Positions 1 through 56,656 of a DNA stretch of 56,656 bases are shown piece by piece. Within the stretch, counting starts at the first letter, position 1, and each line of letters begins with the position of its first letter. The DNA comes from Salinimicrobium sediminilitoris. Its GTDB lineage: Bacteria > Bacteroidota > Bacteroidia > Flavobacteriales > Flavobacteriaceae. Both the position numbers and the translations under genes were made by a program. The stretch is from positions 655,852 to 712,507 of the forward strand of contig NZ_JAIVCC010000002.1 in the NCBI RefSeq assembly GCF_020866905.1, given 5' to 3'. The notes under the pieces are model-generated. The model searched no databases, had not been told where the DNA came from, and saw only the letters and a program-made list of their open reading frames with translations.

Positions 1-288
1 TTAGCCCAACTTTAAAATTGACAAAATAAGCAGTCTCGAAAATGCCTTTTTTGAGAGGTATATTTTTTCCTGTCTTAAGCTTCAGAAAGAAATGAATTGC
101 CTCCGCCTTCAGGCGGAGGATAAGATCAGGCCATTCCAGGGCTTTAGCCCAATTAAAAATCGACAAAACAAGCAGCCTCAAAAATGTCACTTTTAAAGGC
201 TAATATTTTTACTTTCTTTTTGTTTTGAGGCTGAAGGAGTTCCTTCAAAAAATGTAAATTTGCTCCTCAACAACACAAAACCCTCAGA
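1..288. repeat. Intergenic repeat region upstream of purL
   Basis: No gene is seen here. Two diverged copies of a unit of about 65 bp lie at 1-68 and 144-213; both start TTAGCCCAA and share GACAAAA, AAGCAG and AAAATG blocks. Between them is a perfect hairpin, CCTCCGCC at 100-107 with GGCGGAGG at 112-119 (loop TTCA). A second small palindrome, GAAGGA-GT-TCCTTC, is at 233-246, just before purL. This resembles the dispersed non-coding repeats of flavobacterial genomes. The region must also hold the purL promoter, but no convincing TAnnTTTG element was found. Confidence 0.6.
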
Positions 289-3200
289 ATGATCTTATTC
301 TTCGGAAATCGTCCAAACAAGGTCTATGCGGTTGACACGCATAAGGCACTTTCGGCCGAAAACATTGCAAAATTAGACTGGCTTTTTGGAAACGCTCAAT
401 ATTTAGAAAAATCTGCCCTGGCAGATTTTTTTGTTGGTCCCCGTGCCGCCATGATCACTCCCTGGAGTACAAATGCGGTGGAGATCACCCAAAATATGGG
501 GATTGAAGGCATCCGCAGGATCGAAGAATTCTATAAAGTTGATGAAAATTACCATGATTTTGATCCCATGCTTTCTCAAAAGTACAATGGGCTGGACCAG
601 GATATTTTCACGATCAACATAGAACCCGAACCTGTTCGCGAAGTAGAAAATATCGCAGTTTACAACAATAAAGAAGGACTGGCTCTTAATGATGAGGAAG
701 TTAAATATCTTGAAAAGCTTTCAGAAAGGATTGGTCGCAAACTAACCGATTCTGAAGTTTTTGGTTTTTCCCAGGTTAATTCTGAACACTGCCGCCACAA
801 GATCTTTAACGGCACCTTTGAAATAGATGGAAAAGCCAAGCCGGTTTCCCTCTTCAAACTCATAAGAAAGACTTCTGAAGAAAATCCGAATGACATAGTT
901 TCGGCTTACAAGGACAATGTTGCATTCGTAAAAGGTCCGAGAGTTGAACAATTCGCCCCACAATCGGCAGACAAACCCGACTTCTATAAAAAGAAAGATT
1001 TTGATTCGGTCATTTCCCTAAAGGCCGAAACCCACAACTTCCCAACTACTGTAGAACCTTTTAACGGAGCTGCTACGGGAAGTGGAGGGGAAATTCGCGA
1101 CAGGCTCGCAGGCGGAAAAGGTTCACTGCCCCTGGCGGGAACTGCCGTTTACATGACTTCCTACTCCCGACTTGAAGAAAACAGACCATGGGAAGACGCT
1201 TTCCCGGCAAGGCCATGGCTCTACCAGACTCCGATGGACATTCTTATCAAAGCTTCCAATGGAGCTTCTGATTTTGGAAATAAATTCGGGCAGCCCCTTA
1301 TTGCGGGTTCGGTCCTTACCTTCGAACATTCCGAAAACAGAAGAGCGCTCGGGTATGACAAAGTGATCATGATGGCCGGCGGAATTGGTTACGGAAAAGC
1401 CGACCAGGCGATAAAAGGAGCTCCAAAAAAGGGAGATCAGATCGTTGTTTTAGGAGGAGAAAATTACCGGATTGGAATGGGTGGTGCCGCAGTTTCTTCG
1501 GCAGATACAGGGGAATTCAGCAGTGGTATTGAACTCAATGCCATCCAGCGATCGAACCCCGAAATGCAAAAACGTGCCGCTAATACCATTCGTGCAATGG
1601 TAGAGGCCGATGAAAACCCAATCGTATCCATTCACGATCACGGTGCCGGTGGGCACCTCAACTGCCTTAGCGAGCTGGTAGAAGATACCGGCGGAAATAT
1701 TGATCTGGATAAATTACCCGTTGGAGACCCTACTCTTTCCGCTAAGGAAATTATAGGAAATGAATCTCAGGAAAGAATGGGCCTTATCATTTCTGAAAAG
1801 GATCTAAAGCAAATGCAAAAGATCGCCGAAAGGGAAAGGACTCCCCTATATTCTGTAGGAAATGTAACCGAGGACAGGCAGTTCACCTTTGAAAGCAAAA
1901 AAACCGGTGCAAAACCTATGGACCTTGCTTTGGGTGATATGTTTGGCAGCTCGCCGAAAATGATCATGAAAGACAAGACCGTTGACAGGAAATATGCCGA
2001 TGTAGAATACAGGCAGGAAGACCTGCACAGCTACCTTGACCGTGTCCTGCTCCTGGAAGCTGTTGGTTCCAAAGACTGGCTTACCAACAAGGTTGACCGC
2101 TGTGTCACGGGAAGAGTGGCAAAACAACAAACCGCAGGGCCCTTGCAGTTACCACTCAACAACTGCGGAGTAATGGCTCTTGATTACAAAGGAAAAAATG
2201 GCGTGGCTACTTCTATTGGCCACTCCCCTGTTTCGGCATTGATCGATCCTGTAGCCGGTTCCCGGAACTCCATTGCCGAAGCACTTACAAATATCGTATG
2301 GGCACCTCTTGAAAAAGGTTTGAAGTCAATTTCTTTATCGGCTAACTGGATGTGGCCATGTAATAACGAAGGGGAAGACGCGAGACTTTATGAGGCAGTG
2401 CAGGGAGTATCAGATTTTGCTATTAGCCTTGGAATAAATGTGCCTACAGGAAAGGATTCTCTTTCCATGAAGCAGCGATATGAAGACGGAAATGTGCTGG
2501 CCCCGGGCACAGTGATCATTTCTGCAGCTGGACATTGTGATGAGATCACTAAGGTTGTGGAACCCGTATTGCAAAAAGATGGTGGACCTATTTACTATAT
2601 CAATTTTTCTCAGGATACTTTTAAACTTGGAGGCTCTTCCTTTGGACAGATCCTCAACAAGGTAGGTGCTGAGACACCTACTGTAAAAGACGACAAAAAA
2701 TTCGCTGCAGCCTTTAATGCAGTTCAGGAATTGATTCGAAAAGATCTTATCCTTGCAGGTCACGATGTGGCTTCGGGAGGATTGATCACCACCCTTCTGG
2801 AAATGTGCTTTGCAGATGTAGATCTTGCTGCCGAACTTAATCTTACCAAACTGGGAGAAGAAGACAGCGTGAAATTGCTATTTGCTGAAAACTGCGGAAT
2901 AGTTTTTCAGGCAAAAGATAAGAGTGTAGAAGCCATTTTAAAGGAACAGAAAGTAGAGTTCTTCAAGATTGGAAAAGCAACTGAAGGCAAAACCCTGAAG
3001 ATCAAGAACGGGGGAGAAAACCTGAAATTTGATATTCCGAAGCTACGAAATACCTGGTCCCGAACTTCTTTCTTGCTTGATGAGAGGCAAAGCGGAATAG
3101 ACAATGCCACCGAACGTTATAAGAATTACGCCAAACAGCCACTACACTTCAGGTTTCCGGAAGGTTTCAGCGGTAAGTTACCTCTCGACTCCGCTCGAGG

Positions 3201-3957
3201 TGACAAACAAAGGATTAAAGCGGCAATTATCCGGGAAAAAGGATCGAATTCAGAAAGGGAAATGGCTTACGCTATGGACCTTGCCGGCTTTGACGTGAAG
3301 GACGTACATATGACCGATCTGATCACCGGGCGAGAAAATCTGGAGGATATTCAATTCATCGCAGCGGTAGGTGGATTCTCAAATTCAGATGTTTTGGGAA
3401 GCGCAAAAGGCTGGGCCGGAGCATTCTTATACAATGAAAAAGCCAAGGCTGCCCTGGACAACTTTTTCGCGAGAGAAGATACCTTATCCCTGGGTGTATG
3501 TAACGGTTGTCAACTATTCATGGAACTGGGATTACTGCACCCGGACCATGAGGAGAAACCAAAAATGCTGCACAACGAATCTCATAAGTTTGAATGTAAC
3601 TTCACCTCTATGGAGATCGAAAAAAATGATTCGGTGATGATGTCTTCATTATCGGGTAGCCGCCTTGGAATATGGGCTGCACACGGGGAAGGAAAATTCA
3701 GTTTTCCTTATGAAATAGAGCGTTATAAAATCATTGGAAAATATGGGTATGAGACCTATCCTTCCAATCCTAATGGTTCTCACTACAATACTGCAATGAT
3801 CGTAAGTGACAACGGCCGGCACCTGGCAATGATGCCACACCTGGAGCGCTCTACCTTTCCATGGAACTGGGCATACTATCCAAAGGATAGAGAGGATGAA
3901 ATTAGTCCCTGGATTGAAGCTTTTGTAAATGCCAGAAAGTGGCTGGAAAAAAATTAA
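289..3957 (+). CDS. purL: Phosphoribosylformylglycinamidine synthase (single-chain PurL)
   Basis: The 1222-residue protein is the large, single-chain form of FGAM synthase, which makes FGAM from FGAR, glutamine and ATP in step 4 of purine synthesis in the cytoplasm. The N-terminal part and two AIRS-like halves fill roughly residues 1-960; QVNSEHCRHKIFNG near 165-178 and KAETHNFPTTVEPF near 246-259 are typical. A class I glutamine amidotransferase domain follows from about 977 (KAAIIREKG), with the nucleophile Cys in GVCNGCQLF and a C-terminal His in PHLERS. The ATG at 289 fits the family length. Residues 965-974 in the linker are encoded by a sequence that matches a dispersed intergenic repeat (see findings). 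It is a single gene followed by a strong shared terminator. Confidence 0.97.
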   Translation: MILFFGNRPNKVYAVDTHKALSAENIAKLDWLFGNAQYLEKSALADFFVGPRAAMITPWSTNAVEITQNMGIEGIRRIEEFYKVDENYHDFDPMLSQKYNGLDQDIFTINIEPEPVREVENIAVYNNKEGLALNDEEVKYLEKLSERIGRKLTDSEVFGFSQVNSEHCRHKIFNGTFEIDGKAKPVSLFKLIRKTSEENPNDIVSAYKDNVAFVKGPRVEQFAPQSADKPDFYKKKDFDSVISLKAETHNFPTTVEPFNGAATGSGGEIRDRLAGGKGSLPLAGTAVYMTSYSRLEENRPWEDAFPARPWLYQTPMDILIKASNGASDFGNKFGQPLIAGSVLTFEHSENRRALGYDKVIMMAGGIGYGKADQAIKGAPKKGDQIVVLGGENYRIGMGGAAVSSADTGEFSSGIELNAIQRSNPEMQKRAANTIRAMVEADENPIVSIHDHGAGGHLNCLSELVEDTGGNIDLDKLPVGDPTLSAKEIIGNESQERMGLIISEKDLKQMQKIAERERTPLYSVGNVTEDRQFTFESKKTGAKPMDLALGDMFGSSPKMIMKDKTVDRKYADVEYRQEDLHSYLDRVLLLEAVGSKDWLTNKVDRCVTGRVAKQQTAGPLQLPLNNCGVMALDYKGKNGVATSIGHSPVSALIDPVAGSRNSIAEALTNIVWAPLEKGLKSISLSANWMWPCNNEGEDARLYEAVQGVSDFAISLGINVPTGKDSLSMKQRYEDGNVLAPGTVIISAAGHCDEITKVVEPVLQKDGGPIYYINFSQDTFKLGGSSFGQILNKVGAETPTVKDDKKFAAAFNAVQELIRKDLILAGHDVASGGLITTLLEMCFADVDLAAELNLTKLGEEDSVKLLFAENCGIVFQAKDKSVEAILKEQKVEFFKIGKATEGKTLKIKNGGENLKFDIPKLRNTWSRTSFLLDERQSGIDNATERYKNYAKQPLHFRFPEGFSGKLPLDSARGDKQRIKAAIIREKGSNSEREMAYAMDLAGFDVKDVHMTDLITGRENLEDIQFIAAVGGFSNSDVLGSAKGWAGAFLYNEKAKAALDNFFAREDTLSLGVCNGCQLFMELGLLHPDHEEKPKMLHNESHKFECNFTSMEIEKNDSVMMSSLSGSRLGIWAAHGEGKFSFPYEIERYKIIGKYGYETYPSNPNGSHYNTAMIVSDNGRHLAMMPHLERSTFPWNWAYYPKDREDEISPWIEAFVNARKWLEKN
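3181..3207. repeat. Dispersed hairpin repeat lying in frame inside purL
   Basis: The bases include CTCGACTCCGCTCGAG, an inverted repeat (CTCGA...TCGAG), followed by GTGACAAAC. This core is the type found in intergenic flavobacterial repeats, and the TGACAAAC end is also seen in the 88-bp repeats at 44733-45070. It is in frame and encodes PLDSARGDKQ between the synthase and amidotransferase domains. Confidence 0.5.
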
Positions 3958-3974
3958 AAAAAGTTCAAACAAAG

Positions 3975-4010
3975 AAAACGTCCGACAGATTAATTTCGTC
4001 GGACGTTTTT
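3975..4010. terminator. Bidirectional terminator, purL / DUF4136 gene
   Basis: A perfect 12-bp stem (3975-3986 with 3998-4009, AAAACGTCCGAC) has an 11-nt loop and ends in T on the + strand and A/T on the other. It lies between the converging purL and DUF4136 genes and can serve both. Confidence 0.9.
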
Positions 4011-4032
4011 ATTTCAGATCACTTCGTTTTGG

Positions 4033-4620
4033 TTATTCCACAGGATACTCTTCAAAAATGGCATTTACCAGATCCCTTATTCCCTGGGTCGAAGTCTGGC
4101 CTGTAATACTTTCTGAAGCTACTCCTTTCCATACAGTATTTTTGGTCTCTCTGTCCACCAGGTTAATTACTACCGTCCCTTCTTCATAGGTATAAGTATC
4201 GGTGTCATAGCCAATGATATTATTATATCCCGCATAACCTCCGTAGTAATAGTTGTTGTACAAAGGATTTATGGTTCTTACCCCTGTAGTATAAGGATAA
4301 GCAGCATAAACAGGATCTGTGGTAGTAGTTACTTCTGTATCGGTCTCTGTGCTAATTAAAACCAGCAGGTCTGGATTTTGACGGTTAAGATTATAACCGG
4401 CTTGTTGTAAGTTGGTGTTTACTGCTTCAATTACTGCACGACTTACATCTTCTGAACTCATCTGCATCCCCTGGGCACTCACATTTGCGTTGGGGAGATA
4501 AGCGAAGGAATTATAAGAGCTAAGGTCTTTAGAAGTAGTTTTCTGAGTCGCTACCCTGGGACCACAACTTAGAATGGCCAAAGAAAATAACAGTAGCATT
4601 AAAATGTTCAATTTTTTCAT
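4033..4620 (-). CDS. DUF4136 family lipoprotein
   Basis: This is a predicted outer-membrane or periplasmic lipoprotein of 195 residues with no known biochemical role. The ATG at 4620 gives MKKLNILMLLLFSLAILSCG, a clear lipoprotein signal with lipobox LSC; a TTG six bases upstream is less likely. The mature part has the DUF4136 pattern: an early SSYNSFAYLP segment, a central DLLVLISTETDTEV strand, a Tyr/Thr-rich stretch (YPYTTGVRTINPLYNNYYYGGYAGY) cut in half by Gly, and a C-terminal GTVVINLVDRETKNTVWKG segment. It converges with purL and stands alone. The upstream stretch 4627-4817 is AT-rich and shared with the divergent aminotransferase. Confidence 0.85.
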   Translation of the reverse strand: MKKLNILMLLLFSLAILSCGPRVATQKTTSKDLSSYNSFAYLPNANVSAQGMQMSSEDVSRAVIEAVNTNLQQAGYNLNRQNPDLLVLISTETDTEVTTTTDPVYAAYPYTTGVRTINPLYNNYYYGGYAGYNNIIGYDTDTYTYEEGTVVINLVDRETKNTVWKGVASESITGQTSTQGIRDLVNAIFEEYPVE

Positions 4621-4793
4621 AGTCAATTTTTTTTGTGATTTCCTATAATTTAAACATTTATACCCTTAACAATCAATTTATTAAAACATTTAAAATGAAT
4701 TTAACCATATTTCTAAATTTTCATCAAATAAACTTAAACCGGGTATTCTCCAGATTTCACCTTTTACTAACATTCCTGCCAGCATTTATTCCT

Positions 4794-4801
4794 TAACTTT
4801 T
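4794..4801 (+). promoter_or_regulatory. Candidate -7 promoter element for the aminotransferase gene
   Basis: TAACTTTT matches the Bacteroidota -7 consensus TAnnTTTG in all but the last base and lies 16 bases before the ATG at 4818. No -33 TTG of good spacing was recognised, so the call is tentative. Confidence 0.4.
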
Positions 4802-4817
4802 AGGAAAAGCTTAAGAA

Positions 4818-5996
4818 ATGACTGTAAAAGAAAAAGACAAACAATACTTTGGACGAGGGAATCCGGCTATGGACCTGAAAGTTGTAAAAGCAGAAGGAAG
4901 TTATATATATGGTGCCGACGGTAAAGAATACATTGATTTCCTTGGCGGTGCCGGAGTAGGAAATCTTGGCTGGGGAGTCGGCGAGATAGAGGATGCAATT
5001 CGCAATGGCGAACGTCCTTCCTATATATACCCTAATTTTTATTACAAGCCCTGGACGAAATTGGCAGAAACTTTAGCCAAACTCAGTCCCGGAAAATTGA
5101 AAAAGAGCTACAGGATGACCGGGGGGTCTGAGGCAGTAGAAGCAGCCCTTGAAATGGCCACCATGTATACCGGTCGCAAGAAGATCCTCTCTATCGAAGG
5201 CAGTTACCACGGGAATACTATAGGCGCCCTCAGTATCGGTGCCAGCAAAAAAAGGGAGAAATTTCCTAATCTGCTTGAAGACTGTTTGAAATTGGAGCTT
5301 CCCCTAAATAAGGAGAAGCTGGAACAGGTAAGTTCCCTCCTTTCTTCAAAAGAAGTAGCTGCCGTCATCATGGAACCGGTAATTATTAATCTGGGAGTGG
5401 TGATCCCGGAAGAAGATTTTATGGCAGGTTTAGATCAAATCTGCAAAGAAACAGGCACCCTGTTGATCATGGATGAAGCCATTACCGGTTTTGGACGCAC
5501 GGGAAAAATGTTTGCTTCTGAACACTTTGATATTGAACCGGATATTCTGTGCATGGCAAAAGCAATAACTGCGGGGCATGCCGGGATGGGCGCGGTAATT
5601 ACTACAGAGGAAATTGATGATAAGGTGGGTGATAAAATTGGTTTGTATTCCTCTTATGGTTGGCATCCCATCGCAGTAGATGCTTCGCTGGCTGCTTTAG
5701 ATTACCTTCGGCAGCACGAAAAAAGACTTTTTGAAAATATTAATCAGCTTGCAGAGACCTTCAAAAAAGGTATTTCAGAAGTAAATTTTAAAAATACGTC
5801 TGAAGTGCGGATCAAAGGAGCTGCAATAGGTGTAGATCTTGAAGATGAAGATTATGCTTCTACAATTAAGGAAAAAGCCATGAAAAAGGGGCTGCTAATG
5901 AATACTGAAGGTCCCAGCCTGCTCTTTTTACCCAATTTTCAAATGACTAAAGAAACTGCCTTCAAAGGAATCGATATATTAAAAAGTTGTGTCTAA
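4818..5996 (+). CDS. Class III PLP-dependent aminotransferase
   Basis: The 392-residue protein is a fold-type I aminotransferase of the ornithine/acetylornithine/4-aminobutyrate group. It transfers an amino group using pyridoxal phosphate in the cytoplasm. The phosphate-binding TGGSEAVEAAL is at 101-111, SYHGNTIGAL at 129-138, the pyridine-contacting Asp219 in MDEAITGFGRTGK, and the Schiff-base lysine is predicted as Lys248 in CMAKAITAG. The length is typical. The substrate cannot be set from sequence: it lacks an arginine-pathway or GABA-pathway neighbour, so argD or gabT would be a guess. It is followed, 78 bp on, by the acyl-CoA synthetase gene, with which it may or may not be cotranscribed. 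Confidence 0.85.
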   Translation: MTVKEKDKQYFGRGNPAMDLKVVKAEGSYIYGADGKEYIDFLGGAGVGNLGWGVGEIEDAIRNGERPSYIYPNFYYKPWTKLAETLAKLSPGKLKKSYRMTGGSEAVEAALEMATMYTGRKKILSIEGSYHGNTIGALSIGASKKREKFPNLLEDCLKLELPLNKEKLEQVSSLLSSKEVAAVIMEPVIINLGVVIPEEDFMAGLDQICKETGTLLIMDEAITGFGRTGKMFASEHFDIEPDILCMAKAITAGHAGMGAVITTEEIDDKVGDKIGLYSSYGWHPIAVDASLAALDYLRQHEKRLFENINQLAETFKKGISEVNFKNTSEVRIKGAAIGVDLEDEDYASTIKEKAMKKGLLMNTEGPSLLFLPNFQMTKETAFKGIDILKSCV

Positions 5997-6074
5997 AAAA
6001 GAGATTTTTAATATTTTATTTGAAATAGATGCTTCTTTTGCTATTTTGCAGAGATTATTGTAACAAATCAATAA

Positions 6075-7853
6075 ATGATTGAAATTAAAAGACTCTTTGA
6101 TTTTCCATATTTTCAATTGGAAAATGCCCCTCTTGAAAAATCCCTGGTCACTAAGTATAATGGGAAGTGGGAAGCCATTTCTACACAGGAATACATTGAC
6201 AAAGCGAATGCTGTAAGCCGCGGACTGCTTAGTTTGGGGATCCAGCCAAATGATAAAATTGCGGTGATCTCCACCAGTAACCGTTCCGAATGGAACATAA
6301 TGGACATTGGGATCTTACAGCTCGGTGCCCAAAACGTGCCCATATATCCCACAGTTTCTGAGGAAGATTATGAGTATGTGATCAACCACAGTGAGTCAAT
6401 ATATTGTTTTGTTTCAGACAAGGAGATCCTTGACAAGCTTAATTCCATTCGTGGAAACACAAAATTAAAAGGTGTGTACACCTTTGATGAGATCGCAGGA
6501 GCCGAAAATTGGACTGAGATCCTGAAACTGGGTGAAGACAAGTCCAACCAGGAAGAGGTTGAAGCCAGGAAAAAGGCGGTTAAAGAAGATGATCTTGCCA
6601 CCCTTATTTATACCTCTGGAACTACCGGGAGACCAAAGGGAGTTATGCTTACCCATAAAAATATTGTAAGTGATGTGCTGCTAAGCTCAGAGCGGGTACC
6701 TTTTGATTTTGGAAGTTACGTCTCTCTAAGTTTCCTTCCTGTTTGCCACATTTTTGAAAGGATGATCCTTTATTTGTATCAATATTACAGTGTATCCATT
6801 CATTTTGCCGAATCAATTGACAAAATTAGTGACAACCTAAAGGAGGTAAAACCTCATGTAATTTCGGCTGTACCCAGACTTCTGGAAAAAGTATACGATA
6901 AGATCATCGCAAAAGGTTCTACAGTTGGCGGGATCAAACAAAAATTATTTTTCTGGGCAGTAGAACTCGGTCTGGAATACGAACCTTATGGCGCTAAAGG
7001 CTGGTGGTATGAAACCCAGCTTAGCCTTGCCCGTAAATTGGTTTTCTCTAAATGGAAAGAAGGTTTGGGAGGCAAAATTGAACTTATAGTATCGGGTAGC
7101 GCGGCTTTACAGCCAAGACTTGCAAGGGTTTTCGCTGCTGCGGGAATTCCGGTAATGGAAGGTTATGGATTAACCGAAACTTCTCCGGTAATAGCTGTTA
7201 ATGACCAGAGAAACCATGGTTTTAAAATTGGAACGGTAGGAAGGGTCCTTAGAGATGTGGAAGTGAAAATTGCCGAAGACGGAGAGATCCTTTGTAAAGG
7301 CCCTAATGTTATGAAAGGCTATTATAAAGAACCTGAAAAGACCAAAGAAGCAATTAATGGTGATGGTTATTTCCACACGGGAGATATAGGGGAAGTGGAC
7401 AGCGAAGGTTTCCTCAAGATCACAGATCGTAAAAAGGAAATGTTCAAGACTTCTGGCGGAAAGTATGTTGCTCCTCAGGTCATTGAAAATCAAATGAAGC
7501 AATCCCGCTTTATTGCCGAACTCATGGTGATTGGGGAAGGCGAAAAAATGCCTGCAGCTCTAATTCAGCCCGACTTTGAATTTTTAAGGGAATGGGCCAA
7601 AAGAAAACATATTGAAGTAGGACCAACCAACGCAGACCTCATAAATAATACTCAGGTCAAAGCCAGGATCCAGGAGGAAGTGGATTTCTACAACCAAAAA
7701 TTCGGAAGCTGGGAAAAGATTAAAAAATTTGAACTCACTCCCGATGTTTGGAGCATTGAAGGGGAACACCTCACTCCTACTATGAAGCTGAAGCGCAGGA
7801 ATATTATTAAGCTTTACCAGAACCTGTATGACGGCATATATGAGAAGTATTAA
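6075..7853 (+). CDS. Long-chain fatty-acid--CoA ligase (AMP-forming)
   Basis: This 592-residue enzyme activates fatty acids to acyl-CoA through an acyl-AMP intermediate, the entry step for the beta-oxidation genes encoded 4 kb downstream. The P-loop-like LIYTSGTTGRPKGVMLTH spans 177-194, MEGYGLTETSPV 361-372, GYFHTGDIGEVD 431-442 and ITDRKKEMFKTSGGKYV 449-464. A C-terminal lysine in TPTMKLKRR matches the adenylation lysine. It belongs to the FAA1/FadD15-like branch often annotated as AMP-dependent synthetase. It is not in the fad operon itself. A strong terminator follows. Confidence 0.93.
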   Translation: MIEIKRLFDFPYFQLENAPLEKSLVTKYNGKWEAISTQEYIDKANAVSRGLLSLGIQPNDKIAVISTSNRSEWNIMDIGILQLGAQNVPIYPTVSEEDYEYVINHSESIYCFVSDKEILDKLNSIRGNTKLKGVYTFDEIAGAENWTEILKLGEDKSNQEEVEARKKAVKEDDLATLIYTSGTTGRPKGVMLTHKNIVSDVLLSSERVPFDFGSYVSLSFLPVCHIFERMILYLYQYYSVSIHFAESIDKISDNLKEVKPHVISAVPRLLEKVYDKIIAKGSTVGGIKQKLFFWAVELGLEYEPYGAKGWWYETQLSLARKLVFSKWKEGLGGKIELIVSGSAALQPRLARVFAAAGIPVMEGYGLTETSPVIAVNDQRNHGFKIGTVGRVLRDVEVKIAEDGEILCKGPNVMKGYYKEPEKTKEAINGDGYFHTGDIGEVDSEGFLKITDRKKEMFKTSGGKYVAPQVIENQMKQSRFIAELMVIGEGEKMPAALIQPDFEFLREWAKRKHIEVGPTNADLINNTQVKARIQEEVDFYNQKFGSWEKIKKFELTPDVWSIEGEHLTPTMKLKRRNIIKLYQNLYDGIYEKY

Positions 7854-7872
7854 ATTGGTGAAAAACTAATTA

Positions 7873-7903
7873 AAAATGTCCGGGTAATATCCCGGACATT
7901 TTC
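7873..7903 (+). terminator. Rho-independent terminator after acyl-CoA synthetase
   Basis: A perfect 12-bp stem, AAAATGTCCGGG (7873-7884) with CCCGGACATTTT (7891-7902), encloses a TAATAT loop and runs into a T-rich tail, 20 bp after the stop. Confidence 0.9.
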
Positions 7904-8052
7904 TTATAATAATATCTGAATTTGAAGGTATCGTTAAAAGAGGATCTACAGGAAAACCGTAAATTAGAGTCCCAAAAAAGTAATAAATGACACTTATTAT
8001 TTTCAGAAAAATTAAAGCCTTTCTATCAAAAAATTCTCAACAATAATAAATT

Positions 8053-9063
8053 ATGAGTTCATATACTGCGGCCGAAGACCGCTACGAAAAAATTGAATAT
8101 CGCCGTTGTGGAAAAAGCGGAATAAACCTACCTCTGCTTTCTCTTGGCCTTTGGCACAACTTCGGAAATACCACCAGTTTTGATAATTCAAAACAACTCC
8201 TGCGAACAGCTTTCGACCATGGGATTACCCATTTCGATCTAGCCAATAATTATGGGCCTCCTTACGGTTCGGCAGAAACTAACTTCGGAAAGATCTTCAA
8301 AGAAGATTTCCAGCAATATCGCGATGAGCTGCTAATTTCCACCAAGGCAGGCTGGGATATGTGGCCGGGACCCTATGGGAATTTCGGCTCCCGAAAATAT
8401 CTTATTGCAAGTCTGGACCAGTCGCTTAAACGAATGGGACTGGATTATGTAGATATATTTTATCACCACAGGCCAGATCCTTCCACTCCCCTGGAAGAGA
8501 CAATGGGTGCTTTGGACCAGATCGTGCGGCAGGGAAAAGCACTTTATGTTGGCGTATCACAATATTCGGCCGGGCAGACAGCCAAAGCTGCCGAAATACT
8601 GCGCAATCTTGGCACTCCATTTATAATCCATCAACCCCGCTATAACATGTTCGATCGTTGGGTTGAAGATGGATTGCTTGACACCCTTGAGAAAGAAGGC
8701 CTGGGCAGCATAGTATTTTCGCCCCTGGAACAGGGAATACTGACCTCAAAATACCTGCATGGAATCCCGGAAGACTCCCGTGCAGCAATTGAAGGCGGCT
8801 ATTTGGATAAAACCAAAATCACTCCCCGACTTCTGGAGCAGGTTAAAGAACTAAATGCAATTGCCGAAGGTCGCAATCAATCCCTAGCTCAAATGGCAAT
8901 TGCATGGTTACTAAAAGATCAGAGAATCAGCTCCGTTTTAATAGGAGTGAGTAAGGTTTCCCAGCTTAAAGACAATATTGCAGGGCTGCAGAATCTCAAA
9001 TTCAGCAAAGAAGAACTGGAAAAAATTGAGGGAATTCTTAAAAGAAGTAACCAGGACAATTGA
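8053..9063 (+). CDS. Aldo/keto reductase, YghZ (L-glyceraldehyde 3-phosphate reductase) type
   Basis: The 336-residue NADPH-dependent aldo/keto reductase is closest by motif to the AKR14 group (E. coli YghZ/Gpr). These reduce small aldehydes such as L-glyceraldehyde 3-phosphate and methylglyoxal. The catalytic tetrad is visible: Asp in THFDLANNYGPPYGSAE with its Tyr, Lys in LLISTKAGWDMWPGPYG, and His in DIFYHHRPDPSTP. The GVSQYS and IVFSPLEQGILTSKYL segments are family hallmarks. It is cytoplasmic with no signal peptide. The SMP-30 gene starts 37 bp downstream, so the two are probably cotranscribed. Exact substrate is unproven. Confidence 0.9.
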   Translation: MSSYTAAEDRYEKIEYRRCGKSGINLPLLSLGLWHNFGNTTSFDNSKQLLRTAFDHGITHFDLANNYGPPYGSAETNFGKIFKEDFQQYRDELLISTKAGWDMWPGPYGNFGSRKYLIASLDQSLKRMGLDYVDIFYHHRPDPSTPLEETMGALDQIVRQGKALYVGVSQYSAGQTAKAAEILRNLGTPFIIHQPRYNMFDRWVEDGLLDTLEKEGLGSIVFSPLEQGILTSKYLHGIPEDSRAAIEGGYLDKTKITPRLLEQVKELNAIAEGRNQSLAQMAIAWLLKDQRISSVLIGVSKVSQLKDNIAGLQNLKFSKEELEKIEGILKRSNQDN

Positions 9064-9100
9064 AAAAATGTAGAACCCACATTGAAAATACAATACCTCT

Positions 9101-9991
9101 ATGAAAATACCATGTAATATTTTTCTCGTTACAATTTTGTTCAGTATTTCTGGAAAAGCCCAGGACAACAACCTTATTGCCGATGGCGCAGAATTGCAGC
9201 TTGTTGCCGACGGTTTTGAATTCACCGAAGGCCCTGCTGCCGATTCTCAGGGAAATGTCTATTTTACAGATCAGCCGAACAATCGCATTCACAAATGGTC
9301 TGTGGAGGACAACAAAATAAATGTCTTTATGGAAGATGCAGGCCGTGCGAACGGTCTCTACTTTGATGCTGATAATAATCTCTACGCCGCTGCCGATAAA
9401 CATTCGGAGATCTGGATGATTAACAGCAATAAGGAGGTGAGTGTGCTGCTCGGAGGTTTTAGAGGACAAAGATTTAACGGACCTAATGATCTATGGATCG
9501 CCCCCGATGGCGGGATCTTTTTCACAGATCCTTTCTACAAAAGAGATTATTGGAAGCATACTGAACAGCCTATCAAGGAGCAGCGGGTGTATTATCTCAC
9601 CCCAAACCGCAAAGGTCTTTTCATCGCTGCCGAGGATCTTGTGAAGCCAAATGGCATTATTGGGACTGTGGACGGTAAAACATTATATGTAGCCGACATT
9701 GAGGACAATAAAACCTGGAAATACTCTATTGGTAAAGATGGAAAACTGGAAGACAAAACCCTTTTTACTGAATTGGGATCTGATGGAATGACCATAGATG
9801 AGCAGGGGAATCTTTACCTTACCGGCGACGGTGTTACAGTATTCAATCCAAAAGGAGAAAAGATCCTTCACATTCCCGTAGATAAAGAGTGGACTGCCAA
9901 TGTTACTTTTGGCGGTAAGGAAAACAAGACATTGTTCATTACGGCTATGGACTCCTTATATAGTCTGGAGATGAATGTAAGTGGCCGTTAA
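9101..9991 (+). CDS. Secreted SMP-30/gluconolactonase family lactonase
   Basis: The 296-residue protein begins with a Sec signal peptide (MKIPCNIFLVTILFSISGKAQ) and is predicted periplasmic. The rest is a six-bladed beta-propeller of the SMP-30/gluconolactonase/LRE family, which opens sugar lactones such as gluconolactone. Expected metal ligands are visible: Glu in FEFTEGPAADSQGNVYFTD, Asn in FNGPNDLWIAPDGGIFFTDP, Asn in KPNGII and Asp in SDGMTID. Its position behind a sugar-aldehyde-type reductase suggests a shared role in aldose or aldonate handling, which is inference. Confidence 0.87.
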   Translation: MKIPCNIFLVTILFSISGKAQDNNLIADGAELQLVADGFEFTEGPAADSQGNVYFTDQPNNRIHKWSVEDNKINVFMEDAGRANGLYFDADNNLYAAADKHSEIWMINSNKEVSVLLGGFRGQRFNGPNDLWIAPDGGIFFTDPFYKRDYWKHTEQPIKEQRVYYLTPNRKGLFIAAEDLVKPNGIIGTVDGKTLYVADIEDNKTWKYSIGKDGKLEDKTLFTELGSDGMTIDEQGNLYLTGDGVTVFNPKGEKILHIPVDKEWTANVTFGGKENKTLFITAMDSLYSLEMNVSGR

Positions 9992-10002
9992 ATGCCGCTT
10001 AA

Positions 10003-10050
10003 ATCAAAAACACCTTCCAGAAATGCCATTTTTGGAAGGTGTTTTTTGAT
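10003..10050. terminator. Bidirectional terminator, lactonase / manA
   Basis: ATCAAAAACACCTTCC (10003-10018) pairs with GGAAGGTGTTTTTTGAT (10034-10050). It lies between converging genes with A and T runs on both sides. The loop carries AAATGCCATTT, one of several dispersed copies of that motif. Confidence 0.9.
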
Positions 10051-10064
10051 TCTAGCATTTGGAC

Positions 10065-11036
10065 TTAGGAGACATAAACTTCAAGAAGTTCTGCTCCATT
10101 CGCGGTTATTTTTACTTCAGAATTTTCTGCCGGAATTAGCAGCGTCTGCCCCTGGAAAACTTTTTCTGAATTTCCTTCAATGCTTATTTCTGCTTCCCCG
10201 CTTACACACATAAAAATGACAAAAGAATCCAAATCTGAATAATCCTTTGTAATACTTCCTTTTACCGGAAGGAAGTTGGTGGTGAAATATTCGCAGTTAG
10301 CAATATTGGTGGAACTATTCTCCTCCCGGGAATATTCCATTTTAAAATCCTCTTTTCTCTCAAAATCTATAGCATCCAGTGCAAGATCTGTATGCAATTC
10401 CCTCGAATTTCCTTCTGAATCCACCCGGTCCCAGTCATAGATCCTATAAGTAATATCTGATGTCTGCTGAATTTCGGCCAAAAGTACTCCTGCGCCAATG
10501 GCATGAACTTTTCCGGTGTTGATGAAAAAAGAGTCTCCTTTTTGAACTTTTTCGAAGTTTAGCAATTCTGTGATTCTTCCCGAATTGAGGTGCTCGAGAT
10601 ATTCGGCTTCAGAAATGCTCTTTTTAAAACCTACATTGATCTCTGCGCCTTCATCTGCCTGCATGATGTACCACATTTCGGTCTTTCCAAAGGAGTTGTG
10701 GCGTTCTCTTGCAATACTGTCGTGCGGATGCAGCTGCACCGAAAGCTCGGTCTTTGCATCTATGAACTTGATCAACAGAGGAAATTCTTCTCCAAACTTT
10801 TTGAAGTTCCTCTTCCCCAACAATCTTTCTTTATACCTCTCTAAAAGGTCATTTAAGCTCTGTCCTTTAAGGGGACCATTTTCCACTACAGAAATATCAC
10901 CTTTCACTCCGGAAATTTCCCAGCTTTCACCGGTATTTTCTGAGGTTGAGGGTTTATGTAGGATTTGTTTCAGTTTATTTCCTCCCCATATCTTTTCCTT
11001 AAGAATGGGTTCAAAACGTATTGGGTAATTCAGCAT
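10065..11036 (-). CDS. manA: Mannose-6-phosphate isomerase, class I
   Basis: This 323-residue enzyme interconverts mannose 6-phosphate and fructose 6-phosphate, linking glycolysis with mannose and GDP-sugar supply. It is the short, cupin-only class I form seen in Firmicutes and Bacteroidota. Zinc ligands are predicted as Gln101 and His103 (QLHPHD), Glu120 (KTEMWYIM) and His178 (GKVHAIGAG); the active-site Arg is in YRIYDWDR near 198-204. The start MLNYPIRFEPILKEKIWGG is conserved in the family. The gene is monocistronic, read towards the lactonase gene. About 20 bp upstream on its strand is TATCTTTA, close to the -7 consensus. Confidence 0.93.
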   Translation of the reverse strand: MLNYPIRFEPILKEKIWGGNKLKQILHKPSTSENTGESWEISGVKGDISVVENGPLKGQSLNDLLERYKERLLGKRNFKKFGEEFPLLIKFIDAKTELSVQLHPHDSIARERHNSFGKTEMWYIMQADEGAEINVGFKKSISEAEYLEHLNSGRITELLNFEKVQKGDSFFINTGKVHAIGAGVLLAEIQQTSDITYRIYDWDRVDSEGNSRELHTDLALDAIDFERKEDFKMEYSREENSSTNIANCEYFTTNFLPVKGSITKDYSDLDSFVIFMCVSGEAEISIEGNSEKVFQGQTLLIPAENSEVKITANGAELLEVYVS

Positions 11037-11166
11037 CTAATCTTCTTTAATGTGGTAAAGATAATAATTGTAAGGCTGGATTTTTAAAGGATTTTTAATG
11101 AAGACACCAGGCACATAACCTTCAAAAATGTCATTTTCTCTACCTATTTTATTTTAAAGTTCTATT

Positions 11167-11943
11167 TTGTCCTTGATTAGCACAAAAATCTTGAAGTATC
11201 TCATTTTTATTTTTTGCACACTTTTCTCTCTCAATCTTCAGGCACAGGAGAGAGGCCCGGTGCGGGGAATAGTTAAAAGCCAGGAAAGTCTGCTGCAAAA
11301 CGTCCATATAAATAATGTTTCTTCAGGAAAATACTCGGTTTCGGGTGAAAAAGGGGAATTTGAACTGAACATCAAATTGGGAGACACCCTTGTTTTGTCG
11401 CATGTGGGAATGGAGGACCTTATAAGGTTCATAAAACAGGATGACCTTCAGGAACTTCCGGTTGTTTTTGAGATGGTGGAAAGTTCGATGGAACTTAAAG
11501 AAGTGGTAGTCAATGAAACTTCAGAAATAAATGTCGTGAGCCTGGGTATCATTCCGAAGAAAATAGAAAAGCTTTCCATGAATGAAAGGCGGCTTAGAAC
11601 TGCCGGGGATTTTAAACCTATTCATTTATTAAGCCTTTTGGGAGGATCCCTGGAAATCGATCCAATTTTAAATGCAATTAACGGCAGAACCAAAAAATTA
11701 AAACGGAACATCAAGATTGAAAAAGCGCAAAGAAATATTGCCTTTTTTGAGATAAATTATAAATCTTATATGGAAGAAGCTATGGAATTAAGTCAGCAGG
11801 AATCGGCACTTCTCATAGATTTCATGCTGGAAAGGAAAGAATTGCCCCGTCTTTTGGAGGAGAACAATGATGCCCAGATCAAGCTTTTTCTTCACGATTC
11901 CTGGTTTCAGCTAAAGGATAAGATGCAGGGCACTTCCCAATAG
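11167..11943 (+). CDS. Secreted protein with CarboxypepD_reg-like domain, unknown function
   Basis: The 258-residue protein has an N-terminal signal peptide ending near NLQAQ and then a beta-sandwich of the carboxypeptidase regulatory-like type (RGPVRGIVKSQESLLQNVHI ... GEKGEFELNIKLGDTLVLSHVG). The C-terminal 130 residues are predicted mostly helical and are not recognised. Such proteins are common singletons in Bacteroidota and are thought to be periplasmic or surface proteins. No ATG is available; TTG codons at 11167 or 11191 could start it, and the latter gives the more usual MKYLIFIFCTLFSL. A weak terminator follows. Confidence 0.75.
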   Translation: MSLISTKILKYLIFIFCTLFSLNLQAQERGPVRGIVKSQESLLQNVHINNVSSGKYSVSGEKGEFELNIKLGDTLVLSHVGMEDLIRFIKQDDLQELPVVFEMVESSMELKEVVVNETSEINVVSLGIIPKKIEKLSMNERRLRTAGDFKPIHLLSLLGGSLEIDPILNAINGRTKKLKRNIKIEKAQRNIAFFEINYKSYMEEAMELSQQESALLIDFMLERKELPRLLEENNDAQIKLFLHDSWFQLKDKMQGTSQ

Positions 11944-11974
11944 GACCTCTAAGCTAATTGTCGAAAAAACTGTC

Positions 11975-12010
11975 AAACTCCTCTTTAACGGGGAGTTTCT
12001 TTGTGTTTTT
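11975..12010 (+). terminator. Weak terminator after the CarboxypepD_reg-like gene
   Basis: AAACTCC (11975-11981) pairs with GGAGTTT (11992-11998), and a T-rich tail follows. It separates this gene from the fad operon promoter. Confidence 0.65.
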
Positions 12011-12062
12011 CTAATTATTTTAGGAGAGGTATTCCATAGAAGGAAAATATTTTTTTATTTAC

Positions 12063-12074
12063 TATGCGTGCATA
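12063..12074. promoter_or_regulatory. Candidate operator: palindrome upstream of the MarR gene
   Basis: TATGC-GT-GCATA is a perfect inverted repeat located just upstream of the -7 element TAACTTTG, where the -33 element would be. MarR proteins often repress their own operon from such sites. Binding is inferred from position and symmetry only. Confidence 0.5.
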
Positions 12075-12086
12075 ACAAAATTTTCT

Positions 12087-12094
12087 TAACTTTG
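12087..12094 (+). promoter_or_regulatory. -7 promoter element of the fad operon
   Basis: TAACTTTG is an exact match to the Bacteroidota consensus TAnnTTTG. It ends only seven bases before the ATG at 12102, which implies a very short or absent leader. Confidence 0.7.
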
Positions 12095-12101
12095 AGATTC
12101 T

Positions 12102-12539
12102 ATGAAAGAAAAAACCATTGATTATGTCCTCCGGGCGACCTGGATCTCAATTTCAAAAATGTATAATGAGGAGGCAGGTAAAGAAGGAAGTACAATGGCT
12201 ACAGGCTTTGCCCTCTTGAGTATTGATCCAGAAAATGGTACCCCCTCCACTTCATTGGGTCCAAAAATGGGAATGGAAGCGACCAGTTTGTCGCGCACCC
12301 TTAAAACTATGGAAGACAAAGGTCTCATTACGCGGAAGAAAAATCCCGTTGATGGCCGAAGTGTGCTCATTTGTCTTACCGATTTTGGTAAGGAGATGAG
12401 AGACTATTCAAAAAAGGTGGTTTTAACCTTTGATGAAGCTGTGAGAAAAGAAATTCCACAGGAAGATCTGGATAAATTTATTGAAGTAGCCTCCAAGATC
12501 ATGGACCTTATCGCGTCCAGAAAAATTTATAACGAATAA
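12102..12539 (+). CDS. MarR family transcriptional regulator of the fad operon
   Basis: The 145-residue protein is a winged-helix MarR regulator: recognition region TSLSRTLKTMEDKGLITRKK near residues 60-80 and wing NPVDGRSVLICLTDFG near 80-95. It is the first gene of a beta-oxidation operon, 38 bp before fadN, so it most likely represses these genes and releases them on binding an acyl-CoA or fatty acid; that ligand is inferred from context. In Bacillus the equivalent fadNAE operon is under a TetR-type regulator, so the regulator family differs here. A palindrome in its promoter is the candidate binding site. Confidence 0.9.
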   Translation: MKEKTIDYVLRATWISISKMYNEEAGKEGSTMATGFALLSIDPENGTPSTSLGPKMGMEATSLSRTLKTMEDKGLITRKKNPVDGRSVLICLTDFGKEMRDYSKKVVLTFDEAVRKEIPQEDLDKFIEVASKIMDLIASRKIYNE

Positions 12540-12545
12540 TAAAGG

Positions 12546-12557
12546 TCACCGCGGTGA
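12546..12557. promoter_or_regulatory. Perfect 12-bp palindrome between marR and fadN
   Basis: TCACCGCGGTGA lies in the 38-bp gap between the MarR gene and fadN. It could be a small hairpin or a protein-binding site. Its sequence is unlike the palindrome at 12063-12074, so it is not obviously a second MarR site. Confidence 0.4.
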
Positions 12558-12577
12558 TCGTCAAAATTTATATTAAC

Positions 12578-14983
12578 ATGAAAAGACGAATTAACAAAGT
12601 TGCAATAATAGGCTCGGGTATCATGGGCAGCGGGATTGCATGTCACTTCGCCAATATTGGAGTGGAAGTTTTACTGCTGGATATTGTGCCGAGAGAGCTA
12701 ACTGAAAAGGAAAAGAAACAGGGCCTTACCATGGATGACAAGCAGGTAAGAAACCGAATTGTAAATACCTCTTTACAGGACGCCCTAAAATCCAAGCCCT
12801 CTCCTATTTATCATAAAGACTTTGCAAATCGTATTAAAACCGGGAACCTGGAGGATGATATCTCCAAAGTTTCGGAAGTTGACTGGATCATGGAAGTGGT
12901 TGTGGAGCGACTGGATATCAAAAAGAAGGTTTTTGATAACCTTGAGAAATACCGCAAGCCAGGTACTTTAATAACTTCAAATACTTCGGGTATCCCAATT
13001 CAGCAGATGAATGAGGGCCGAAGTGAAGATTTCCAGAAGCACTTCTGCGGAACCCACTTCTTCAACCCACCGCGTTATTTAAGGCTTTTTGAAATCATTC
13101 CGGGGCCGGACACTTCCGAAGAAGTTTTGGAATTCCTGAATGAGTATGGAGAAAAATTCCTTGGAAAAAAATCTGTAGTAGCAAAAGATACTCCGGCGTT
13201 TATTGGGAACAGGATTGGTACTTATAGTATCATGAGCCTTTTCCATATGGTGAAGGAACTGGACCTTACTATTGAAGAGGTCGATAAACTTACAGGTCCC
13301 GTTATAGGAAGACAAAAATCTGCCACTTTTCGAACCGTAGACCTTGTAGGACTGGATACTCTGAAACATGTTGCTGAAGGTCTTCACAAAGGAGTACCCA
13401 CAGATGAAGAACACGATCTCTACGCCATGCCCGACTATATTAATACTATGGTCGAGAATGAATGGTTTGGGAGCAAAAGCGGACAGGGTTTTTATAAAAA
13501 GATAAAGAAAGACGACGGTTCCAGTGAGATACAATCACTCGACCTCAACACTCTTGAATACAGGGCTCAGAAAAAAGCAAATTTTTCTACTCTTGAACAA
13601 ACGAAAACGATTGATAAAGTAGAAGACAGATTTAAAGTTCTTGTTGACGGAAAAGACAAAGCCGGGGAATTCTACAGAAAGAATTTCGCCGCAATTTTCA
13701 CTTATTCCTCAAAACGTATTCCTGAAATTACAGATGAACTTTACAAGATCGATGATGCCATGAAAGCCGGATACGGTTGGGAACATGGACCCTTCCAAAT
13801 CTGGGATGCCATTGGTGTTGAAAAAGGGATCGAGATCATGAAAGCTGAAGGTAAAGAGCCTGCAGCCTGGGTAAACGAAATGCTTGAAAAAGGCAATAAA
13901 AGTTTCTACACGGTAAAAGAAGGAAATACCTGGTATTACGATATTCCTTCAAAGGAATACAGGAAGATCCCGGGCCAGGATGCTTTCATAATCCTTGACA
14001 ACATCAGGGAATCCAAAGAAGTATTTAGCAACAGCGGAGTTGTGGTAGAAGATCTTGGTGACGGGATCCTGAATGTGGAATTCCGCAGTAAAATGAACTC
14101 TATTGGAGGCGATGTACTCGATGGTTTGAACAAGGCCATTGATATGGCAGAAAAAGATTATCAGGGACTGGTTGTAGCCAACACCGGAAAGAACTTTTCT
14201 GTAGGAGCCAATATTGGGATGATCTTCATGATGGCTGTAGAGCAGGAATATGACGAGCTTAATATGGCTATAAAATATTTCCAGGATACCATGATGAGAA
14301 TGCGCTACTCCTCTATTCCAACAGTTGCAGCACCACATGCGATGACTTTGGGTGGTGGATGTGAACTTTCCTTACACGCAGATAAAGTAGTCGCCGCGGC
14401 TGAAACGTACATCGGACTTGTAGAATTTGGAGTTGGGGTAATTCCCGGCGGTGGAGGTTCCAAGGAGATGACGGTGCGTGCTGCCGATACCTTTCAGAAG
14501 GATGATGTGGAATTAAACCGACTGCGGGAACATTTCCTCACTATTGGTATGGCAAAGGTTTCAACTTCGGCTTACGAGGCTTACGACCTGAATATTCTTC
14601 AGAAAGGTAAAGACATTGTGGTAGTAAACCCCGATCGTCAGTTAGCAATTGCTAAGAAACACGCGCTGCTCATGGCAGAGAACGGTTATACCAGGCCTAT
14701 TATGAGAAAAGACATTAAGGTATTAGGTAAACAAGCACTGGGAGCCTTTTTAGTAGGTACAGATCAGATGTTCGCCGGTAAATACATTAGCGAACATGAC
14801 AAAAAGATCGCTAACAAACTGGCATACGTAATGGCCGGAGGAGATCTTTCTGAAAACTCTTATGTAAGTGAACAATATCTATTAGATCTTGAAAGAGAAG
14901 CATTTTTATCTCTAACCGGAGAAAGAAAGACTTTGGAAAGATTGCAGCATATGTTGCAGAAAGGGAAACCACTTAGGAATTAG
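12578..14983 (+). CDS. fadN: 3-hydroxyacyl-CoA dehydrogenase / enoyl-CoA hydratase (FadN type)
   Basis: This 801-residue bifunctional enzyme hydrates enoyl-CoA and oxidises the resulting 3-hydroxyacyl-CoA with NAD in beta-oxidation. The domain order is dehydrogenase first, hydratase last, the reverse of E. coli FadB and the same as Bacillus FadN. The NAD-binding GSGIMG is at 12-17, the 3HCDH signature NRIGTYSIMSLFHM near 206-219, and the crotonase part has NTGKNFSVGANIG and LGGGCELSLHAD, then GLVEFGVGVIPGGGG with a Glu that matches the catalytic position. ATG at 12578 is preferred over the GTG at 12554 because it begins directly with the Rossmann strand KRRINKVAIIGSG. Its TAG stop is also the first three bases of an inverted-repeat arm. 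Confidence 0.95.
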   Translation: MKRRINKVAIIGSGIMGSGIACHFANIGVEVLLLDIVPRELTEKEKKQGLTMDDKQVRNRIVNTSLQDALKSKPSPIYHKDFANRIKTGNLEDDISKVSEVDWIMEVVVERLDIKKKVFDNLEKYRKPGTLITSNTSGIPIQQMNEGRSEDFQKHFCGTHFFNPPRYLRLFEIIPGPDTSEEVLEFLNEYGEKFLGKKSVVAKDTPAFIGNRIGTYSIMSLFHMVKELDLTIEEVDKLTGPVIGRQKSATFRTVDLVGLDTLKHVAEGLHKGVPTDEEHDLYAMPDYINTMVENEWFGSKSGQGFYKKIKKDDGSSEIQSLDLNTLEYRAQKKANFSTLEQTKTIDKVEDRFKVLVDGKDKAGEFYRKNFAAIFTYSSKRIPEITDELYKIDDAMKAGYGWEHGPFQIWDAIGVEKGIEIMKAEGKEPAAWVNEMLEKGNKSFYTVKEGNTWYYDIPSKEYRKIPGQDAFIILDNIRESKEVFSNSGVVVEDLGDGILNVEFRSKMNSIGGDVLDGLNKAIDMAEKDYQGLVVANTGKNFSVGANIGMIFMMAVEQEYDELNMAIKYFQDTMMRMRYSSIPTVAAPHAMTLGGGCELSLHADKVVAAAETYIGLVEFGVGVIPGGGGSKEMTVRAADTFQKDDVELNRLREHFLTIGMAKVSTSAYEAYDLNILQKGKDIVVVNPDRQLAIAKKHALLMAENGYTRPIMRKDIKVLGKQALGAFLVGTDQMFAGKYISEHDKKIANKLAYVMAGGDLSENSYVSEQYLLDLEREAFLSLTGERKTLERLQHMLQKGKPLRN

Positions 14984-15011
14984 TATTGAGTAATGAGTAT
15001 TAAGTATTGAG
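14981..15011. repeat. Left arm of inverted repeat around the four-helix-bundle gene
   Basis: This 31-bp arm, made of degenerate AGTATTGAG-like units, matches the reverse complement of 15390-15420 at 26 of 31 positions. It begins with the fadN stop codon. Confidence 0.75.
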
Positions 15012-15030
15012 TAATTAAGAAGTATTGATT

Positions 15031-15384
15031 ATGCACAAATTAAGCGACCTTAAGATCTGGAATAAAGCCATGGATGTAGCTGAATTGACTTATTTACTTT
15101 CAGCTAAATTTCCTTCAGAAGAGAAATTTGGTTTAACAAGTCAGATTAGGCGCAGTGCAATTTCAGTTCCTTCCAATGTTGCTGAAGGAGCAGGCAGATC
15201 GACCAAAGGAGAATTTAAAAATTTCCTCAGCATTGCAAATGGATCTTCTTATGAGCTTCTAACTCAACTTATATTATCTCATAGACTCAAACTGGTACCT
15301 GAAAAAGATACTAGAGAAGTTATCTCTGAAGTTATCGAAATACAGAAAATGAATTATGCATTGATAAAATCGTTAGAAAAGTAA
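15031..15384 (+). CDS. Four-helix-bundle protein, S23 / 23S rRNA intervening-sequence family
   Basis: The 117-residue protein belongs to the four-helix-bundle family (TIGR02436) first seen encoded inside intervening sequences of 23S rRNA genes and related to the Avd protein of diversity-generating retroelements. Typical pieces are LKIWNKAMDVAELTY at the start, SQIRRSAISVPSNVAEGAGR near 46-65 and FLSIANGSSYELLTQLIL near 72-89. ATG at 15031 is preferred to a TTG six bases earlier. No enzymatic role is known. It has no evident link to fatty-acid oxidation and sits between fadN and fadA within inverted arms (14981-15011 and 15390-15420), which suggests insertion into the operon. Confidence 0.9.
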   Translation: MHKLSDLKIWNKAMDVAELTYLLSAKFPSEEKFGLTSQIRRSAISVPSNVAEGAGRSTKGEFKNFLSIANGSSYELLTQLILSHRLKLVPEKDTREVISEVIEIQKMNYALIKSLEK

Positions 15385-15389
15385 GTATT

Positions 15390-15420
15390 CTCAATACTCA
15401 CTACTAACTACTAAATACTA
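15390..15420. repeat. Right arm of inverted repeat around the four-helix-bundle gene
   Basis: This is the partner of 14981-15011 (26 of 31 bases match in inverted orientation). It ends four bases before the fadA ATG, so the whole fadN-fadA gap consists of the element. Confidence 0.75.
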
Positions 15421-15424
15421 GAAA

Positions 15425-16618
15425 ATGAATAGAACAGCTTACATCGTAAAAGGATACCGAACTGCAGTGGGAAAAGCACCACGGGGGGTATTCAGATTTA
15501 AAAGGCCAGATGAATTAGCGGCAGAAACTATCCAGTTTATGATGGATAAGCTGCCCGAATTTGATAAAAAACGAATTGATGACGTGATCGTGGGGAACGC
15601 GATGCCCGAAGCCGAACAAGGACTTAATGTTGGGCGCTTTATCTCTCTCATGGGATTAAAGACCGAAGACGTGCCCGGGATGACCGTAAACCGCTACTGT
15701 GCTTCAGGCTTGGAGACTATAGCAATCGCCACAGCAAAGATCCAAAGCGGTATGGCCAACTGTATAATTGCAGGTGGTGCAGAAAGCATGAGCTATATCC
15801 CTATGGGAGGTTATAAACCTGTACCCGATTACAAACTGGCAAAAGCCGGAAAAGAAGATTATTACTGGGGAATGGGATTAACTGCGGAAGCAGTTGCTCA
15901 AAAATACAAGGTTTCAAGAGAAGACCAGGATGAGTTTGCATTTAACTCTCACCAGAAGTCTCTAAAAGCCCAAAAAGAAGACCGTTTCCAGGACCAGATC
16001 GTACCAATTACGGTAGATCAAACCTATGTCGATGAAAATGGCAAAAAACAAACGAAATCATATACTGTAAATAAAGACGAAGGTCCGCGTGCAGATACTT
16101 CAAAGGAAGTACTTGCTAAACTGCGTCCTGTATTTGAAGAAGGCGGAAGCGTTACAGCCGGTAATTCTTCTCAAATGAGTGATGGTGCTGCTTTTGTTAT
16201 GGTAATGAGTGAAGAAATGGTAAAAGAATTAAATCTTGAACCGGTTGCAAGACTTGTAAGTTATTCGGCTGTTGGGGTTGAACCAAGAATAATGGGGATA
16301 GGACCTGTTTATGCGATTCCAAAGGCTGTTAAACAAGCCGGAATTCAATTAAATGATCTTGAGTTGATCGAGCTTAACGAAGCCTTTGCATCTCAGTCTT
16401 TAGCAGTAATTCGAGAACTTGGACTGGATATGGACCGCATGAACCCGAATGGAGGAGCTATTTCGATGGGTCACCCGCTGGGATGTACAGGAGCCAAATT
16501 ATCCGTTCAGCTGTTTGACGAAATGCGCAAACGTGAACTGAAAAATAAATACGGAATGGTAACCATGTGCGTTGGAACAGGACAGGGAGCCGCGGGAGTT
16601 TTTGAATTCTTATCGTAA
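15425..16618 (+). CDS. fadA: Acetyl-CoA acyltransferase (3-ketoacyl-CoA thiolase)
   Basis: The 397-residue thiolase cleaves 3-ketoacyl-CoA with CoA to give acetyl-CoA and a shortened acyl-CoA, the last step of beta-oxidation. The nucleophilic Cys92 is in NRYCASGLE, the base His350 in SMGHPLGCTGA and the second catalytic Cys382 in TMCVGTGQGAAG. The length matches the family. It is the third enzyme of the fadN-fadA-fadE series and is expected to work with FadN. Its leader is formed by the right arm of the inverted repeat. Confidence 0.95.
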   Translation: MNRTAYIVKGYRTAVGKAPRGVFRFKRPDELAAETIQFMMDKLPEFDKKRIDDVIVGNAMPEAEQGLNVGRFISLMGLKTEDVPGMTVNRYCASGLETIAIATAKIQSGMANCIIAGGAESMSYIPMGGYKPVPDYKLAKAGKEDYYWGMGLTAEAVAQKYKVSREDQDEFAFNSHQKSLKAQKEDRFQDQIVPITVDQTYVDENGKKQTKSYTVNKDEGPRADTSKEVLAKLRPVFEEGGSVTAGNSSQMSDGAAFVMVMSEEMVKELNLEPVARLVSYSAVGVEPRIMGIGPVYAIPKAVKQAGIQLNDLELIELNEAFASQSLAVIRELGLDMDRMNPNGGAISMGHPLGCTGAKLSVQLFDEMRKRELKNKYGMVTMCVGTGQGAAGVFEFLS

Positions 16619-16620
16619 AA

Positions 16621-16721
16621 AGATTTGAGAAATGAGATCTGAGATTTCAGATACTTTAAACAACTTATAACAATCAGCTTTGGGTAAGATTCTTACATCT
16701 CATATCTAAAGTCTAATATCT
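16621..16721. repeat. Gene-less inverted-repeat structure between fadA and fadE
   Basis: The arms 16621-16651 (AGATTTGAGAAATGAG start) and 16691-16721 match in inverted orientation at about 23 of 31 positions, with a 39-bp centre lacking any gene. The arms have the same degenerate, purine-rich short-unit texture as those around the four-helix-bundle gene 1.2 kb upstream. It fills nearly the whole intergenic gap. Confidence 0.6.
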
Positions 16722-16729
16722 ATAACAAA

Positions 16730-18550
16730 ATGAGCACACAAACAGATAGTAACAAGAAAGACCTTCTACGCGGAGGGCAATTCCTGGTAAAGGAAACCAG
16801 TGCAGAGAATGTTTTCACTCCAGAAGATTTCTCCGATGAGCAAAAAATGATGCGGGATTCGGTACAGGAATTCGTGAACCGCGAGCTGATGCCGAAAAGG
16901 GAAGAATTCGAAAAGAAGAATTATGAGCTTACCGAAGACCTTATGAAAAAGGCCGGGGAAATGGGCTTTTTAGGAGTTTCGGTCCCCGAAGAATATGATG
17001 GCCTGGGAATGGGATTTGTCACTACTATGCTTGTGGTAGATTATATTTCGGGAGCTACGGGATCTTTTTCCACAGCTTTTGGAGCACACTCGGGGATTGG
17101 AACACTTCCAATCACGCTTTACGGTAATGAAGAGCAGAAGAAAAAATATCTTCCGAAGCTTGCCACAGGAGAGTGGTTTGGAGCTTATGCTTTGACAGAA
17201 CCGGGAGCAGGTAGTGATGCAAATTCAGGAAAGACCAAGGCAGTTCTTTCTGAAGATGGAAAATTTTATAATATCACCGGACAAAAAATGTGGATCTCCA
17301 ATGCGGGCTTCTGCAATATGATGATCGTTTTCGCCCGAATCGAAGATGATAAGAACATCACCGGATTTATTGTGGAATACGATTCCGAAAACCCAAATGG
17401 AATCTCCCTGGGAGAAGAAGAAAAGAAACTGGGAATCCACTCCTCCTCTACCCGACAGGTGTTCTTTAACGATACAAAAGTACCGGTAGAAAATATGCTT
17501 TCAGAAAGAGGGAGCGGTTTCAAGATCGCGATGAATGCCTTGAACGTTGGACGTATAAAACTAGCCGGAGCTTGTTTGGACGCACAACGCCGCTCAATCG
17601 ATGCTTCAGTGAAGTACGCAAATGATCGCGTACAGTTTAAAACTCCGATAGCCAATTTTGGTGCAATTCAGTCGAAATTAGCCGAAATGGCAACTTCGGC
17701 TTATGCCGGGGAATCTGCTTCATATCGTGCTGCTAAAGATATTGAGGACAGGATTTCAATCCGTCAGGAAGAAGGAAATTCTCACCAGGAAGCCGAATTG
17801 AAAGGAGTTGAGGAATACGCCATAGAGTGTTCTATCTTAAAAGTTGCAGCTTCAGAAGATCTTCAGAATTGTACAGATGAAGGAATACAGATCTTTGGAG
17901 GAATGGGCTTCTCGGCCGATGCTCCTATGGAATCTGCATGGAGAGATGCGAGAATTACCAGGATATATGAAGGTACTAATGAGATCAACCGCATGCTTTG
18001 TGTGGGAATGCTCGTGAAAAAGGCCATGAAAGGACACGTGGACCTTCTTGGACCAGCGACTAAAGTTGGAGAAGAACTCACCGGAATTCCTTCTTTTGAC
18101 AAGCCAGATTATTCAGAGCTTTTTGCCGAAGAAAAGGAAATGGTGAAAAAGTTGAAAAAAGTATTTTTGATGGTTGCAGGTAGTGCTGTTCAAAAATTTG
18201 GACCTCAGCTTGAAGATCACCAACAGTTGCTGCTGGCTTCTGCCGATATTCTTATCGAGATCTATATGGCCGAGTCTACTATTCTTAGGACAGAGAAAAA
18301 TGTAAACCGTTTTGGTGCCGACAGCCAGAAAGAACAAATTGCAATGTCGAAATTGTATTTATATCACGCTGTTGACACTATAAACCAAAAAGCCAAGGAA
18401 GGAATTGTTTCTTTTGCTGAAGGTGATGAACAAAGAATGATGTTGATGGGCTTGAAGAGATTCACCAAATATGAGAACCATCCAAACGTAGTGGAACTGC
18501 GTAAGACAATTGCGGAAAAAGTAATTTCTGAAAATAAATATCCTTTCTAA
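16730..18550 (+). CDS. fadE: Acyl-CoA dehydrogenase (FadE type)
   Basis: The 606-residue flavoprotein introduces the trans-2 double bond into acyl-CoA, the first oxidation of the beta-oxidation cycle. The acyl-CoA dehydrogenase fold covers about residues 35-430: YALTEPGAGSDA near 153-164, KMWISNAG near 186-193, and the catalytic base predicted as Glu414 in RIYEGTNEINR. The further 175 C-terminal residues are typical of the long Bacillus FadE and Bacteroidota proteins. It is the last gene of the operon, closed by a terminator. An electron-transfer flavoprotein should serve as acceptor but is not in this window. Confidence 0.95.
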   Translation: MSTQTDSNKKDLLRGGQFLVKETSAENVFTPEDFSDEQKMMRDSVQEFVNRELMPKREEFEKKNYELTEDLMKKAGEMGFLGVSVPEEYDGLGMGFVTTMLVVDYISGATGSFSTAFGAHSGIGTLPITLYGNEEQKKKYLPKLATGEWFGAYALTEPGAGSDANSGKTKAVLSEDGKFYNITGQKMWISNAGFCNMMIVFARIEDDKNITGFIVEYDSENPNGISLGEEEKKLGIHSSSTRQVFFNDTKVPVENMLSERGSGFKIAMNALNVGRIKLAGACLDAQRRSIDASVKYANDRVQFKTPIANFGAIQSKLAEMATSAYAGESASYRAAKDIEDRISIRQEEGNSHQEAELKGVEEYAIECSILKVAASEDLQNCTDEGIQIFGGMGFSADAPMESAWRDARITRIYEGTNEINRMLCVGMLVKKAMKGHVDLLGPATKVGEELTGIPSFDKPDYSELFAEEKEMVKKLKKVFLMVAGSAVQKFGPQLEDHQQLLLASADILIEIYMAESTILRTEKNVNRFGADSQKEQIAMSKLYLYHAVDTINQKAKEGIVSFAEGDEQRMMLMGLKRFTKYENHPNVVELRKTIAEKVISENKYPF

Positions 18551-18579
18551 AATATAATTTGCGTCAATTAAATCTGATG

Positions 18580-18607
18580 AAGGTCGCCACTGGCGGCCTT
18601 TTTCTTT
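18580..18607 (+). terminator. Terminator of the fad operon
   Basis: AAGGTCGCC (18580-18588) pairs with GGCGGCCTT (18592-18600), one wobble pair, loop ACT, followed by TTTTTC. Confidence 0.85.
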
Positions 18608-18675
18608 TTGGTATTTCTTTAACAGCCTATATGAATTCCATTTTTTAGCTTGATAGAAACGGAAATACCACACCT

Positions 18676-19743
18676 ATGGGAGATACAACCCGCAACATCC
18701 TCTTGTTTTTAGCAGCATTAATTGTATTATACTTTTTGCTGCATTTTGTATTGAAGAGACTGGGAAAGGATCCCAGTAATATATTACCTCATAATATTGC
18801 CAGCCGTTTAAAGATCCCCATCATTATTCTTTTTTTGGTGGTTGCCATACAGGCCATTCTTATCCGCAGAGAAATTATAACAAATGAAGGGCAGGTAGAT
18901 TTCTTTCAGCAATTGCGTTCCATTCTGCTTATTTTAAGTCTTACCTGGTTTATCGTGGTGGCTATAAGGGTTGCCAAAAATCAATTTTTAAAGCAGTTTG
19001 ATGTCACCACTCAAAATAATTTAAGGGCCCGTAAATTCTATACTCAGTTCAACATTATTGAAAGAATTTCGATTTTCGTCGTCGTACTTTTTGCCTTGGG
19101 GATTGCACTCCTCACTTTTGACGGAGTTGAAGAAATTGGTGTAAGCATCCTCACCTCTGCCGGAATTGCCGGTATAATTCTGGGACTTTCTGCTCAAAAA
19201 GTCTTTGGAACTATTTTCGCCGGTATTCAGATAGCGATTGCACAACCCATACGTATAGATGATGTTGTTATAGTTGAAGGGGAATGGGGGAAAATTGAAG
19301 AAATAAAACTCACCTATGTGGTAGTAAAAATTTGGGATAAGCGACGGCTTGTACTTCCCACTACCTACTTCATTGAGAAACCTTTCCAGAACTGGACCAG
19401 GAATTCATCGGACATTCTTGGCACCGTTTTCATCTATACAGATTTTGACCTTCCTATAGACAAACTAAGAGAGGAACTTACGCGCCTGCTCAATGCCACA
19501 GAACTATGGGATAGAGAAGTGAATGTCATACAGGTCACCGATCTTACCGAAAACACCATGGAACTAAGGGCATTAATGAGTGCAAAAGATGCACCCACGG
19601 CCTGGGACCTGCGGGTGTATGCCAGGGAAAATCTCCTTAAATTCATCCAGGAAAATTACCCCGACAGTTTACCGCGTACCCGTATTAATATTAAAGAAGA
19701 TCTTCCTCCCCAAGAAGGATCTTCAAACGAGCCTCAGACGTAA
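18676..19743 (+). CDS. MscS-family mechanosensitive channel
   Basis: The 355-residue inner-membrane channel is predicted to release solutes on hypo-osmotic shock. Membrane segments are seen near 7-26, 46-63, 80-100, 128-147 and the pore helix 155-190, with the Gly/Ala pattern AGIAGIILGLSAQKVFGTI and the following IAQPIRIDDVV that marks the beta domain. The C-terminal region is cytoplasmic. It lies next to trehalose and GH15 genes, fitting a role in osmotic adjustment (inference). Its last 53 bp overlap the 3' end of the opposing GH15 gene, so its C-terminal residues are coded on the other strand of GH15. Confidence 0.92.
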   Translation: MGDTTRNILLFLAALIVLYFLLHFVLKRLGKDPSNILPHNIASRLKIPIIILFLVVAIQAILIRREIITNEGQVDFFQQLRSILLILSLTWFIVVAIRVAKNQFLKQFDVTTQNNLRARKFYTQFNIIERISIFVVVLFALGIALLTFDGVEEIGVSILTSAGIAGIILGLSAQKVFGTIFAGIQIAIAQPIRIDDVVIVEGEWGKIEEIKLTYVVVKIWDKRRLVLPTTYFIEKPFQNWTRNSSDILGTVFIYTDFDLPIDKLREELTRLLNATELWDREVNVIQVTDLTENTMELRALMSAKDAPTAWDLRVYARENLLKFIQENYPDSLPRTRINIKEDLPPQEGSSNEPQT

Positions 19744-21508
19744 TATTCTGAGAGAAATTCATTGCTGTTTCAATTAGTGCCAGGTGTGAATAAGCCTGTG
19801 GGAAATTGCCCAGCAAACGTTTGGTTTCAAAATCGAGATCTTCACTAAATAAGCCCAAATGGTTACTGTAGGAAAGCAATTGATCGAACATCTTCATTGC
19901 TTTTTCCTTTTCTCCAATTTTGTAAAGGCTGTTTATAAACCAGAAGGTACAAATAGTAAAAGATGAAGAAGGAGTCCCAAAATCGTCCTTGTTTTTGTAC
20001 CTGAATAAAAGTCCGTTATAGCTAAGCTCTCTTTCTGTAGCCTTCACGGTACTTATATATCGGGGATCTTTAGCTTTGATAAAGCCATAATTCTCCATCA
20101 ATAAAGTAGAGGCATCAAGATCTTTGGAACCGTATGACTGGGTGTAAGCCTGGACCTCCTCATTCCAGCCGCGGTGATAAATATCTTCATATATCTCCTG
20201 CCGCAGGTCCTTCCACTTCTGATCGTTGATCCCGTTCCTAAGGATCTCTCCAATTTTTACAGCTCTATCGACAGCTACCCAGCATAACAATTTAGAAAAA
20301 GTAAAATGCCGCTCTTCGGTCCTGAATTCCCATATTCCCTTGTCCGGTTGTTTCCAGTGCTCTTCAACAATACGCACAATACCCCGAACAATGGTCCAAA
20401 GTTCTTCGCTATTAGCCAGGGTGGTTTCAAACCTTAGAAATTGCTGATAGATCACTTCCATGAGAATTCCATAGATGTCATTCTGCTTTTGAATATATGC
20501 AGCATTCCCAATGCGTACCGGCTTTGAACCTTCATAGCCATCGAGGTGAGTAAGGATATGTTCGGTCAATTCCTTTTCACCGTTGATCCCATACATGATC
20601 TGCAGTTTTTCATCCTTATTCGGAATAAGATCGATAATAAACTGCAGGAAGTGCTCAGCCGATTCCCGGTGCCCCAGGCTACTCATTACCTTTATCACCA
20701 TGGAAGCATCGCGAATCCAGCAAAAACGGTAATCCCAGTTGCGCACTTCCCCAATGGTTTCGGGCAGGGAGGTGGTCACAGCTGCAAGAACCGCTCCCGT
20801 CTTTTGATAGGTCATAGCCTTTAGTACAAGAGCACTTCGGTTTATGGCCTCATCGTAATGCGGAAATTTGGTGGTAGCTTCGCTCCAGTTCATCCAATAA
20901 GTCTTGGTTCGCTGAAACTTTAAATAGGCTCTTTCCAGATTTTGTTCCCTGAGTTTTTCATGATATCCCATTAAAAAATAGGCATTCTCCTCCAGGGTTA
21001 TCTCCTCCCCGTTTAATACCTGGTCCAGGTCCAGGCTACTATATAGATACAGGGAATCATAAGTGCCTTCTTTGGTAAAGCTCTTAAGATAATAGCGATG
21101 ATTTTCGGTAATTGTTTCTTCCCGGGCGTAGTTCAGGCGGGGTTGATAGCCTACCTTAAATTTAGGGGAACCTTTTAAAAGGTTAACATATCTTACCACA
21201 TCTGGCGGGGTATAAAAAGTTCCATCCTCCTCCTTGTAGCGAGGCATAAAATCTATCACCTGAAATGCAGCTTCTTCCGAAGCAAAGGTGGTACACAATA
21301 TATTAGTCTTCCGAAGGTATTTTTGAGAAATGTCATAATCTGAAGACACTTCAAAAGAAAAATGTCCTCCTATATTTTTATCGAGCAATTTTGCAAAGAC
21401 CGAAGCCGAATTAAAATTAGGCAAACAACACCAGTCGAGGGAGCCTGATTTCGTGATCAAGGCAGCACTTTTGCAGTTGCCGATCAATCCATAATCCAAT
21501 GTTTTCAT
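19691..21508 (-). CDS. Glycoside hydrolase family 15 protein (glucoamylase-like)
   Basis: The 605-residue cytoplasmic protein has the N-terminal beta-sandwich (MKTLDYGLIGNCKSAALITKS...) and C-terminal alpha/alpha toroid of bacterial GH15 enzymes. GEVRNWDYRFCWIRDAS is the conserved core; GWNEEVQAYTQSYGSKDLDAST and the later ALIE segment are also typical. Family members include glucoamylases, glucodextranases and some trehalases. Divergence from the trehalose synthase gene 95 bp away suggests a trehalose- or maltodextrin-linked role, perhaps trehalose hydrolysis; this is inference. It overlaps mscS tail to tail by 53 bp. Confidence 0.88.
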   Translation of the reverse strand: MKTLDYGLIGNCKSAALITKSGSLDWCCLPNFNSASVFAKLLDKNIGGHFSFEVSSDYDISQKYLRKTNILCTTFASEEAAFQVIDFMPRYKEEDGTFYTPPDVVRYVNLLKGSPKFKVGYQPRLNYAREETITENHRYYLKSFTKEGTYDSLYLYSSLDLDQVLNGEEITLEENAYFLMGYHEKLREQNLERAYLKFQRTKTYWMNWSEATTKFPHYDEAINRSALVLKAMTYQKTGAVLAAVTTSLPETIGEVRNWDYRFCWIRDASMVIKVMSSLGHRESAEHFLQFIIDLIPNKDEKLQIMYGINGEKELTEHILTHLDGYEGSKPVRIGNAAYIQKQNDIYGILMEVIYQQFLRFETTLANSEELWTIVRGIVRIVEEHWKQPDKGIWEFRTEERHFTFSKLLCWVAVDRAVKIGEILRNGINDQKWKDLRQEIYEDIYHRGWNEEVQAYTQSYGSKDLDASTLLMENYGFIKAKDPRYISTVKATERELSYNGLLFRYKNKDDFGTPSSSFTICTFWFINSLYKIGEKEKAMKMFDQLLSYSNHLGLFSEDLDFETKRLLGNFPQAYSHLALIETAMNFSQNITSEARLKILLGEEDLL

Positions 21509-21603
21509 TTAGTCTTAAAGTTCTTTTAAAATGGTAGGGGGCTTATTTTAAATTTCGGAAATTTAAGCAAAATGAATAAGATAGAACCCGCTTAAAATTT
21601 ACT

Positions 21604-23820
21604 ATGGGCAAAACAATAATAATCTCTAATCGCCTACCCTTACAAATAAATATTACTGAAGATGAAAAATTAGAAGTTACACCCAGTGTCGGAGGACTTG
21701 CCACAGGATTAAAAAGTTTTCATGAGGAAGGAGACAGCATATGGATTGGATGGACAGGCCTCTCTGCTGATGATATTCCCGAAGGGATGGAGGAGGAAGT
21801 GAAATCTGAAGCCAGGAAACAGGGATGTATACCCGTCACTTTAACCACAGAAGAAATTGAAAAATTTTATTACGGCTTCAGTAACCGCACCATTTGGCCT
21901 TTGTTCCATTATTTTATGGAATACACAGAATTTCACCCCGATCATTGGGAGGCTTATAAACAAGTAAATGAAAAATACGCCGAGGCAGTTGTAGAGCACC
22001 TTGATGATGACGATGTGGTCTGGGTTCACGACTACCAGCTGTTGTTATTACCCGAGTATATTAGAAAGAAAAATTCGAAGGTAACTATTGGCTTTTTTAA
22101 TCATATTCCTTTCCCTTCTTCTGAAGTTTTCAGGACCCTCCCGTGGAGGGAAGAAGTATTAAAAGGTATGCTGGGGGCCGATCTTATTGGTTTTCACACT
22201 TATGATTATGAGAGACACTTCCTGCGCTCTGTCAATCGAATACTTCGCCACGATATTAACTTTAATAGTGTCAATATTGGCGGCCGTATAGTGAGGTCGG
22301 ATTCGTTCCCGATGGGAATAGATTACAAGAAATTCAGAACCGCCGCAAAAGAGCATTTTAATCAGCCGCGAAGTGAGAACTCCGATATCCAAAAAAAGCT
22401 GGATTATCACAAATATGTGACCCGCAACACCAAATTGATACTTTCTATAGATCGTTTGGATTACACCAAGGGAATTGCCAACAGAATCAGGGCATTTGGA
22501 TATTTCCTTGAGAAGTACCCCGAGTATCAGGAAAAAGTGAGGCTTATTATGCTGGCGGTGCCTTCGCGAACAAATGTTCCGCAGTACCAACTATTGAAAA
22601 AAGAGATTGACGAGCTGGTGGGCCGTATCAATGGTAAGTTTGCTTCAATAAACTGGACACCTATCTGGTATTTTTACCGCTCAATGCCCTTTGAAAATCT
22701 TATTGATCTTTACACCTCCAGTGATGTTGCACTCATCACCCCTACCCGTGACGGGATGAACCTGGTTGCGAAAGAATACGTCGCCACCAGGACAGACCAA
22801 ACAGGAGTGCTAATTCTTAGTGAAATGGCAGGTGCGGCACATGAATTAAATGAGGCGCTTATCATTAACCCTAATAATTTTGAACAAATAGTAGACAGCA
22901 TAAAACTGGCTCTCGAAATGCCCAAAGAAGAGCAGGTGCGTCGTAATAAGCTGCTTCAAAAAAGGCTTAAGCGGTATAATGTAGAGAAGTGGGCTAAAGA
23001 TTTTATGAAGAGCCTGCGGGAAACCAAAGATTCCCGAAAAGCTTTCAAGGCTATACAAATTACAGAGAATATTAAAAAGGACCTTTTTGATAAATATAGT
23101 GCGGCACAGCGCCGCATCCTGTTCCTGGATTATGATGGCACCCTTCGTAAATTTGTGGACAAGCCCGATGACGCCATGCCCGATCCTGATCTCCTTCAAT
23201 TGGTTACAAGACTTGGGGAACAAAAAAACACACGGGTAGTACTCATAAGCGGAAGAGACAAAGAAACCCTTGGAACCTGGTGGAAGAATGTTCCCATAGA
23301 ATTAATTTCTGAACACGGGGTCTGGAACCGACCGGTAAATGAAAGCTGGCAATTAACAGAAAATCTCAACAATAACTGGATGTCCTCTGTTCGTCCTGTT
23401 TTGGAGACTTATGTAGATCGAACTCCCGGCACCTTCATTGAAGAAAAGAACTTCTCTCTTGCGTGGCATTATAGAAAAGCAAATCCCGAATTAGGCGAAG
23501 TAAGAGCGAATGAACTTTCGGCAGTCCTTAAGGACATGATCTCTAATCATGGCTTAACCGTGTTACAGGGAAATAAGGTTCTTGAAATTAAGAATAGCGG
23601 AGTAAATAAAGGTAAGGCAGCCAATAAATTGCTGGTAGAAAAATACGATTTTATCTTTGCCATAGGTGATGACTGGACCGATGAATACCTGTTTACTGAA
23701 CTTCCGGATCAAACAGTAAGTGTTAAAGTGGGAAGGAATAAGACTAAGGCAAAATACTACGTAGATGATGTAGATGAGGTGCTTGAATTATTGGGGCAAT
23801 TTGTAAGCCTTACCCGTTGA
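21604..23820 (+). CDS. otsBA: Bifunctional trehalose-6-phosphate synthase / phosphatase (OtsA-OtsB fusion)
   Basis: The 738-residue fusion makes trehalose from UDP-glucose (or another NDP-glucose) and glucose 6-phosphate, then removes the phosphate. Residues 1 to about 470 are a GT20 synthase: SVGGLATGL near 28-36, WVHDYQLLLLP 140-150, IDRLDYTKGI 282-291 and PTRDGMNLVAKEY 380-392. From about 500 a HAD phosphatase follows, with nucleophile Asp509 and Asp511 in FLDYDGT and the late DDWTDEYLF motif. The product is a compatible solute and stress protectant, in keeping with the adjacent MscS channel and stress genes. A divergent promoter region of 95 bp separates it from GH15. Confidence 0.95.
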   Translation: MGKTIIISNRLPLQINITEDEKLEVTPSVGGLATGLKSFHEEGDSIWIGWTGLSADDIPEGMEEEVKSEARKQGCIPVTLTTEEIEKFYYGFSNRTIWPLFHYFMEYTEFHPDHWEAYKQVNEKYAEAVVEHLDDDDVVWVHDYQLLLLPEYIRKKNSKVTIGFFNHIPFPSSEVFRTLPWREEVLKGMLGADLIGFHTYDYERHFLRSVNRILRHDINFNSVNIGGRIVRSDSFPMGIDYKKFRTAAKEHFNQPRSENSDIQKKLDYHKYVTRNTKLILSIDRLDYTKGIANRIRAFGYFLEKYPEYQEKVRLIMLAVPSRTNVPQYQLLKKEIDELVGRINGKFASINWTPIWYFYRSMPFENLIDLYTSSDVALITPTRDGMNLVAKEYVATRTDQTGVLILSEMAGAAHELNEALIINPNNFEQIVDSIKLALEMPKEEQVRRNKLLQKRLKRYNVEKWAKDFMKSLRETKDSRKAFKAIQITENIKKDLFDKYSAAQRRILFLDYDGTLRKFVDKPDDAMPDPDLLQLVTRLGEQKNTRVVLISGRDKETLGTWWKNVPIELISEHGVWNRPVNESWQLTENLNNNWMSSVRPVLETYVDRTPGTFIEEKNFSLAWHYRKANPELGEVRANELSAVLKDMISNHGLTVLQGNKVLEIKNSGVNKGKAANKLLVEKYDFIFAIGDDWTDEYLFTELPDQTVSVKVGRNKTKAKYYVDDVDEVLELLGQFVSLTR

Positions 23821-23904
23821 TATAGGAACAAAAACTGTTAAAAAGGAGTAAATATTAATTGTTATTTTAAATCAACCTTAACTCTGGTTTTCCATACGGA
23901 ACCT

Positions 23905-23922
23905 GCAAATAAGGTATATTAG
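23905..23922 (+). promoter_or_regulatory. Promoter-like element upstream of the YtxH gene
   Basis: GCAAATAAGGTATATTAG lies about 45-62 bases before the ATG. Closely related strings precede the genes at 27795 and 30818. TATATTAG resembles the TAnnTTTG -7 element. Confidence 0.45.
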
Positions 23923-23966
23923 CAATTGGATATTTAACCATTATCGAATTTAGAAAACAACGAAAC

Positions 23967-24233
23967 ATGAAAACAGGAAAAATTTTAGCAGGAATACTTT
24001 CAGGGGCTGCTCTTGGTGCTGTAGCAGGATTATTATTCGCACCAAAAAAAGGATCTGAAACACGCAAAAACATTGCTGATAAAGGCAACGAATATATGTA
24101 TGGAGCCAAAAGCAAATACAATGACCTAAGCGATAATCTTTCTCACAGATATGATTCTGTAAGATCAAAGATTAAAGGAAAGTCTAAAGAACTTCAAACA
24201 GAAATGGACGGAGATGATAAGATCATCTACTAA
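23967..24233 (+). CDS. YtxH domain-containing protein
   Basis: The 88-residue protein has a short N-terminus, one Gly/Ala-rich hydrophobic segment (ILAGILSGAALGAVAGLLFAP, residues 5-25) and a charged helical tail, the pattern of YtxH-like stress proteins. The tail includes KKGSETRKNIADKGNEYM. Bacillus YtxH is a general-stress protein; molecular function is unknown. It is probably membrane-anchored with the tail in the cytoplasm. It is monocistronic, with its own terminator, and shares an upstream element with the sodC and 27795 genes. Confidence 0.85.
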   Translation: MKTGKILAGILSGAALGAVAGLLFAPKKGSETRKNIADKGNEYMYGAKSKYNDLSDNLSHRYDSVRSKIKGKSKELQTEMDGDDKIIY

Positions 24234-24254
24234 GCCTTCTTGAAGATCTAAATT

Positions 24255-24281
24255 AAAGCTGCATTTCATGCAGCTTTTTTT
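24255..24281 (+). terminator. Terminator after the YtxH gene
   Basis: AAAGCTGCAT (24255-24264) pairs perfectly with ATGCAGCTTT (24268-24277) across a TTC loop and runs into TTTTT. Confidence 0.92.
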
Positions 24282-24327
24282 ATGTATTATTTTTCCTATT
24301 TTGTAACCAGGAATCTAAAAAATTAAT

Positions 24328-25683
24328 ATGCTTAAAAGTGCCATTTTTGCCACCTTTCTTTTTTGTGGTCTTACCAGCTTTTCTCAAGAGGTTGCACCAC
24401 CACAGGTAGACCTTAGAATTTATGATATAATTGAATCCGTTTCAGCCGATGAAATTGAAGCCGATATTCGTCGCCTCGCCGGTTTTGGAACACGAAATAC
24501 CTTTAGCGATACCGTTTCAAATACCCGCGGAATTGGAGCTGCCCGGAGGTTTATTAAAGCCGATCTTGAGAAAATTTCCAATGAGTGTAATAACTGTCTC
24601 GATGTATTTTACCAGAAGGATTTTGTCACCAAAGAAGGGAATAATCGCGTTCCCAAAGATGCATGGGTAGTAAATGTAGTGGCCGTGCAAAAAGGGACTA
24701 AATATCCAAACCGCTATGTTATCATGAGCGGTGACATTGATTCCCGCGCGAGCAACACTATGGATTTCAACACAGATGCTCCGGGAGCCAATGACAATGC
24801 CAGCGGAATGGCAGGAGTTATGGAGGCGGCACGTGTGCTTTCAAAATATGATTTTGAGAACAGCATTATATACCTTGGACTATCTGGAGAAGAACAGGGA
24901 TTGTTTGGGGGACAGGGTTTTGCTAAAATGGCTAAAGACGAAGGCTGGGACATCATAGGAGTTCTAAATAATGATATGATCGGCAATATTAAAGGAGTTG
25001 ACGGAGTAATTGATAACCGTAGCTTCAGGATCTTTTCTGAACCAGTTCCTCCCACAGAAACCGAGGACGAAAGAAGAATGAGAAGGTATTACGGAGGAGA
25101 AGTAGACGGTATTTCACGACAATTAGCCCGTTATGTTCATCGTACTACCGAAACCTATATGCCTGAAATGAACCCAATGATGATCTACAGACTTGACAGG
25201 TTTGGGCGTGGAGGCCATCACCGGCCTTTCAATGATCTTGGATTTGCAGGAATTAGGATCATGGAAGCCCATGAGAACTATAACCAGCAGCATCAGGATA
25301 TTCGTACTGAAGATGGGATCGAATATGGAGATGTTATTGAACATGTAAATTTTGATTACGCTGCCAAGCTAACCGCTGTGAACGCAATCACTATGGCAAG
25401 TCTGGCATGGGCACCACCTGCACCTGAAGAAGTAATGATTGGTGGAATTGTAGAACCTTCGGCCAAATTAAAATGGGAAAAAGTGACAGGCGATAATGTA
25501 GCCGGTTATAAGATTTACTGGAGGGAAACGACCTCCCCTCAATGGCAGCATTCCCGATTTGTCGGGAATGTAGACAACTTTACCCTCGAGGGAATAGTAA
25601 TAGATAATTTCTTCTTTGGTGTTTCGACCGTAGGGAAGAATGGAAATGAAAGTGTGGTAGTGTTTCCATCCGGCACCTTTTAG
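24328..25683 (+). CDS. Secreted M28 family metallopeptidase
   Basis: The 451-residue protein has a signal peptide (MLKSAIFATFLFCGLTSFSQ) and an M28 peptidase/aminopeptidase fold. Conserved elements are Asp156 in APGANDNASGMAG, the Glu pair 188-189 in GLSGEEQGLFG and Asp216 in LNNDMIGN; a late His pair region is HHRPFNDLGFAGIRIMEAHE. The first zinc ligand, usually His in a GHxD motif, is replaced: the segment reads MSGDIDSRA with Asp136. The last 80 residues look like a fibronectin III-like module (AKLKWEKVTGDNVAGYKIYW). It is expected to act on peptides in the periplasm or outside. Catalysis is likely but the changed ligand leaves some doubt. Confidence 0.85.
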   Translation: MLKSAIFATFLFCGLTSFSQEVAPPQVDLRIYDIIESVSADEIEADIRRLAGFGTRNTFSDTVSNTRGIGAARRFIKADLEKISNECNNCLDVFYQKDFVTKEGNNRVPKDAWVVNVVAVQKGTKYPNRYVIMSGDIDSRASNTMDFNTDAPGANDNASGMAGVMEAARVLSKYDFENSIIYLGLSGEEQGLFGGQGFAKMAKDEGWDIIGVLNNDMIGNIKGVDGVIDNRSFRIFSEPVPPTETEDERRMRRYYGGEVDGISRQLARYVHRTTETYMPEMNPMMIYRLDRFGRGGHHRPFNDLGFAGIRIMEAHENYNQQHQDIRTEDGIEYGDVIEHVNFDYAAKLTAVNAITMASLAWAPPAPEEVMIGGIVEPSAKLKWEKVTGDNVAGYKIYWRETTSPQWQHSRFVGNVDNFTLEGIVIDNFFFGVSTVGKNGNESVVVFPSGTF

Positions 25684-25725
25684 GGTCAAACAATAATTCC
25701 GGAAGCAAATTTTTTTTGAAATTTT

Positions 25726-25752
25726 AAATAGGGATCAAACGATCCCTATTTT
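25726..25752. terminator. Bidirectional terminator, M28 peptidase / App1 gene
   Basis: AAATAGGGATC (25726-25736) pairs perfectly with GATCCCTATTT (25741-25751), loop AAAC, then a T run. The stop codon of the minus-strand App1 gene (25735-25737) lies inside the stem. Confidence 0.92.
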
Positions 25753-26697
25753 TTTTGAATGTCCAATGGCTTTTCCACTGTCTTTAAAATAGCAGGTGGC
25801 AACTCCAAGATCCTCGATATTTTCTAATACCTGAATTATTTTCTCTTTCTGCCGTTTTGAAGTTTGCCTAATGTAAATAGCTTTAATGTTCAAGGGGAAC
25901 ATTTTTGTTATGCGCTCATACAGGTAAGCATCCTGCTGGGAATCATCTCCCATTAAAACATATTGAAGTTGTGGATAAAAAGAAATAACATCTTTGATCT
26001 TGATAAATTTATGATCATGACCACCTCTACCGGTAAATAGAAAATCCCCCAGACCGGTTTTAATACTTTTTAATTTTATTACAGCTTTGGGAAGCTTATG
26101 TTTACGTGCAAACTGCAGAATAAATTCATATAAATTCCATTCACTGCTGGAAACATAAAAAAATGAATTGAATTGTCCTTCTTCCTGCCCGGCTCGGCTT
26201 AAAGCCTGGTAATGGGGAACAACATCGTCGAAAATCTCACGGTTATCAATATTTTGGGTAAGGATCACATATAGCTTCTTGAAAAAATTCTGGGTGTGAG
26301 AAATTAGAAAAGTATCATCAATATCTGATATTATTCCCAGTTTACTTTTAAACGGCTTAAGCAACTCTCCTGTCTCAACCACTCCAATCTCTCCAAATTG
26401 ACAGGTGACCGAGTATTCGTGCCAACCGCTCTCCAGGAATTTGTTATAAGGCAGATTAAACCTGAAGTACCCGTCATCTGTAGTTTTTGTAACCACCTCA
26501 AGGCTTCTAAAATTCAATTTCACTGTGGCATTTTTTATGGGACTAATCGTAAACATCTTGTAAACAGATTTTGCATGCCTGTAGCCCCTGCGGTCAATTT
26601 CATATTTATCTGGTGCCCAGGACTTAAAAACATGTCCAAACACTACTAATTCCTGATCATTCACATAACCCCGGTAGAGCTTAATGTCTAACCTCAT
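25735..26697 (-). CDS. App1-type phosphatase domain protein (DUF2183)
   Basis: The 320-residue protein has an N-terminal beta-rich part (residues 1-115, with KNATVKLNFRSLEVVTKTTDDGYFRF resembling a carboxypeptidase-like sandwich) and a C-terminal App1 catalytic domain. The latter has the HAD-type DxDxT motif SDIDDT (Asp125, Asp127), SSSEWNLYEF, the lysine-containing GRGGHDHKFIKI and a late GDDSQQDAYLY acid motif. Yeast App1 is a phosphatidate phosphatase; bacterial members are presumed lipid phosphatases but are little studied. It is divergent from the lipid kinase gene next door, so a shared role in phosphatidate/diacylglycerol balance is plausible (inference). Confidence 0.87.
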   Translation of the reverse strand: MRLDIKLYRGYVNDQELVVFGHVFKSWAPDKYEIDRRGYRHAKSVYKMFTISPIKNATVKLNFRSLEVVTKTTDDGYFRFNLPYNKFLESGWHEYSVTCQFGEIGVVETGELLKPFKSKLGIISDIDDTFLISHTQNFFKKLYVILTQNIDNREIFDDVVPHYQALSRAGQEEGQFNSFFYVSSSEWNLYEFILQFARKHKLPKAVIKLKSIKTGLGDFLFTGRGGHDHKFIKIKDVISFYPQLQYVLMGDDSQQDAYLYERITKMFPLNIKAIYIRQTSKRQKEKIIQVLENIEDLGVATCYFKDSGKAIGHSKKIGIV

Positions 26698-26762
26698 ATT
26701 TAATATTTTTTAACTACCTATCCCTCCCAAATTAGTTATTTTTAGGCACAAGCTCAATAAAA

Positions 26763-27638
26763 ATGACAGACTTTAGCAGGGTTTTAATGGTAGTTAACCC
26801 GATCTCGGGTGGAATAGATAAATCAGATATCATCGAGGAGGTTAAAAAACAGGTAAAGGAGAAGGGTTACGACCTGGATATCTACTACACCACCGGCAAG
26901 GACGATAAAGAAGCCCTGTTTTCTAAAATAGAAAATTATGCCCCTCATCGTATTGTTTCTGTAGGTGGTGATGGAACTATAAAATTGATTGCCGAGCTTC
27001 TTAAAGATGATTCTGTTCCTATTGGAATATTCCCTGCCGGTTCTGCAAATGGTCTCGCCGAAAACTTCAACCTTCACGGCAGTGATGAATATCTTGCGGA
27101 AGTAGCTTTGGGGGATAAATTTGAAATTATGGATTCTATTCTCATAAATAATGAGCTTTGTCTACATATAAGCGATATTGGATTAAATGCTGAACTGATA
27201 AAAAATTATCAGGAAGGTAATATCCGCGGAAAATTGGGTTATTTATTAAAGTCTATCCCAACCCTTATAAAAAGTGATTTTCCTTTCCAGTTCGAAATTC
27301 AGGTGGACGGAAAAATAATCTCCCGCAACGCAGTTCTTATAGCTGTTGCCAATGCCAGGAAATATGGTACTGGTGCCAATATTAACCCTCATGGCAGGTA
27401 TAATGACGGCAAGTTCGAGATCCTCATATTTAAAGAATTCAATATTCCCGAGATCCTTAAAACCTTCAGCGAAAATGCAGAACTTGATGAAGATTTTCTG
27501 GAAATCATTTCTGCCGAAGAAGCCCGAATTTACAGTGACAAAAAGATCCCATTCCAAATAGATGGCGAATACAGGGGAGATATTAGTGATGTAACTGCCA
27601 GCATATCACCGGTAAAGATTAAAATTGCAGTTCCTTAA
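26763..27638 (+). CDS. Diacylglycerol kinase family lipid kinase (YegS/DagK-like)
   Basis: The 291-residue cytoplasmic enzyme has the DAGK catalytic fold: VVNPISGG at 10-17, SVGGDGTIKLIAELL at 66-80 containing the GGDGT motif, GIFPAGSANGLAENF near 92-106 and a C-terminal beta domain with YNDGKFEI and IDGE. It phosphorylates diacylglycerol or a related lipid with ATP; the exact lipid is unknown. It is read divergently from the App1-type phosphatase gene, with only 65 bp between. The two activities oppose each other on phosphatidate. Confidence 0.9.
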   Translation: MTDFSRVLMVVNPISGGIDKSDIIEEVKKQVKEKGYDLDIYYTTGKDDKEALFSKIENYAPHRIVSVGGDGTIKLIAELLKDDSVPIGIFPAGSANGLAENFNLHGSDEYLAEVALGDKFEIMDSILINNELCLHISDIGLNAELIKNYQEGNIRGKLGYLLKSIPTLIKSDFPFQFEIQVDGKIISRNAVLIAVANARKYGTGANINPHGRYNDGKFEILIFKEFNIPEILKTFSENAELDEDFLEIISAEEARIYSDKKIPFQIDGEYRGDISDVTASISPVKIKIAVP

Positions 27639-27700
27639 AAATAACTCTCCACATCTTCAACTACGCTAGCATTCTCGCAAATAATTAGCTATTTTAATGC

Positions 27701-27745
27701 TTAATTAACAATAATTTAGGCTGCCCTTAATTAAATTGGGCTGCC
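27701..27745. repeat. Short direct repeat upstream of the acidic membrane protein gene
   Basis: TTAATTAA...TTTAGGCTGCC (27701-27725) is followed directly by TTAATTAAATTGGGCTGCC (27727-27745). The second copy leads into the promoter-like element at 27742-27760. Confidence 0.5.
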
Positions 27746-27760
27746 AAATGAGTAATTTAG
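27742..27760 (+). promoter_or_regulatory. Promoter-like element upstream of the acidic membrane protein gene
   Basis: TGCCAAATGAGTAATTTAG parallels the elements before the YtxH gene and sodC. The terminal TAATTTAG differs from TAnnTTTG at one fixed position, and TTGG at 27736-27739 may be the upstream half. Confidence 0.5.
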
Positions 27761-27794
27761 ATGTACAATCTAACTAATTAAAAAAAGAACAATT

Positions 27795-28424
27795 ATGGCA
27801 GAGATTAAGATCGAAAAGAAGAAACCAATTTGGCCTTGGATTATCCTGGTACTGGTTATCCTTGCAATACTATACTTTTTAGTATTTGCCGATGACGATG
27901 ATGACTTAGACGAGGTAGAAACTGAACAGGTTGAAGAAACTACCTGGGAGGAAGAAGACGCCGAAACCACCACCTGGGAAGACCAGACTGATACCACAGA
28001 ATGGGATACCAGTGGGGGAGTTGAAGGTTATTTGGCCTACATCTCAGATCAGGAGAAAATGGGTATAGATCATCAATACACTAATAATGCTCTTATTGAG
28101 CTTATTAATGCCGTACAGGCAAAAGCAGATGAGATGAACTTCGACATTAGCGCCGATATGGCATCTGTAAGACAGGAGGCACAGGCAATAAAAAGTGACC
28201 CAATGGCTTTAACCCATGCAAATACTATTAAATCTGCAGGGACCAAACTGGCTAATGTGATGGAAAAAATGCAAATGGAAGAGTTTCCTAATCTTTCCAG
28301 TGATGTAACTGAAGTAAAAACTGCAGCACAAAACATTGAGGGATCTACTCCTACCCTTGACCAAAAAGATCAGGTAAAAAAGTTCTTTGACGAAGCAGGA
28401 GACTTACTAGAGAAAATGAGCTAA
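27795..28424 (+). CDS. Membrane-anchored acidic protein of unknown function
   Basis: The 209-residue protein has a short basic N-terminus (MAEIKIEKKKPIWP), one membrane helix at about 12-33, and then a strongly acidic, Thr/Trp-containing linker with repeated TTWEEED, TTTWEDQTD and TTEWDTSG. The C-terminal 130 residues are predicted helical (DQEKMGIDHQYTNNALIELINA ... DQVKKFFDEAGDLLEKM) and are probably periplasmic. No family was recognised. It is 18 bp upstream of the PRC-barrel gene, and both follow a stress-type promoter element, suggesting an envelope or stress role (inference). Confidence 0.75.
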   Translation: MAEIKIEKKKPIWPWIILVLVILAILYFLVFADDDDDLDEVETEQVEETTWEEEDAETTTWEDQTDTTEWDTSGGVEGYLAYISDQEKMGIDHQYTNNALIELINAVQAKADEMNFDISADMASVRQEAQAIKSDPMALTHANTIKSAGTKLANVMEKMQMEEFPNLSSDVTEVKTAAQNIEGSTPTLDQKDQVKKFFDEAGDLLEKMS

Positions 28425-28442
28425 CCAAAAAAGAAAGAAATT

Positions 28443-29177
28443 ATGACAGATAGAAAAGAAAATAGAAAACATTTGTTTTACCTCAATGAGCTTTCCGACT
28501 TTAAAGTTGACAGTGATGATCCAGATGTAAGAGGATGGCCTGTGAAGGATGTTGACAACAAAGTAATAGGGAAAGTAGATAACCTGTTGGTAAGCAAAGA
28601 AAAAAGGAGAGTTGTATATCTCGACGTGGAAGTAGATAAATCCATAATTGATGCAAACCATGATCCATATGGAAAGTCTGCATCTGGAGACGTACACGAG
28701 TTTATAAATAAAGAAGGAGAAAATCATTTGATCCTTCCTGTAGGACTGGCAAGATTAAATGTGGATGACAAATTTGTCTATACAGATAAAATTGACCACC
28801 GCACCTTTGCCGAGACAAAAAGGATGGAAAAAGGATATGACGTAGACCGTGAATATGAAATGGTTGTTCTTGAATCGTACAACCGCGAAGATCGAAATGA
28901 CAGAGACAGAGATCTTGGTTCACACGATAAGGATGAGGAAAGAAAAAGAATGAGAGATGCCGATAGAAAAAATGACCTTTCTGATAGAGATCGTAACGTA
29001 AGTGACCGTGACCGAACCCTTACAGACAGAGATCGTGGAGCTGTAGATCGCGATCGTGACCCGCTTACCGGAAATGAATCTGGAAAACATTCTGACCGCC
29101 GCGGCAGCGGAACAATTCCCGAAGATGATTCTTTCTATGATAGAGGAGAATTCGATCAAACCAAATATCGGAGATAA
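28443..29177 (+). CDS. PRC-barrel domain protein with charged DR-repeat tail
   Basis: The 244-residue soluble protein has one PRC-barrel domain at about 10-125 (YLNELSDFKVDSDDPDVRGW, VIGKVDNLLVSKEKRRVVYL, ILPVGLARL). From about 148 a low-complexity tail repeats Asp-Arg motifs (NREDRNDRDRDLG, SDRDRNVSDRDRTLTDRDRG). PRC-barrels occur in the photosynthetic reaction-centre H subunit, RimM and many stress proteins. The tail resembles hydrophilic, disorder-prone stress or desiccation proteins, though it also looks like proteins of bacterial stress-associated DUF2382 groups without that domain. It is cotranscribed with the preceding acidic membrane protein. Confidence 0.82.
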   Translation: MTDRKENRKHLFYLNELSDFKVDSDDPDVRGWPVKDVDNKVIGKVDNLLVSKEKRRVVYLDVEVDKSIIDANHDPYGKSASGDVHEFINKEGENHLILPVGLARLNVDDKFVYTDKIDHRTFAETKRMEKGYDVDREYEMVVLESYNREDRNDRDRDLGSHDKDEERKRMRDADRKNDLSDRDRNVSDRDRTLTDRDRGAVDRDRDPLTGNESGKHSDRRGSGTIPEDDSFYDRGEFDQTKYRR

Positions 29178-29201
29178 CAGGTAGTTACCTGTAGAAAGCA
29201 G

Positions 29202-29307
29202 GGCTTTTAAAAAGTATTCACTGTTTCCATTTTTAGAAAGCATTAAAGAAACCAATTGGACTTTAATGAAGAGATGGGATCCAGGATGCTTTTTAAAAGC
29301 CTTTTTT
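29202..29307 (+). terminator. Long-range inverted repeat with T tail after the PRC-barrel gene
   Basis: GGCTTTTAAAAAG (29202-29214) is the exact reverse complement of CTTTTTAAAAGCC (29289-29301), with 74 bp between, and a T run follows. A smaller perfect hairpin, ACAGGTA-GT-TACCTGT (29177-29192), begins at the stop codon. Together these could end transcription or fold into a small structured 3' RNA. Confidence 0.5.
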
Positions 29308-29326
29308 ATAATTCAATAAATTACCT

Positions 29327-30541
29327 ATGAACTATAAAAAAATAAAATTCAAAAATTCAGAAGGCCTGGACCTTTCAGGTTATCTGGAACTTCCTCTTAA
29401 CAGGCATCCTCACAGTTACGTTCTTTTCGCCCACTGCTTTACCTGTAATAAAAATTTCTTTGCAGTTAAAAATATTGCACGGGCACTTTCCGCAAAAGGA
29501 TATGGCGTACTGCGTTTTGATTTTTCGGGTCTGGGAGAAAGTGATGGCGAATTTGCCAATACCACTTTTTCCGGGAATGTGGAAGACCTGCTTGCAGCTG
29601 CCGATTTCCTGAAGCAAGAGTATAAAGCACCCGAAATGCTCATTGGTCATTCCCTGGGAGGGGCTGCAGTTATTTTTGCTGCAGAAAAATTATCCTCTGT
29701 AAAAAGTGTAGTCACCATTGGAGCTCCCTCCTCCCCTGTTCATGTAAAAAACTTACTGAAATCCAGTCTCGAGGAAATTGAGGAAAAAGGTGTAGCTCAA
29801 GTGAATGTTGGAGGCAGGAATTTTACCATAAAGAAAAAATTCCTGGAGGACATCAATACCCATGACCTTACCAGTTTTGCACGGGATCTAAAAAAGGCAT
29901 TTTTGATTATGCATTCCCCGCAGGATTCCGTAGTAGAAATTAGCAATGCAGAAGCTTTATACAAAAGTGTGAAACATCCTAAAAGTTTTGTTTCGCTGGA
30001 TGGCGCAGATCACTTGTTAACCAATAATGAGGATTCAGAATATGCAGGCAGCGTTATAGCCTCCTGGGCATCCCGATATCTCGAGATCCCAGAAGAAAAA
30101 GATTTGGCGACAAAACATCAGGTGGTTGCAAATTTGGGCGAAGAAGGATTCACTACCCAGATGAGGGCAGGCAAACATTACTTCACGGCCGATGAACCAA
30201 AATCCTTTGGAGGAGAGGACTTTGGTCCTTCTCCATACGAACTTCTTTCTGCCGGTCTTGCCGCCTGCACCTCCATGACCATCCAGATGTATGCCCGGCG
30301 TAAAAAATGGCCCCTTCTTAATGTTGAGACCCACGTAGATCACCAAAAAAGTCACGCGGAAGATTGTGAGAACTGTGAAAGAAACACTGCGAAAATCGAC
30401 GTTTTTGCGAGGGAAATAGTTCTTGAAGGAAATCTTGACGAACAGCAGCAACAAAAGCTCTTGGAAATTGCCGATAAATGCCCTGTTCATCGCACTCTTT
30501 CAAACAAGGTGAAGATAACGACGCAATTGAAGAAAATTTAA
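29327..30541 (+). CDS. Alpha/beta hydrolase - OsmC fusion protein
   Basis: The 404-residue protein joins two domains. Residues 1-255 are an alpha/beta hydrolase with oxyanion region AHCFTCNKNF, nucleophile Ser109 in GHSLGG, and Asp200 (SPQDSVV) and His229 (GADHLL) completing a triad. Residues 262-404 are an OsmC/Ohr-type domain with peroxidatic Cys314 (LAACTSMTIQMYARRK) and Cys385 (DKCPVHRTL). OsmC proteins reduce organic hydroperoxides with dithiol cofactors. The fusion is known in many bacteria; the hydrolase may release fatty-acyl or ester substrates for the peroxidase (inference). It lies next to sodC, in line with an oxidative-stress setting. Confidence 0.92.
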   Translation: MNYKKIKFKNSEGLDLSGYLELPLNRHPHSYVLFAHCFTCNKNFFAVKNIARALSAKGYGVLRFDFSGLGESDGEFANTTFSGNVEDLLAAADFLKQEYKAPEMLIGHSLGGAAVIFAAEKLSSVKSVVTIGAPSSPVHVKNLLKSSLEEIEEKGVAQVNVGGRNFTIKKKFLEDINTHDLTSFARDLKKAFLIMHSPQDSVVEISNAEALYKSVKHPKSFVSLDGADHLLTNNEDSEYAGSVIASWASRYLEIPEEKDLATKHQVVANLGEEGFTTQMRAGKHYFTADEPKSFGGEDFGPSPYELLSAGLAACTSMTIQMYARRKKWPLLNVETHVDHQKSHAEDCENCERNTAKIDVFAREIVLEGNLDEQQQQKLLEIADKCPVHRTLSNKVKITTQLKKI

Positions 30542-30568
30542 TCTTACATCGGAAAGAATTTATGTCTT

Positions 30569-30590
30569 GAGCTGCATTTATCAGCTTTTT
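30569..30590 (+). terminator. Weak terminator after the hydrolase-OsmC gene
   Basis: AGCTG (30570-30574) pairs with CAGCT (30582-30586) around a 7-nt loop and leads into TTTTT. The remaining gap to sodC holds only its promoter region. Confidence 0.5.
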
Positions 30591-30758
30591 AAAAAAGCAG
30601 AAGAGATTTATATTTTTTCTTAATGGTTTTCTTTCAATGCAGTTGGAGCAGAAAATTAAAGCTTAGTAAAAGCCTGAAAATCACCTGATAATTTTATGGC
30701 CTTTAGCCGAGATTTCTTCCGAAATTTTCAGCTATTGTTAAGCTCTCCTTAATTTTTT

Positions 30759-30787
30759 GGCAAATGAGGTAGCATACTCTAATTTAG
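30759..30787 (+). promoter_or_regulatory. Promoter-like element upstream of sodC
   Basis: GGCAAATGAGGTA (30759-30771) and TAATTTAG (30780-30787) match elements before the genes at 23967 and 27795. TTTTTTGG at 30753-30760 may be the -33 half, about 20 bases upstream of TAATTTAG. Confidence 0.5.
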
Positions 30788-30817
30788 TGGGCTGAAAAAT
30801 AATCTAAAATACCAACT

Positions 30818-31420
30818 ATGAAACGAATTGGACTATCCCTTTTTCTTATTACCGCTATAACATTAACCGGTTGCAGAGATGAGAAAGAATCTGCCGAGGA
30901 GCGCGTAGATGAACACACTAATCTTACTCAGCAGGAAGAAGAGGTGGGACCTGGTGATACTTACGTCCAGGATGAACTTACTGTCCAAATGGAGCCTCGC
31001 AGCGGTAGTAATGTATCGGGGACAATAACATTTACTCAGGAGAACGGAGAAGTGACTATGACAGCAGAACTTGCAGGACTTGAGGAAGGAATGCATGCTA
31101 TCCACCTTCATGAAAATGCCGATTGTTCTGCAGAAGATGGATCCTCTGCCGGAGGACACTGGAACCCTACTTTTGAAGATCATGGTGAATGGGGAGATGC
31201 AGGCGGTTACCATAGAGGAGACATAGGCAACTTTGACGTGAACTCCAGTGGAGAAGGCAGTATTACATTTACTACAGATGAGTGGTGTATTGGCTGCGAA
31301 GATGAAAAGAAAGACATCCTGAATAAAGCAGTGATCGTACACGCCGGTGTAGACGATTTCACTTCTCAGCCTAGTGGGAATGCAGGTTCAAGAATAGGTT
31401 GTGCAGAGATAAAGTTATAA
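30818..31420 (+). CDS. sodC: Cu/Zn superoxide dismutase, lipoprotein
   Basis: The 200-residue protein converts superoxide to peroxide and oxygen in the periplasm or on the outer membrane. A lipoprotein signal MKRIGLSLFLITAITLTGC (lipobox LTGC) precedes an acidic linker (about 23-50) and the SOD beta-barrel. Metal ligands are visible: HAIHLHENADC, GGHWNP, a His/Asp set in FEDHGEWGD and GGYHRGDIGNF, and VIVHAGVDDF; the structural disulphide partners are Cys in NADC and in RIGCAEI. The insert DEWCIGCEDEKKD adds a CxxC pair not usual in the family. It has its own promoter and terminator. Confidence 0.95.
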   Translation: MKRIGLSLFLITAITLTGCRDEKESAEERVDEHTNLTQQEEEVGPGDTYVQDELTVQMEPRSGSNVSGTITFTQENGEVTMTAELAGLEEGMHAIHLHENADCSAEDGSSAGGHWNPTFEDHGEWGDAGGYHRGDIGNFDVNSSGEGSITFTTDEWCIGCEDEKKDILNKAVIVHAGVDDFTSQPSGNAGSRIGCAEIKL

Positions 31421-31443
31421 GGGCCATTAAAGCACAAATTAAC

Positions 31444-31472
31444 AAAAAGCGGCCTGGAGGCCGCTTTTTTTA
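31444..31472 (+). terminator. Terminator after sodC
   Basis: AAAAAGCGGCC (31444-31454) pairs with GGCCGCTTTTT (31459-31469), loop TGGA, with a continuing T run. Confidence 0.93.
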
Positions 31473-31560
31473 TTGCAGTTTTAAGCCTTTTTCACAACTA
31501 TTAAACAAATATCTGTAATTAAAAATTTTATTTTATTCACTAATGCTAACACTAAAAACA

Positions 31561-32337
31561 ATGAAAAAAACAAAGATTATTAATTATTGGAGCTTTATTT
31601 TATTCATTTCATTTCTCATGGTTTCTTGTGGAGAAGCAGAGGAAAGAAATGAGCCTGTTGAAGAAGTTGAAAATACTGAAAACACCGCCCTGGAAACCCA
31701 AAGAGAAGCGGATGTAACCTTAACACAGGCGGAACGTGATGCCTTAATGCCTGCTGATGTAGTAGCAGAATTTAAGGGAGGAAATCTTCGATTTATTCAG
31801 GACAGCCTTACCCCAAGAAATCGGGAAGCCAGAAGGGAAGCAACTGGATCGGCACAATATCCCACGGGAATGGTTCTCTCATGTATCGACAGCAGGGTTC
31901 CTGTAGAAGAAATATTCGACCAGGGACTTGGTGATATTTTTGTTGGTCGTATAGCGGGTAATTTCGCAGATGAAGGAATGCTTGGAAGCATGGAATTTGC
32001 AACCAAAGTTGCAGGTTCAAAGGTAATAGTGGTAATGGGCCATGAAAGTTGTGGCGCAGTAAAATCTGCCATTGCAGGCGTGGAGCTTGGAAATATTACT
32101 GGAATGCTGAACCATATTGAACCGGCAATCGACATGACCGAAGGTTTTTCTGATGATCAAAGAACTGTTGAGAACAAGGAGTTCGTTGACGCAGTAACCC
32201 GAAATAACGTGCTTCACACTATAGATGTGATGAAGAATGAAAGCACCATTATAGCCGAAATGGCCGAAAATGGAGAGATAAAAATTGTAGGAGCTGTTTA
32301 TGATGTGGATACAGGACGCGTAGATTGGTTAGAATAA
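31561..32337 (+). CDS. Beta-class carbonic anhydrase with lipoprotein signal
   Basis: The 258-residue enzyme interconverts CO2 and bicarbonate. Zinc ligands are in VLSCIDSRVP (Cys, Asp) and MGHESCGAVKSA (His, Cys), the classic beta-CA pattern. The chosen ATG at 31561 gives MKKTKIINYWSFILFISFLMVSC, a lipoprotein signal with Cys23, followed by an acidic linker; an ATG at 31543 would add six residues. Most beta-class enzymes are cytoplasmic, so export to the periplasm or outer membrane is notable though known in other bacteria. Its neighbour sodC is also an acidic-linker lipoprotein. Confidence 0.92.
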   Translation: MKKTKIINYWSFILFISFLMVSCGEAEERNEPVEEVENTENTALETQREADVTLTQAERDALMPADVVAEFKGGNLRFIQDSLTPRNREARREATGSAQYPTGMVLSCIDSRVPVEEIFDQGLGDIFVGRIAGNFADEGMLGSMEFATKVAGSKVIVVMGHESCGAVKSAIAGVELGNITGMLNHIEPAIDMTEGFSDDQRTVENKEFVDAVTRNNVLHTIDVMKNESTIIAEMAENGEIKIVGAVYDVDTGRVDWLE

Positions 32338-32351
32338 AATATTCACCATAA

Positions 32352-32397
32352 AAATTTAGCCGGCTCAAAAGGATCTTTTTTGAGCCGGCTTTTTTTA
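32352..32397. terminator. Bidirectional terminator, carbonic anhydrase / NDH-2
   Basis: AGCCGGCTCAAAA (32358-32370) pairs perfectly with TTTTGAGCCGGCT (32378-32390). The T run on the + side contains the stop codon (32395-32397) of the opposing ndh gene. Confidence 0.93.
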
Positions 32398-33705
32398 TAC
32401 CTTTTTCTGATCTACTTCCAGGTTCTCCTTATTACTTTTAAAAGGCCTGATGATCAATCTTGCTGCTTTATCAAAGTTTACATAGTTGTAGACCCAGTTG
32501 AAAAAGGTTATAAGCCTGTTTCTGAAACCTACCAAAAAGTAGAGGTGAATGAACATCCAGATGAACCAGGCAAAGAAGCCTCCAAATTTTAGATTTCCAA
32601 GATCAACTACAGCTTTATTTCTACCCACAGTTGCCATAGTGCCTTTATCATTGTATTCAAAAGCCTGCATTTTTTCCTTATTCAGGATCCTCTTTATATT
32701 TTTTGCCAAATGTTTTCCCTGTTGAATTGCCGGTTGTGCAACCATAGGATGACCTTTTGGATAATCTTCATTGCTCATTAAAGCAATGTCCCCAATAGCA
32801 AAAATATTCTCATAACCTTTCACCTGGTTGAATACATTCACTTCATATCGATCGGCCTTATCGACAAGTGCAGAGGCATTCAATCCCTCCACGGGTGCAC
32901 CCGATACTCCTGCTGCCCAAATAAAAGTGGAAGTATAAAAAGTTAGATCTTCTTTATTTGTTGTCACCTTATTACCATCATACTCCTGCACCATGACATT
33001 AAGATGAATATCCACCCCAAGTTCCCTCAGGAACTTTTCGGCTTTTTTAGATGCTTCGGCACTCATGGGAGGCAGTACCCTGTCAAGCCCTTCCACGAGA
33101 TGTATCTCCATTTCGGCGGGATCCAGGTCCCGAAAATCCTTTGGCACGATGTGATTTCGCACTTCGGCTATAGCACCACAAAGTTCAACGCCGGTTGGAC
33201 CTGCCCCGGCCACCACAAAATTAAGAAGCGCCTTCCGTTTTTCGGGATCTTCGGTGATTACAGCCTGCTCAAGATTTTCCAGGATCAAACTCCGAATATT
33301 CAATGCCTGCGGAATTGTTTTCATCCACATGGCATTCTTCTCAATACTTTTATTTCCGAAGAAATTTGTCCGAGAGCCTGTAGCCAGAACAAGATAATCA
33401 TAAGCAAGTTCGCCAATTGAAGTTTTGATCTTGTTCTCTTCAGGAATAATACGCTGTACTTCGGTGAGCCTAAAATAACCGTCTTTGCTGTGACGCGTGA
33501 TCTTTCGAAGAGGGTAAGCAATGGAATCGGGTTCCAGCCCCGAGGTGGAAACCTGGTATAATAAAGGTTGGAAAGTGTGGTAATTATGACGATCCAGCAG
33601 GACCACCTGTATTTTCTCCTTTAGAAGATGCTTTGCAATTGAAATTCCCGCAAAGCCGCCACCAACAATGACAACACGGGGGTACTCGGAAATTGGAATA
33701 TTCAT
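32395..33705 (-). CDS. ndh: Type II NADH:quinone oxidoreductase (NDH-2)
   Basis: The 436-residue membrane-associated flavoprotein passes electrons from NADH to menaquinone without pumping protons. Two dinucleotide motifs are present: VVIVGGGFAGISIAKHL (FAD, residues 10-26) and NFVVAGAGPTGVELCGAIAE (NADH, about 162-181). The quinone-site QPAIQQGKHLAKNI and FAIGDIALM are typical. The C-terminal GGFFAWFIWMFIHLYFLVGF is an amphipathic/hydrophobic anchor, as expected. It is monocistronic, divergent from the ECF sigma gene. Confidence 0.93.
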   Translation of the reverse strand: MNIPISEYPRVVIVGGGFAGISIAKHLLKEKIQVVLLDRHNYHTFQPLLYQVSTSGLEPDSIAYPLRKITRHSKDGYFRLTEVQRIIPEENKIKTSIGELAYDYLVLATGSRTNFFGNKSIEKNAMWMKTIPQALNIRSLILENLEQAVITEDPEKRKALLNFVVAGAGPTGVELCGAIAEVRNHIVPKDFRDLDPAEMEIHLVEGLDRVLPPMSAEASKKAEKFLRELGVDIHLNVMVQEYDGNKVTTNKEDLTFYTSTFIWAAGVSGAPVEGLNASALVDKADRYEVNVFNQVKGYENIFAIGDIALMSNEDYPKGHPMVAQPAIQQGKHLAKNIKRILNKEKMQAFEYNDKGTMATVGRNKAVVDLGNLKFGGFFAWFIWMFIHLYFLVGFRNRLITFFNWVYNYVNFDKAARLIIRPFKSNKENLEVDQKKV

Positions 33706-33790
33706 CCTTTATGAACCTTTATTTCAAAGTTAGAGCTTTCCTCACAGAAAACAGAAGATAAATAAATTTTAAGGGAATTGTAACAAGTAC

Positions 33791-33798
33791 ATTACTTT
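33791..33798 (+). promoter_or_regulatory. Candidate -7 element of the ECF sigma operon
   Basis: TACTTTCG-like sequence (TTACTTTCG at 33790-33798) resembles TAnnTTTG with one change; TTG in GGAATTGTAAC about 18 bases upstream could be the -33 part. The start codon is 29 bases further on. Confidence 0.4.
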
Positions 33799-33826
33799 CG
33801 CTACTTATAATAGTCTAAACAGCCTT

Positions 33827-34321
33827 GTGAAGAAACAACTGGAACATGAATTTGTGAGTAATCTTGAAAAGCACCAGAATATTGTGCACAAGATATGTCG
33901 CATGTACACCAATGATAAGGATTCACATAACGACCTGTTCCAGGAGATAACAATACAGCTTTGGAATGCTTATCCAAAGTTTAGAGGTGATTCGAAATTT
34001 AGTACCTGGATGTACAGGGTTGCACTAAATACCGCTATTACCCTTTACAGGAAATCTAAAAAAGAGCTGCATACCCAAAACTACGATGAGATAAGCTTTA
34101 AAATTAAGGCAGAGGCTTATAATGATGAAGTTGAGAAACAACTGCAACTAATGTATAAAGCTGTAAAAGAATTAAATGACATTGATAAGGCACTGGTTTT
34201 TTTATACCTGGAAGACCAGTCTTATAGAGAAATTTCAGAAATGTTGGGGATATCTGAAGTCAATGCACGCGTGAAGATGAACAGGATCAAAAAAACCCTT
34301 AGAAATATTTTAAATCCGTAG
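33827..34321 (+). CDS. ECF-type RNA polymerase sigma factor
   Basis: The 164-residue protein has sigma region 2 at about 10-75 (HNDLFQEITIQLWNAYPKFRGDSKFSTWMYRVALNTAI) and sigma region 4 at about 110-160 (LEDQSYREISEMLGISEVNARVKMNRIKKTL), with nothing else, as in extracytoplasmic-function sigma factors. The start is GTG at 33827; the next ATG would cut into region 2. It is followed after 10 bp by a four-TM protein that begins with a short cytoplasmic part, a layout common for ECF factors with membrane-bound regulators. Regulon unknown. Confidence 0.92.
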   Translation: MKKQLEHEFVSNLEKHQNIVHKICRMYTNDKDSHNDLFQEITIQLWNAYPKFRGDSKFSTWMYRVALNTAITLYRKSKKELHTQNYDEISFKIKAEAYNDEVEKQLQLMYKAVKELNDIDKALVFLYLEDQSYREISEMLGISEVNARVKMNRIKKTLRNILNP

Positions 34322-34331
34322 TACCTACGAT

Positions 34332-34970
34332 ATGGATGAACTTGAATTTTTAAAACAAAACTGGAAAAAGCAGGAGGAAAATCTTCCAAGGCTTTCCTAT
34401 GATGATATTTACAGTATGATATGGAAGAAATCCTCTTCCATAGTTAAGTGGATCTTTGTGATAAGCATTGTGGAGTTACTAATTTCCACTTTATTCACTA
34501 TTTTCATGGCCGATGCCAATTACTGGGATCAATTGGAGCAATTACATCTAAAGAAGGTGACTATTTTTGTGTATGTAATTAGCTACCTCATAACCTTCTA
34601 CTTTATTTACTGTTTCTACAGGAACTACAAAAGAATTTCTACTACAGATGATGCTGCCACGCTCATGCACAACATTCTTAGAACCCGTAAAACTGTAAGG
34701 ACTTATATCGCCTATGTTCTTATTTCAACAGGAATATATTATTTAGTCATTGGTTATCTCACTGTACAAAATCACCAATTGATACAGAATATAGAAGATA
34801 CTTCTAAATACACCTTTGATGCTATGGACTGGGTAAAATTCACAGTAGTATTTGGTATCATTCTAGCTGTTTTTCTTCTGGCCCTTTGGCTTTTTTACAG
34901 GCTTATCTACGGAATTCTCCTGCGCCGACTCAAGAAAAATTACAGGGAGCTAAAAAGACTGGAAATATAG
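34332..34970 (+). CDS. Four-TM membrane protein, possible regulator of the ECF sigma factor
   Basis: The 212-residue protein has a 37-residue cytoplasmic start (MDELEFLKQNWKKQEENLPRLSYDDIY) followed by four membrane helices at about 38-58, 75-97, 120-143 and 168-195. This kind of protein, always next to a sigma-70 gene, is widespread in Flavobacteriaceae and is sometimes wrongly annotated as a carotene monooxygenase. The adjacency and N-terminal tail suggest an anti-sigma role, but there is no zinc-finger (HxxxCxxC) motif, so that is inference. The next gene begins two bases after its stop. Confidence 0.7.
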   Translation: MDELEFLKQNWKKQEENLPRLSYDDIYSMIWKKSSSIVKWIFVISIVELLISTLFTIFMADANYWDQLEQLHLKKVTIFVYVISYLITFYFIYCFYRNYKRISTTDDAATLMHNILRTRKTVRTYIAYVLISTGIYYLVIGYLTVQNHQLIQNIEDTSKYTFDAMDWVKFTVVFGIILAVFLLALWLFYRLIYGILLRRLKKNYRELKRLEI

Positions 34971-34972
34971 TA

Positions 34973-35419
34973 ATGGAACTTCTAAGTTTAAATTCTGAAA
35001 AATTCGAAAAAGTAGGGGCAGCCTTAGAGCTTGAGTTACTTTTGAAGGACCTTGAGGTTCGGGAACTTCCCGAAAACACGGTAGCTCTAATTAATGAGCA
35101 GATCAAAGAAGTGAACAATCTTTCTCCTGAAGCTAAGAACCTTAGTAAGAAAATAAAAACGGCCGAAAGCAGGATTTTAAACCTCCTTGCAAAAGGACCC
35201 GGAATTGTTCCGAAGAATTACTATACCACTTTATGGCTTCCTCTTGGAATGAGCGCCTTTGGGCTACCCATTGGAACCGCAATCTTTGCTATAACTGGAA
35301 ATGTTGCCTTTATAGGTATCGGCCTGCCAATAGGAATGGCTGTTGGCAGCTACTACGGTTCAAGCCTAGACAAAAAAGCTGAAAAAGAAGATCGGGTTCT
35401 TAATATTGATAAGCAGTAG
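34973..35419 (+). CDS. Hypothetical protein with C-terminal membrane hairpin
   Basis: The 148-residue protein is predicted helical in residues 1-75 (KFEKVGAALELELLLKDLEVRE) and then has a Gly-rich double membrane segment (LPLGMSAFGLPIGTAIFAI and VAFIGIGLPIGMAVGSYYGSSL). ATG at 34973 is preferred over an in-frame codon 87 bp upstream, which would run through the previous gene. No family was recognised. It is the third gene of the ECF sigma unit, and may be part of the same response. Confidence 0.75.
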   Translation: MELLSLNSEKFEKVGAALELELLLKDLEVRELPENTVALINEQIKEVNNLSPEAKNLSKKIKTAESRILNLLAKGPGIVPKNYYTTLWLPLGMSAFGLPIGTAIFAITGNVAFIGIGLPIGMAVGSYYGSSLDKKAEKEDRVLNIDKQ

Positions 35420-35553
35420 CTGAAGTTCCGTTTTTGAAGCCGGGGAAATATCTTCCAAAAATGTCATTTCCGGAACCTAATAAAAAGGTACTGCAAATAA
35501 ACCGGGGCGCACAGCCTTCTCCTGAACACTGATCACCAACTTCAGTATGAAAT

Positions 35554-36357
35554 CTAATATTCCCATTGGCGGGTCTTGTTCAACTCTTCCATGACTTCGA
35601 GCTCTTCTCTCGGAATAACTTTCAGGAAAGAAGGATGTTGTTCAATTGCATATTCCAGCTTCTCTACGATCTCTTCCACAGTTTCATTATCATAATCGAT
35701 AACAAGTGGTTCTTTAATCTGGAAACTCTGCAGAATACCTTTTTTTCGTATTCTCAGACCTTTTTTATCAAAAGAACGTCTAAACCCATCAATAACGATT
35801 GGGATCACTATTGGTTTGTACTGTTTGATTATGTGAGCAGTTCCTTTTCTAATAGGTTTAAAAGGCTTGGTTGTTCCTTGCGGGAAAGTGATCACCCAAC
35901 CATCCTGTAAGGCAGTCCCAATGTTTTTATGGTCATCGGGGTTTACTTCCCGTTGTACTTCTTTTCCTTTTTCCCGCCAGGTCCTTTCGACCGAAACTGC
36001 CCCTGCATAAGCCATCATTCGTGTGAGAAAGCCGGCATTCATAGTTTCTTTGGCAGCCACGTAATAAATATTGAGTTTGGGCTGCCACAGGTATCCCACA
36101 TTTTTAATAGAATCTACCCTACCGCTTAATGCCGCATTGAAGACATGGAACATAGCAGTAACATCGGCAAAATAAGTTTGGTGATTAGAGACAAAGAGAA
36201 CATTATTGTCGGGCAGGTTTTTGATGATCTCAGAACCTTCAATGTTAAGTTCGTTAAATCCTCTGTATCGTCTGTGCGAGAGCACTCCAAAGATTCGGAT
36301 CAACCATTTTTTGAAAAATAAATAGTGTCCAAAAGGATTCTTTTTCAATATCCCCAT
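35554..36357 (-). CDS. PlsC-type lysophospholipid acyltransferase
   Basis: The 267-residue protein is of the 1-acylglycerol-3-phosphate acyltransferase family and should move an acyl chain onto a lysophospholipid or similar acceptor at the inner membrane. Motif I reads VSNHQTYFADV, where His and Asp are five residues apart; the classic PlsC motif is NHx4D. The second motif is VITFPQGTTKPFKP, with FPQGTT in place of FPEGTRS. Long conserved stretches (LWQPKLNIYYVAAKETM) mark a Bacteroidota subfamily. Active-site His and Asp are otherwise present. It lies in the same direction as the NUDIX gene, 47 bp downstream of it. Confidence 0.83.
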   Translation of the reverse strand: MGILKKNPFGHYLFFKKWLIRIFGVLSHRRYRGFNELNIEGSEIIKNLPDNNVLFVSNHQTYFADVTAMFHVFNAALSGRVDSIKNVGYLWQPKLNIYYVAAKETMNAGFLTRMMAYAGAVSVERTWREKGKEVQREVNPDDHKNIGTALQDGWVITFPQGTTKPFKPIRKGTAHIIKQYKPIVIPIVIDGFRRSFDKKGLRIRKKGILQSFQIKEPLVIDYDNETVEEIVEKLEYAIEQHPSFLKVIPREELEVMEELNKTRQWEY

Positions 36358-36404
36358 TTGTTCCCTTACATTTTAAAGAAAGAACAAATATACTTAATTA
36401 TAAC

Positions 36405-37046
36405 TTACAGAAGCTGCCTCAGGATTTCCTTCATTTCGCTCAACATCATTGCAGTAGCTCCCCACACCACATGGCCATTAAGTAAAAAAGCGGGCACTTC
36501 GATTTCCCGGGCGTAAGATGTACTTAAAGTTTCCCTGATCAAACAGGAGTCTCGCATAAAATCTTCAAGTTTTATTTCCAGTACAGATTCCACCTCTTCC
36601 TCCTGTGGTATCAAAACAGGAGTTTTTTTCATCACTCCCATAAAAGGATGAACCCAGAAATTACTTGGAGGAATATACAAGCGTGACATTTCTCTCATTA
36701 TTTCTACTTCGTGCTGGGGAATACCCACTTCTTCTTCTGTCTCCCGCAGGGCAGTATGTGCCAGGTCCCGATCATCTACTTCTACCCTGCCTCCGGGAAA
36801 TCCTACTTGATTGGAATGTACACCTTTGTAGGTTTTTCTTAAGATCAAAACAAACCGTGTCTCCCCGCTTTCTCCCGGGTAAAAGACCGAAAGAACCGCA
36901 GCCTGTTTCGGGTTTTGCTTATCGACATCAAGGTTTTCCAGTTCCTTCATGCGTAGCGTGGGGGCCAATTTAAAATGCGCCTCCTCTCCCGGAAGTGTAA
37001 TTTTCCTTAATTTAGGGCTTAAACTTAGAAAATTCTGAAAATCCAT
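36405..37046 (-). CDS. NUDIX CoA pyrophosphatase-like hydrolase
   Basis: The 214-residue protein matches the NudL/CoA pyrophosphatase group: KTYKGVHSNQVGFPGGRVEVDD followed by the NUDIX helix LRETEEEVGI. These enzymes cleave CoA to phosphopantetheine and 3',5'-ADP. The ATG at 37046 (MDFQNFLSLSPKLRKITLPG) fits related proteins; upstream in-frame sequence is only antisense to the next gene. The ATG shares two bases with the ATG of the divergent cyclophilin gene (CATG at 37044-37047). No room exists for a separate promoter, so transcription must start inside the neighbour. Confidence 0.88.
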   Translation of the reverse strand: MDFQNFLSLSPKLRKITLPGEEAHFKLAPTLRMKELENLDVDKQNPKQAAVLSVFYPGESGETRFVLILRKTYKGVHSNQVGFPGGRVEVDDRDLAHTALRETEEEVGIPQHEVEIMREMSRLYIPPSNFWVHPFMGVMKKTPVLIPQEEEVESVLEIKLEDFMRDSCLIRETLSTSYAREIEVPAFLLNGHVVWGATAMMLSEMKEILRQLL

Positions 37047-37788
37047 GAGATCGAAATTTTTCCTGATATTGATTTTGGCGGCAGCCGTTTTTGCAAGTTG
37101 TGAAGATAAAAAAACTTCAACACAAAACGAGGTTGAAACTATGCTCGAAGAACCTATCCAACCAGATAGTTCCCGCCTAGACAACACAAAGGTGGAAGAG
37201 GTTGTGGAAGCCGAGGTAGAACAGGAAAAAAGGAAAGGACCTCTTTTGGTACAGGAAGAATTGATTCCCTTTCTTATGGAATATGCTAAAGAGCATGACG
37301 AGAACAGGGTACGAATAAAGACCCGGTTTGGGGATATTGATGTTGAACTATTCCGGGATACGCCACTGCACCGTGCCAACTTCCTTTATATGGTCGATCA
37401 GGATTATTATGATGGTACTTTTTTTCACAGGGTTTCAGAAGGTTTTGTGATTCAGGGAGGAAATTCAGACAATCCCGACACAAATAAAAAACGCCATCGT
37501 ATAGGAGAATTTCTTATACCCAGTGAATTTGAAGCCGGACATCGACACGTTCGGGGTGCTCTTGCTGCTGCAAAATATTCTGAACAAAACGTGAGTAAAG
37601 CCTCTTCTCCCTATGAATTCTATATTGTTCAGGATCCCGGAGGTGCACCACACCTAAACAATGACCACACTGTTTTTGGAAGGGTAATTTCGGGTATGGA
37701 CGTGGTAGATGAGATAAACAAAGTCCCTACAGATGAGAGCGAGTGGCCATTACGGAATATCCATATTGAAATGGAAATTATTGACTAA
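37045..37788 (+). CDS. Cyclophilin-type peptidylprolyl isomerase, lipoprotein
   Basis: The 247-residue protein is predicted to speed proline isomerisation in periplasmic proteins. The signal MRSKFFLILILAAAVFASC has lipobox FASC. An acidic linker (about 20-75) precedes the cyclophilin domain: RVRIKTRFGDIDVELFRDTPLHRANFLYM, then DYYDGTFFHRVSEGFVIQGGN with the catalytic Arg and Phe, and PHLNNDHTVFGRVISGMDVVD. Its ATG overlaps that of the NUDIX gene, and its TAA stop is directly followed by the TTA (reverse stop) of the RDD gene. Confidence 0.9.
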   Translation: MRSKFFLILILAAAVFASCEDKKTSTQNEVETMLEEPIQPDSSRLDNTKVEEVVEAEVEQEKRKGPLLVQEELIPFLMEYAKEHDENRVRIKTRFGDIDVELFRDTPLHRANFLYMVDQDYYDGTFFHRVSEGFVIQGGNSDNPDTNKKRHRIGEFLIPSEFEAGHRHVRGALAAAKYSEQNVSKASSPYEFYIVQDPGGAPHLNNDHTVFGRVISGMDVVDEINKVPTDESEWPLRNIHIEMEIID

Positions 37789-38502
37789 TTAATGTCTGGT
37801 ATAGAAACTGTAATCTTTAAGAACAGTTTTTAAAAATTGGACCGGTTTTTCTTCTGGTGTGACCTGAAGTAGTTCTGACACCCGGTTCGCCAGTTTCGCT
37901 ATAACTCTGTAGTTTGAATTATGAAGAGAATTTTTATAGATATCCTTAATCTCCTGCACATCACGGTCTGAGAGGGTAGTAACCTGCGGGTATACCGGCC
38001 GGTAATCTTCGGGAACATTTACCAGGAGGGTCCTGTCAAGCCCTGTCCTCACTCTTTCAGAAATAACAGTCGTACCCGCAGCAAGATCTCCCAGGCGCTG
38101 CCCTTTACCATTCATTAAAATGGTAACGACCGCAACGCTCCCACTGGTTAGGGTAATATCGACAATTCTTAAAAGCCACCGCACCAGGTAATTTGAAAAC
38201 GCAGGTTTCGAACCATCCAATTTTACTACCCTAAGGTCCAAAGCAGCTTTCCCTGGCGATTGACCGTTCCACAGGCTCTCCCATAACAAAAAATATAGCA
38301 ATAACGGTAAAATAACTACACTTACAAAAAGCCATTCCTGTCCCTGGCTGGCGTCAAGACCACCCATTAGCATAGTTGCAACTATTATGTAGGCCAGCAT
38401 GATGAGCCCGTCAATAAGATATGCCAGTATTCGCTCCCCTACCCCGGCAACATTTTGAGTAATGCTTATATTTTGGGCAGTTTCAATTTGAAAATTATCC
38501 AT
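37789..38502 (-). CDS. RDD family membrane protein
   Basis: The 237-residue protein has an RDD domain with two to four membrane helices (RILAYLIDGLIMLAYIIVAT, WLFVSVVILPLLLYFLLWE, LVRWLLRIVDITLTSG) and the Arg/Asp spacing that names the family (ERILAYLIDG). The C-terminal 90 residues are soluble. Function is unknown; RDD genes are often paired with SpoIIM-like genes, as here, where it is divergent from one by 33 bp. Its stop abuts the cyclophilin stop with no gap, so no conventional terminator lies between. Confidence 0.85.
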   Translation of the reverse strand: MDNFQIETAQNISITQNVAGVGERILAYLIDGLIMLAYIIVATMLMGGLDASQGQEWLFVSVVILPLLLYFLLWESLWNGQSPGKAALDLRVVKLDGSKPAFSNYLVRWLLRIVDITLTSGSVAVVTILMNGKGQRLGDLAAGTTVISERVRTGLDRTLLVNVPEDYRPVYPQVTTLSDRDVQEIKDIYKNSLHNSNYRVIAKLANRVSELLQVTPEEKPVQFLKTVLKDYSFYTRH

Positions 38503-38535
38503 TTAATATGTTTCTTTGAGACAAAATAGCAAAGA

Positions 38536-39513
38536 ATGCGTGAGGCTGCTTTTGTGAAGCAAAATAAGGATAAATGGCAAAGATTTGAAAGCGCCCTGCA
38601 AAATAATGCAATATTGTCTCCCGGTGAATTATCGGTACTATACCTCGAGGTGACAGATCATCTTAGCTATGCGCAGACTTTCTATCCCGGCAGCAATACA
38701 TTTCACTACCTAAATGGCCTTTCTTCAAGGGCACATCAAAAGATCTACCGCAACAAAAAGGAACCCAAGAGCAGGTTCATTACTTTTTTCACTGAAGAGT
38801 TTCCGCGGGAATTTTACCGGTATCAAAAGCAGTTGTTGCTGGCCTTCCTGGTTTTTGTACTATTTGTAGCAGCAGGAAGTTTCTCTGCTTCGAGTGACGG
38901 AGCTTTTGTTCGCTCTATCCTGGGTGATGCTTATGTCAACATGACCTTAGAGAACATTGCCAATGATGATCCCATGGCTGTTTATAAAAAAATGGGGGAA
39001 ATGGAAATGTTTCTCGGGATAACGATCAACAATGTAAGAGTAGCTTTAATGGCCTTTGTTTTTGGCATTTTTGCGGGATTGGGGACTTTATATATCATCA
39101 TGCAGAATGCAATTATGCTGGGTTCCTTCCAATACTTCTTTTATGAAAAAGGATTATTATGGGAATCGGTAAGGACCATCTGGATTCACGGCACCATAGA
39201 GATCTCGGTGATCATAGTCGCTGCCTGTGCCGGTCTCGTTGTTGGGAAGGGCATTCTTTTTCCCGGCACCTATTCCCGGCTCACCTCTTTTGTAAACGGA
39301 ATAAAGGCCGGACTCAAGATCGTAATTAGCACTATTCCTTTCTTTGTAATAGCCGGTTTCCTGGAAGGTTTTGTTACCAGGCAAACCCAGATGCCCGATT
39401 GGCTGGCCATACTCATCATCACTGGCTCCCTGGCACTTATATTATTTTACTACGTTTACTATCCCATTTATTTAAATAGAAAACCACCCAATGTCCCAAC
39501 CAATCGAATTTAG
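38536..39513 (+). CDS. SpoIIM-like (DUF95) membrane protein
   Basis: The 325-residue protein begins with a soluble helical part (1-95) and then has about five membrane helices in the stage II sporulation protein M pattern (ITINNVRVALMAFVFGIFAGLGTLYIIMQNAIMLG). In non-sporulating bacteria such proteins are of unknown function and often encoded with RDD and MoxR/DUF58 genes. The last 23 bp overlap the next gene, a sign of translational coupling. It begins the plus-strand MoxR operon. Confidence 0.87.
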   Translation: MREAAFVKQNKDKWQRFESALQNNAILSPGELSVLYLEVTDHLSYAQTFYPGSNTFHYLNGLSSRAHQKIYRNKKEPKSRFITFFTEEFPREFYRYQKQLLLAFLVFVLFVAAGSFSASSDGAFVRSILGDAYVNMTLENIANDDPMAVYKKMGEMEMFLGITINNVRVALMAFVFGIFAGLGTLYIIMQNAIMLGSFQYFFYEKGLLWESVRTIWIHGTIEISVIIVAACAGLVVGKGILFPGTYSRLTSFVNGIKAGLKIVISTIPFFVIAGFLEGFVTRQTQMPDWLAILIITGSLALILFYYVYYPIYLNRKPPNVPTNRI

Positions 39514-40408
39514 AAAACAGCGTGAGCTGGGAGATATCATTACCGATACCTTTAAATTTCTCCGTCAAAACCTGAAGCCCCTGTTTATAAATATTTTTAA
39601 AATTACAGGGCCAGTTTTTGTTATCCTCATTCTTGCCATAGGATATTATTCATACCTGGGGATGGATCTACTCTCCAATCCATTTTTAGTGGAGACTTCC
39701 GAGGTAAATGTGGAGACCTTCTTCATTTCGGTGTTTATCCTCTTCGTTTCCCTGGTGGCATTTTATGTGCTTCTTTACAATACAGTCCTGCATTATATTA
39801 AAAGTTATATTGAAAATTCGGGAGAAGTAGATCATAACGAAGTTTCAAGAGGTGTGAAAAGAGACTTTGGAAGCATGTTAGGACTTTCACTAGTTTCTGG
39901 GACCATCTTTGTTACAGTCTTAGGAATTCTGATCACATTACTGATTTTTGCTGGTATCCACCCAATTCTTTCGGTTCTGGTAGGTATATTACCAGTAATC
40001 TACCTTTGGGTTCCATTAGCCCTTGCGCCGGCTATACTCATCTTTGCACGTACATCGATCATGGATTCCATAAGCTATTCCTTCAGGCTTGTTAAAGACA
40101 ACTGGTGGGCAACATTTTTTACTCTTTTTGTAATCACCCTGCTCATATACATCATTGGTCTCATTTTTCAATTTCCGCTTATGATCTATATGTTCATTAA
40201 GGCTTTGGTAATGTCCCAGGAGGGAAGTATTTCCAGTCCCGCCGATATTGTGGATTGGGTGTACGTATTTTTTAACGTGCTCTCGTCACTCTTCCAGTAC
40301 CTGCTTTCGGTTATAGGCGTAGTAGCTTCTGCTTTTATTTATTACCACCTGGACGAAAAGAAAAATGCTACGGGTACTTATGAACGTATCTCAAACCTGG
40401 GGTCTTAA
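39491..40408 (+). CDS. Polytopic membrane protein in MoxR cluster
   Basis: The 305-residue protein has about six membrane helices after a soluble start (MSQPIEFRKQRELGDIITDTFKFLRQNLKPLF). The layout resembles the membrane domain called glycerophosphoryl diester phosphodiesterase membrane domain, but no enzyme domain is present. Members of this kind are regular partners of SpoIIM-like and DUF4129 proteins in Bacteroidota. The reading frame starts 23 bp inside the previous gene and ends 2 bp before the next, so it is part of the operon. Confidence 0.75.
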   Translation: MSQPIEFRKQRELGDIITDTFKFLRQNLKPLFINIFKITGPVFVILILAIGYYSYLGMDLLSNPFLVETSEVNVETFFISVFILFVSLVAFYVLLYNTVLHYIKSYIENSGEVDHNEVSRGVKRDFGSMLGLSLVSGTIFVTVLGILITLLIFAGIHPILSVLVGILPVIYLWVPLALAPAILIFARTSIMDSISYSFRLVKDNWWATFFTLFVITLLIYIIGLIFQFPLMIYMFIKALVMSQEGSISSPADIVDWVYVFFNVLSSLFQYLLSVIGVVASAFIYYHLDEKKNATGTYERISNLGS

Positions 40409-40410
40409 AA

Positions 40411-41157
40411 ATGGCAAAATTCCTCCTCTTTTTCCTTTTCGGCTTCAATCTTTCGGTATCTGCCGGGGAGTTGGTGATGCCGGTACAAACTTCGGAAGAA
40501 GAGCTGGTACCTTTAGACTTTTCTGAAGAAACTATTAAGGAGTTCAAACAGGATCCCTACTACGATTATTCCGAAGCAACGGCCGAAGATCATTGGTGGA
40601 GCAAATTTAAAAGATATATTGGGCTACAATGGGAGCGGTTCCTAAACTGGATGTTTGGGGATTATGAGGCTCCCCTGCTGCTGGCCATTCTTCTTGATAT
40701 CCTGCCTTATCTGCTGCTGGGTTTGTTGCTCGCACTCATTCTCTATCTCTTCGGAAAAATGAACCCCGGAAATTACCTTTTTGGGACACCATCTCGTGGC
40801 GAACTTCATTTCAATGAAGAGGAAAAGATCATCAAAACGAGAGACATCAAAAAACTAATTGAGAAAGCCGTAGCGGCCGAAAATTACCGTCTGGCTATCC
40901 GCTATCACTTTCTTTATATCCTTCAGCAATTGTCGCGTCAGGAGCTTGTGATCTACGATGCCTCCAAAACCGACGAGGAATACGTGCAGGAAATCAAAGC
41001 TCCCGAACTTCAACGCCGTTTCAAAAGACTTAATCGTATTTATGATTTTGTGTGGTACGGGAATTTTGCCACCACAGCCCTGGATTACGACAAGATCAAA
41101 AATGAGTTTCTATTAACCGAAGAAATAATTCAGCCACAGCATGAGCAAAGCATATAA
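40411..41157 (+). CDS. DUF4129 domain protein
   Basis: The 248-residue protein has a signal sequence or first helix (MAKFLLFFLFGFNLSVSAG), a central membrane helix (LLLAILLDILPYLLLGLLLALILYLFG, near 90-117, cut here in two by eye) and a C-terminal cytoplasmic DUF4129 region (EKAVAAENYRLAIRYHFLYI; RLNRIYDFVWYGN). DUF4129 is often found with transglutaminase and MoxR modules. The last 17 bp overlap the next gene. Confidence 0.82.
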   Translation: MAKFLLFFLFGFNLSVSAGELVMPVQTSEEELVPLDFSEETIKEFKQDPYYDYSEATAEDHWWSKFKRYIGLQWERFLNWMFGDYEAPLLLAILLDILPYLLLGLLLALILYLFGKMNPGNYLFGTPSRGELHFNEEEKIIKTRDIKKLIEKAVAAENYRLAIRYHFLYILQQLSRQELVIYDASKTDEEYVQEIKAPELQRRFKRLNRIYDFVWYGNFATTALDYDKIKNEFLLTEEIIQPQHEQSI

Positions 41158-42340
41158 GATCACACTTGCCCTGCTCGTTCTGCTGCTGGTTTTCCTCACC
41201 TGGCTGGAGGCCAATGAACCGCAGGAATTAAATTGGAGCCCCAGCTATTCGGCCCTTGATAAGATCCCCCTGGGAACAAAAGTGCTTTTTGATAACCTTA
41301 AAGAACAGGACCTGGAATTAAAGGAAGTCAATGTTCCTCCTTTTGAATTTCTGAATGACACCACTGTCACCGGCACTTATTTCTTTCTTAACAATGGGCT
41401 TGGCTTTGATAAACATGAGCTTAAAAAGATCTTTGAATGGGTGGCAAAGGGAAATACTGCTTTTTTTATAGCCGAGCAATTTAGCGCAAATCTTCTCGAT
41501 ACCCTTGATCTAAAAAAGGAAACCCTTACGCCCGAAAAAGGTTTTTCCTCAAAACCTTTATTGAACCTCAAGAATCCTGCGCTCAAGAACTCACAGCCTT
41601 TCCTGTTTGATAAAGAGACTTACCAGGATATTTTTATACTTTCAGATTCTTTGCCTCAGGATGTTCTTGGGGTAACCCAGCTTAAGGGGGATTCAGCTGA
41701 AATTACTTCGTCAAAAGTTAACTTTTTGAGGGATACTGTTGGAAAAGGCCTGGTGTATTTACATTCCACCCCAAAAGCTTTCAGCAATTATTTCCTGCTA
41801 CAGGACAACAATGCTGAGTATGTTGAAAAAGTTTTGGCTTACCTTCCTGCTCAAAAAGTTGTTTATTGGGATCATTATTATAAAACGGGAAAATCATTCT
41901 ACACCTCTCCCCTCTTCGTGATCCTAAACAGTAAAGCCCTGCGCTGGGCCTATTATTTTGTGATCATAGGCAGCGTATTATTTATCCTTTTTGAAGGGAA
42001 ACGTAAGCAACGAAGTATTCCAATTGTCCAACCGCTACGGAATCAAACTCTGGATTTCACCCGAACCATTGCAGGACTTTACCTGGACCGGGAAGATTAC
42101 AGTAGTATTGCATCAAAAAAGATTACTTTATTTTTGGAATATGTTCGTACCCATTACCGGGTTCCCACGGGGAATGTAAATGAAAGTTTTTATGAAAACC
42201 TGGCAGTGCTAAGCGATAATAGTAAAGAAGAGGTCAAAAAATTATGGCAATTCATGCAGAGACTTGAAAAAAATCAGTCTGTGTCAAAAGAGGAATTGCT
42301 ACAGTTAAACAAAGCCATGGAGGCTTTTAAAAAGAAATAA
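41141..42340 (+). CDS. DUF4350 domain protein
   Basis: The 399-residue protein has an N-terminal helix (KITLALLVLLLVFLTWLEA), a periplasmic DUF4350-like domain (NWSPSYSALDKIPLGTKVLFDNL; VYLHSTPKAFSNYFLL), a second helix near 268-285 (WAYYFVIIGSVLFILFEG) and a cytoplasmic C-terminus. Such proteins are standard members of the MoxR-DUF58 neighbourhood; their function is unknown. Its TAA is followed at once by the moxR ATG. Confidence 0.83.
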   Translation: MSKAYKITLALLVLLLVFLTWLEANEPQELNWSPSYSALDKIPLGTKVLFDNLKEQDLELKEVNVPPFEFLNDTTVTGTYFFLNNGLGFDKHELKKIFEWVAKGNTAFFIAEQFSANLLDTLDLKKETLTPEKGFSSKPLLNLKNPALKNSQPFLFDKETYQDIFILSDSLPQDVLGVTQLKGDSAEITSSKVNFLRDTVGKGLVYLHSTPKAFSNYFLLQDNNAEYVEKVLAYLPAQKVVYWDHYYKTGKSFYTSPLFVILNSKALRWAYYFVIIGSVLFILFEGKRKQRSIPIVQPLRNQTLDFTRTIAGLYLDREDYSSIASKKITLFLEYVRTHYRVPTGNVNESFYENLAVLSDNSKEEVKKLWQFMQRLEKNQSVSKEELLQLNKAMEAFKKK

Positions 42341-43339
42341 ATGGAAAACGAGGAAATCAAGAACGACGAGATCACTTTTGAAAACCGCATTCCGCTCGAG
42401 GAATTAAAGTCGGCAGTAGAAAGTGTGAAGGCTCAGCTTTCACATATCATTATTGGGCAGGAGAAGTTTATAGAACTTTTGATCATTGGTTTGCTGGCTG
42501 ATGGGCATGTACTCATTGAGGGAGTCCCTGGGGTAGCAAAGACGATCACTGCAAAACTGTTTGCCAAAACCTTAAAAACCGGATTTAGTCGCATCCAGTT
42601 CACCCCCGATCTTATGCCGAGTGATGTATTAGGGACCTCGGTACTCAATGCAAAAACTTCTGATTTTGAATTTAAACCGGGTCCCGTTTTCTCCAATATT
42701 GTCCTAATCGATGAGATCAACAGGGCACCGGCCAAGACACAAGCTGCCCTTTTTGAAGTGATGGAAGAAAGGCAGATCACCATTGACGGAAAGCAGCACA
42801 GCATGCCACCGCCATTTATGGTGATTGCCACACAAAACCCTATTGACCAGGAGGGAACTTATGCCCTTCCCGAAGCGCAACTGGACAGGTTCCTCTTTAA
42901 GATTAATGTTGCTTACCCGGCGATGGAAGAGGAAGTGAGAATACTGGAAACACATCACGAACGGCAGGGAGCCGCACCTCAAAATGAGGTTGAAGCGGTT
43001 TTAGATCCCGAAAAACTGCGGGTACTGCGTTCTCAGATACAGGGAGTAAGAGTTGAAAAGAAACTGCTTACCTATATCGCCGAAATCGTAAGCAAAACAA
43101 GAAATCATCCGCATTTGTACCTGGGAGCCTCTCCCCGTGCGTCTATTGCGGTGATGAATGCTTCAAAAGCAGTGGCGGCAGTAGATGGAAGAGATTTCGT
43201 TATTCCCGAAGACATTAAAAAAGTACTGGAACCCGTGCTGGGTCACCGCATTATTCTTTCTCCCGAACGCGAAATGGAAGGCAGTACCACGGCTAGTGTA
43301 ATAGATATGATAACTCATTCTGTAGAAATCCCGAGATAA
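42341..43339 (+). CDS. MoxR family AAA+ ATPase
   Basis: The 332-residue cytoplasmic ATPase has Walker A GVPGVAKT, Walker B NIVLIDEINRAPAKTQAALFEVMEE and sensor region MVIATQNPIDQEGTYALPEAQLDRF, plus a C-terminal lid (LGASPRASIAVMNASKA). MoxR proteins act as chaperone-like remodellers, often on von Willebrand A-type partners. Here the following DUF58 gene encodes the likely partner; the stop and start codons abut (43337-43340). Confidence 0.93.
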   Translation: MENEEIKNDEITFENRIPLEELKSAVESVKAQLSHIIIGQEKFIELLIIGLLADGHVLIEGVPGVAKTITAKLFAKTLKTGFSRIQFTPDLMPSDVLGTSVLNAKTSDFEFKPGPVFSNIVLIDEINRAPAKTQAALFEVMEERQITIDGKQHSMPPPFMVIATQNPIDQEGTYALPEAQLDRFLFKINVAYPAMEEEVRILETHHERQGAAPQNEVEAVLDPEKLRVLRSQIQGVRVEKKLLTYIAEIVSKTRNHPHLYLGASPRASIAVMNASKAVAAVDGRDFVIPEDIKKVLEPVLGHRIILSPEREMEGSTTASVIDMITHSVEIPR

Positions 43340-44671
43340 TTGATACACTTCTTCAAGTCATTATACCTGCACCAGCGTTTTTTCGTGACCGTTTTTGTCC
43401 TGGCCGCCGGTTTCCTGTTCTCCTATTGGCTTGAATGGCTCTACCCCGTGCTGTGGATCATCACCGTAGTTTTTCTACTGATCTTTCTGGCAGATACTAT
43501 TGCATTATATAAAAACCGCGGAATAACTGCAGAAAGGATCCTGCCCGACAAATTCTCGAATAGCGATCAAAATCCCGTAGATATTTTACTGCAGAACAAC
43601 TACGGTTTTAAAACCCGACTTGAAGTTATAGATGAGATCCCGGTACAGTTCCAAAAAAGGGATTTTTTGAAGCTCTTAAAAGTTCCTGCCGGGGATTCCT
43701 TATCCTTCAGCTATTCTTTGCGACCGGTAGAACGCGGGGAATATTTCTTCGGAAACCTAAATGTCTTTGCCTCCACGTCCCTAAAACTGGCAAAACGCCG
43801 GAAGAAGTTTGGCAAAGAACAAATGCTGAAAGTTTATCCTTCTTTTATTCAAATGAAGAAGTATGACTTCATGGCTATAGATCGAAAGATCTCACAGCCG
43901 GGCTTAAAGAAGATAAGGAAGATTGGCCACACCATGGAATTCGAGCAGATCAAGGATTACGTGCCGGGAGACGATGTGCGAAGCATTAACTGGAAAGCTA
44001 CTGCAAAACAGGGAGATCTCATGGTGAACCAGTACCAGGATGAACGGTCGCAGCCGGTCTATTCTGTCATTGATACCGGGCGTACCATGAAAATGCCCTT
44101 TAATAACCTCAAGTTGCTGGATTATGCCTTAAATAGTGCTCTGGCATTTTCAAATATTGCCCTAAAGAAAAAGGATAAAGCCGGATTGATCACTTTTTCC
44201 AATAAAATGGAAAAGATGATCCCTGCAAGTTCTAAAAAAAGCCATCTAAACCTGCTTTTGGAATCGCTTTACAATGTTGGCACGCGCTTTAGAGATTCAG
44301 ATTTTGGCCTTCTGTATACTCATATGAATCGCAGCTTACCACAGCGAAGCTTGCTATTGTTATACACTAACTTTGAACATTTGGGTGCACTTCACAGGCA
44401 AATTCCTTACCTGCTGGCTTTGGCGAGAAAACATTTACTGGTAGTCATCTTTTTCGAAAACACCGAACTGGAAAGCTTTATTCACACTAAAGCTGAAAAA
44501 GTACCAGATATCTTCAACCAAACCATTGCCGAACAATTTAGCTATGACAAACGATTAATGGCAAAGGAACTTCAAAAACACGGAATTCAAACCATCCTTA
44601 CCCGACCCGAAGATCTCACGGTCAACACGATCAATAAATACCTTGAGATCAAAAAAAGAGGGATTCTGTAA
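43340..44671 (+). CDS. DUF58 domain protein (vWA-like MoxR partner)
   Basis: The 443-residue protein has two N-terminal membrane helices (about 13-31 and 34-52), a beta-rich middle and the DUF58 core DYVPGDDVRSINWKATAKQGDLMVNQ followed by a vWA-like fold. The metal site is degenerate: VIDTGRTMK instead of DxSxS. A TTG at 43340, directly after the moxR stop, is the only start that keeps the first helix. It is thought to work with MoxR at the membrane; the target is unknown. It is the last gene of the operon. Confidence 0.88.
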   Translation: MIHFFKSLYLHQRFFVTVFVLAAGFLFSYWLEWLYPVLWIITVVFLLIFLADTIALYKNRGITAERILPDKFSNSDQNPVDILLQNNYGFKTRLEVIDEIPVQFQKRDFLKLLKVPAGDSLSFSYSLRPVERGEYFFGNLNVFASTSLKLAKRRKKFGKEQMLKVYPSFIQMKKYDFMAIDRKISQPGLKKIRKIGHTMEFEQIKDYVPGDDVRSINWKATAKQGDLMVNQYQDERSQPVYSVIDTGRTMKMPFNNLKLLDYALNSALAFSNIALKKKDKAGLITFSNKMEKMIPASSKKSHLNLLLESLYNVGTRFRDSDFGLLYTHMNRSLPQRSLLLLYTNFEHLGALHRQIPYLLALARKHLLVVIFFENTELESFIHTKAEKVPDIFNQTIAEQFSYDKRLMAKELQKHGIQTILTRPEDLTVNTINKYLEIKKRGIL

Positions 44672-44732
44672 CTACTTTATTAAATATTTGAAGAGGCAGG
44701 ATTCAATGGTGCTTATTCTGTGCTTTACTCAT

Positions 44733-45070
44733 TGTCATTCCGACGTAGGAGGAATCTCTTCAGCACGCGAAAGAATCTTCGTTTTACAAATGCTCCGCTC
44801 TGAACGACAAACCCCTCCAATGTCATTCCGACGAAGGAGGAATCTCTTCAGCACACGAAAGATTCTTCGCTCCGCAAAAGCTGCGCTCTGAATGACAAAC
44901 TCCTCCAATGTCATTCCGACGAAGGAGGAATCTCTTCAGCACGCGAGAGATTCTTCGCTCCGCAAAAGCTGCGCTCTGAATGACAAACGACTCAAATGTC
45001 ATTCCGACGTAGGAGGAATATCTTCAGCACGGGAGAGATTCTTCGCTCCGCAAAAGCTGACCTCTGAAGG
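44733..45070. repeat. Four tandem copies of an 88-bp hairpin repeat
   Basis: Copies begin with TGTCATTCCGAC at 44733, 44821, 44909 and 44997, an exact 88-bp period, the last copy partly degraded. Each unit can fold: the outer ends TGTCATTC and GAATGACA pair, as do GAATCTC and GAGATTC inside. The array lies between the convergent ends of the DUF58 and photolyase genes and fills this gap of about 410 bp; no gene or separate terminator was seen, so the hairpins may end transcription. Confidence 0.92.
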
Positions 45071-45082
45071 ATAGCTTCACTT

Positions 45083-46393
45083 TTAATTCAGAGCTTTCTT
45101 ATACACTTCCAATGCTCTTGCCCGCGCAAATTTATGCTCTACAATAGGTTCTAAATAACCCGCCCTAAAATTGGGAATCCAGGTTTTAACATATTTTAGA
45201 TCGGGGTCGAATTTCTTAAGTTGGGATTCAGGATTAAAGATCCTGAAATATGGTGCCGAATCACAACCCGTGCCTGCTGCCCATTGCCAGTTTCCATTGT
45301 TGGAAGCCAGTTCATAATCCAGAAGCTTTTCGGCAAAGTAAGCTTCCCCCCAGCGCCAATCGATCAATAAATGTTTACACAGGAAACCGGCAACCACCAT
45401 CCTTACTCTATTATGCATCCAGCCGGTTTGGTTAAGCTGCCGCATCCCGGCATCCACCATGGGATATCCTGTTTCTCCCCTGCACCACAATTCAAATTCT
45501 CTTTCGTTATTACGCCAGGGAATACGGTCATATTTCCTTCGGAAATTATGCTGCTCTACATGAGGAAAATGGTACAGGATCATCATAAAAAATTCCCGCC
45601 AAATGAGTTCATTCAGCCAGGTTTCATTTTGTTGCAATGCCTGCTTTACAAGCTGTCGCACGCTCACAGTTCCAAACCTCAAGTGAATACCTGCCCTGCT
45701 GGTCCCTTCCACAAACGGAAGATCCCGTTTTTTATGGTAATCTTTTATCAATCCTTCAGAAAGATCTGCTTCAGAAATATGGAGCTCCACATTTTGAAAT
45801 CCTATTTCTTTTAGGGAAGGTATTCTCCCGTTTGCCTTTTTCAGCAGGTGAGATAAAAGAGTTTCAGAAGGAAATTCCGGAACAGATTGCCGGTAAAGAT
45901 TTTCCTTCCATTTTTTGGAGTATGGTGTAAAGACAGTGTAAGGAGTACCATCGGGTTTCATTACTTCTGCCTTCTCAAACATCACCTGATCTTTGTAAGT
46001 GGTGAATCCAACATTATTTTCATTCAGAAGATCTTTTACCTCTTTATCCCTTTTTCGGGCATAAGGTTCATAGTCATGATTCGCATAAACCTCCCGAACA
46101 GGGGTGTCAAAAATGAGCTTTTCAAATGCCTTTTTTGGCACCTCATGAAGTACCAGAAGAGATGCGCCAAATTCTAAAAGCTTTAAATTTATCTTCTCCA
46201 GCTCCTGATGAATAAAAGCCACCCGCTGATCCTTTTTATGAGGTAACGTGTTTAAAATTTCGGGGTCAAAGATAAAGATGACTTGCACAGGGAGTCCACT
46301 GTCGAGAGCATGGTAAAGGGCTGTGTTGTCAAATAACCGAAGGTCTCTTCGCAGCCAGCAAACAGCAATTTCCTTGTCTACAGCTTTTTCCAC
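45083..46393 (-). CDS. phrB: Deoxyribodipyrimidine photolyase (class I CPD type)
   Basis: The 436-residue flavoprotein uses blue light to split cyclobutane pyrimidine dimers. The N-terminal antenna-binding alpha/beta domain begins VCWLRRDLRLFDNTALYHAL; the FAD-binding region has TGYPMVDAGMRQLNQTGWMHNRVRM and LLDYELASNNGNWQWAAGTGCDSAPYFRIFNP, typical of class I photolyases. A cryptochrome role is less likely but not excluded. The probable start is GTG at 46393, which overlaps the upstream TspO-like gene by 16 bp. It is the last gene of the carotenoid operon, so repair may be induced by light together with pigment. Confidence 0.93.
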   Translation of the reverse strand: MEKAVDKEIAVCWLRRDLRLFDNTALYHALDSGLPVQVIFIFDPEILNTLPHKKDQRVAFIHQELEKINLKLLEFGASLLVLHEVPKKAFEKLIFDTPVREVYANHDYEPYARKRDKEVKDLLNENNVGFTTYKDQVMFEKAEVMKPDGTPYTVFTPYSKKWKENLYRQSVPEFPSETLLSHLLKKANGRIPSLKEIGFQNVELHISEADLSEGLIKDYHKKRDLPFVEGTSRAGIHLRFGTVSVRQLVKQALQQNETWLNELIWREFFMMILYHFPHVEQHNFRRKYDRIPWRNNEREFELWCRGETGYPMVDAGMRQLNQTGWMHNRVRMVVAGFLCKHLLIDWRWGEAYFAEKLLDYELASNNGNWQWAAGTGCDSAPYFRIFNPESQLKKFDPDLKYVKTWIPNFRAGYLEPIVEHKFARARALEVYKKALN

Positions 46394-47145
46394 GGAGAGT
46401 ATTTTCGGTTTTTATAACCATGAATTCCGCTGCTAATCACTAATATTCCTGCCGTGATCACAGCTGTTAAAAAGATCCCTTCATTTTCTCCCTGGTTAGC
46501 AACCCCAACAGCTACAAGGCCCCAGGCACCCACCAGAGCAAATTCTCTCATGTTACGAGTCCAGGTAATTAGTAAGTTAATAAAGGCAGCTACAATGATC
46601 ATAATAAGGGTCCAGGTGACATTAGAAATCCCTAAGCCATCCCATCCCAAAGAAGTGAGAAAAGCAGCAGTATTTGCAATTAGAGCAACGCTGATCCACC
46701 CGGAATAAAATGAAAACGGCCACCACAAAAATGCTATTACTTTTAATGGTTCGTCATCAAGCTCCATCCTGGTTTTGATAATGATCATTATTAGAGAAAA
46801 TAACAATAAAGACATTAAAATTACTGAAAGGCCGGTAAGATGATTTAACCAGGCAAAGATCCAGCTTATGTTAAGGACACAGGTGATCACGAACCACCAG
46901 CCAATTTTTACAGCTGCCTCCTTCCCGCGGGAACTTATCGCCTGGAAAGTCACAAAGCCGGCAAGGCAAAGATAGATTAGTCCCCAAATGGAAAACGCAT
47001 ATCCTGCCGGAGTAAACAAATTCTCATATTCCGCAGAAACCGTTGCCATGGTCTCACCATTGATCGCTCCGGTGTTCGAAAAGTAATTAATGGTCACCAT
47101 TGCAATAAAAGCTACAATGTTGGAGATTTGCAAGATCTTTTTCAT
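46378..47145 (-). CDS. TspO/MBR-like tryptophan-rich membrane protein
   Basis: The 255-residue protein has about seven membrane helices. The tract LFTPAGYAFSIWGLIYLCLAG and WWPFSFYSGWISVALIANTAAFL resembles the core of TspO/MBR proteins, which bind porphyrins and in some bacteria control carotenoid or photosynthesis genes. It is longer than classic TspO (about 160 residues), which suggests an extended relative. The start overlaps the lycopene cyclase stop (ATGA). Its function in the light-response operon is unknown; porphyrin or carotenoid binding is inference. Confidence 0.7.
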   Translation of the reverse strand: MKKILQISNIVAFIAMVTINYFSNTGAINGETMATVSAEYENLFTPAGYAFSIWGLIYLCLAGFVTFQAISSRGKEAAVKIGWWFVITCVLNISWIFAWLNHLTGLSVILMSLLLFSLIMIIIKTRMELDDEPLKVIAFLWWPFSFYSGWISVALIANTAAFLTSLGWDGLGISNVTWTLIMIIVAAFINLLITWTRNMREFALVGAWGLVAVGVANQGENEGIFLTAVITAGILVISSGIHGYKNRKYSPWKKL

Positions 47146-47864
47146 AATGCTGTAGTCTTAAGATTTGCCGCTGCGACAGCCTTTTTCCTGTTTAAAAGAT
47201 ATTTGTAGATAAGCAGGTTCATGAGGATCAATTCGGCTCCGTAAAACGCATCTTCCACAGGGATCGTCCCTATCCTGAAGTTCATAAATTCTTCGGGATT
47301 ATACCATACTACCTGTTCTTCGATCCAGCTTCCGGTAAGGATCCCGTTCACGAAAAAGAAGGGAATCAACAATACCGCATAGATCACATAAAACCGGGTG
47401 AGCCAGTTGATCTTCAGAATAAATTGGGCGTATAAAAGCAGAAGGGCAAAACTGAAGAAAGTAGTGGCAGTATAGCTTTTTGAGAAATGGATCGTTCCGA
47501 AGATCAATAAAAAAGCCACCAGAAAAAGTGTGATGATTTTTTGCATTTTTGATCCCCCTATTTCGTTCATGAAAAGATCAAGACAGTGAAACGTGAAGAC
47601 ACAGGCATAAGGAATACAAAAGAAAAACAGCACCTCCTCAAGCGGAAGGTTGCCTATTTCTATACCTGTGAGATAGCGGTCATTAAACCCCCATACTCCC
47701 ATTTTGGTGAATAACATATCCCAAAGCACGAAAACTAATCCTGTGAGGAAAACGGCCGGGAAAAATGCACACCAGGTTTTGTGAAATTTCAGCCGGGGAT
47801 GAAAAGAAAACAGGAAGGGAATGATGATAGTAAAGAAGTTGACCAGCAGATATGTGTATTGCAT
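47142..47864 (-). CDS. crtY: Lycopene cyclase (CarR/CrtYcd type)
   Basis: The 240-residue integral membrane protein contains two copies of the lycopene cyclase domain in one chain: the first has GNLPLEEVLFFFCIPYACVF (about 71-90), the second TIPVEDAFYGAELILMNLL near 195-215. This heterodimer-like fused type forms beta-ionone rings, turning lycopene into beta-carotene, and is unrelated to plant-type CrtY or CrtL. Its ATG overlaps the crtZ stop by one base (TAATG), so translation is coupled. The symbol crtY is used by function only; crtYcd would be more exact. Confidence 0.92.
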   Translation of the reverse strand: MQYTYLLVNFFTIIIPFLFSFHPRLKFHKTWCAFFPAVFLTGLVFVLWDMLFTKMGVWGFNDRYLTGIEIGNLPLEEVLFFFCIPYACVFTFHCLDLFMNEIGGSKMQKIITLFLVAFLLIFGTIHFSKSYTATTFFSFALLLLYAQFILKINWLTRFYVIYAVLLIPFFFVNGILTGSWIEEQVVWYNPEEFMNFRIGTIPVEDAFYGAELILMNLLIYKYLLNRKKAVAAANLKTTAL

Positions 47865-48331
47865 TAGGCAGTTTTTCTTTGTTCCCTAAAATATTTCATT
47901 GGTACCCAAAGCATTCCGAAGCACTCTCCTTCTTCCTTACCAATATGTTTATGATGCATTTTGTGAGCACGACGTATGGCTTTGAAATAAGAATTATCTG
48001 CTTTGCGCAGCACTTTAAATCGTTGATGTATAAAGATGTCATGAACAAAGAAATATGCCATTCCATAGAGGGTAATTCCCAAACCTATCCAAAACAGGAA
48101 ATTGAAGCCTGCCTCCATTCCAAAATAGAGAGAGATGATCCCCGGAATGGCGAAAATGAGAAAGAAGAAATCATTATGTTCAAAAAATCCCTTCGATTCC
48201 TTCTTGTGGTGGTCTTTATGTAAGGTCCACAACAGCCCATGCATGATATATTTATGGGTGAACCATGCAACACCTTCCATGGCAAGAAAAGATGCCAGTA
48301 CTATTAGAAAATTTATTGCTATCGTCTCCAT
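47864..48331 (-). CDS. crtZ: Beta-carotene hydroxylase
   Basis: The 155-residue di-iron membrane hydroxylase adds OH groups to beta-ionone rings, giving zeaxanthin. The His clusters are FTHKYIMHG, LHKDHHKK, VHDIFIHQRF and AHKMHHKHIGKEEGECFGM, spaced as in the CrtZ family. Several membrane helices separate them. It opens the second half of the carotenoid operon after a 45-bp gap that holds an inverted repeat. Confidence 0.95.
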   Translation of the reverse strand: METIAINFLIVLASFLAMEGVAWFTHKYIMHGLLWTLHKDHHKKESKGFFEHNDFFFLIFAIPGIISLYFGMEAGFNFLFWIGLGITLYGMAYFFVHDIFIHQRFKVLRKADNSYFKAIRRAHKMHHKHIGKEEGECFGMLWVPMKYFREQRKTA

Positions 48332-48340
48332 TTTTTTATT

Positions 48341-48372
48341 TTTAATTCAAGTATTAAGATACTAAAATTCAA
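48341..48372. repeat. Inverted repeat in the only gap of the carotenoid operon
   Basis: AGTAT (48350-48354) and ATACT (48359-48363) form a stem around TAAG, with flanking AATTC and AATTT partly extending it. It lies in the 45-bp gap between the unknown secreted protein gene and crtZ. It may be an attenuator, processing site or operator; the stem is weak. Confidence 0.4.
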
Positions 48373-48376
48373 TTTT

Positions 48377-48868
48377 TTATTTTAATTTTTCTTTTTCGGC
48401 CGCAGTAAGGCCTTTGGATGCTTTTAGGTAGTTAAGGATCATTTTTTGAAGTTCCTTATCTTCGAGAGTGTCTACACCTGCAATAAGTAAAGCTTTATCC
48501 TCTTCAAGATTATCACGGTATCCAAGAAAAGCTGGAGCTTCGGCTTGGACAGCAAACCTAAGGAACCGCAGTTCCAGGTTTTGTTTATCGGCTGCTATCG
48601 CACTGCTAAAAATATCCTTGCCTTTATTAAAGTGAGACATCTTCTTGAATGGATTTCCCACGTGCTTCGCCATCATCATATGTCCCGCACCTTTGTAACC
48701 CAGCACCACAGGATCTTTAAGCTCTTCATTTTCTGAAAGCTCCAAAAGGCTTCTTGCTGCCTTCTCATTCTCGGCAGCTTTGTTATAAAGCTTGCGGGCT
48801 TCTGAAATATTAGATTGTTGCATCACCATCCCCGTCATCACAAAAAGTAAAACCATTAAATACTTCAT
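48377..48868 (-). CDS. Secreted protein of unknown function in the carotenoid operon
   Basis: The 163-residue protein begins with a signal peptide (MKYLMVLLFVMTGMVMQQ) and is otherwise helical: YNKAAENEKAARSLLELSEN, then SHFNKGKDIFSSAIAADKQNLELRFLRFAVQAEAPAFLGYRDNL (broken here for reading by eye near 80-125) and a Lys/Glu-rich end. The helix pairs resemble TPR-like repeats but no exact family is recognised. The ATG at 48868 shares one base with the crtB stop (TGATG), so it is translationally coupled to crtB. Retention between crtB and crtZ suggests a role in pigment location, which is inference. Confidence 0.78.
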   Translation of the reverse strand: MKYLMVLLFVMTGMVMQQSNISEARKLYNKAAENEKAARSLLELSENEELKDPVVLGYKGAGHMMMAKHVGNPFKKMSHFNKGKDIFSSAIAADKQNLELRFLRFAVQAEAPAFLGYRDNLEEDKALLIAGVDTLEDKELQKMILNYLKASKGLTAAEKEKLK

Positions 48869-49704
48869 CAAATAATTCTCATTTTACATTCTACAAGACT
48901 GTTGATCATTAAGCCAACTTTACGGCCATTATTGATCCTTATTCTTCCCGAAAGTATTCTTTTTGCAGGTAATCTCTTGATCTTTTTAAATAAAGATTGA
49001 TAATAAACATAGGCAAGATAGACCCCTCCCTTTGAAGAAGCCGGTAACATCTTTATCCCTTGTAGTGCTATCCTGAAGTCTTCTTCTATCTCTTCTTCAA
49101 TTTGCTGTTTTGCCTCTGCCGAGAAATTTTCCATATCCACGCCTGGGAAATAGGTTCTTCCCAACACATGATAATCATCCTTAAGATCCCTCAGAAAATT
49201 TACTTTCTGAAAAGCTGCCCCCAACTTCATCGCATAAGGTTTTAACTCTGCAAACATTTTTTTGTCTCCTTCGGTGAAGACGTGCAGACACATGAGTCCA
49301 ACTACCTCGGCAGAACCCAGGATGTACTGTTGGTATTTTTCATCTGTATAATCCACTTTTTGAAGATCCATTTCCATACTCTTCAAAAAGGTATCGATGA
49401 GTTCCCTGTCTATGTCAAACTCATGCACTACCTCCTGAAAGGAGTTCAATATAGGGTTGGCAGAAATTTTCTGTTCCAAAGCCTCATAGGTATCCTCCCT
49501 AAATTTCTTTAGCAGGTACTCCTGGTCATAACCTTCAAAACTGTCCACGATCTCATCGGCAACCCTTACAAATCCATAGATTGAGTAAATTGGGTCACGC
49601 AGCCTGTCGTGTAGGAAATAGATCCCGAGCGAAAAGCTGGTACTATAGGAGCGTGTAGTGAGCCGGCTTACCTGTACCGACAGATCATCAAACAGTGACT
49701 TCAT
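48868..49704 (-). CDS. crtB: Phytoene synthase
   Basis: The 278-residue enzyme joins two geranylgeranyl diphosphates to phytoene, the first committed step of carotenoid synthesis. Both Asp-rich motifs are present: DEIVD (Asp50-Asp54) and RDLKDDY (Asp173-Asp177), each binding Mg-diphosphate. YSTSFSLGIYFL near 20-31 is typical of trans-isoprenyl head-to-head synthases. The start lies 17 bp inside crtI. The GGPP synthase needed for substrate is not in the window. Confidence 0.95.
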   Translation of the reverse strand: MKSLFDDLSVQVSRLTTRSYSTSFSLGIYFLHDRLRDPIYSIYGFVRVADEIVDSFEGYDQEYLLKKFREDTYEALEQKISANPILNSFQEVVHEFDIDRELIDTFLKSMEMDLQKVDYTDEKYQQYILGSAEVVGLMCLHVFTEGDKKMFAELKPYAMKLGAAFQKVNFLRDLKDDYHVLGRTYFPGVDMENFSAEAKQQIEEEIEEDFRIALQGIKMLPASSKGGVYLAYVYYQSLFKKIKRLPAKRILSGRIRINNGRKVGLMINSLVECKMRII

Positions 49705-51184
49705 ACTTCTTCTTTTTTAATTCTTTTATAACTTGTTCTGCCGCGATATTTCCCGAAATAAGCGACGGCGGCACTCCCGGACCGGGCACTGTAAGCTGCC
49801 CCGCGTAAAAGAGATTATTAAGCTTTTTGTTCTTTATTTTGGGTTTTAGCACGGCTGTTTGTTGCAGAGTATTTGCCAACCCGTAAGCATTGCCTTTATA
49901 AGAGTTGTAATCTGTAATAAAATCTGAAACACAGTAGCTCTTCTTATAATCAATCTTACCACAAATGCTGCGGCCTATTTGTTTTTCGAGCCGCTTTATC
50001 ATAATCTGGAAAAATTTTTCCCGGGTGGCCTCTTCATCTTTCAATCCCGGTGCCAGTGGCATAAGCATAAAGAGGTTTTCGTGACCTTCGGGCGCTACCG
50101 AATCATCGGTTCTTGAAGGACAACATACATAGAACAAAGGCTTAGCAGGCCATTTTGGATCTTTGTAGATTTCGACGGAATGATCATAAAGATCTTCATC
50201 AAAGAATAAGGTATGGTGCTCCAGCTCCGGAATTCTTTCTGAAATTCCGAGATAGTAAATAAGACAGGATGGAGCAAAAGTTTTATTGTTCCAGTACTTT
50301 TCGCTGTAATTCTGAAACTCCTTCGGAAGCAATTTTTGTTCCACATGTTGATAATCGGCCGCTGCTACGACTGCATCAAATGTTATTTCTTCCCCATGAA
50401 CTCTAAGGCCTTTTACGCTACTTTCAGCTGAAATGATCTGCTCCACAGGGGCATCAAAATGGATCTCAACTCCCTGTTCCCGGGCTACTTTTACCATTGC
50501 ATCTATCACACTTCCGAAGCCACCCTGGGGATACCATGTTCCCAGCTTAAGTCCGGCGTAATTCATAAGACTATAAAGCGCCGGGGTATCTTGCGGCATA
50601 GCTCCCAGAAACAAGACGGGGAATTCCATAAGGGAGATCAACTTTGGATCTTTGAAATATTTTCGCACATGTTTGCTGAAAGAAGAGAACACCTGCAGGC
50701 GCATGGCACCTTTAATGAGATCCAGGTCTACAAATTCGGTAAGGGAAATGCCCGGCATATAAACCAGTCTTTCCATTCCCTGCTCATATTTATATTGTGC
50801 CTCCTCCATAAATTTATCGAGTTTGTCGGCACTCCCGGCTTCAGTTTCTTCAAACAGTTCCCGAAGCTTAGTATAATTCTCGGGAATACTTAATTTTTCA
50901 TTCTGAGGAAAAACCACTTCAAAAGACGGATCCAACAGGTCAAGTTGATAAAGATCTTCTACCTTGTGTCCAAAATCGCCAAAAAACTTTTCAAAAACCC
51001 CCGGCATCCAGTACCAACTTGGCCCCATGTCATAAGTATAACCGCTGGAAGTTTTGAATTGCCTGGCCCGGCCACCGGCACTGCTGTTCTTCTCAAAGAT
51101 ATGCACCTCGTGGCCTGCAGCTCCCATGTATGCCGCCGCACTTAAACCCGAAAAACCTGCTCCTATTACTGCAATTTTTGACAT
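49688..51184 (-). CDS. crtI: Phytoene desaturase (CrtI type)
   Basis: The 498-residue FAD-dependent membrane-associated enzyme desaturates phytoene to lycopene. It begins with the dinucleotide motif MSKIAVIGAGFSGLSAAAYM and ends with LFYAGQLTVPGPGVPPSLISG near 460-480, the bacterial CrtI signature. Length and order next to crtB are as expected. Its ATG overlaps the carH-like stop by one base (TAATG), so regulator and enzyme are read from one message. Confidence 0.95.
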   Translation of the reverse strand: MSKIAVIGAGFSGLSAAAYMGAAGHEVHIFEKNSSAGGRARQFKTSSGYTYDMGPSWYWMPGVFEKFFGDFGHKVEDLYQLDLLDPSFEVVFPQNEKLSIPENYTKLRELFEETEAGSADKLDKFMEEAQYKYEQGMERLVYMPGISLTEFVDLDLIKGAMRLQVFSSFSKHVRKYFKDPKLISLMEFPVLFLGAMPQDTPALYSLMNYAGLKLGTWYPQGGFGSVIDAMVKVAREQGVEIHFDAPVEQIISAESSVKGLRVHGEEITFDAVVAAADYQHVEQKLLPKEFQNYSEKYWNNKTFAPSCLIYYLGISERIPELEHHTLFFDEDLYDHSVEIYKDPKWPAKPLFYVCCPSRTDDSVAPEGHENLFMLMPLAPGLKDEEATREKFFQIMIKRLEKQIGRSICGKIDYKKSYCVSDFITDYNSYKGNAYGLANTLQQTAVLKPKIKNKKLNNLFYAGQLTVPGPGVPPSLISGNIAAEQVIKELKKKKYEVTV

Positions 51185-52080
51185 TAGGCTAATTTTATTT
51201 CTTTTACCTCCCGCTCCAGGTCTTCAACAGTGGAAAGTAGGATTATATCTTTTTTATCCTTTAAAATCTTGGGATCTACACCTCCCCCGGCAATAAAGAT
51301 TTGACGTTGTCCTGCCAGATCACGAAGCTCCTTTAAGTAAGTGTCTATCTTTTCGGGCAGGTCATGATGCACCAGGAAAAGCATTAGATTATCTATTTCA
51401 AGTCCCTCTAGGGTGTGCTTAATAGAAGACAATGGAACATTAGCGCCTAAATAAATGACATTTTTGCCCCTGCTTCGTAAAAAATAATTTGTGAATAAAA
51501 GTCCCAACTCATGGAATTCATCTTCGGGCAAAAAGAGTAACCAGTTCTCTTCGGCTTTTTTGACCGGTGGCATAGAATCTATGGCTGTAAACATTTTCTG
51601 CTTCAAAAGATTGGAAATATAATGTTCCTGTGAAGGAGGTATGTTGTTTACAGACCACATAAGACCTATTCTATTTAACAATGGAAGTATAATTTCAACA
51701 TAGGTTTTTTGCAGACCAAACTTCAATAAACAATGAGAGAAGGTTTTCTCAAAATTTGCTTCGTCATATCCCATCCCCGCAGCAACCAGCTGATTGATAA
51801 AATACTGGTAATCTTCTTTCAAACCGGCCTCACTCTCATAGTCCGCTCTCATCTTGAAAAGCTCCTCATCACTCATGGCGCACAGCTTTGATATCTTTAC
51901 TCCTGTCTCTGCCAATCCTACGATATTGAGGAGGCGTCGCAGTTGGGCACCGTCATAATACCGGGTATTTCCTTCAGACCGGTGGGGCCTGAGAGCGTTG
52001 TACCGCTTTTCCCAAATGCGAATGGTGTGCGGTTTAATACCCGAAAACTGGGAAAGCTGACTGATGGAGAATTGATCCAT
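51184..52080 (-). CDS. carH: CarH/LitR-like MerR-family B12-dependent photoreceptor regulator
   Basis: The 298-residue protein has an N-terminal MerR DNA-binding domain (ISQLSQFSGIKPHTIRIWEKR, with TRYYDGAQLRRLL) and a C-terminal cobalamin-binding module. Two diagnostic motifs are present: W-x9-EH (Trp142, Glu152, His153 in MWSVNNIPPSQEHY) and the E-x-H-xx-G motif (EFHELG, His190), the lower cobalt ligand. In Myxococcus and Thermus CarH these mark binding of 5'-deoxyadenosylcobalamin; the dark-state tetramer represses carotenoid genes and light breaks the complex. The residue after Trp142 is Ser, where Thermus CarH has a His that ligates cobalt after photolysis. The preferred start is ATG at 52080 (MDQFSISQLS); the upstream ten codons are AT-rich leader. 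It is the first gene of the carotenoid operon. Confidence 0.9.
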   Translation of the reverse strand: MDQFSISQLSQFSGIKPHTIRIWEKRYNALRPHRSEGNTRYYDGAQLRRLLNIVGLAETGVKISKLCAMSDEELFKMRADYESEAGLKEDYQYFINQLVAAGMGYDEANFEKTFSHCLLKFGLQKTYVEIILPLLNRIGLMWSVNNIPPSQEHYISNLLKQKMFTAIDSMPPVKKAEENWLLFLPEDEFHELGLLFTNYFLRSRGKNVIYLGANVPLSSIKHTLEGLEIDNLMLFLVHHDLPEKIDTYLKELRDLAGQRQIFIAGGGVDPKILKDKKDIILLSTVEDLEREVKEIKLA

Positions 52081-52128
52081 GTTTAAATTATTTAAATCAA
52101 AATTAAACATAAAAACCTTTGAAATATG

Positions 52129-52143
52129 TTAATTCTGAATTAA
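52129..52143. promoter_or_regulatory. Candidate CarH operator / promoter palindrome
   Basis: TTAATTC-T-GAATTAA is a perfect 7+1+7 palindrome 49-63 bp upstream of the carH-like ATG. On the minus strand it sits just after a TTTG (52149-52152) that could be the -33 element, the usual place for a repressor site. Autoregulation by the CarH-like protein is inferred. Confidence 0.45.
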
Positions 52144-52260
52144 TATTACAAACCTAAAGTTGGTGCCTGTTTTTACAACAGCTCATTAATGTACTAAATA
52201 TTTGAATATTAAGATTTTAAAAGATGTAGAGGTTCAGGAGAAATTTAGGAGTGGAATATT

Positions 52261-52268
52261 TATCTTTG
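52261..52268 (+). promoter_or_regulatory. -7 promoter element of the DUF6095 gene
   Basis: TATCTTTG matches TAnnTTTG exactly and ends five bases before the ATG at 52274, implying a leaderless message. Confidence 0.6.
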
Positions 52269-52273
52269 GCTAT

Positions 52274-52495
52274 ATGAAACATACAAACAAGGATCTCCTG
52301 CTAAAAGGGCTTAAATTCCTCGCCGGCGCCTTACCTCTCTCATTCGTTGGACCAGTGGTACTTTTTAGTTCCTTCAAGAACCAGGAAAATCCATGGTTTA
52401 TTCCGGTCCTCATTTTCGCTTTAGCAGCCATGGCCGCAGCGATCTTTCTTATGTTCAAAGGAATTCAGACAATAATGAAAGCTCTGTTTGACTAA
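52274..52495 (+). CDS. DUF6095 family small membrane protein
   Basis: The 73-residue protein has two membrane helices (GLKFLAGALPLSFVGPVVLF and PVLIFALAAMAAAIFLMFKG) with the conserved start KHTNKDLLLKG and end IQTIMKALFD typical of this flavobacterial family. Function unknown. The ATG at 52274 is preferred because an upstream in-frame start would run through the promoter element. The next gene, a TonB receptor, begins 35 bp on, after a small hairpin. Confidence 0.82.
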   Translation: MKHTNKDLLLKGLKFLAGALPLSFVGPVVLFSSFKNQENPWFIPVLIFALAAMAAAIFLMFKGIQTIMKALFD

Positions 52496-52496
52496 G

Positions 52497-52532
52497 TGCC
52501 AAAAGTGGCAATTTTTAAAATCTTTTTTTTTT
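52497..52532 (+). terminator. Hairpin and T run between the DUF6095 and TonB receptor genes
   Basis: TGCCA (52497-52501) pairs with TGGCA (52506-52510), then comes a T-rich stretch with ten T at 52523-52532. The last two of these T begin the TTG start codon of the receptor gene. Confidence 0.55.
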
Positions 52533-54894
52533 GAAAAATATAATTCTCTTCTGTTTATTTCTGTCCTCTATTTCGGCCTGGGCACAGGAAAGTTTTGTCG
52601 TTAATGGGGTGATAAAAGATGCCGAAAATAATGAGACGCTTTCTGGAGTCAATATTCTTTTCCCCGAGCTTCAAACCGGAACAGTAACCAATGAATATGG
52701 CTTTTACTCCTTAAAAGTTCCGGCGGGTAGTCATAAGATGGAAATCTCTTATCTTGGATATCAATCCATTTCTGAAAAAGTAGACATCCAGGAGAATCTG
52801 AACCTGAACTTCGAGCTGAACACTGCAGCACAGGATCTTGCTGAAGTTGTAATAGTTGATGACAGCGAACGACTGAACATTAGTAAACCGGAAATGAGTG
52901 TCAATAAACTCGAAATTTCCACCATCCAAAAGCTACCGGTGGTTTTTGGAGAGGTGGACATTGTAAAATCATTGCTCCTGCTTACAGGAGTGTCAAATGC
53001 CGGGGAAGGCTCCTCAGGATTCAACGTTCGTGGTGGTGCTGCCGATCAAAATCTTATCCTTCTTGATGAAGCGACCATCTATAATGCCAGTCACCTCTTT
53101 GGTTTATTCTCGGTCTTTAATCCCGATGCGATCAAAAACCTGAAACTCTACAAAGGAGGAATTCCTGCGAATTATGGCGGCAGGGTCTCTTCTGTACTGG
53201 ATATTTATCAAAAGGATGGCAACAGCCGTCATTTTGAGGCCAATGGCGGAATAGGCCTTATCTCCAGCCGACTTTTAGCCCAGGGACCAATAGTGAAGGA
53301 GAAAAGTTCCTATTTAATAGGGGGACGTAGTTCGTATGCGCATTTATTTCTGAAATTAACAGATAACGACAACTCTGCCTATTTCTACGATCTTAATACA
53401 AAATTGACTTTTAGACTTGATCCGAAAAACACGATATTATTCTCCGGGTACTTTGGAAGGGATGTGTTTAACATTAGCGAAAGCTTTAATAACATCTATG
53501 GAAATTCGGTTTTCAATCTACGTTGGAACCATGTTCTAAGGGATAACATTTTCAGCAACCTTTCTCTCATCTACAGTGACTATTACTATGGACTCACCCT
53601 GGATTTTGTTGGATTTAACTGGAACAGCGGGATCAAGAATTTAAATTTCAAATACGATCTTGACCACTATCTCAACAAGAACCTGAATCTTGATTATGGT
53701 TTCCATACTACCTGGCACGAATTTAATCCGGGGGAAATTGAACCCAGCTCCTCTTCTTCAGGTATTATTCCGGGGGAACTCATTAAAAAATACGCTTTGG
53801 AATCGGCTTTGTATTTGTCACTGGAGCATACGATCTCAAAAAATCTTTCCGCAGAATATGGGATTAGGTACAGCAATTTTTTAAGAATGGGACAGGAAGA
53901 ATTAAACCTGTACCAGGGAGAACCTGTAATTTATAATGAAAGATTCGGGATCTATGAAAAAGCAGATCCCATAGGCATCAGGGAACTTGATAAAAGCAAG
54001 GTGGAGCGATCCTTCGGGAACTTTGAGCCACGTCTTGCCCTGGCTTACACTTTTACCGAGGATCAAAGCATTAAGCTTAGCTATAACCGCATGACCCAGT
54101 ACCTGCACCTCATTACCAATACCAGTTCCCCTACACCGTTGGATGTGTGGACGCCAAGCGGCAGGTATATTGAGCCGCAGTCCCTGGATCAGGTAGCAGC
54201 AGGTTATTACAGGAATTTTGCAAATGAAGAATATTCCCTGGAGATCGAGGGATACTATAAAACCCTCAGAAACCGCATTGATTATATTGACGGCGCTAAT
54301 CTCATTGCCAATGATGCAATTGAACAGGTGATCCTTCCGGGAGAAGCCCGTGCATATGGCACAGAATTATTGCTGAAAAAAAATAAAGGAAGATTTACCG
54401 GCTGGTTTGCCTACACGCTTTCAAAATCTGAACAGCGTACCCCCGGAAGAACTGCAACAGAACCGGGAATCAACAATTCTCAATGGTACGCAACTGCCTA
54501 CGATAAAACACATGATCTTTCATTAACTGCTTCTTACAAACTTAGTCGGAAATGGGATCTAAATGCCAATTTTATTTATCAGACCGGTTTACCCACAACT
54601 TATCCTACAGCTCAATATAAATTTGAAAATATGTCTATTCCGGTTTACGCCCCGCGTAATAGCAGTAGGTTGCCAGATTATCACAGGCTGGATCTTTCGG
54701 CTACTTATACTCCTAGAAGAGAATCGACAAGTGGCTACAGTTCCTCCTGGAATTTCGGCCTCTATAATGTTTATGCCCGCAAAAATGCGGTTTCTATAAG
54801 CTTTAGAGAAAACGATGATACTTTACGTAACGAAGCTGTACGGCTTTCACTGTTTGGAATCGTACCTTCTGTAACTTACAATTTTAAGTTTTGA
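52531..54894 (+). CDS. TonB-dependent outer-membrane receptor
   Basis: The 787-residue protein has a signal peptide (MKNIILFCLFLSSISAWAQ), an N-terminal CarboxypepD_reg-like domain (VVNGVIKDAENNETLSGVNI, about 22-105), a plug (VDIVKSLLLLTGVSNAG ... GFNVRGGAADQNLILLDEATIYNA, about 135-225; given in parts) and a beta-barrel of about 550 residues ending in Phe (TYNFKF), as required for outer-membrane insertion. It should import a ligand too large for porins, but the substrate is unknown. There is no ATG; the start is TTG at 52531 in a T run. It forms a pair with the following DUF4249 lipoprotein gene, two bases later. Confidence 0.93.
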   Translation: MKNIILFCLFLSSISAWAQESFVVNGVIKDAENNETLSGVNILFPELQTGTVTNEYGFYSLKVPAGSHKMEISYLGYQSISEKVDIQENLNLNFELNTAAQDLAEVVIVDDSERLNISKPEMSVNKLEISTIQKLPVVFGEVDIVKSLLLLTGVSNAGEGSSGFNVRGGAADQNLILLDEATIYNASHLFGLFSVFNPDAIKNLKLYKGGIPANYGGRVSSVLDIYQKDGNSRHFEANGGIGLISSRLLAQGPIVKEKSSYLIGGRSSYAHLFLKLTDNDNSAYFYDLNTKLTFRLDPKNTILFSGYFGRDVFNISESFNNIYGNSVFNLRWNHVLRDNIFSNLSLIYSDYYYGLTLDFVGFNWNSGIKNLNFKYDLDHYLNKNLNLDYGFHTTWHEFNPGEIEPSSSSSGIIPGELIKKYALESALYLSLEHTISKNLSAEYGIRYSNFLRMGQEELNLYQGEPVIYNERFGIYEKADPIGIRELDKSKVERSFGNFEPRLALAYTFTEDQSIKLSYNRMTQYLHLITNTSSPTPLDVWTPSGRYIEPQSLDQVAAGYYRNFANEEYSLEIEGYYKTLRNRIDYIDGANLIANDAIEQVILPGEARAYGTELLLKKNKGRFTGWFAYTLSKSEQRTPGRTATEPGINNSQWYATAYDKTHDLSLTASYKLSRKWDLNANFIYQTGLPTTYPTAQYKFENMSIPVYAPRNSSRLPDYHRLDLSATYTPRRESTSGYSSSWNFGLYNVYARKNAVSISFRENDDTLRNEAVRLSLFGIVPSVTYNFKF

Positions 54895-54896
54895 AA

Positions 54897-55694
54897 ATGA
54901 AAAAGATCTTTTTTATACTTCTGCTACTTGGAATAACCTCTTGTGAAGAGGTGGTAGATATAGACCTTGAAGAATCTGAGCCAAGATTAGTAATAGAGGC
55001 ATCATTGGTGTGGAATGAAGAAAATGAATCCAACTTTCAAATCATCAAACTCTCTTTCACAGCTCCTTATTTTGACGAGGAGGTACCTCCAGCTACCGGA
55101 GCTTTGGTGAAAGTCTCGACAGATACAGGGGAAGAATACCTTTTTGAGGAGGTTAAAGACGGTATTTATCAAAATGACCGGCTGGTGCCCAAAGAAAATA
55201 TAAATTACCAACTAGAGGTGATCTATGGAGAAGAGGTCTACACAGCAACAGAACAATATATCCCTACGCCAGACCTACTATTCGTAGAACAGGAACTGGG
55301 AGGCTTTTCTGGTGACGAATATGAATTTAAAGTTTATTATGAGGATCCTGCAGACAGGGAGAATTTTTACCTTTTTCGGTACCTTAATGAACGTTTCAAT
55401 ATTCAGATCTATGATGACGAATTCACTAACGGAAACCAAACTTTTGCATTTTTCAACGATGAAGATGCAGCCCCCGGCGATCTGGTTTTATTTGAAATCC
55501 AGGGCATCTCCAAAGGATTTTATGAATACATGTTCATTCTGAGGTCACAATCGGGCAACGCCAATGGAGGGCCTTTCCAAACGCAGCCAAGTATTGTACG
55601 GGGAAACATCGTGAACCAAACGAATCCTGATAATTTTCCCTTTGGTTATTTCAGGCTTTCTGAAGTTGATGTTTTGACGTATGAGGTGGAGTAA
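54897..55694 (+). CDS. DUF4249 family lipoprotein, TonB receptor partner
   Basis: The 265-residue protein has a lipoprotein signal (MKKIFFILLLLGITSC, lipobox ITSC) and a DUF4249 domain: VVDIDLEESEPRLVIEASL, FTAPYFDEEVPPATGALVKV and a later DDEFTNGNQTFAFF. DUF4249 proteins regularly follow TonB receptors in Bacteroidota and probably sit on the outer membrane as an extracellular lid or binding partner, by analogy with SusD-like proteins. The ATG at 54897 is two bases after the receptor stop. Confidence 0.88.
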   Translation: MKKIFFILLLLGITSCEEVVDIDLEESEPRLVIEASLVWNEENESNFQIIKLSFTAPYFDEEVPPATGALVKVSTDTGEEYLFEEVKDGIYQNDRLVPKENINYQLEVIYGEEVYTATEQYIPTPDLLFVEQELGGFSGDEYEFKVYYEDPADRENFYLFRYLNERFNIQIYDDEFTNGNQTFAFFNDEDAAPGDLVLFEIQGISKGFYEYMFILRSQSGNANGGPFQTQPSIVRGNIVNQTNPDNFPFGYFRLSEVDVLTYEVE

Positions 55695-55771
55695 TTCTTC
55701 TCCATGTTTAGACACTTTTAAAAAGTAAAGTCCTATCCGTCCGTTTCCTGAATTCAAATTTGAGGAAAGAA

Positions 55772-56275
55772 GACCCTCCCCGTCCGGCCAAATGCCGGAC
55801 TTCCCCTCCCTGGAAGGGAGGGGAGCTAAGATTTGTTTACAGATTTAGCTTCTCGATTAAGGTCACCCCTCCTCTCTGAGGAGGGGTGACCGCAGGCCGC
55901 CGGGGCGGTGCATGGAACCTAATAGTTCTTGGTTATTCATAATCTCTGGGGAATTAGACCCTCCCCGTCTCCGCTTTGCGGAGCCTGCCCCTCCCTGGAA
56001 GGGAGGGGAGCTGAGATTCGTTTCCAGATTTTACTTTTGTTTTGAAATCCTCCTCCTTTGGAGGAAGGTAGAGCTACCAGTGATTTACCAGTAAGTTTCT
56101 CGCTATAGTGTTCCCCTCCTCTCTGAGGAGGGGTGACCGAAGGCCGGGGTGGTGCATGGGACCTAATAGTTCTTGGTTAGTTATAATCTCTGGGGAAGTA
56201 AGACCCTCCCCGCCTCTGCTTTGCGGAGCCTTCCCCTCCCTGGAAGGAGGGGGGAGCTGGCAGTCGTATCTAATT
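55772..56275. repeat. GC-rich hairpin repeats, about 245-bp period
   Basis: No gene is seen between 55695 and the 5S rRNA. A composite unit repeats: GACCCTCCCCG at 55772, 55957 and 56202; CCCCTCCTCTCTGAGG at 55866 and 56113; GCATGG...CCTAATAGTTCTTGG at 55910 and 56154. Each copy holds strong stems such as CCCCTCCCT/AGGGAGGGG and CCCCTCCT/AGGAGGGG. The period is 242-247 bp for the two full copies. Confidence 0.85.
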
Positions 56276-56290
56276 TAAATTTATTCCATA

Positions 56291-56325
56291 AAAAAACCCT
56301 TCATCAAATTCATGATGAAGGGTTT
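56291..56325 (-). terminator. Terminator of the rRNA operon
   Basis: AAACCCTTCATCA (56294-56306) pairs perfectly with TGATGAAGGGTTT (56313-56325), loop AATTCA. Read on the minus strand, the stem is followed by a T run, directly after the 5S gene. Confidence 0.92.
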
Positions 56326-56332
56326 AAAAGAA

Positions 56333-56440
<108 letters not shown>

Positions 56441-56447
56441 GATTTTA

Positions 56448-56512
56448 GTTATTAGTGATTCGTGATTAGTTAATTGGATAAGACCCGTAACTAATAACAA
56501 TTCACTACTAAC
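56448..56512. repeat. Inverted-repeat structure in the 23S-5S spacer
   Basis: Arms 56448-56472 and 56488-56512 match in inverted orientation at 21 of 25 positions, separated by 15 bp. The texture (TTATTAGTGATT, ATTAGTTA) resembles the arms around the four-helix-bundle gene and between fadA and fadE. Confidence 0.65.
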
Positions 56513-56609
56513 CTGCGCCAGCGGCGCCAATAAGTTGACATAATTGGAAAGTAAAAATATAAGAAAACATGTATTGAGCAAGGTCATTTTGAAGCTTTAG
56601 GTTGTTCCT

Positions 56610-56629
56610 CCCCGGTATTGCTACCGGGG
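56610..56629. repeat. Perfect hairpin in the 23S-5S spacer
   Basis: CCCCGGTA (56610-56617) and TACCGGGG (56622-56629) enclose a TTGC loop, close behind the 3' end of 23S rRNA. It may be part of rRNA processing. Confidence 0.6.
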
Positions 56630-56656
56630 AAGTGCACTAAGCTATACGGATTATTA
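56630..56656 (-). rRNA. rrl: 23S ribosomal RNA, 3' end (partial)
   Basis: On the minus strand the final bases read TAATAATCCGTATAGCTTA, which aligns with the E. coli 23S 3' end TAATGAACCGTGAGGCTTA. Only the last 20-27 nt are in the window; the rest lies beyond it. The 3' boundary is approximate. Confidence 0.65.

Follow-up and report, generated by a model that had tools for sequence, protein, structure and literature searches.

Is a single B12-dependent photoreceptor likely to control both sunscreen pigment and the repair of UV damage at this locus? The question arose from an earlier note on the window (the whole stretch of 56,656 nucleotides analysed here, from a Salinimicrobium-like bacterium), in which a CarH-like regulator gene was described at the head of a minus-strand series of carotenoid genes ending in a photolyase. 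The locus was examined together with its relatives in the same genus, in Flavobacteriales and in Bacteroidota, and the features that carry the argument are collected in the table below.

The operon and its proteins

All eight open reading frames were found at the positions given in the earlier note, and the computed joins reproduced the overlaps and the one 45-bp gap reported there. The junctions measure -1 bp (carH/crtI), -17 (crtI/crtB), -4 (crtB/hypothetical gene), +45 (hypothetical gene/crtZ), -1 (crtZ/lcy), -4 (lcy/tspO) and -16 (tspO/phr), with 6/7 overlapping. All eight genes stand in identical order in 10/10 other same-genus carH loci, and the arrangement is therefore not due to chance; the operon is real. 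At order level (40 loci, derived from 39 genomes), carH and crtI are co-directional in 34 loci.

Features of the crt-phr operon and its putative operator
Feature	Position	Strand	Basis
Putative CarH operator, perfect inverted repeat TGTTTAA-N16-TTAAACA	52080..52109	-	Kept at carH in same-genus genomes
TAATTTTG within operator, fits Bacteroidetes -7 box TAnnTTTG	52098..52105	-	Sequence
carH/litR-type MerR regulator	51184..52080	-	PF13411, PF02607, TtCarH E 7.5e-16; start = M11 of listed ORF
crtI, phytoene desaturase	49688..51184	-	NF058655 CrtID above cut-off
crtB, phytoene synthase	48868..49704	-	PF00494 (SQS_PSY)
Conserved protein of crt clusters, hydrophobic N-terminal stretch	48377..48868	-	All-helical model
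crtZ-like hydroxylase	47864..48331	-	PF04116 (FA_hydroxylase)
Lycopene cyclase, CarR/CrtYcd type	47142..47864	-	PF18916, TIGR03462
TspO-like membrane protein	46378..47145	-	Weak PF03073 match in one family member
phr, deoxyribodipyrimidine photolyase	45083..46393	-	PF00875, PF03441

Of the gene identities proposed at the outset, six of eight are backed by family profiles. CrtI scores 712 bits against the NF058655 cut-off of 640, and both photolyase profiles match phr. Among NCBIfam models the 8-HDF type fits phr best, scoring under the cut-off of that model. The helical protein matched no family profile; homologues occur in 19/80 named Bacteroidota carH loci, its model is confident (pLDDT 91), and the fold search gave only weak TPR-like and 14-3-3-like matches, none at E 0.001, which indicate no function. 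The TspO-like assignment is weak, as PF03073 has no match in the window protein and matches 1/3 family members at E 2.3e-4, and the model is poor (pLDDT 57).

The regulator carries a MerR DNA-binding domain at its N terminus (PF13411, E 1.7e-14) and a four-helix B12-binding_2 domain (PF02607, 27.6 bits, cut-off 23). Its best solved-structure match is Thermus CarH, the phmmer alignment extending through residue 281, and Pfam gives no Rossmann B12-binding match in the C terminus. Against the NCBIfam CarH equivalog NF052513 it scores 85.1 bits, below the cut-off of 400. The two motifs first noticed by eye are both present, Wx9EH as WSVNNIPPSQEH and the D/ExHxxG axial-His motif as EFHELG, and they are widely conserved in the 80 named relatives (W 80/80, E 79/80, H 79/80, axial His 77/80). 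The axial His is lost in 2/59 aligned rows, an alignment that holds the same genome twice in three pairs (L011/L040, L012/L041 and L013/L042), and in 3/80 named relatives. The place of Thermus His132 is taken by Ser in the window regulator and by His in 0/80 relatives. Of the classic B12 motif, given as SxT/V and GG in the passages of PMC9304148 used here, the window regulator has the GG and a Phe in place of the Ser, which only 7/80 relatives keep; the preceding column is Leu in the window and Thr in 52/80 relatives. With neither the His132 equivalent nor the B12-motif Ser, the photochemistry may differ from that of Thermus CarH. The genome encodes a corrinoid adenosyltransferase and has two cobalamin riboswitches.

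An inverted repeat at carH and elsewhere

The head of the operon bears the sole perfect operator copy within the window, and a perfect copy lies at carH in 11/11 same-genus genomes with the gene. It overlaps a TAnnTTTG box, TAATTTTG, which we take to be a -7 box from the Bacteroidetes consensus, and the likely carH start codon (52080). The box is kept in 9/10 other same-genus loci and is missing in L090. The true start of carH is most likely 52080 (MDQFSISQ) rather than the ATG at 52110, which shares bases with the operator's outer end, since in relatives the frame from 52110 is shifted or interrupted by stops. Upstream of the operator is a second palindrome, TTAATTCAGAATTAA, whose 5-bp arms are kept in 4/10 same-genus loci.

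A one-mismatch scan of the genus gave 58 sites with N16 spacing against 42 in the control, so that single one-mismatch sites are weak and perfect sites were relied upon. An N17 spacing in the genus was rejected, its one-mismatch count being at control level (32 vs 29). In Flavobacteriales, the 90 genomes counted as having carH contain 173 perfect sites against 19 in the control, and the 106 others contain 12 against 12. Of 100 genomes with a carH match, ten in which it is short or weak were placed among the others; none of these ten has a perfect site. One family (f2) has 4 perfect sites in 3 genomes without a carH match.

In the named Bacteroidota set, 67/80 carH loci contain the operator (at most one mismatch, any position in the locus) against 2/80 in the control. 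An assumption-free dyad count also puts it first, with exact occurrence in 37/80 loci and a shuffled maximum of 1. When the degenerate halves TGTnnA and TnnACA were paired, an offset of 24 was seen in 59/80 loci and of 25 in 14, each remaining offset from 7 to 30 occurring in at most 8 of 80. TnnACA is the CarH core and known CarH operators are 11-bp direct repeats, according to the portion of PMC9304148 drawn upon. In the 80 named loci, TnnACA pairs at period 11 occurred in 8, with no excess over several other periods, and no TnnACA triples at that period were found.

Variation of the half-site goes with variation of the predicted recognition helix, in which K26, H28 and T29 occur in 29/29 TGTTTAA-type rows against 0/9 TGTATAA-type rows. 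These nine rows count one genome twice (L012/L041) and include L036, whose site lies about 300 bp past the end of carH, away from the promoter; L053 was counted as TGTTTAA-type and has no site near its carH. The helix change may reflect descent, because both half-site groups are also clades. The named set was gathered by peptide patterns including K[PA]HT, and its K/H/T counts, being biased by that pattern, were left unused.

The own genome holds six operator sites, one of them inside a coding gene (16306), and 3 of 40 examined sites lie inside genes. Away from carH, the operator precedes genes for fasciclins, TetR/ABC1-kinase units, TIGR01777 proteins, cryptochromes and rhodopsin/Blh. This survey took 60 operator places from 14 genomes, among the matches listed, omitting places at carH loci and one of two in G018; the 88 flanking proteins listed include 14 fasciclins, 8 TetR_C_23 proteins, 2 rhodopsins, 2 Blh and 2 cryptochromes. 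The operator stands upstream of 27/42 rhodopsin genes (control 1), leaving 15/42 without it, and within 400 bp of 3/30 DASH cryptochrome genes (control 0). In these two counts G140 (59 bases upstream) and G192 (below the family cut-off) were dropped and G070 was kept despite a stop in its match. On the strength of the 3/30, the idea that DASH cryptochromes are in general under direct control by the operator was rejected. Additionally, an ECF sigma gene is found in 34/80 named carH loci, often directly behind the repeat. The presence of the operator at light-protection and rhodopsin genes in relatives suggests one shared light switch, and the regulon is likely wider than the crt-phr operon.

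A candidate light switch and its alternatives

From the operon, the motifs, the operator with its conservation and neighbours, and its co-occurrence with carH, we infer that a Bacteroidota CarH/LitR protein with adenosylcobalamin represses a co-transcribed crt-phr operon and a dispersed regulon by binding the inverted repeat, and is released by light, a reading to which we give a probability of about 0.72. In the dark, the cofactor-loaded protein would bind the repeat at 52080-52109 and obstruct RNA polymerase at the -7 box, so that both carH itself and the operon behind it are repressed. Light would break the Co-C bond and the protein would leave the DNA, so that pigment and photolyase would be made together. 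The dispersed regulon marked by the operator would be repressed likewise. In the own genome it would comprise two fasciclin-domain proteins and the TetR/ABC1-kinase unit; a less certain member is a small protein that looks SRPBCC-like by eye and is a photolyase neighbour elsewhere. Relatives would add rhodopsin/Blh, TIGR01777 proteins, a subset of DASH cryptochromes and often the ECF sigma gene beside carH. The idea of one photoreceptor for pigment and photorepair is partly supported, in that a CarH/LitR-type gene heads a packed crt-photolyase operon with a putative operator at its head; the regulon likely exceeds the operon.

An unlikely alternative is that a CarH-family repressor acts on the same genes and operator through another signal or partner, like CarA or class II LitR, with no adenosylcobalamin photosensing. 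The loss of the B12-motif Ser and of the His132 equivalent would fit such a protein, as would the relatives lacking the axial His, two of which (L031 and L032) still have crtI-crtB and photolyase behind the regulator gene; class II LitR acts through a LOV protein, as the cited part of PMC9758184 has it. Nevertheless, W, E, H and the axial His are kept in the window and nearly all relatives, the genome has the adenosyltransferase and riboswitches, and the relevant part of PMC11796333 presents CtMerR, which has Arg at the position of His132, as a B12 photoreceptor. Slightly less probable again is a promoter of its own for phr, the last gene, with no co-regulation and a gene order that is mere packing. 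Before phr there is no operator copy at one mismatch or fewer; the cluster behind carH-crtI includes a photolyase in only 17/40 order-level loci, and a crude scan found 3 promoter-like and 6 terminator-like sites on the minus strand of the region, although both-strand totals were near shuffled values (promoters 15 vs 15.0, terminators 11 vs 7.4, sd 2.7). Against separation stand the tspO/phr overlap, the same-genus order, and a similar operon with a tspO-phr end in Agriterribacter (L295, in the named set).

It is improbable that the repeat is occupied by a factor other than CarH, for instance an ECF sigma factor, a TetR protein or some global regulator, with CarH acting elsewhere. The sigma genes just behind many repeats, the TetR_C_23 proteins beside sites and the f2 genomes would suit such a binder, but the same-genus operon has the repeat at every carH and no sigma gene, the half-site is TnnACA, known as the core for CarH, and the recognition helix covaries with it. 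Extending the CarH/LitR reading, the odds are about even that one B12 photoreceptor, through the inverted TnnACA pair, is a Bacteroidota-wide master switch for pigment, photorepair, fasciclins and rhodopsin phototrophy. Corrinoid supply would then gate the bacterial light response, B12 availability becoming a predicted switch for photoheterotrophy, and the secreted fasciclin proteins would be candidate carotenoid carriers. The sequence-defined operator provides a ready target list and would offer optogenetics a further operator geometry for CarH; it would also place the poorly known fasciclin lipoproteins and TetR/ABC1 kinases in the light response.

Comparison with known systems

The coupling of pigment to photolyase is not new in kind, as in Thermus the carotenoid genes and photolyase are under LitR. 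In Streptomyces, LitR is paired with LitS, an ECF sigma factor, an adjacency also seen in many relatives, whereas no sigma gene belongs to the operon described here. Among the matches listed in the open-access literature, neither the inverted operator and its rhodopsin link nor a regulator named for light control of Bacteroidota rhodopsin and photoprotection genes was found. The light-induced crt cluster of Chryseobacterium lacus (crtI, crtB, a hypothetical gene, crtZ and cyclase) has a gene set like that of the window, but its authors, in the portion of PMC7064467 cited, report finding no car/lit gene.

Class II LitR of Pseudomonas (PplR/PmlR), which controls photolyase there, also has a two-half-site operator, T(G/A)TACA-N12-TGTA(C/T)A, at light genes including phrB, cryB and folE (excerpted text of PMC9758184). 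The spacing differs, and class II LitR retains nothing beyond the helix bundle and responds to a LOV protein (same excerpt), whereas the window regulator has the axial His. With class I CarH/LitR of Thermus thermophilus and Bacillus megaterium, the window system shares the MerR HTH, the B12-binding_2 domain, Wx9EH, the axial His, adjoining carotenoid genes and the TnnACA half-site. It differs in having a fixed-spacing inverted repeat instead of tandem 11-bp direct repeats (as described in part of PMC9304148), in having no His after the Trp and no SxT/V Ser, and in a probable regulon that is dispersed and, in relatives, includes rhodopsin.

The carH operon and the repeat at its head

Re-reading of the window's open reading frames and gene junctions bore out the order, strand and overlaps that an earlier note had described for the eight genes carH, crtI, crtB, a helical protein gene, crtZ, lycopene cyclase, a TspO-like gene and phr. 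Family profiles backed six of its eight gene labels, but the TspO label is weak and the helical protein is without a family. The same order of all eight genes was found in 10/10 other same-genus carH loci, and carH was present in 11 of the 12 genomes of the genus sample (window genome counted), the one without it being 74% complete. At the order level, carH and crtI were co-directional in 34/40 loci, with a photolyase downstream of carH-crtI in 17/40. A study on Chryseobacterium speculates that the hypothetical protein at this place is a regulator (PMC7064467), but the N-terminus of the window's helical protein looks signal-like by eye, and its fold matches were weak.

An ATG at 52110 is unlikely as the carH start, as frames are shifted and stops occur there in relatives; the start conserved in the same-genus alignment is 52080. 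The inverted repeat TGTTTAA-N16-TTAAACA, a putative CarH operator, ends on the A of this start codon, and its first half runs into TAATTTTG, a match to the -7 box consensus TAnnTTTG. A protein bound at the repeat would block RNA polymerase.

The operator stood at carH in 11/11 same-genus genomes having the gene. Among the 196 genomes of the order sample, the 90 with carH held 173 perfect sites against 19 for a control (the pattern read backwards, with the same base composition as the genomes scanned) and the other 106 held 12 against 12. Because the genomes sampled are related, neither these counts nor those below are independent trials. In the phylum sample, other orders of the class gave 43 sites against 4 in 37 genomes, and outside the class the operator was at control level (18 against 23). 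At one mismatch, a scan of the genus gave just 58 sites against 42. Of 80 named Bacteroidota carH loci, including Pedobacter, Pontibacter, Algoriphagus and Chitinophaga, 67 had the operator at ≤1 mismatch (45 perfect; control 2). The operator also ranked first in a dyad count assuming no sequence, and degenerate half-sites formed an inverted pair at offset 24 in 59/80 named loci. Three f2 genomes (G001, G017, G029) showed four perfect sites and no carH match.

Genes marked by the putative operator

The 196 order genomes contained 43 rhodopsin genes above the cut-off, 42 with sufficient upstream sequence for a scan of the 620 bp before the domain start at ≤1 mismatch. The operator was found upstream of 27/42 (12 perfect; control 1/42), and in 26 of these 27 a copy lay 84-177 bp ahead of the domain start, and thus near the rhodopsin promoter. 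In the window's own family 5/5 rhodopsin genes had the operator upstream; a rhodopsin search of the window genome gave no match. Photolyase enrichment has been reported for rhodopsin-bearing flavobacteria, with no regulator given in the available part of the paper (PMC5932025). Among the matches listed from the open-access literature, there was no paper on CarH control of rhodopsin or on a Bacteroidota CarH operator.

Six N16 sites at ≤1 mismatch occur in the window genome, of which that at 16306 is probably a chance match. The fasciclin/MORN divergent pair was present, by translation, in 9/9 same-genus loci read. A family search with the small SRPBCC-like protein was without match. Relatives of the TetR_C_23/ABC1-kinase pair were seen near crt-phr clusters in loci L058, L063 and L064.

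Features of the window and operator sites of its genome
Feature	Position	Strand	Remarks
Site 1, carH (TGTTTAA-N16-TTAAACA)	52080-52109	(-)	conserved instead of the 52110 ATG in the same-genus alignment
Site 2			fasciclin lipoprotein divergent from MORN protein (Pfam on the window genome's copy)
Site 3			second fasciclin
Site 4 (L140)	own genome, C12:39020		between TetR_C_23/ABC1-kinase unit and divergent htpG (htpG by eye)
Site 5			one mismatch; small SRPBCC-like protein, by eye; perfect in genome G202
Site 6	16306		inside thiolase-like coding frame, by eye
Helical protein	48377-48868	(-)	conserved in crt clusters; confident model
88-bp unit, 3.8 copies	44733-45068		directly downstream of phr
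5S rRNA	56330-56439	(-)

Flanking proteins were surveyed at 60 perfect sites, among the sites listed, in 14 other genomes. The 88 proteins comprised 14 fasciclins, 8 TetR_C_23, 5 DUF1731 (TIGR01777 type), 4 DUF2911, 3 flavin reductases and 2 each of rhodopsins, Blh and cryptochromes; for the remainder, penicillin amidase and DUF2452 (3 each) among them, no link to light is evident. A genome carries few fasciclins, 49 domain places having been counted across 13 genomes. Carotenoids are bound by AstaP, a green-algal fasciclin, but were not bound by a cyanobacterial homologue (PMC10147662), so carotenoid binding by the operator-linked fasciclins is a guess.

Variant clusters and possible transfer of the cassette

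An ECF sigma gene, its identity confirmed on one f7 copy, lies near carH in family f7 and in 34/80 named loci, often with repeats ahead. In L031, L033, L035, L038, L039, L042, L043 and L070 this gene is preceded by a pair of operator copies, some with one mismatch, at a distance of about 53-56 bp from each other. The f7 clusters add, in varying sets, isopentenyl-diphosphate isomerase, PTPS, GTP cyclohydrolase I, short-chain dehydrogenase, flavin reductase and photolyase.

The tree placed the window CarH clade with Chitinophagaceae and Pedobacter (support 98/98 and 100/98), apart from the other Flavobacteriaceae genomes in the sample's family f1. Agriterribacter humi has a like operon including the TspO-like gene and photolyase, with an SRPBCC-like protein (by eye) in place of the helical protein. 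This grouping and the like operon suggest that the cassette was transferred.

The regulator compared with known systems

Thermus CarH was the window regulator's best match among solved structures (E 7.5e-16). It retains the W, E and H of Wx9EH as well as the axial His of ExHxxG, the two motifs noticed earlier. Trp was present in 59/59 rows of the order-level alignment and the axial His in 57/59; the 80 named loci kept W in 80, E in 79, H in 79 and the axial His in 77. In the CarH relatives L031, L032, L323, L329 and L366 the axial His is replaced and Trp retained, and B12 sensing was possibly lost. Since the window genome encodes a PduO-type corrinoid adenosyltransferase (PF01923) and two cobalamin riboswitches, AdoCbl is a plausible cofactor. 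Of the two riboswitches (L374, L375), one is, by eye, at a BtuF/BtuC-like transporter and the other near ribonucleotide reductase genes.

Short CarH-like proteins (G045, G076, G106, G131, G151 and second copies in G126, G061 and G117) align to about residues 9-196 only of the window regulator, as if without the Rossmann domain, and may resemble class II LitR.

CarH is the putative binder because the half-site TTAAACA holds TnnACA, described as the CarH core (PMC9304148). Families f6, f8 and f11 have another type of repeat, TGTATAA-N16-TTATACA (≤1 mismatch), which precedes carH in some genomes and rhodopsin in 14/21 (control 1/21). The recognition-helix residues K26, H28 and T29 occurred in 29/29 rows versus 0/9 rows from TGTATAA-type genomes; that helix and half-site appear to change together counts as a correlation, since the two groups are also clades.

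The operon itself adds a new member to an already known kind of system. The carotenoid and photolyase genes of Thermus reportedly stand together under LitR, in work by Takano from 2011. Carotenoid genes under CarH control are described for Myxococcales and others (PMC9304148), and a photolyase under LitR-family control for Pseudomonas, whose class II LitR binds T(G/A)TACA-N12-TGTA(C/T)A (PMC9758184); a Chryseobacterium whose crt cluster is light-induced was reported to have no car/lit genes (PMC7064467). Unlike Thermus CarH, the Bacteroidota regulators lack His132 (the residue following Trp was His in 0/80 named loci) and the window regulator has Phe for the Ser of the SxT/V motif (Ser in just 7/80 relatives); both differences are real. 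A photoreceptor role is described for CtMerR, which has Arg at the His132 place (PMC11796333). Direct repeats of TnnACA with a period of 11 were found in 8/80 named loci, comparable to several other periods, with no triples; those at period 21 occurred in 17/80 carH regions (L294-L373), above other periods. Published CarH operators are tandem 11-bp direct repeats, which the authors argue for even in CarA (PMC9304148), whereas the putative Bacteroidota operator is an inverted repeat. Operator geometry, and the regulon that the putative operator would mark, appear to be what is new in the Bacteroidota system, which is now ready for test.
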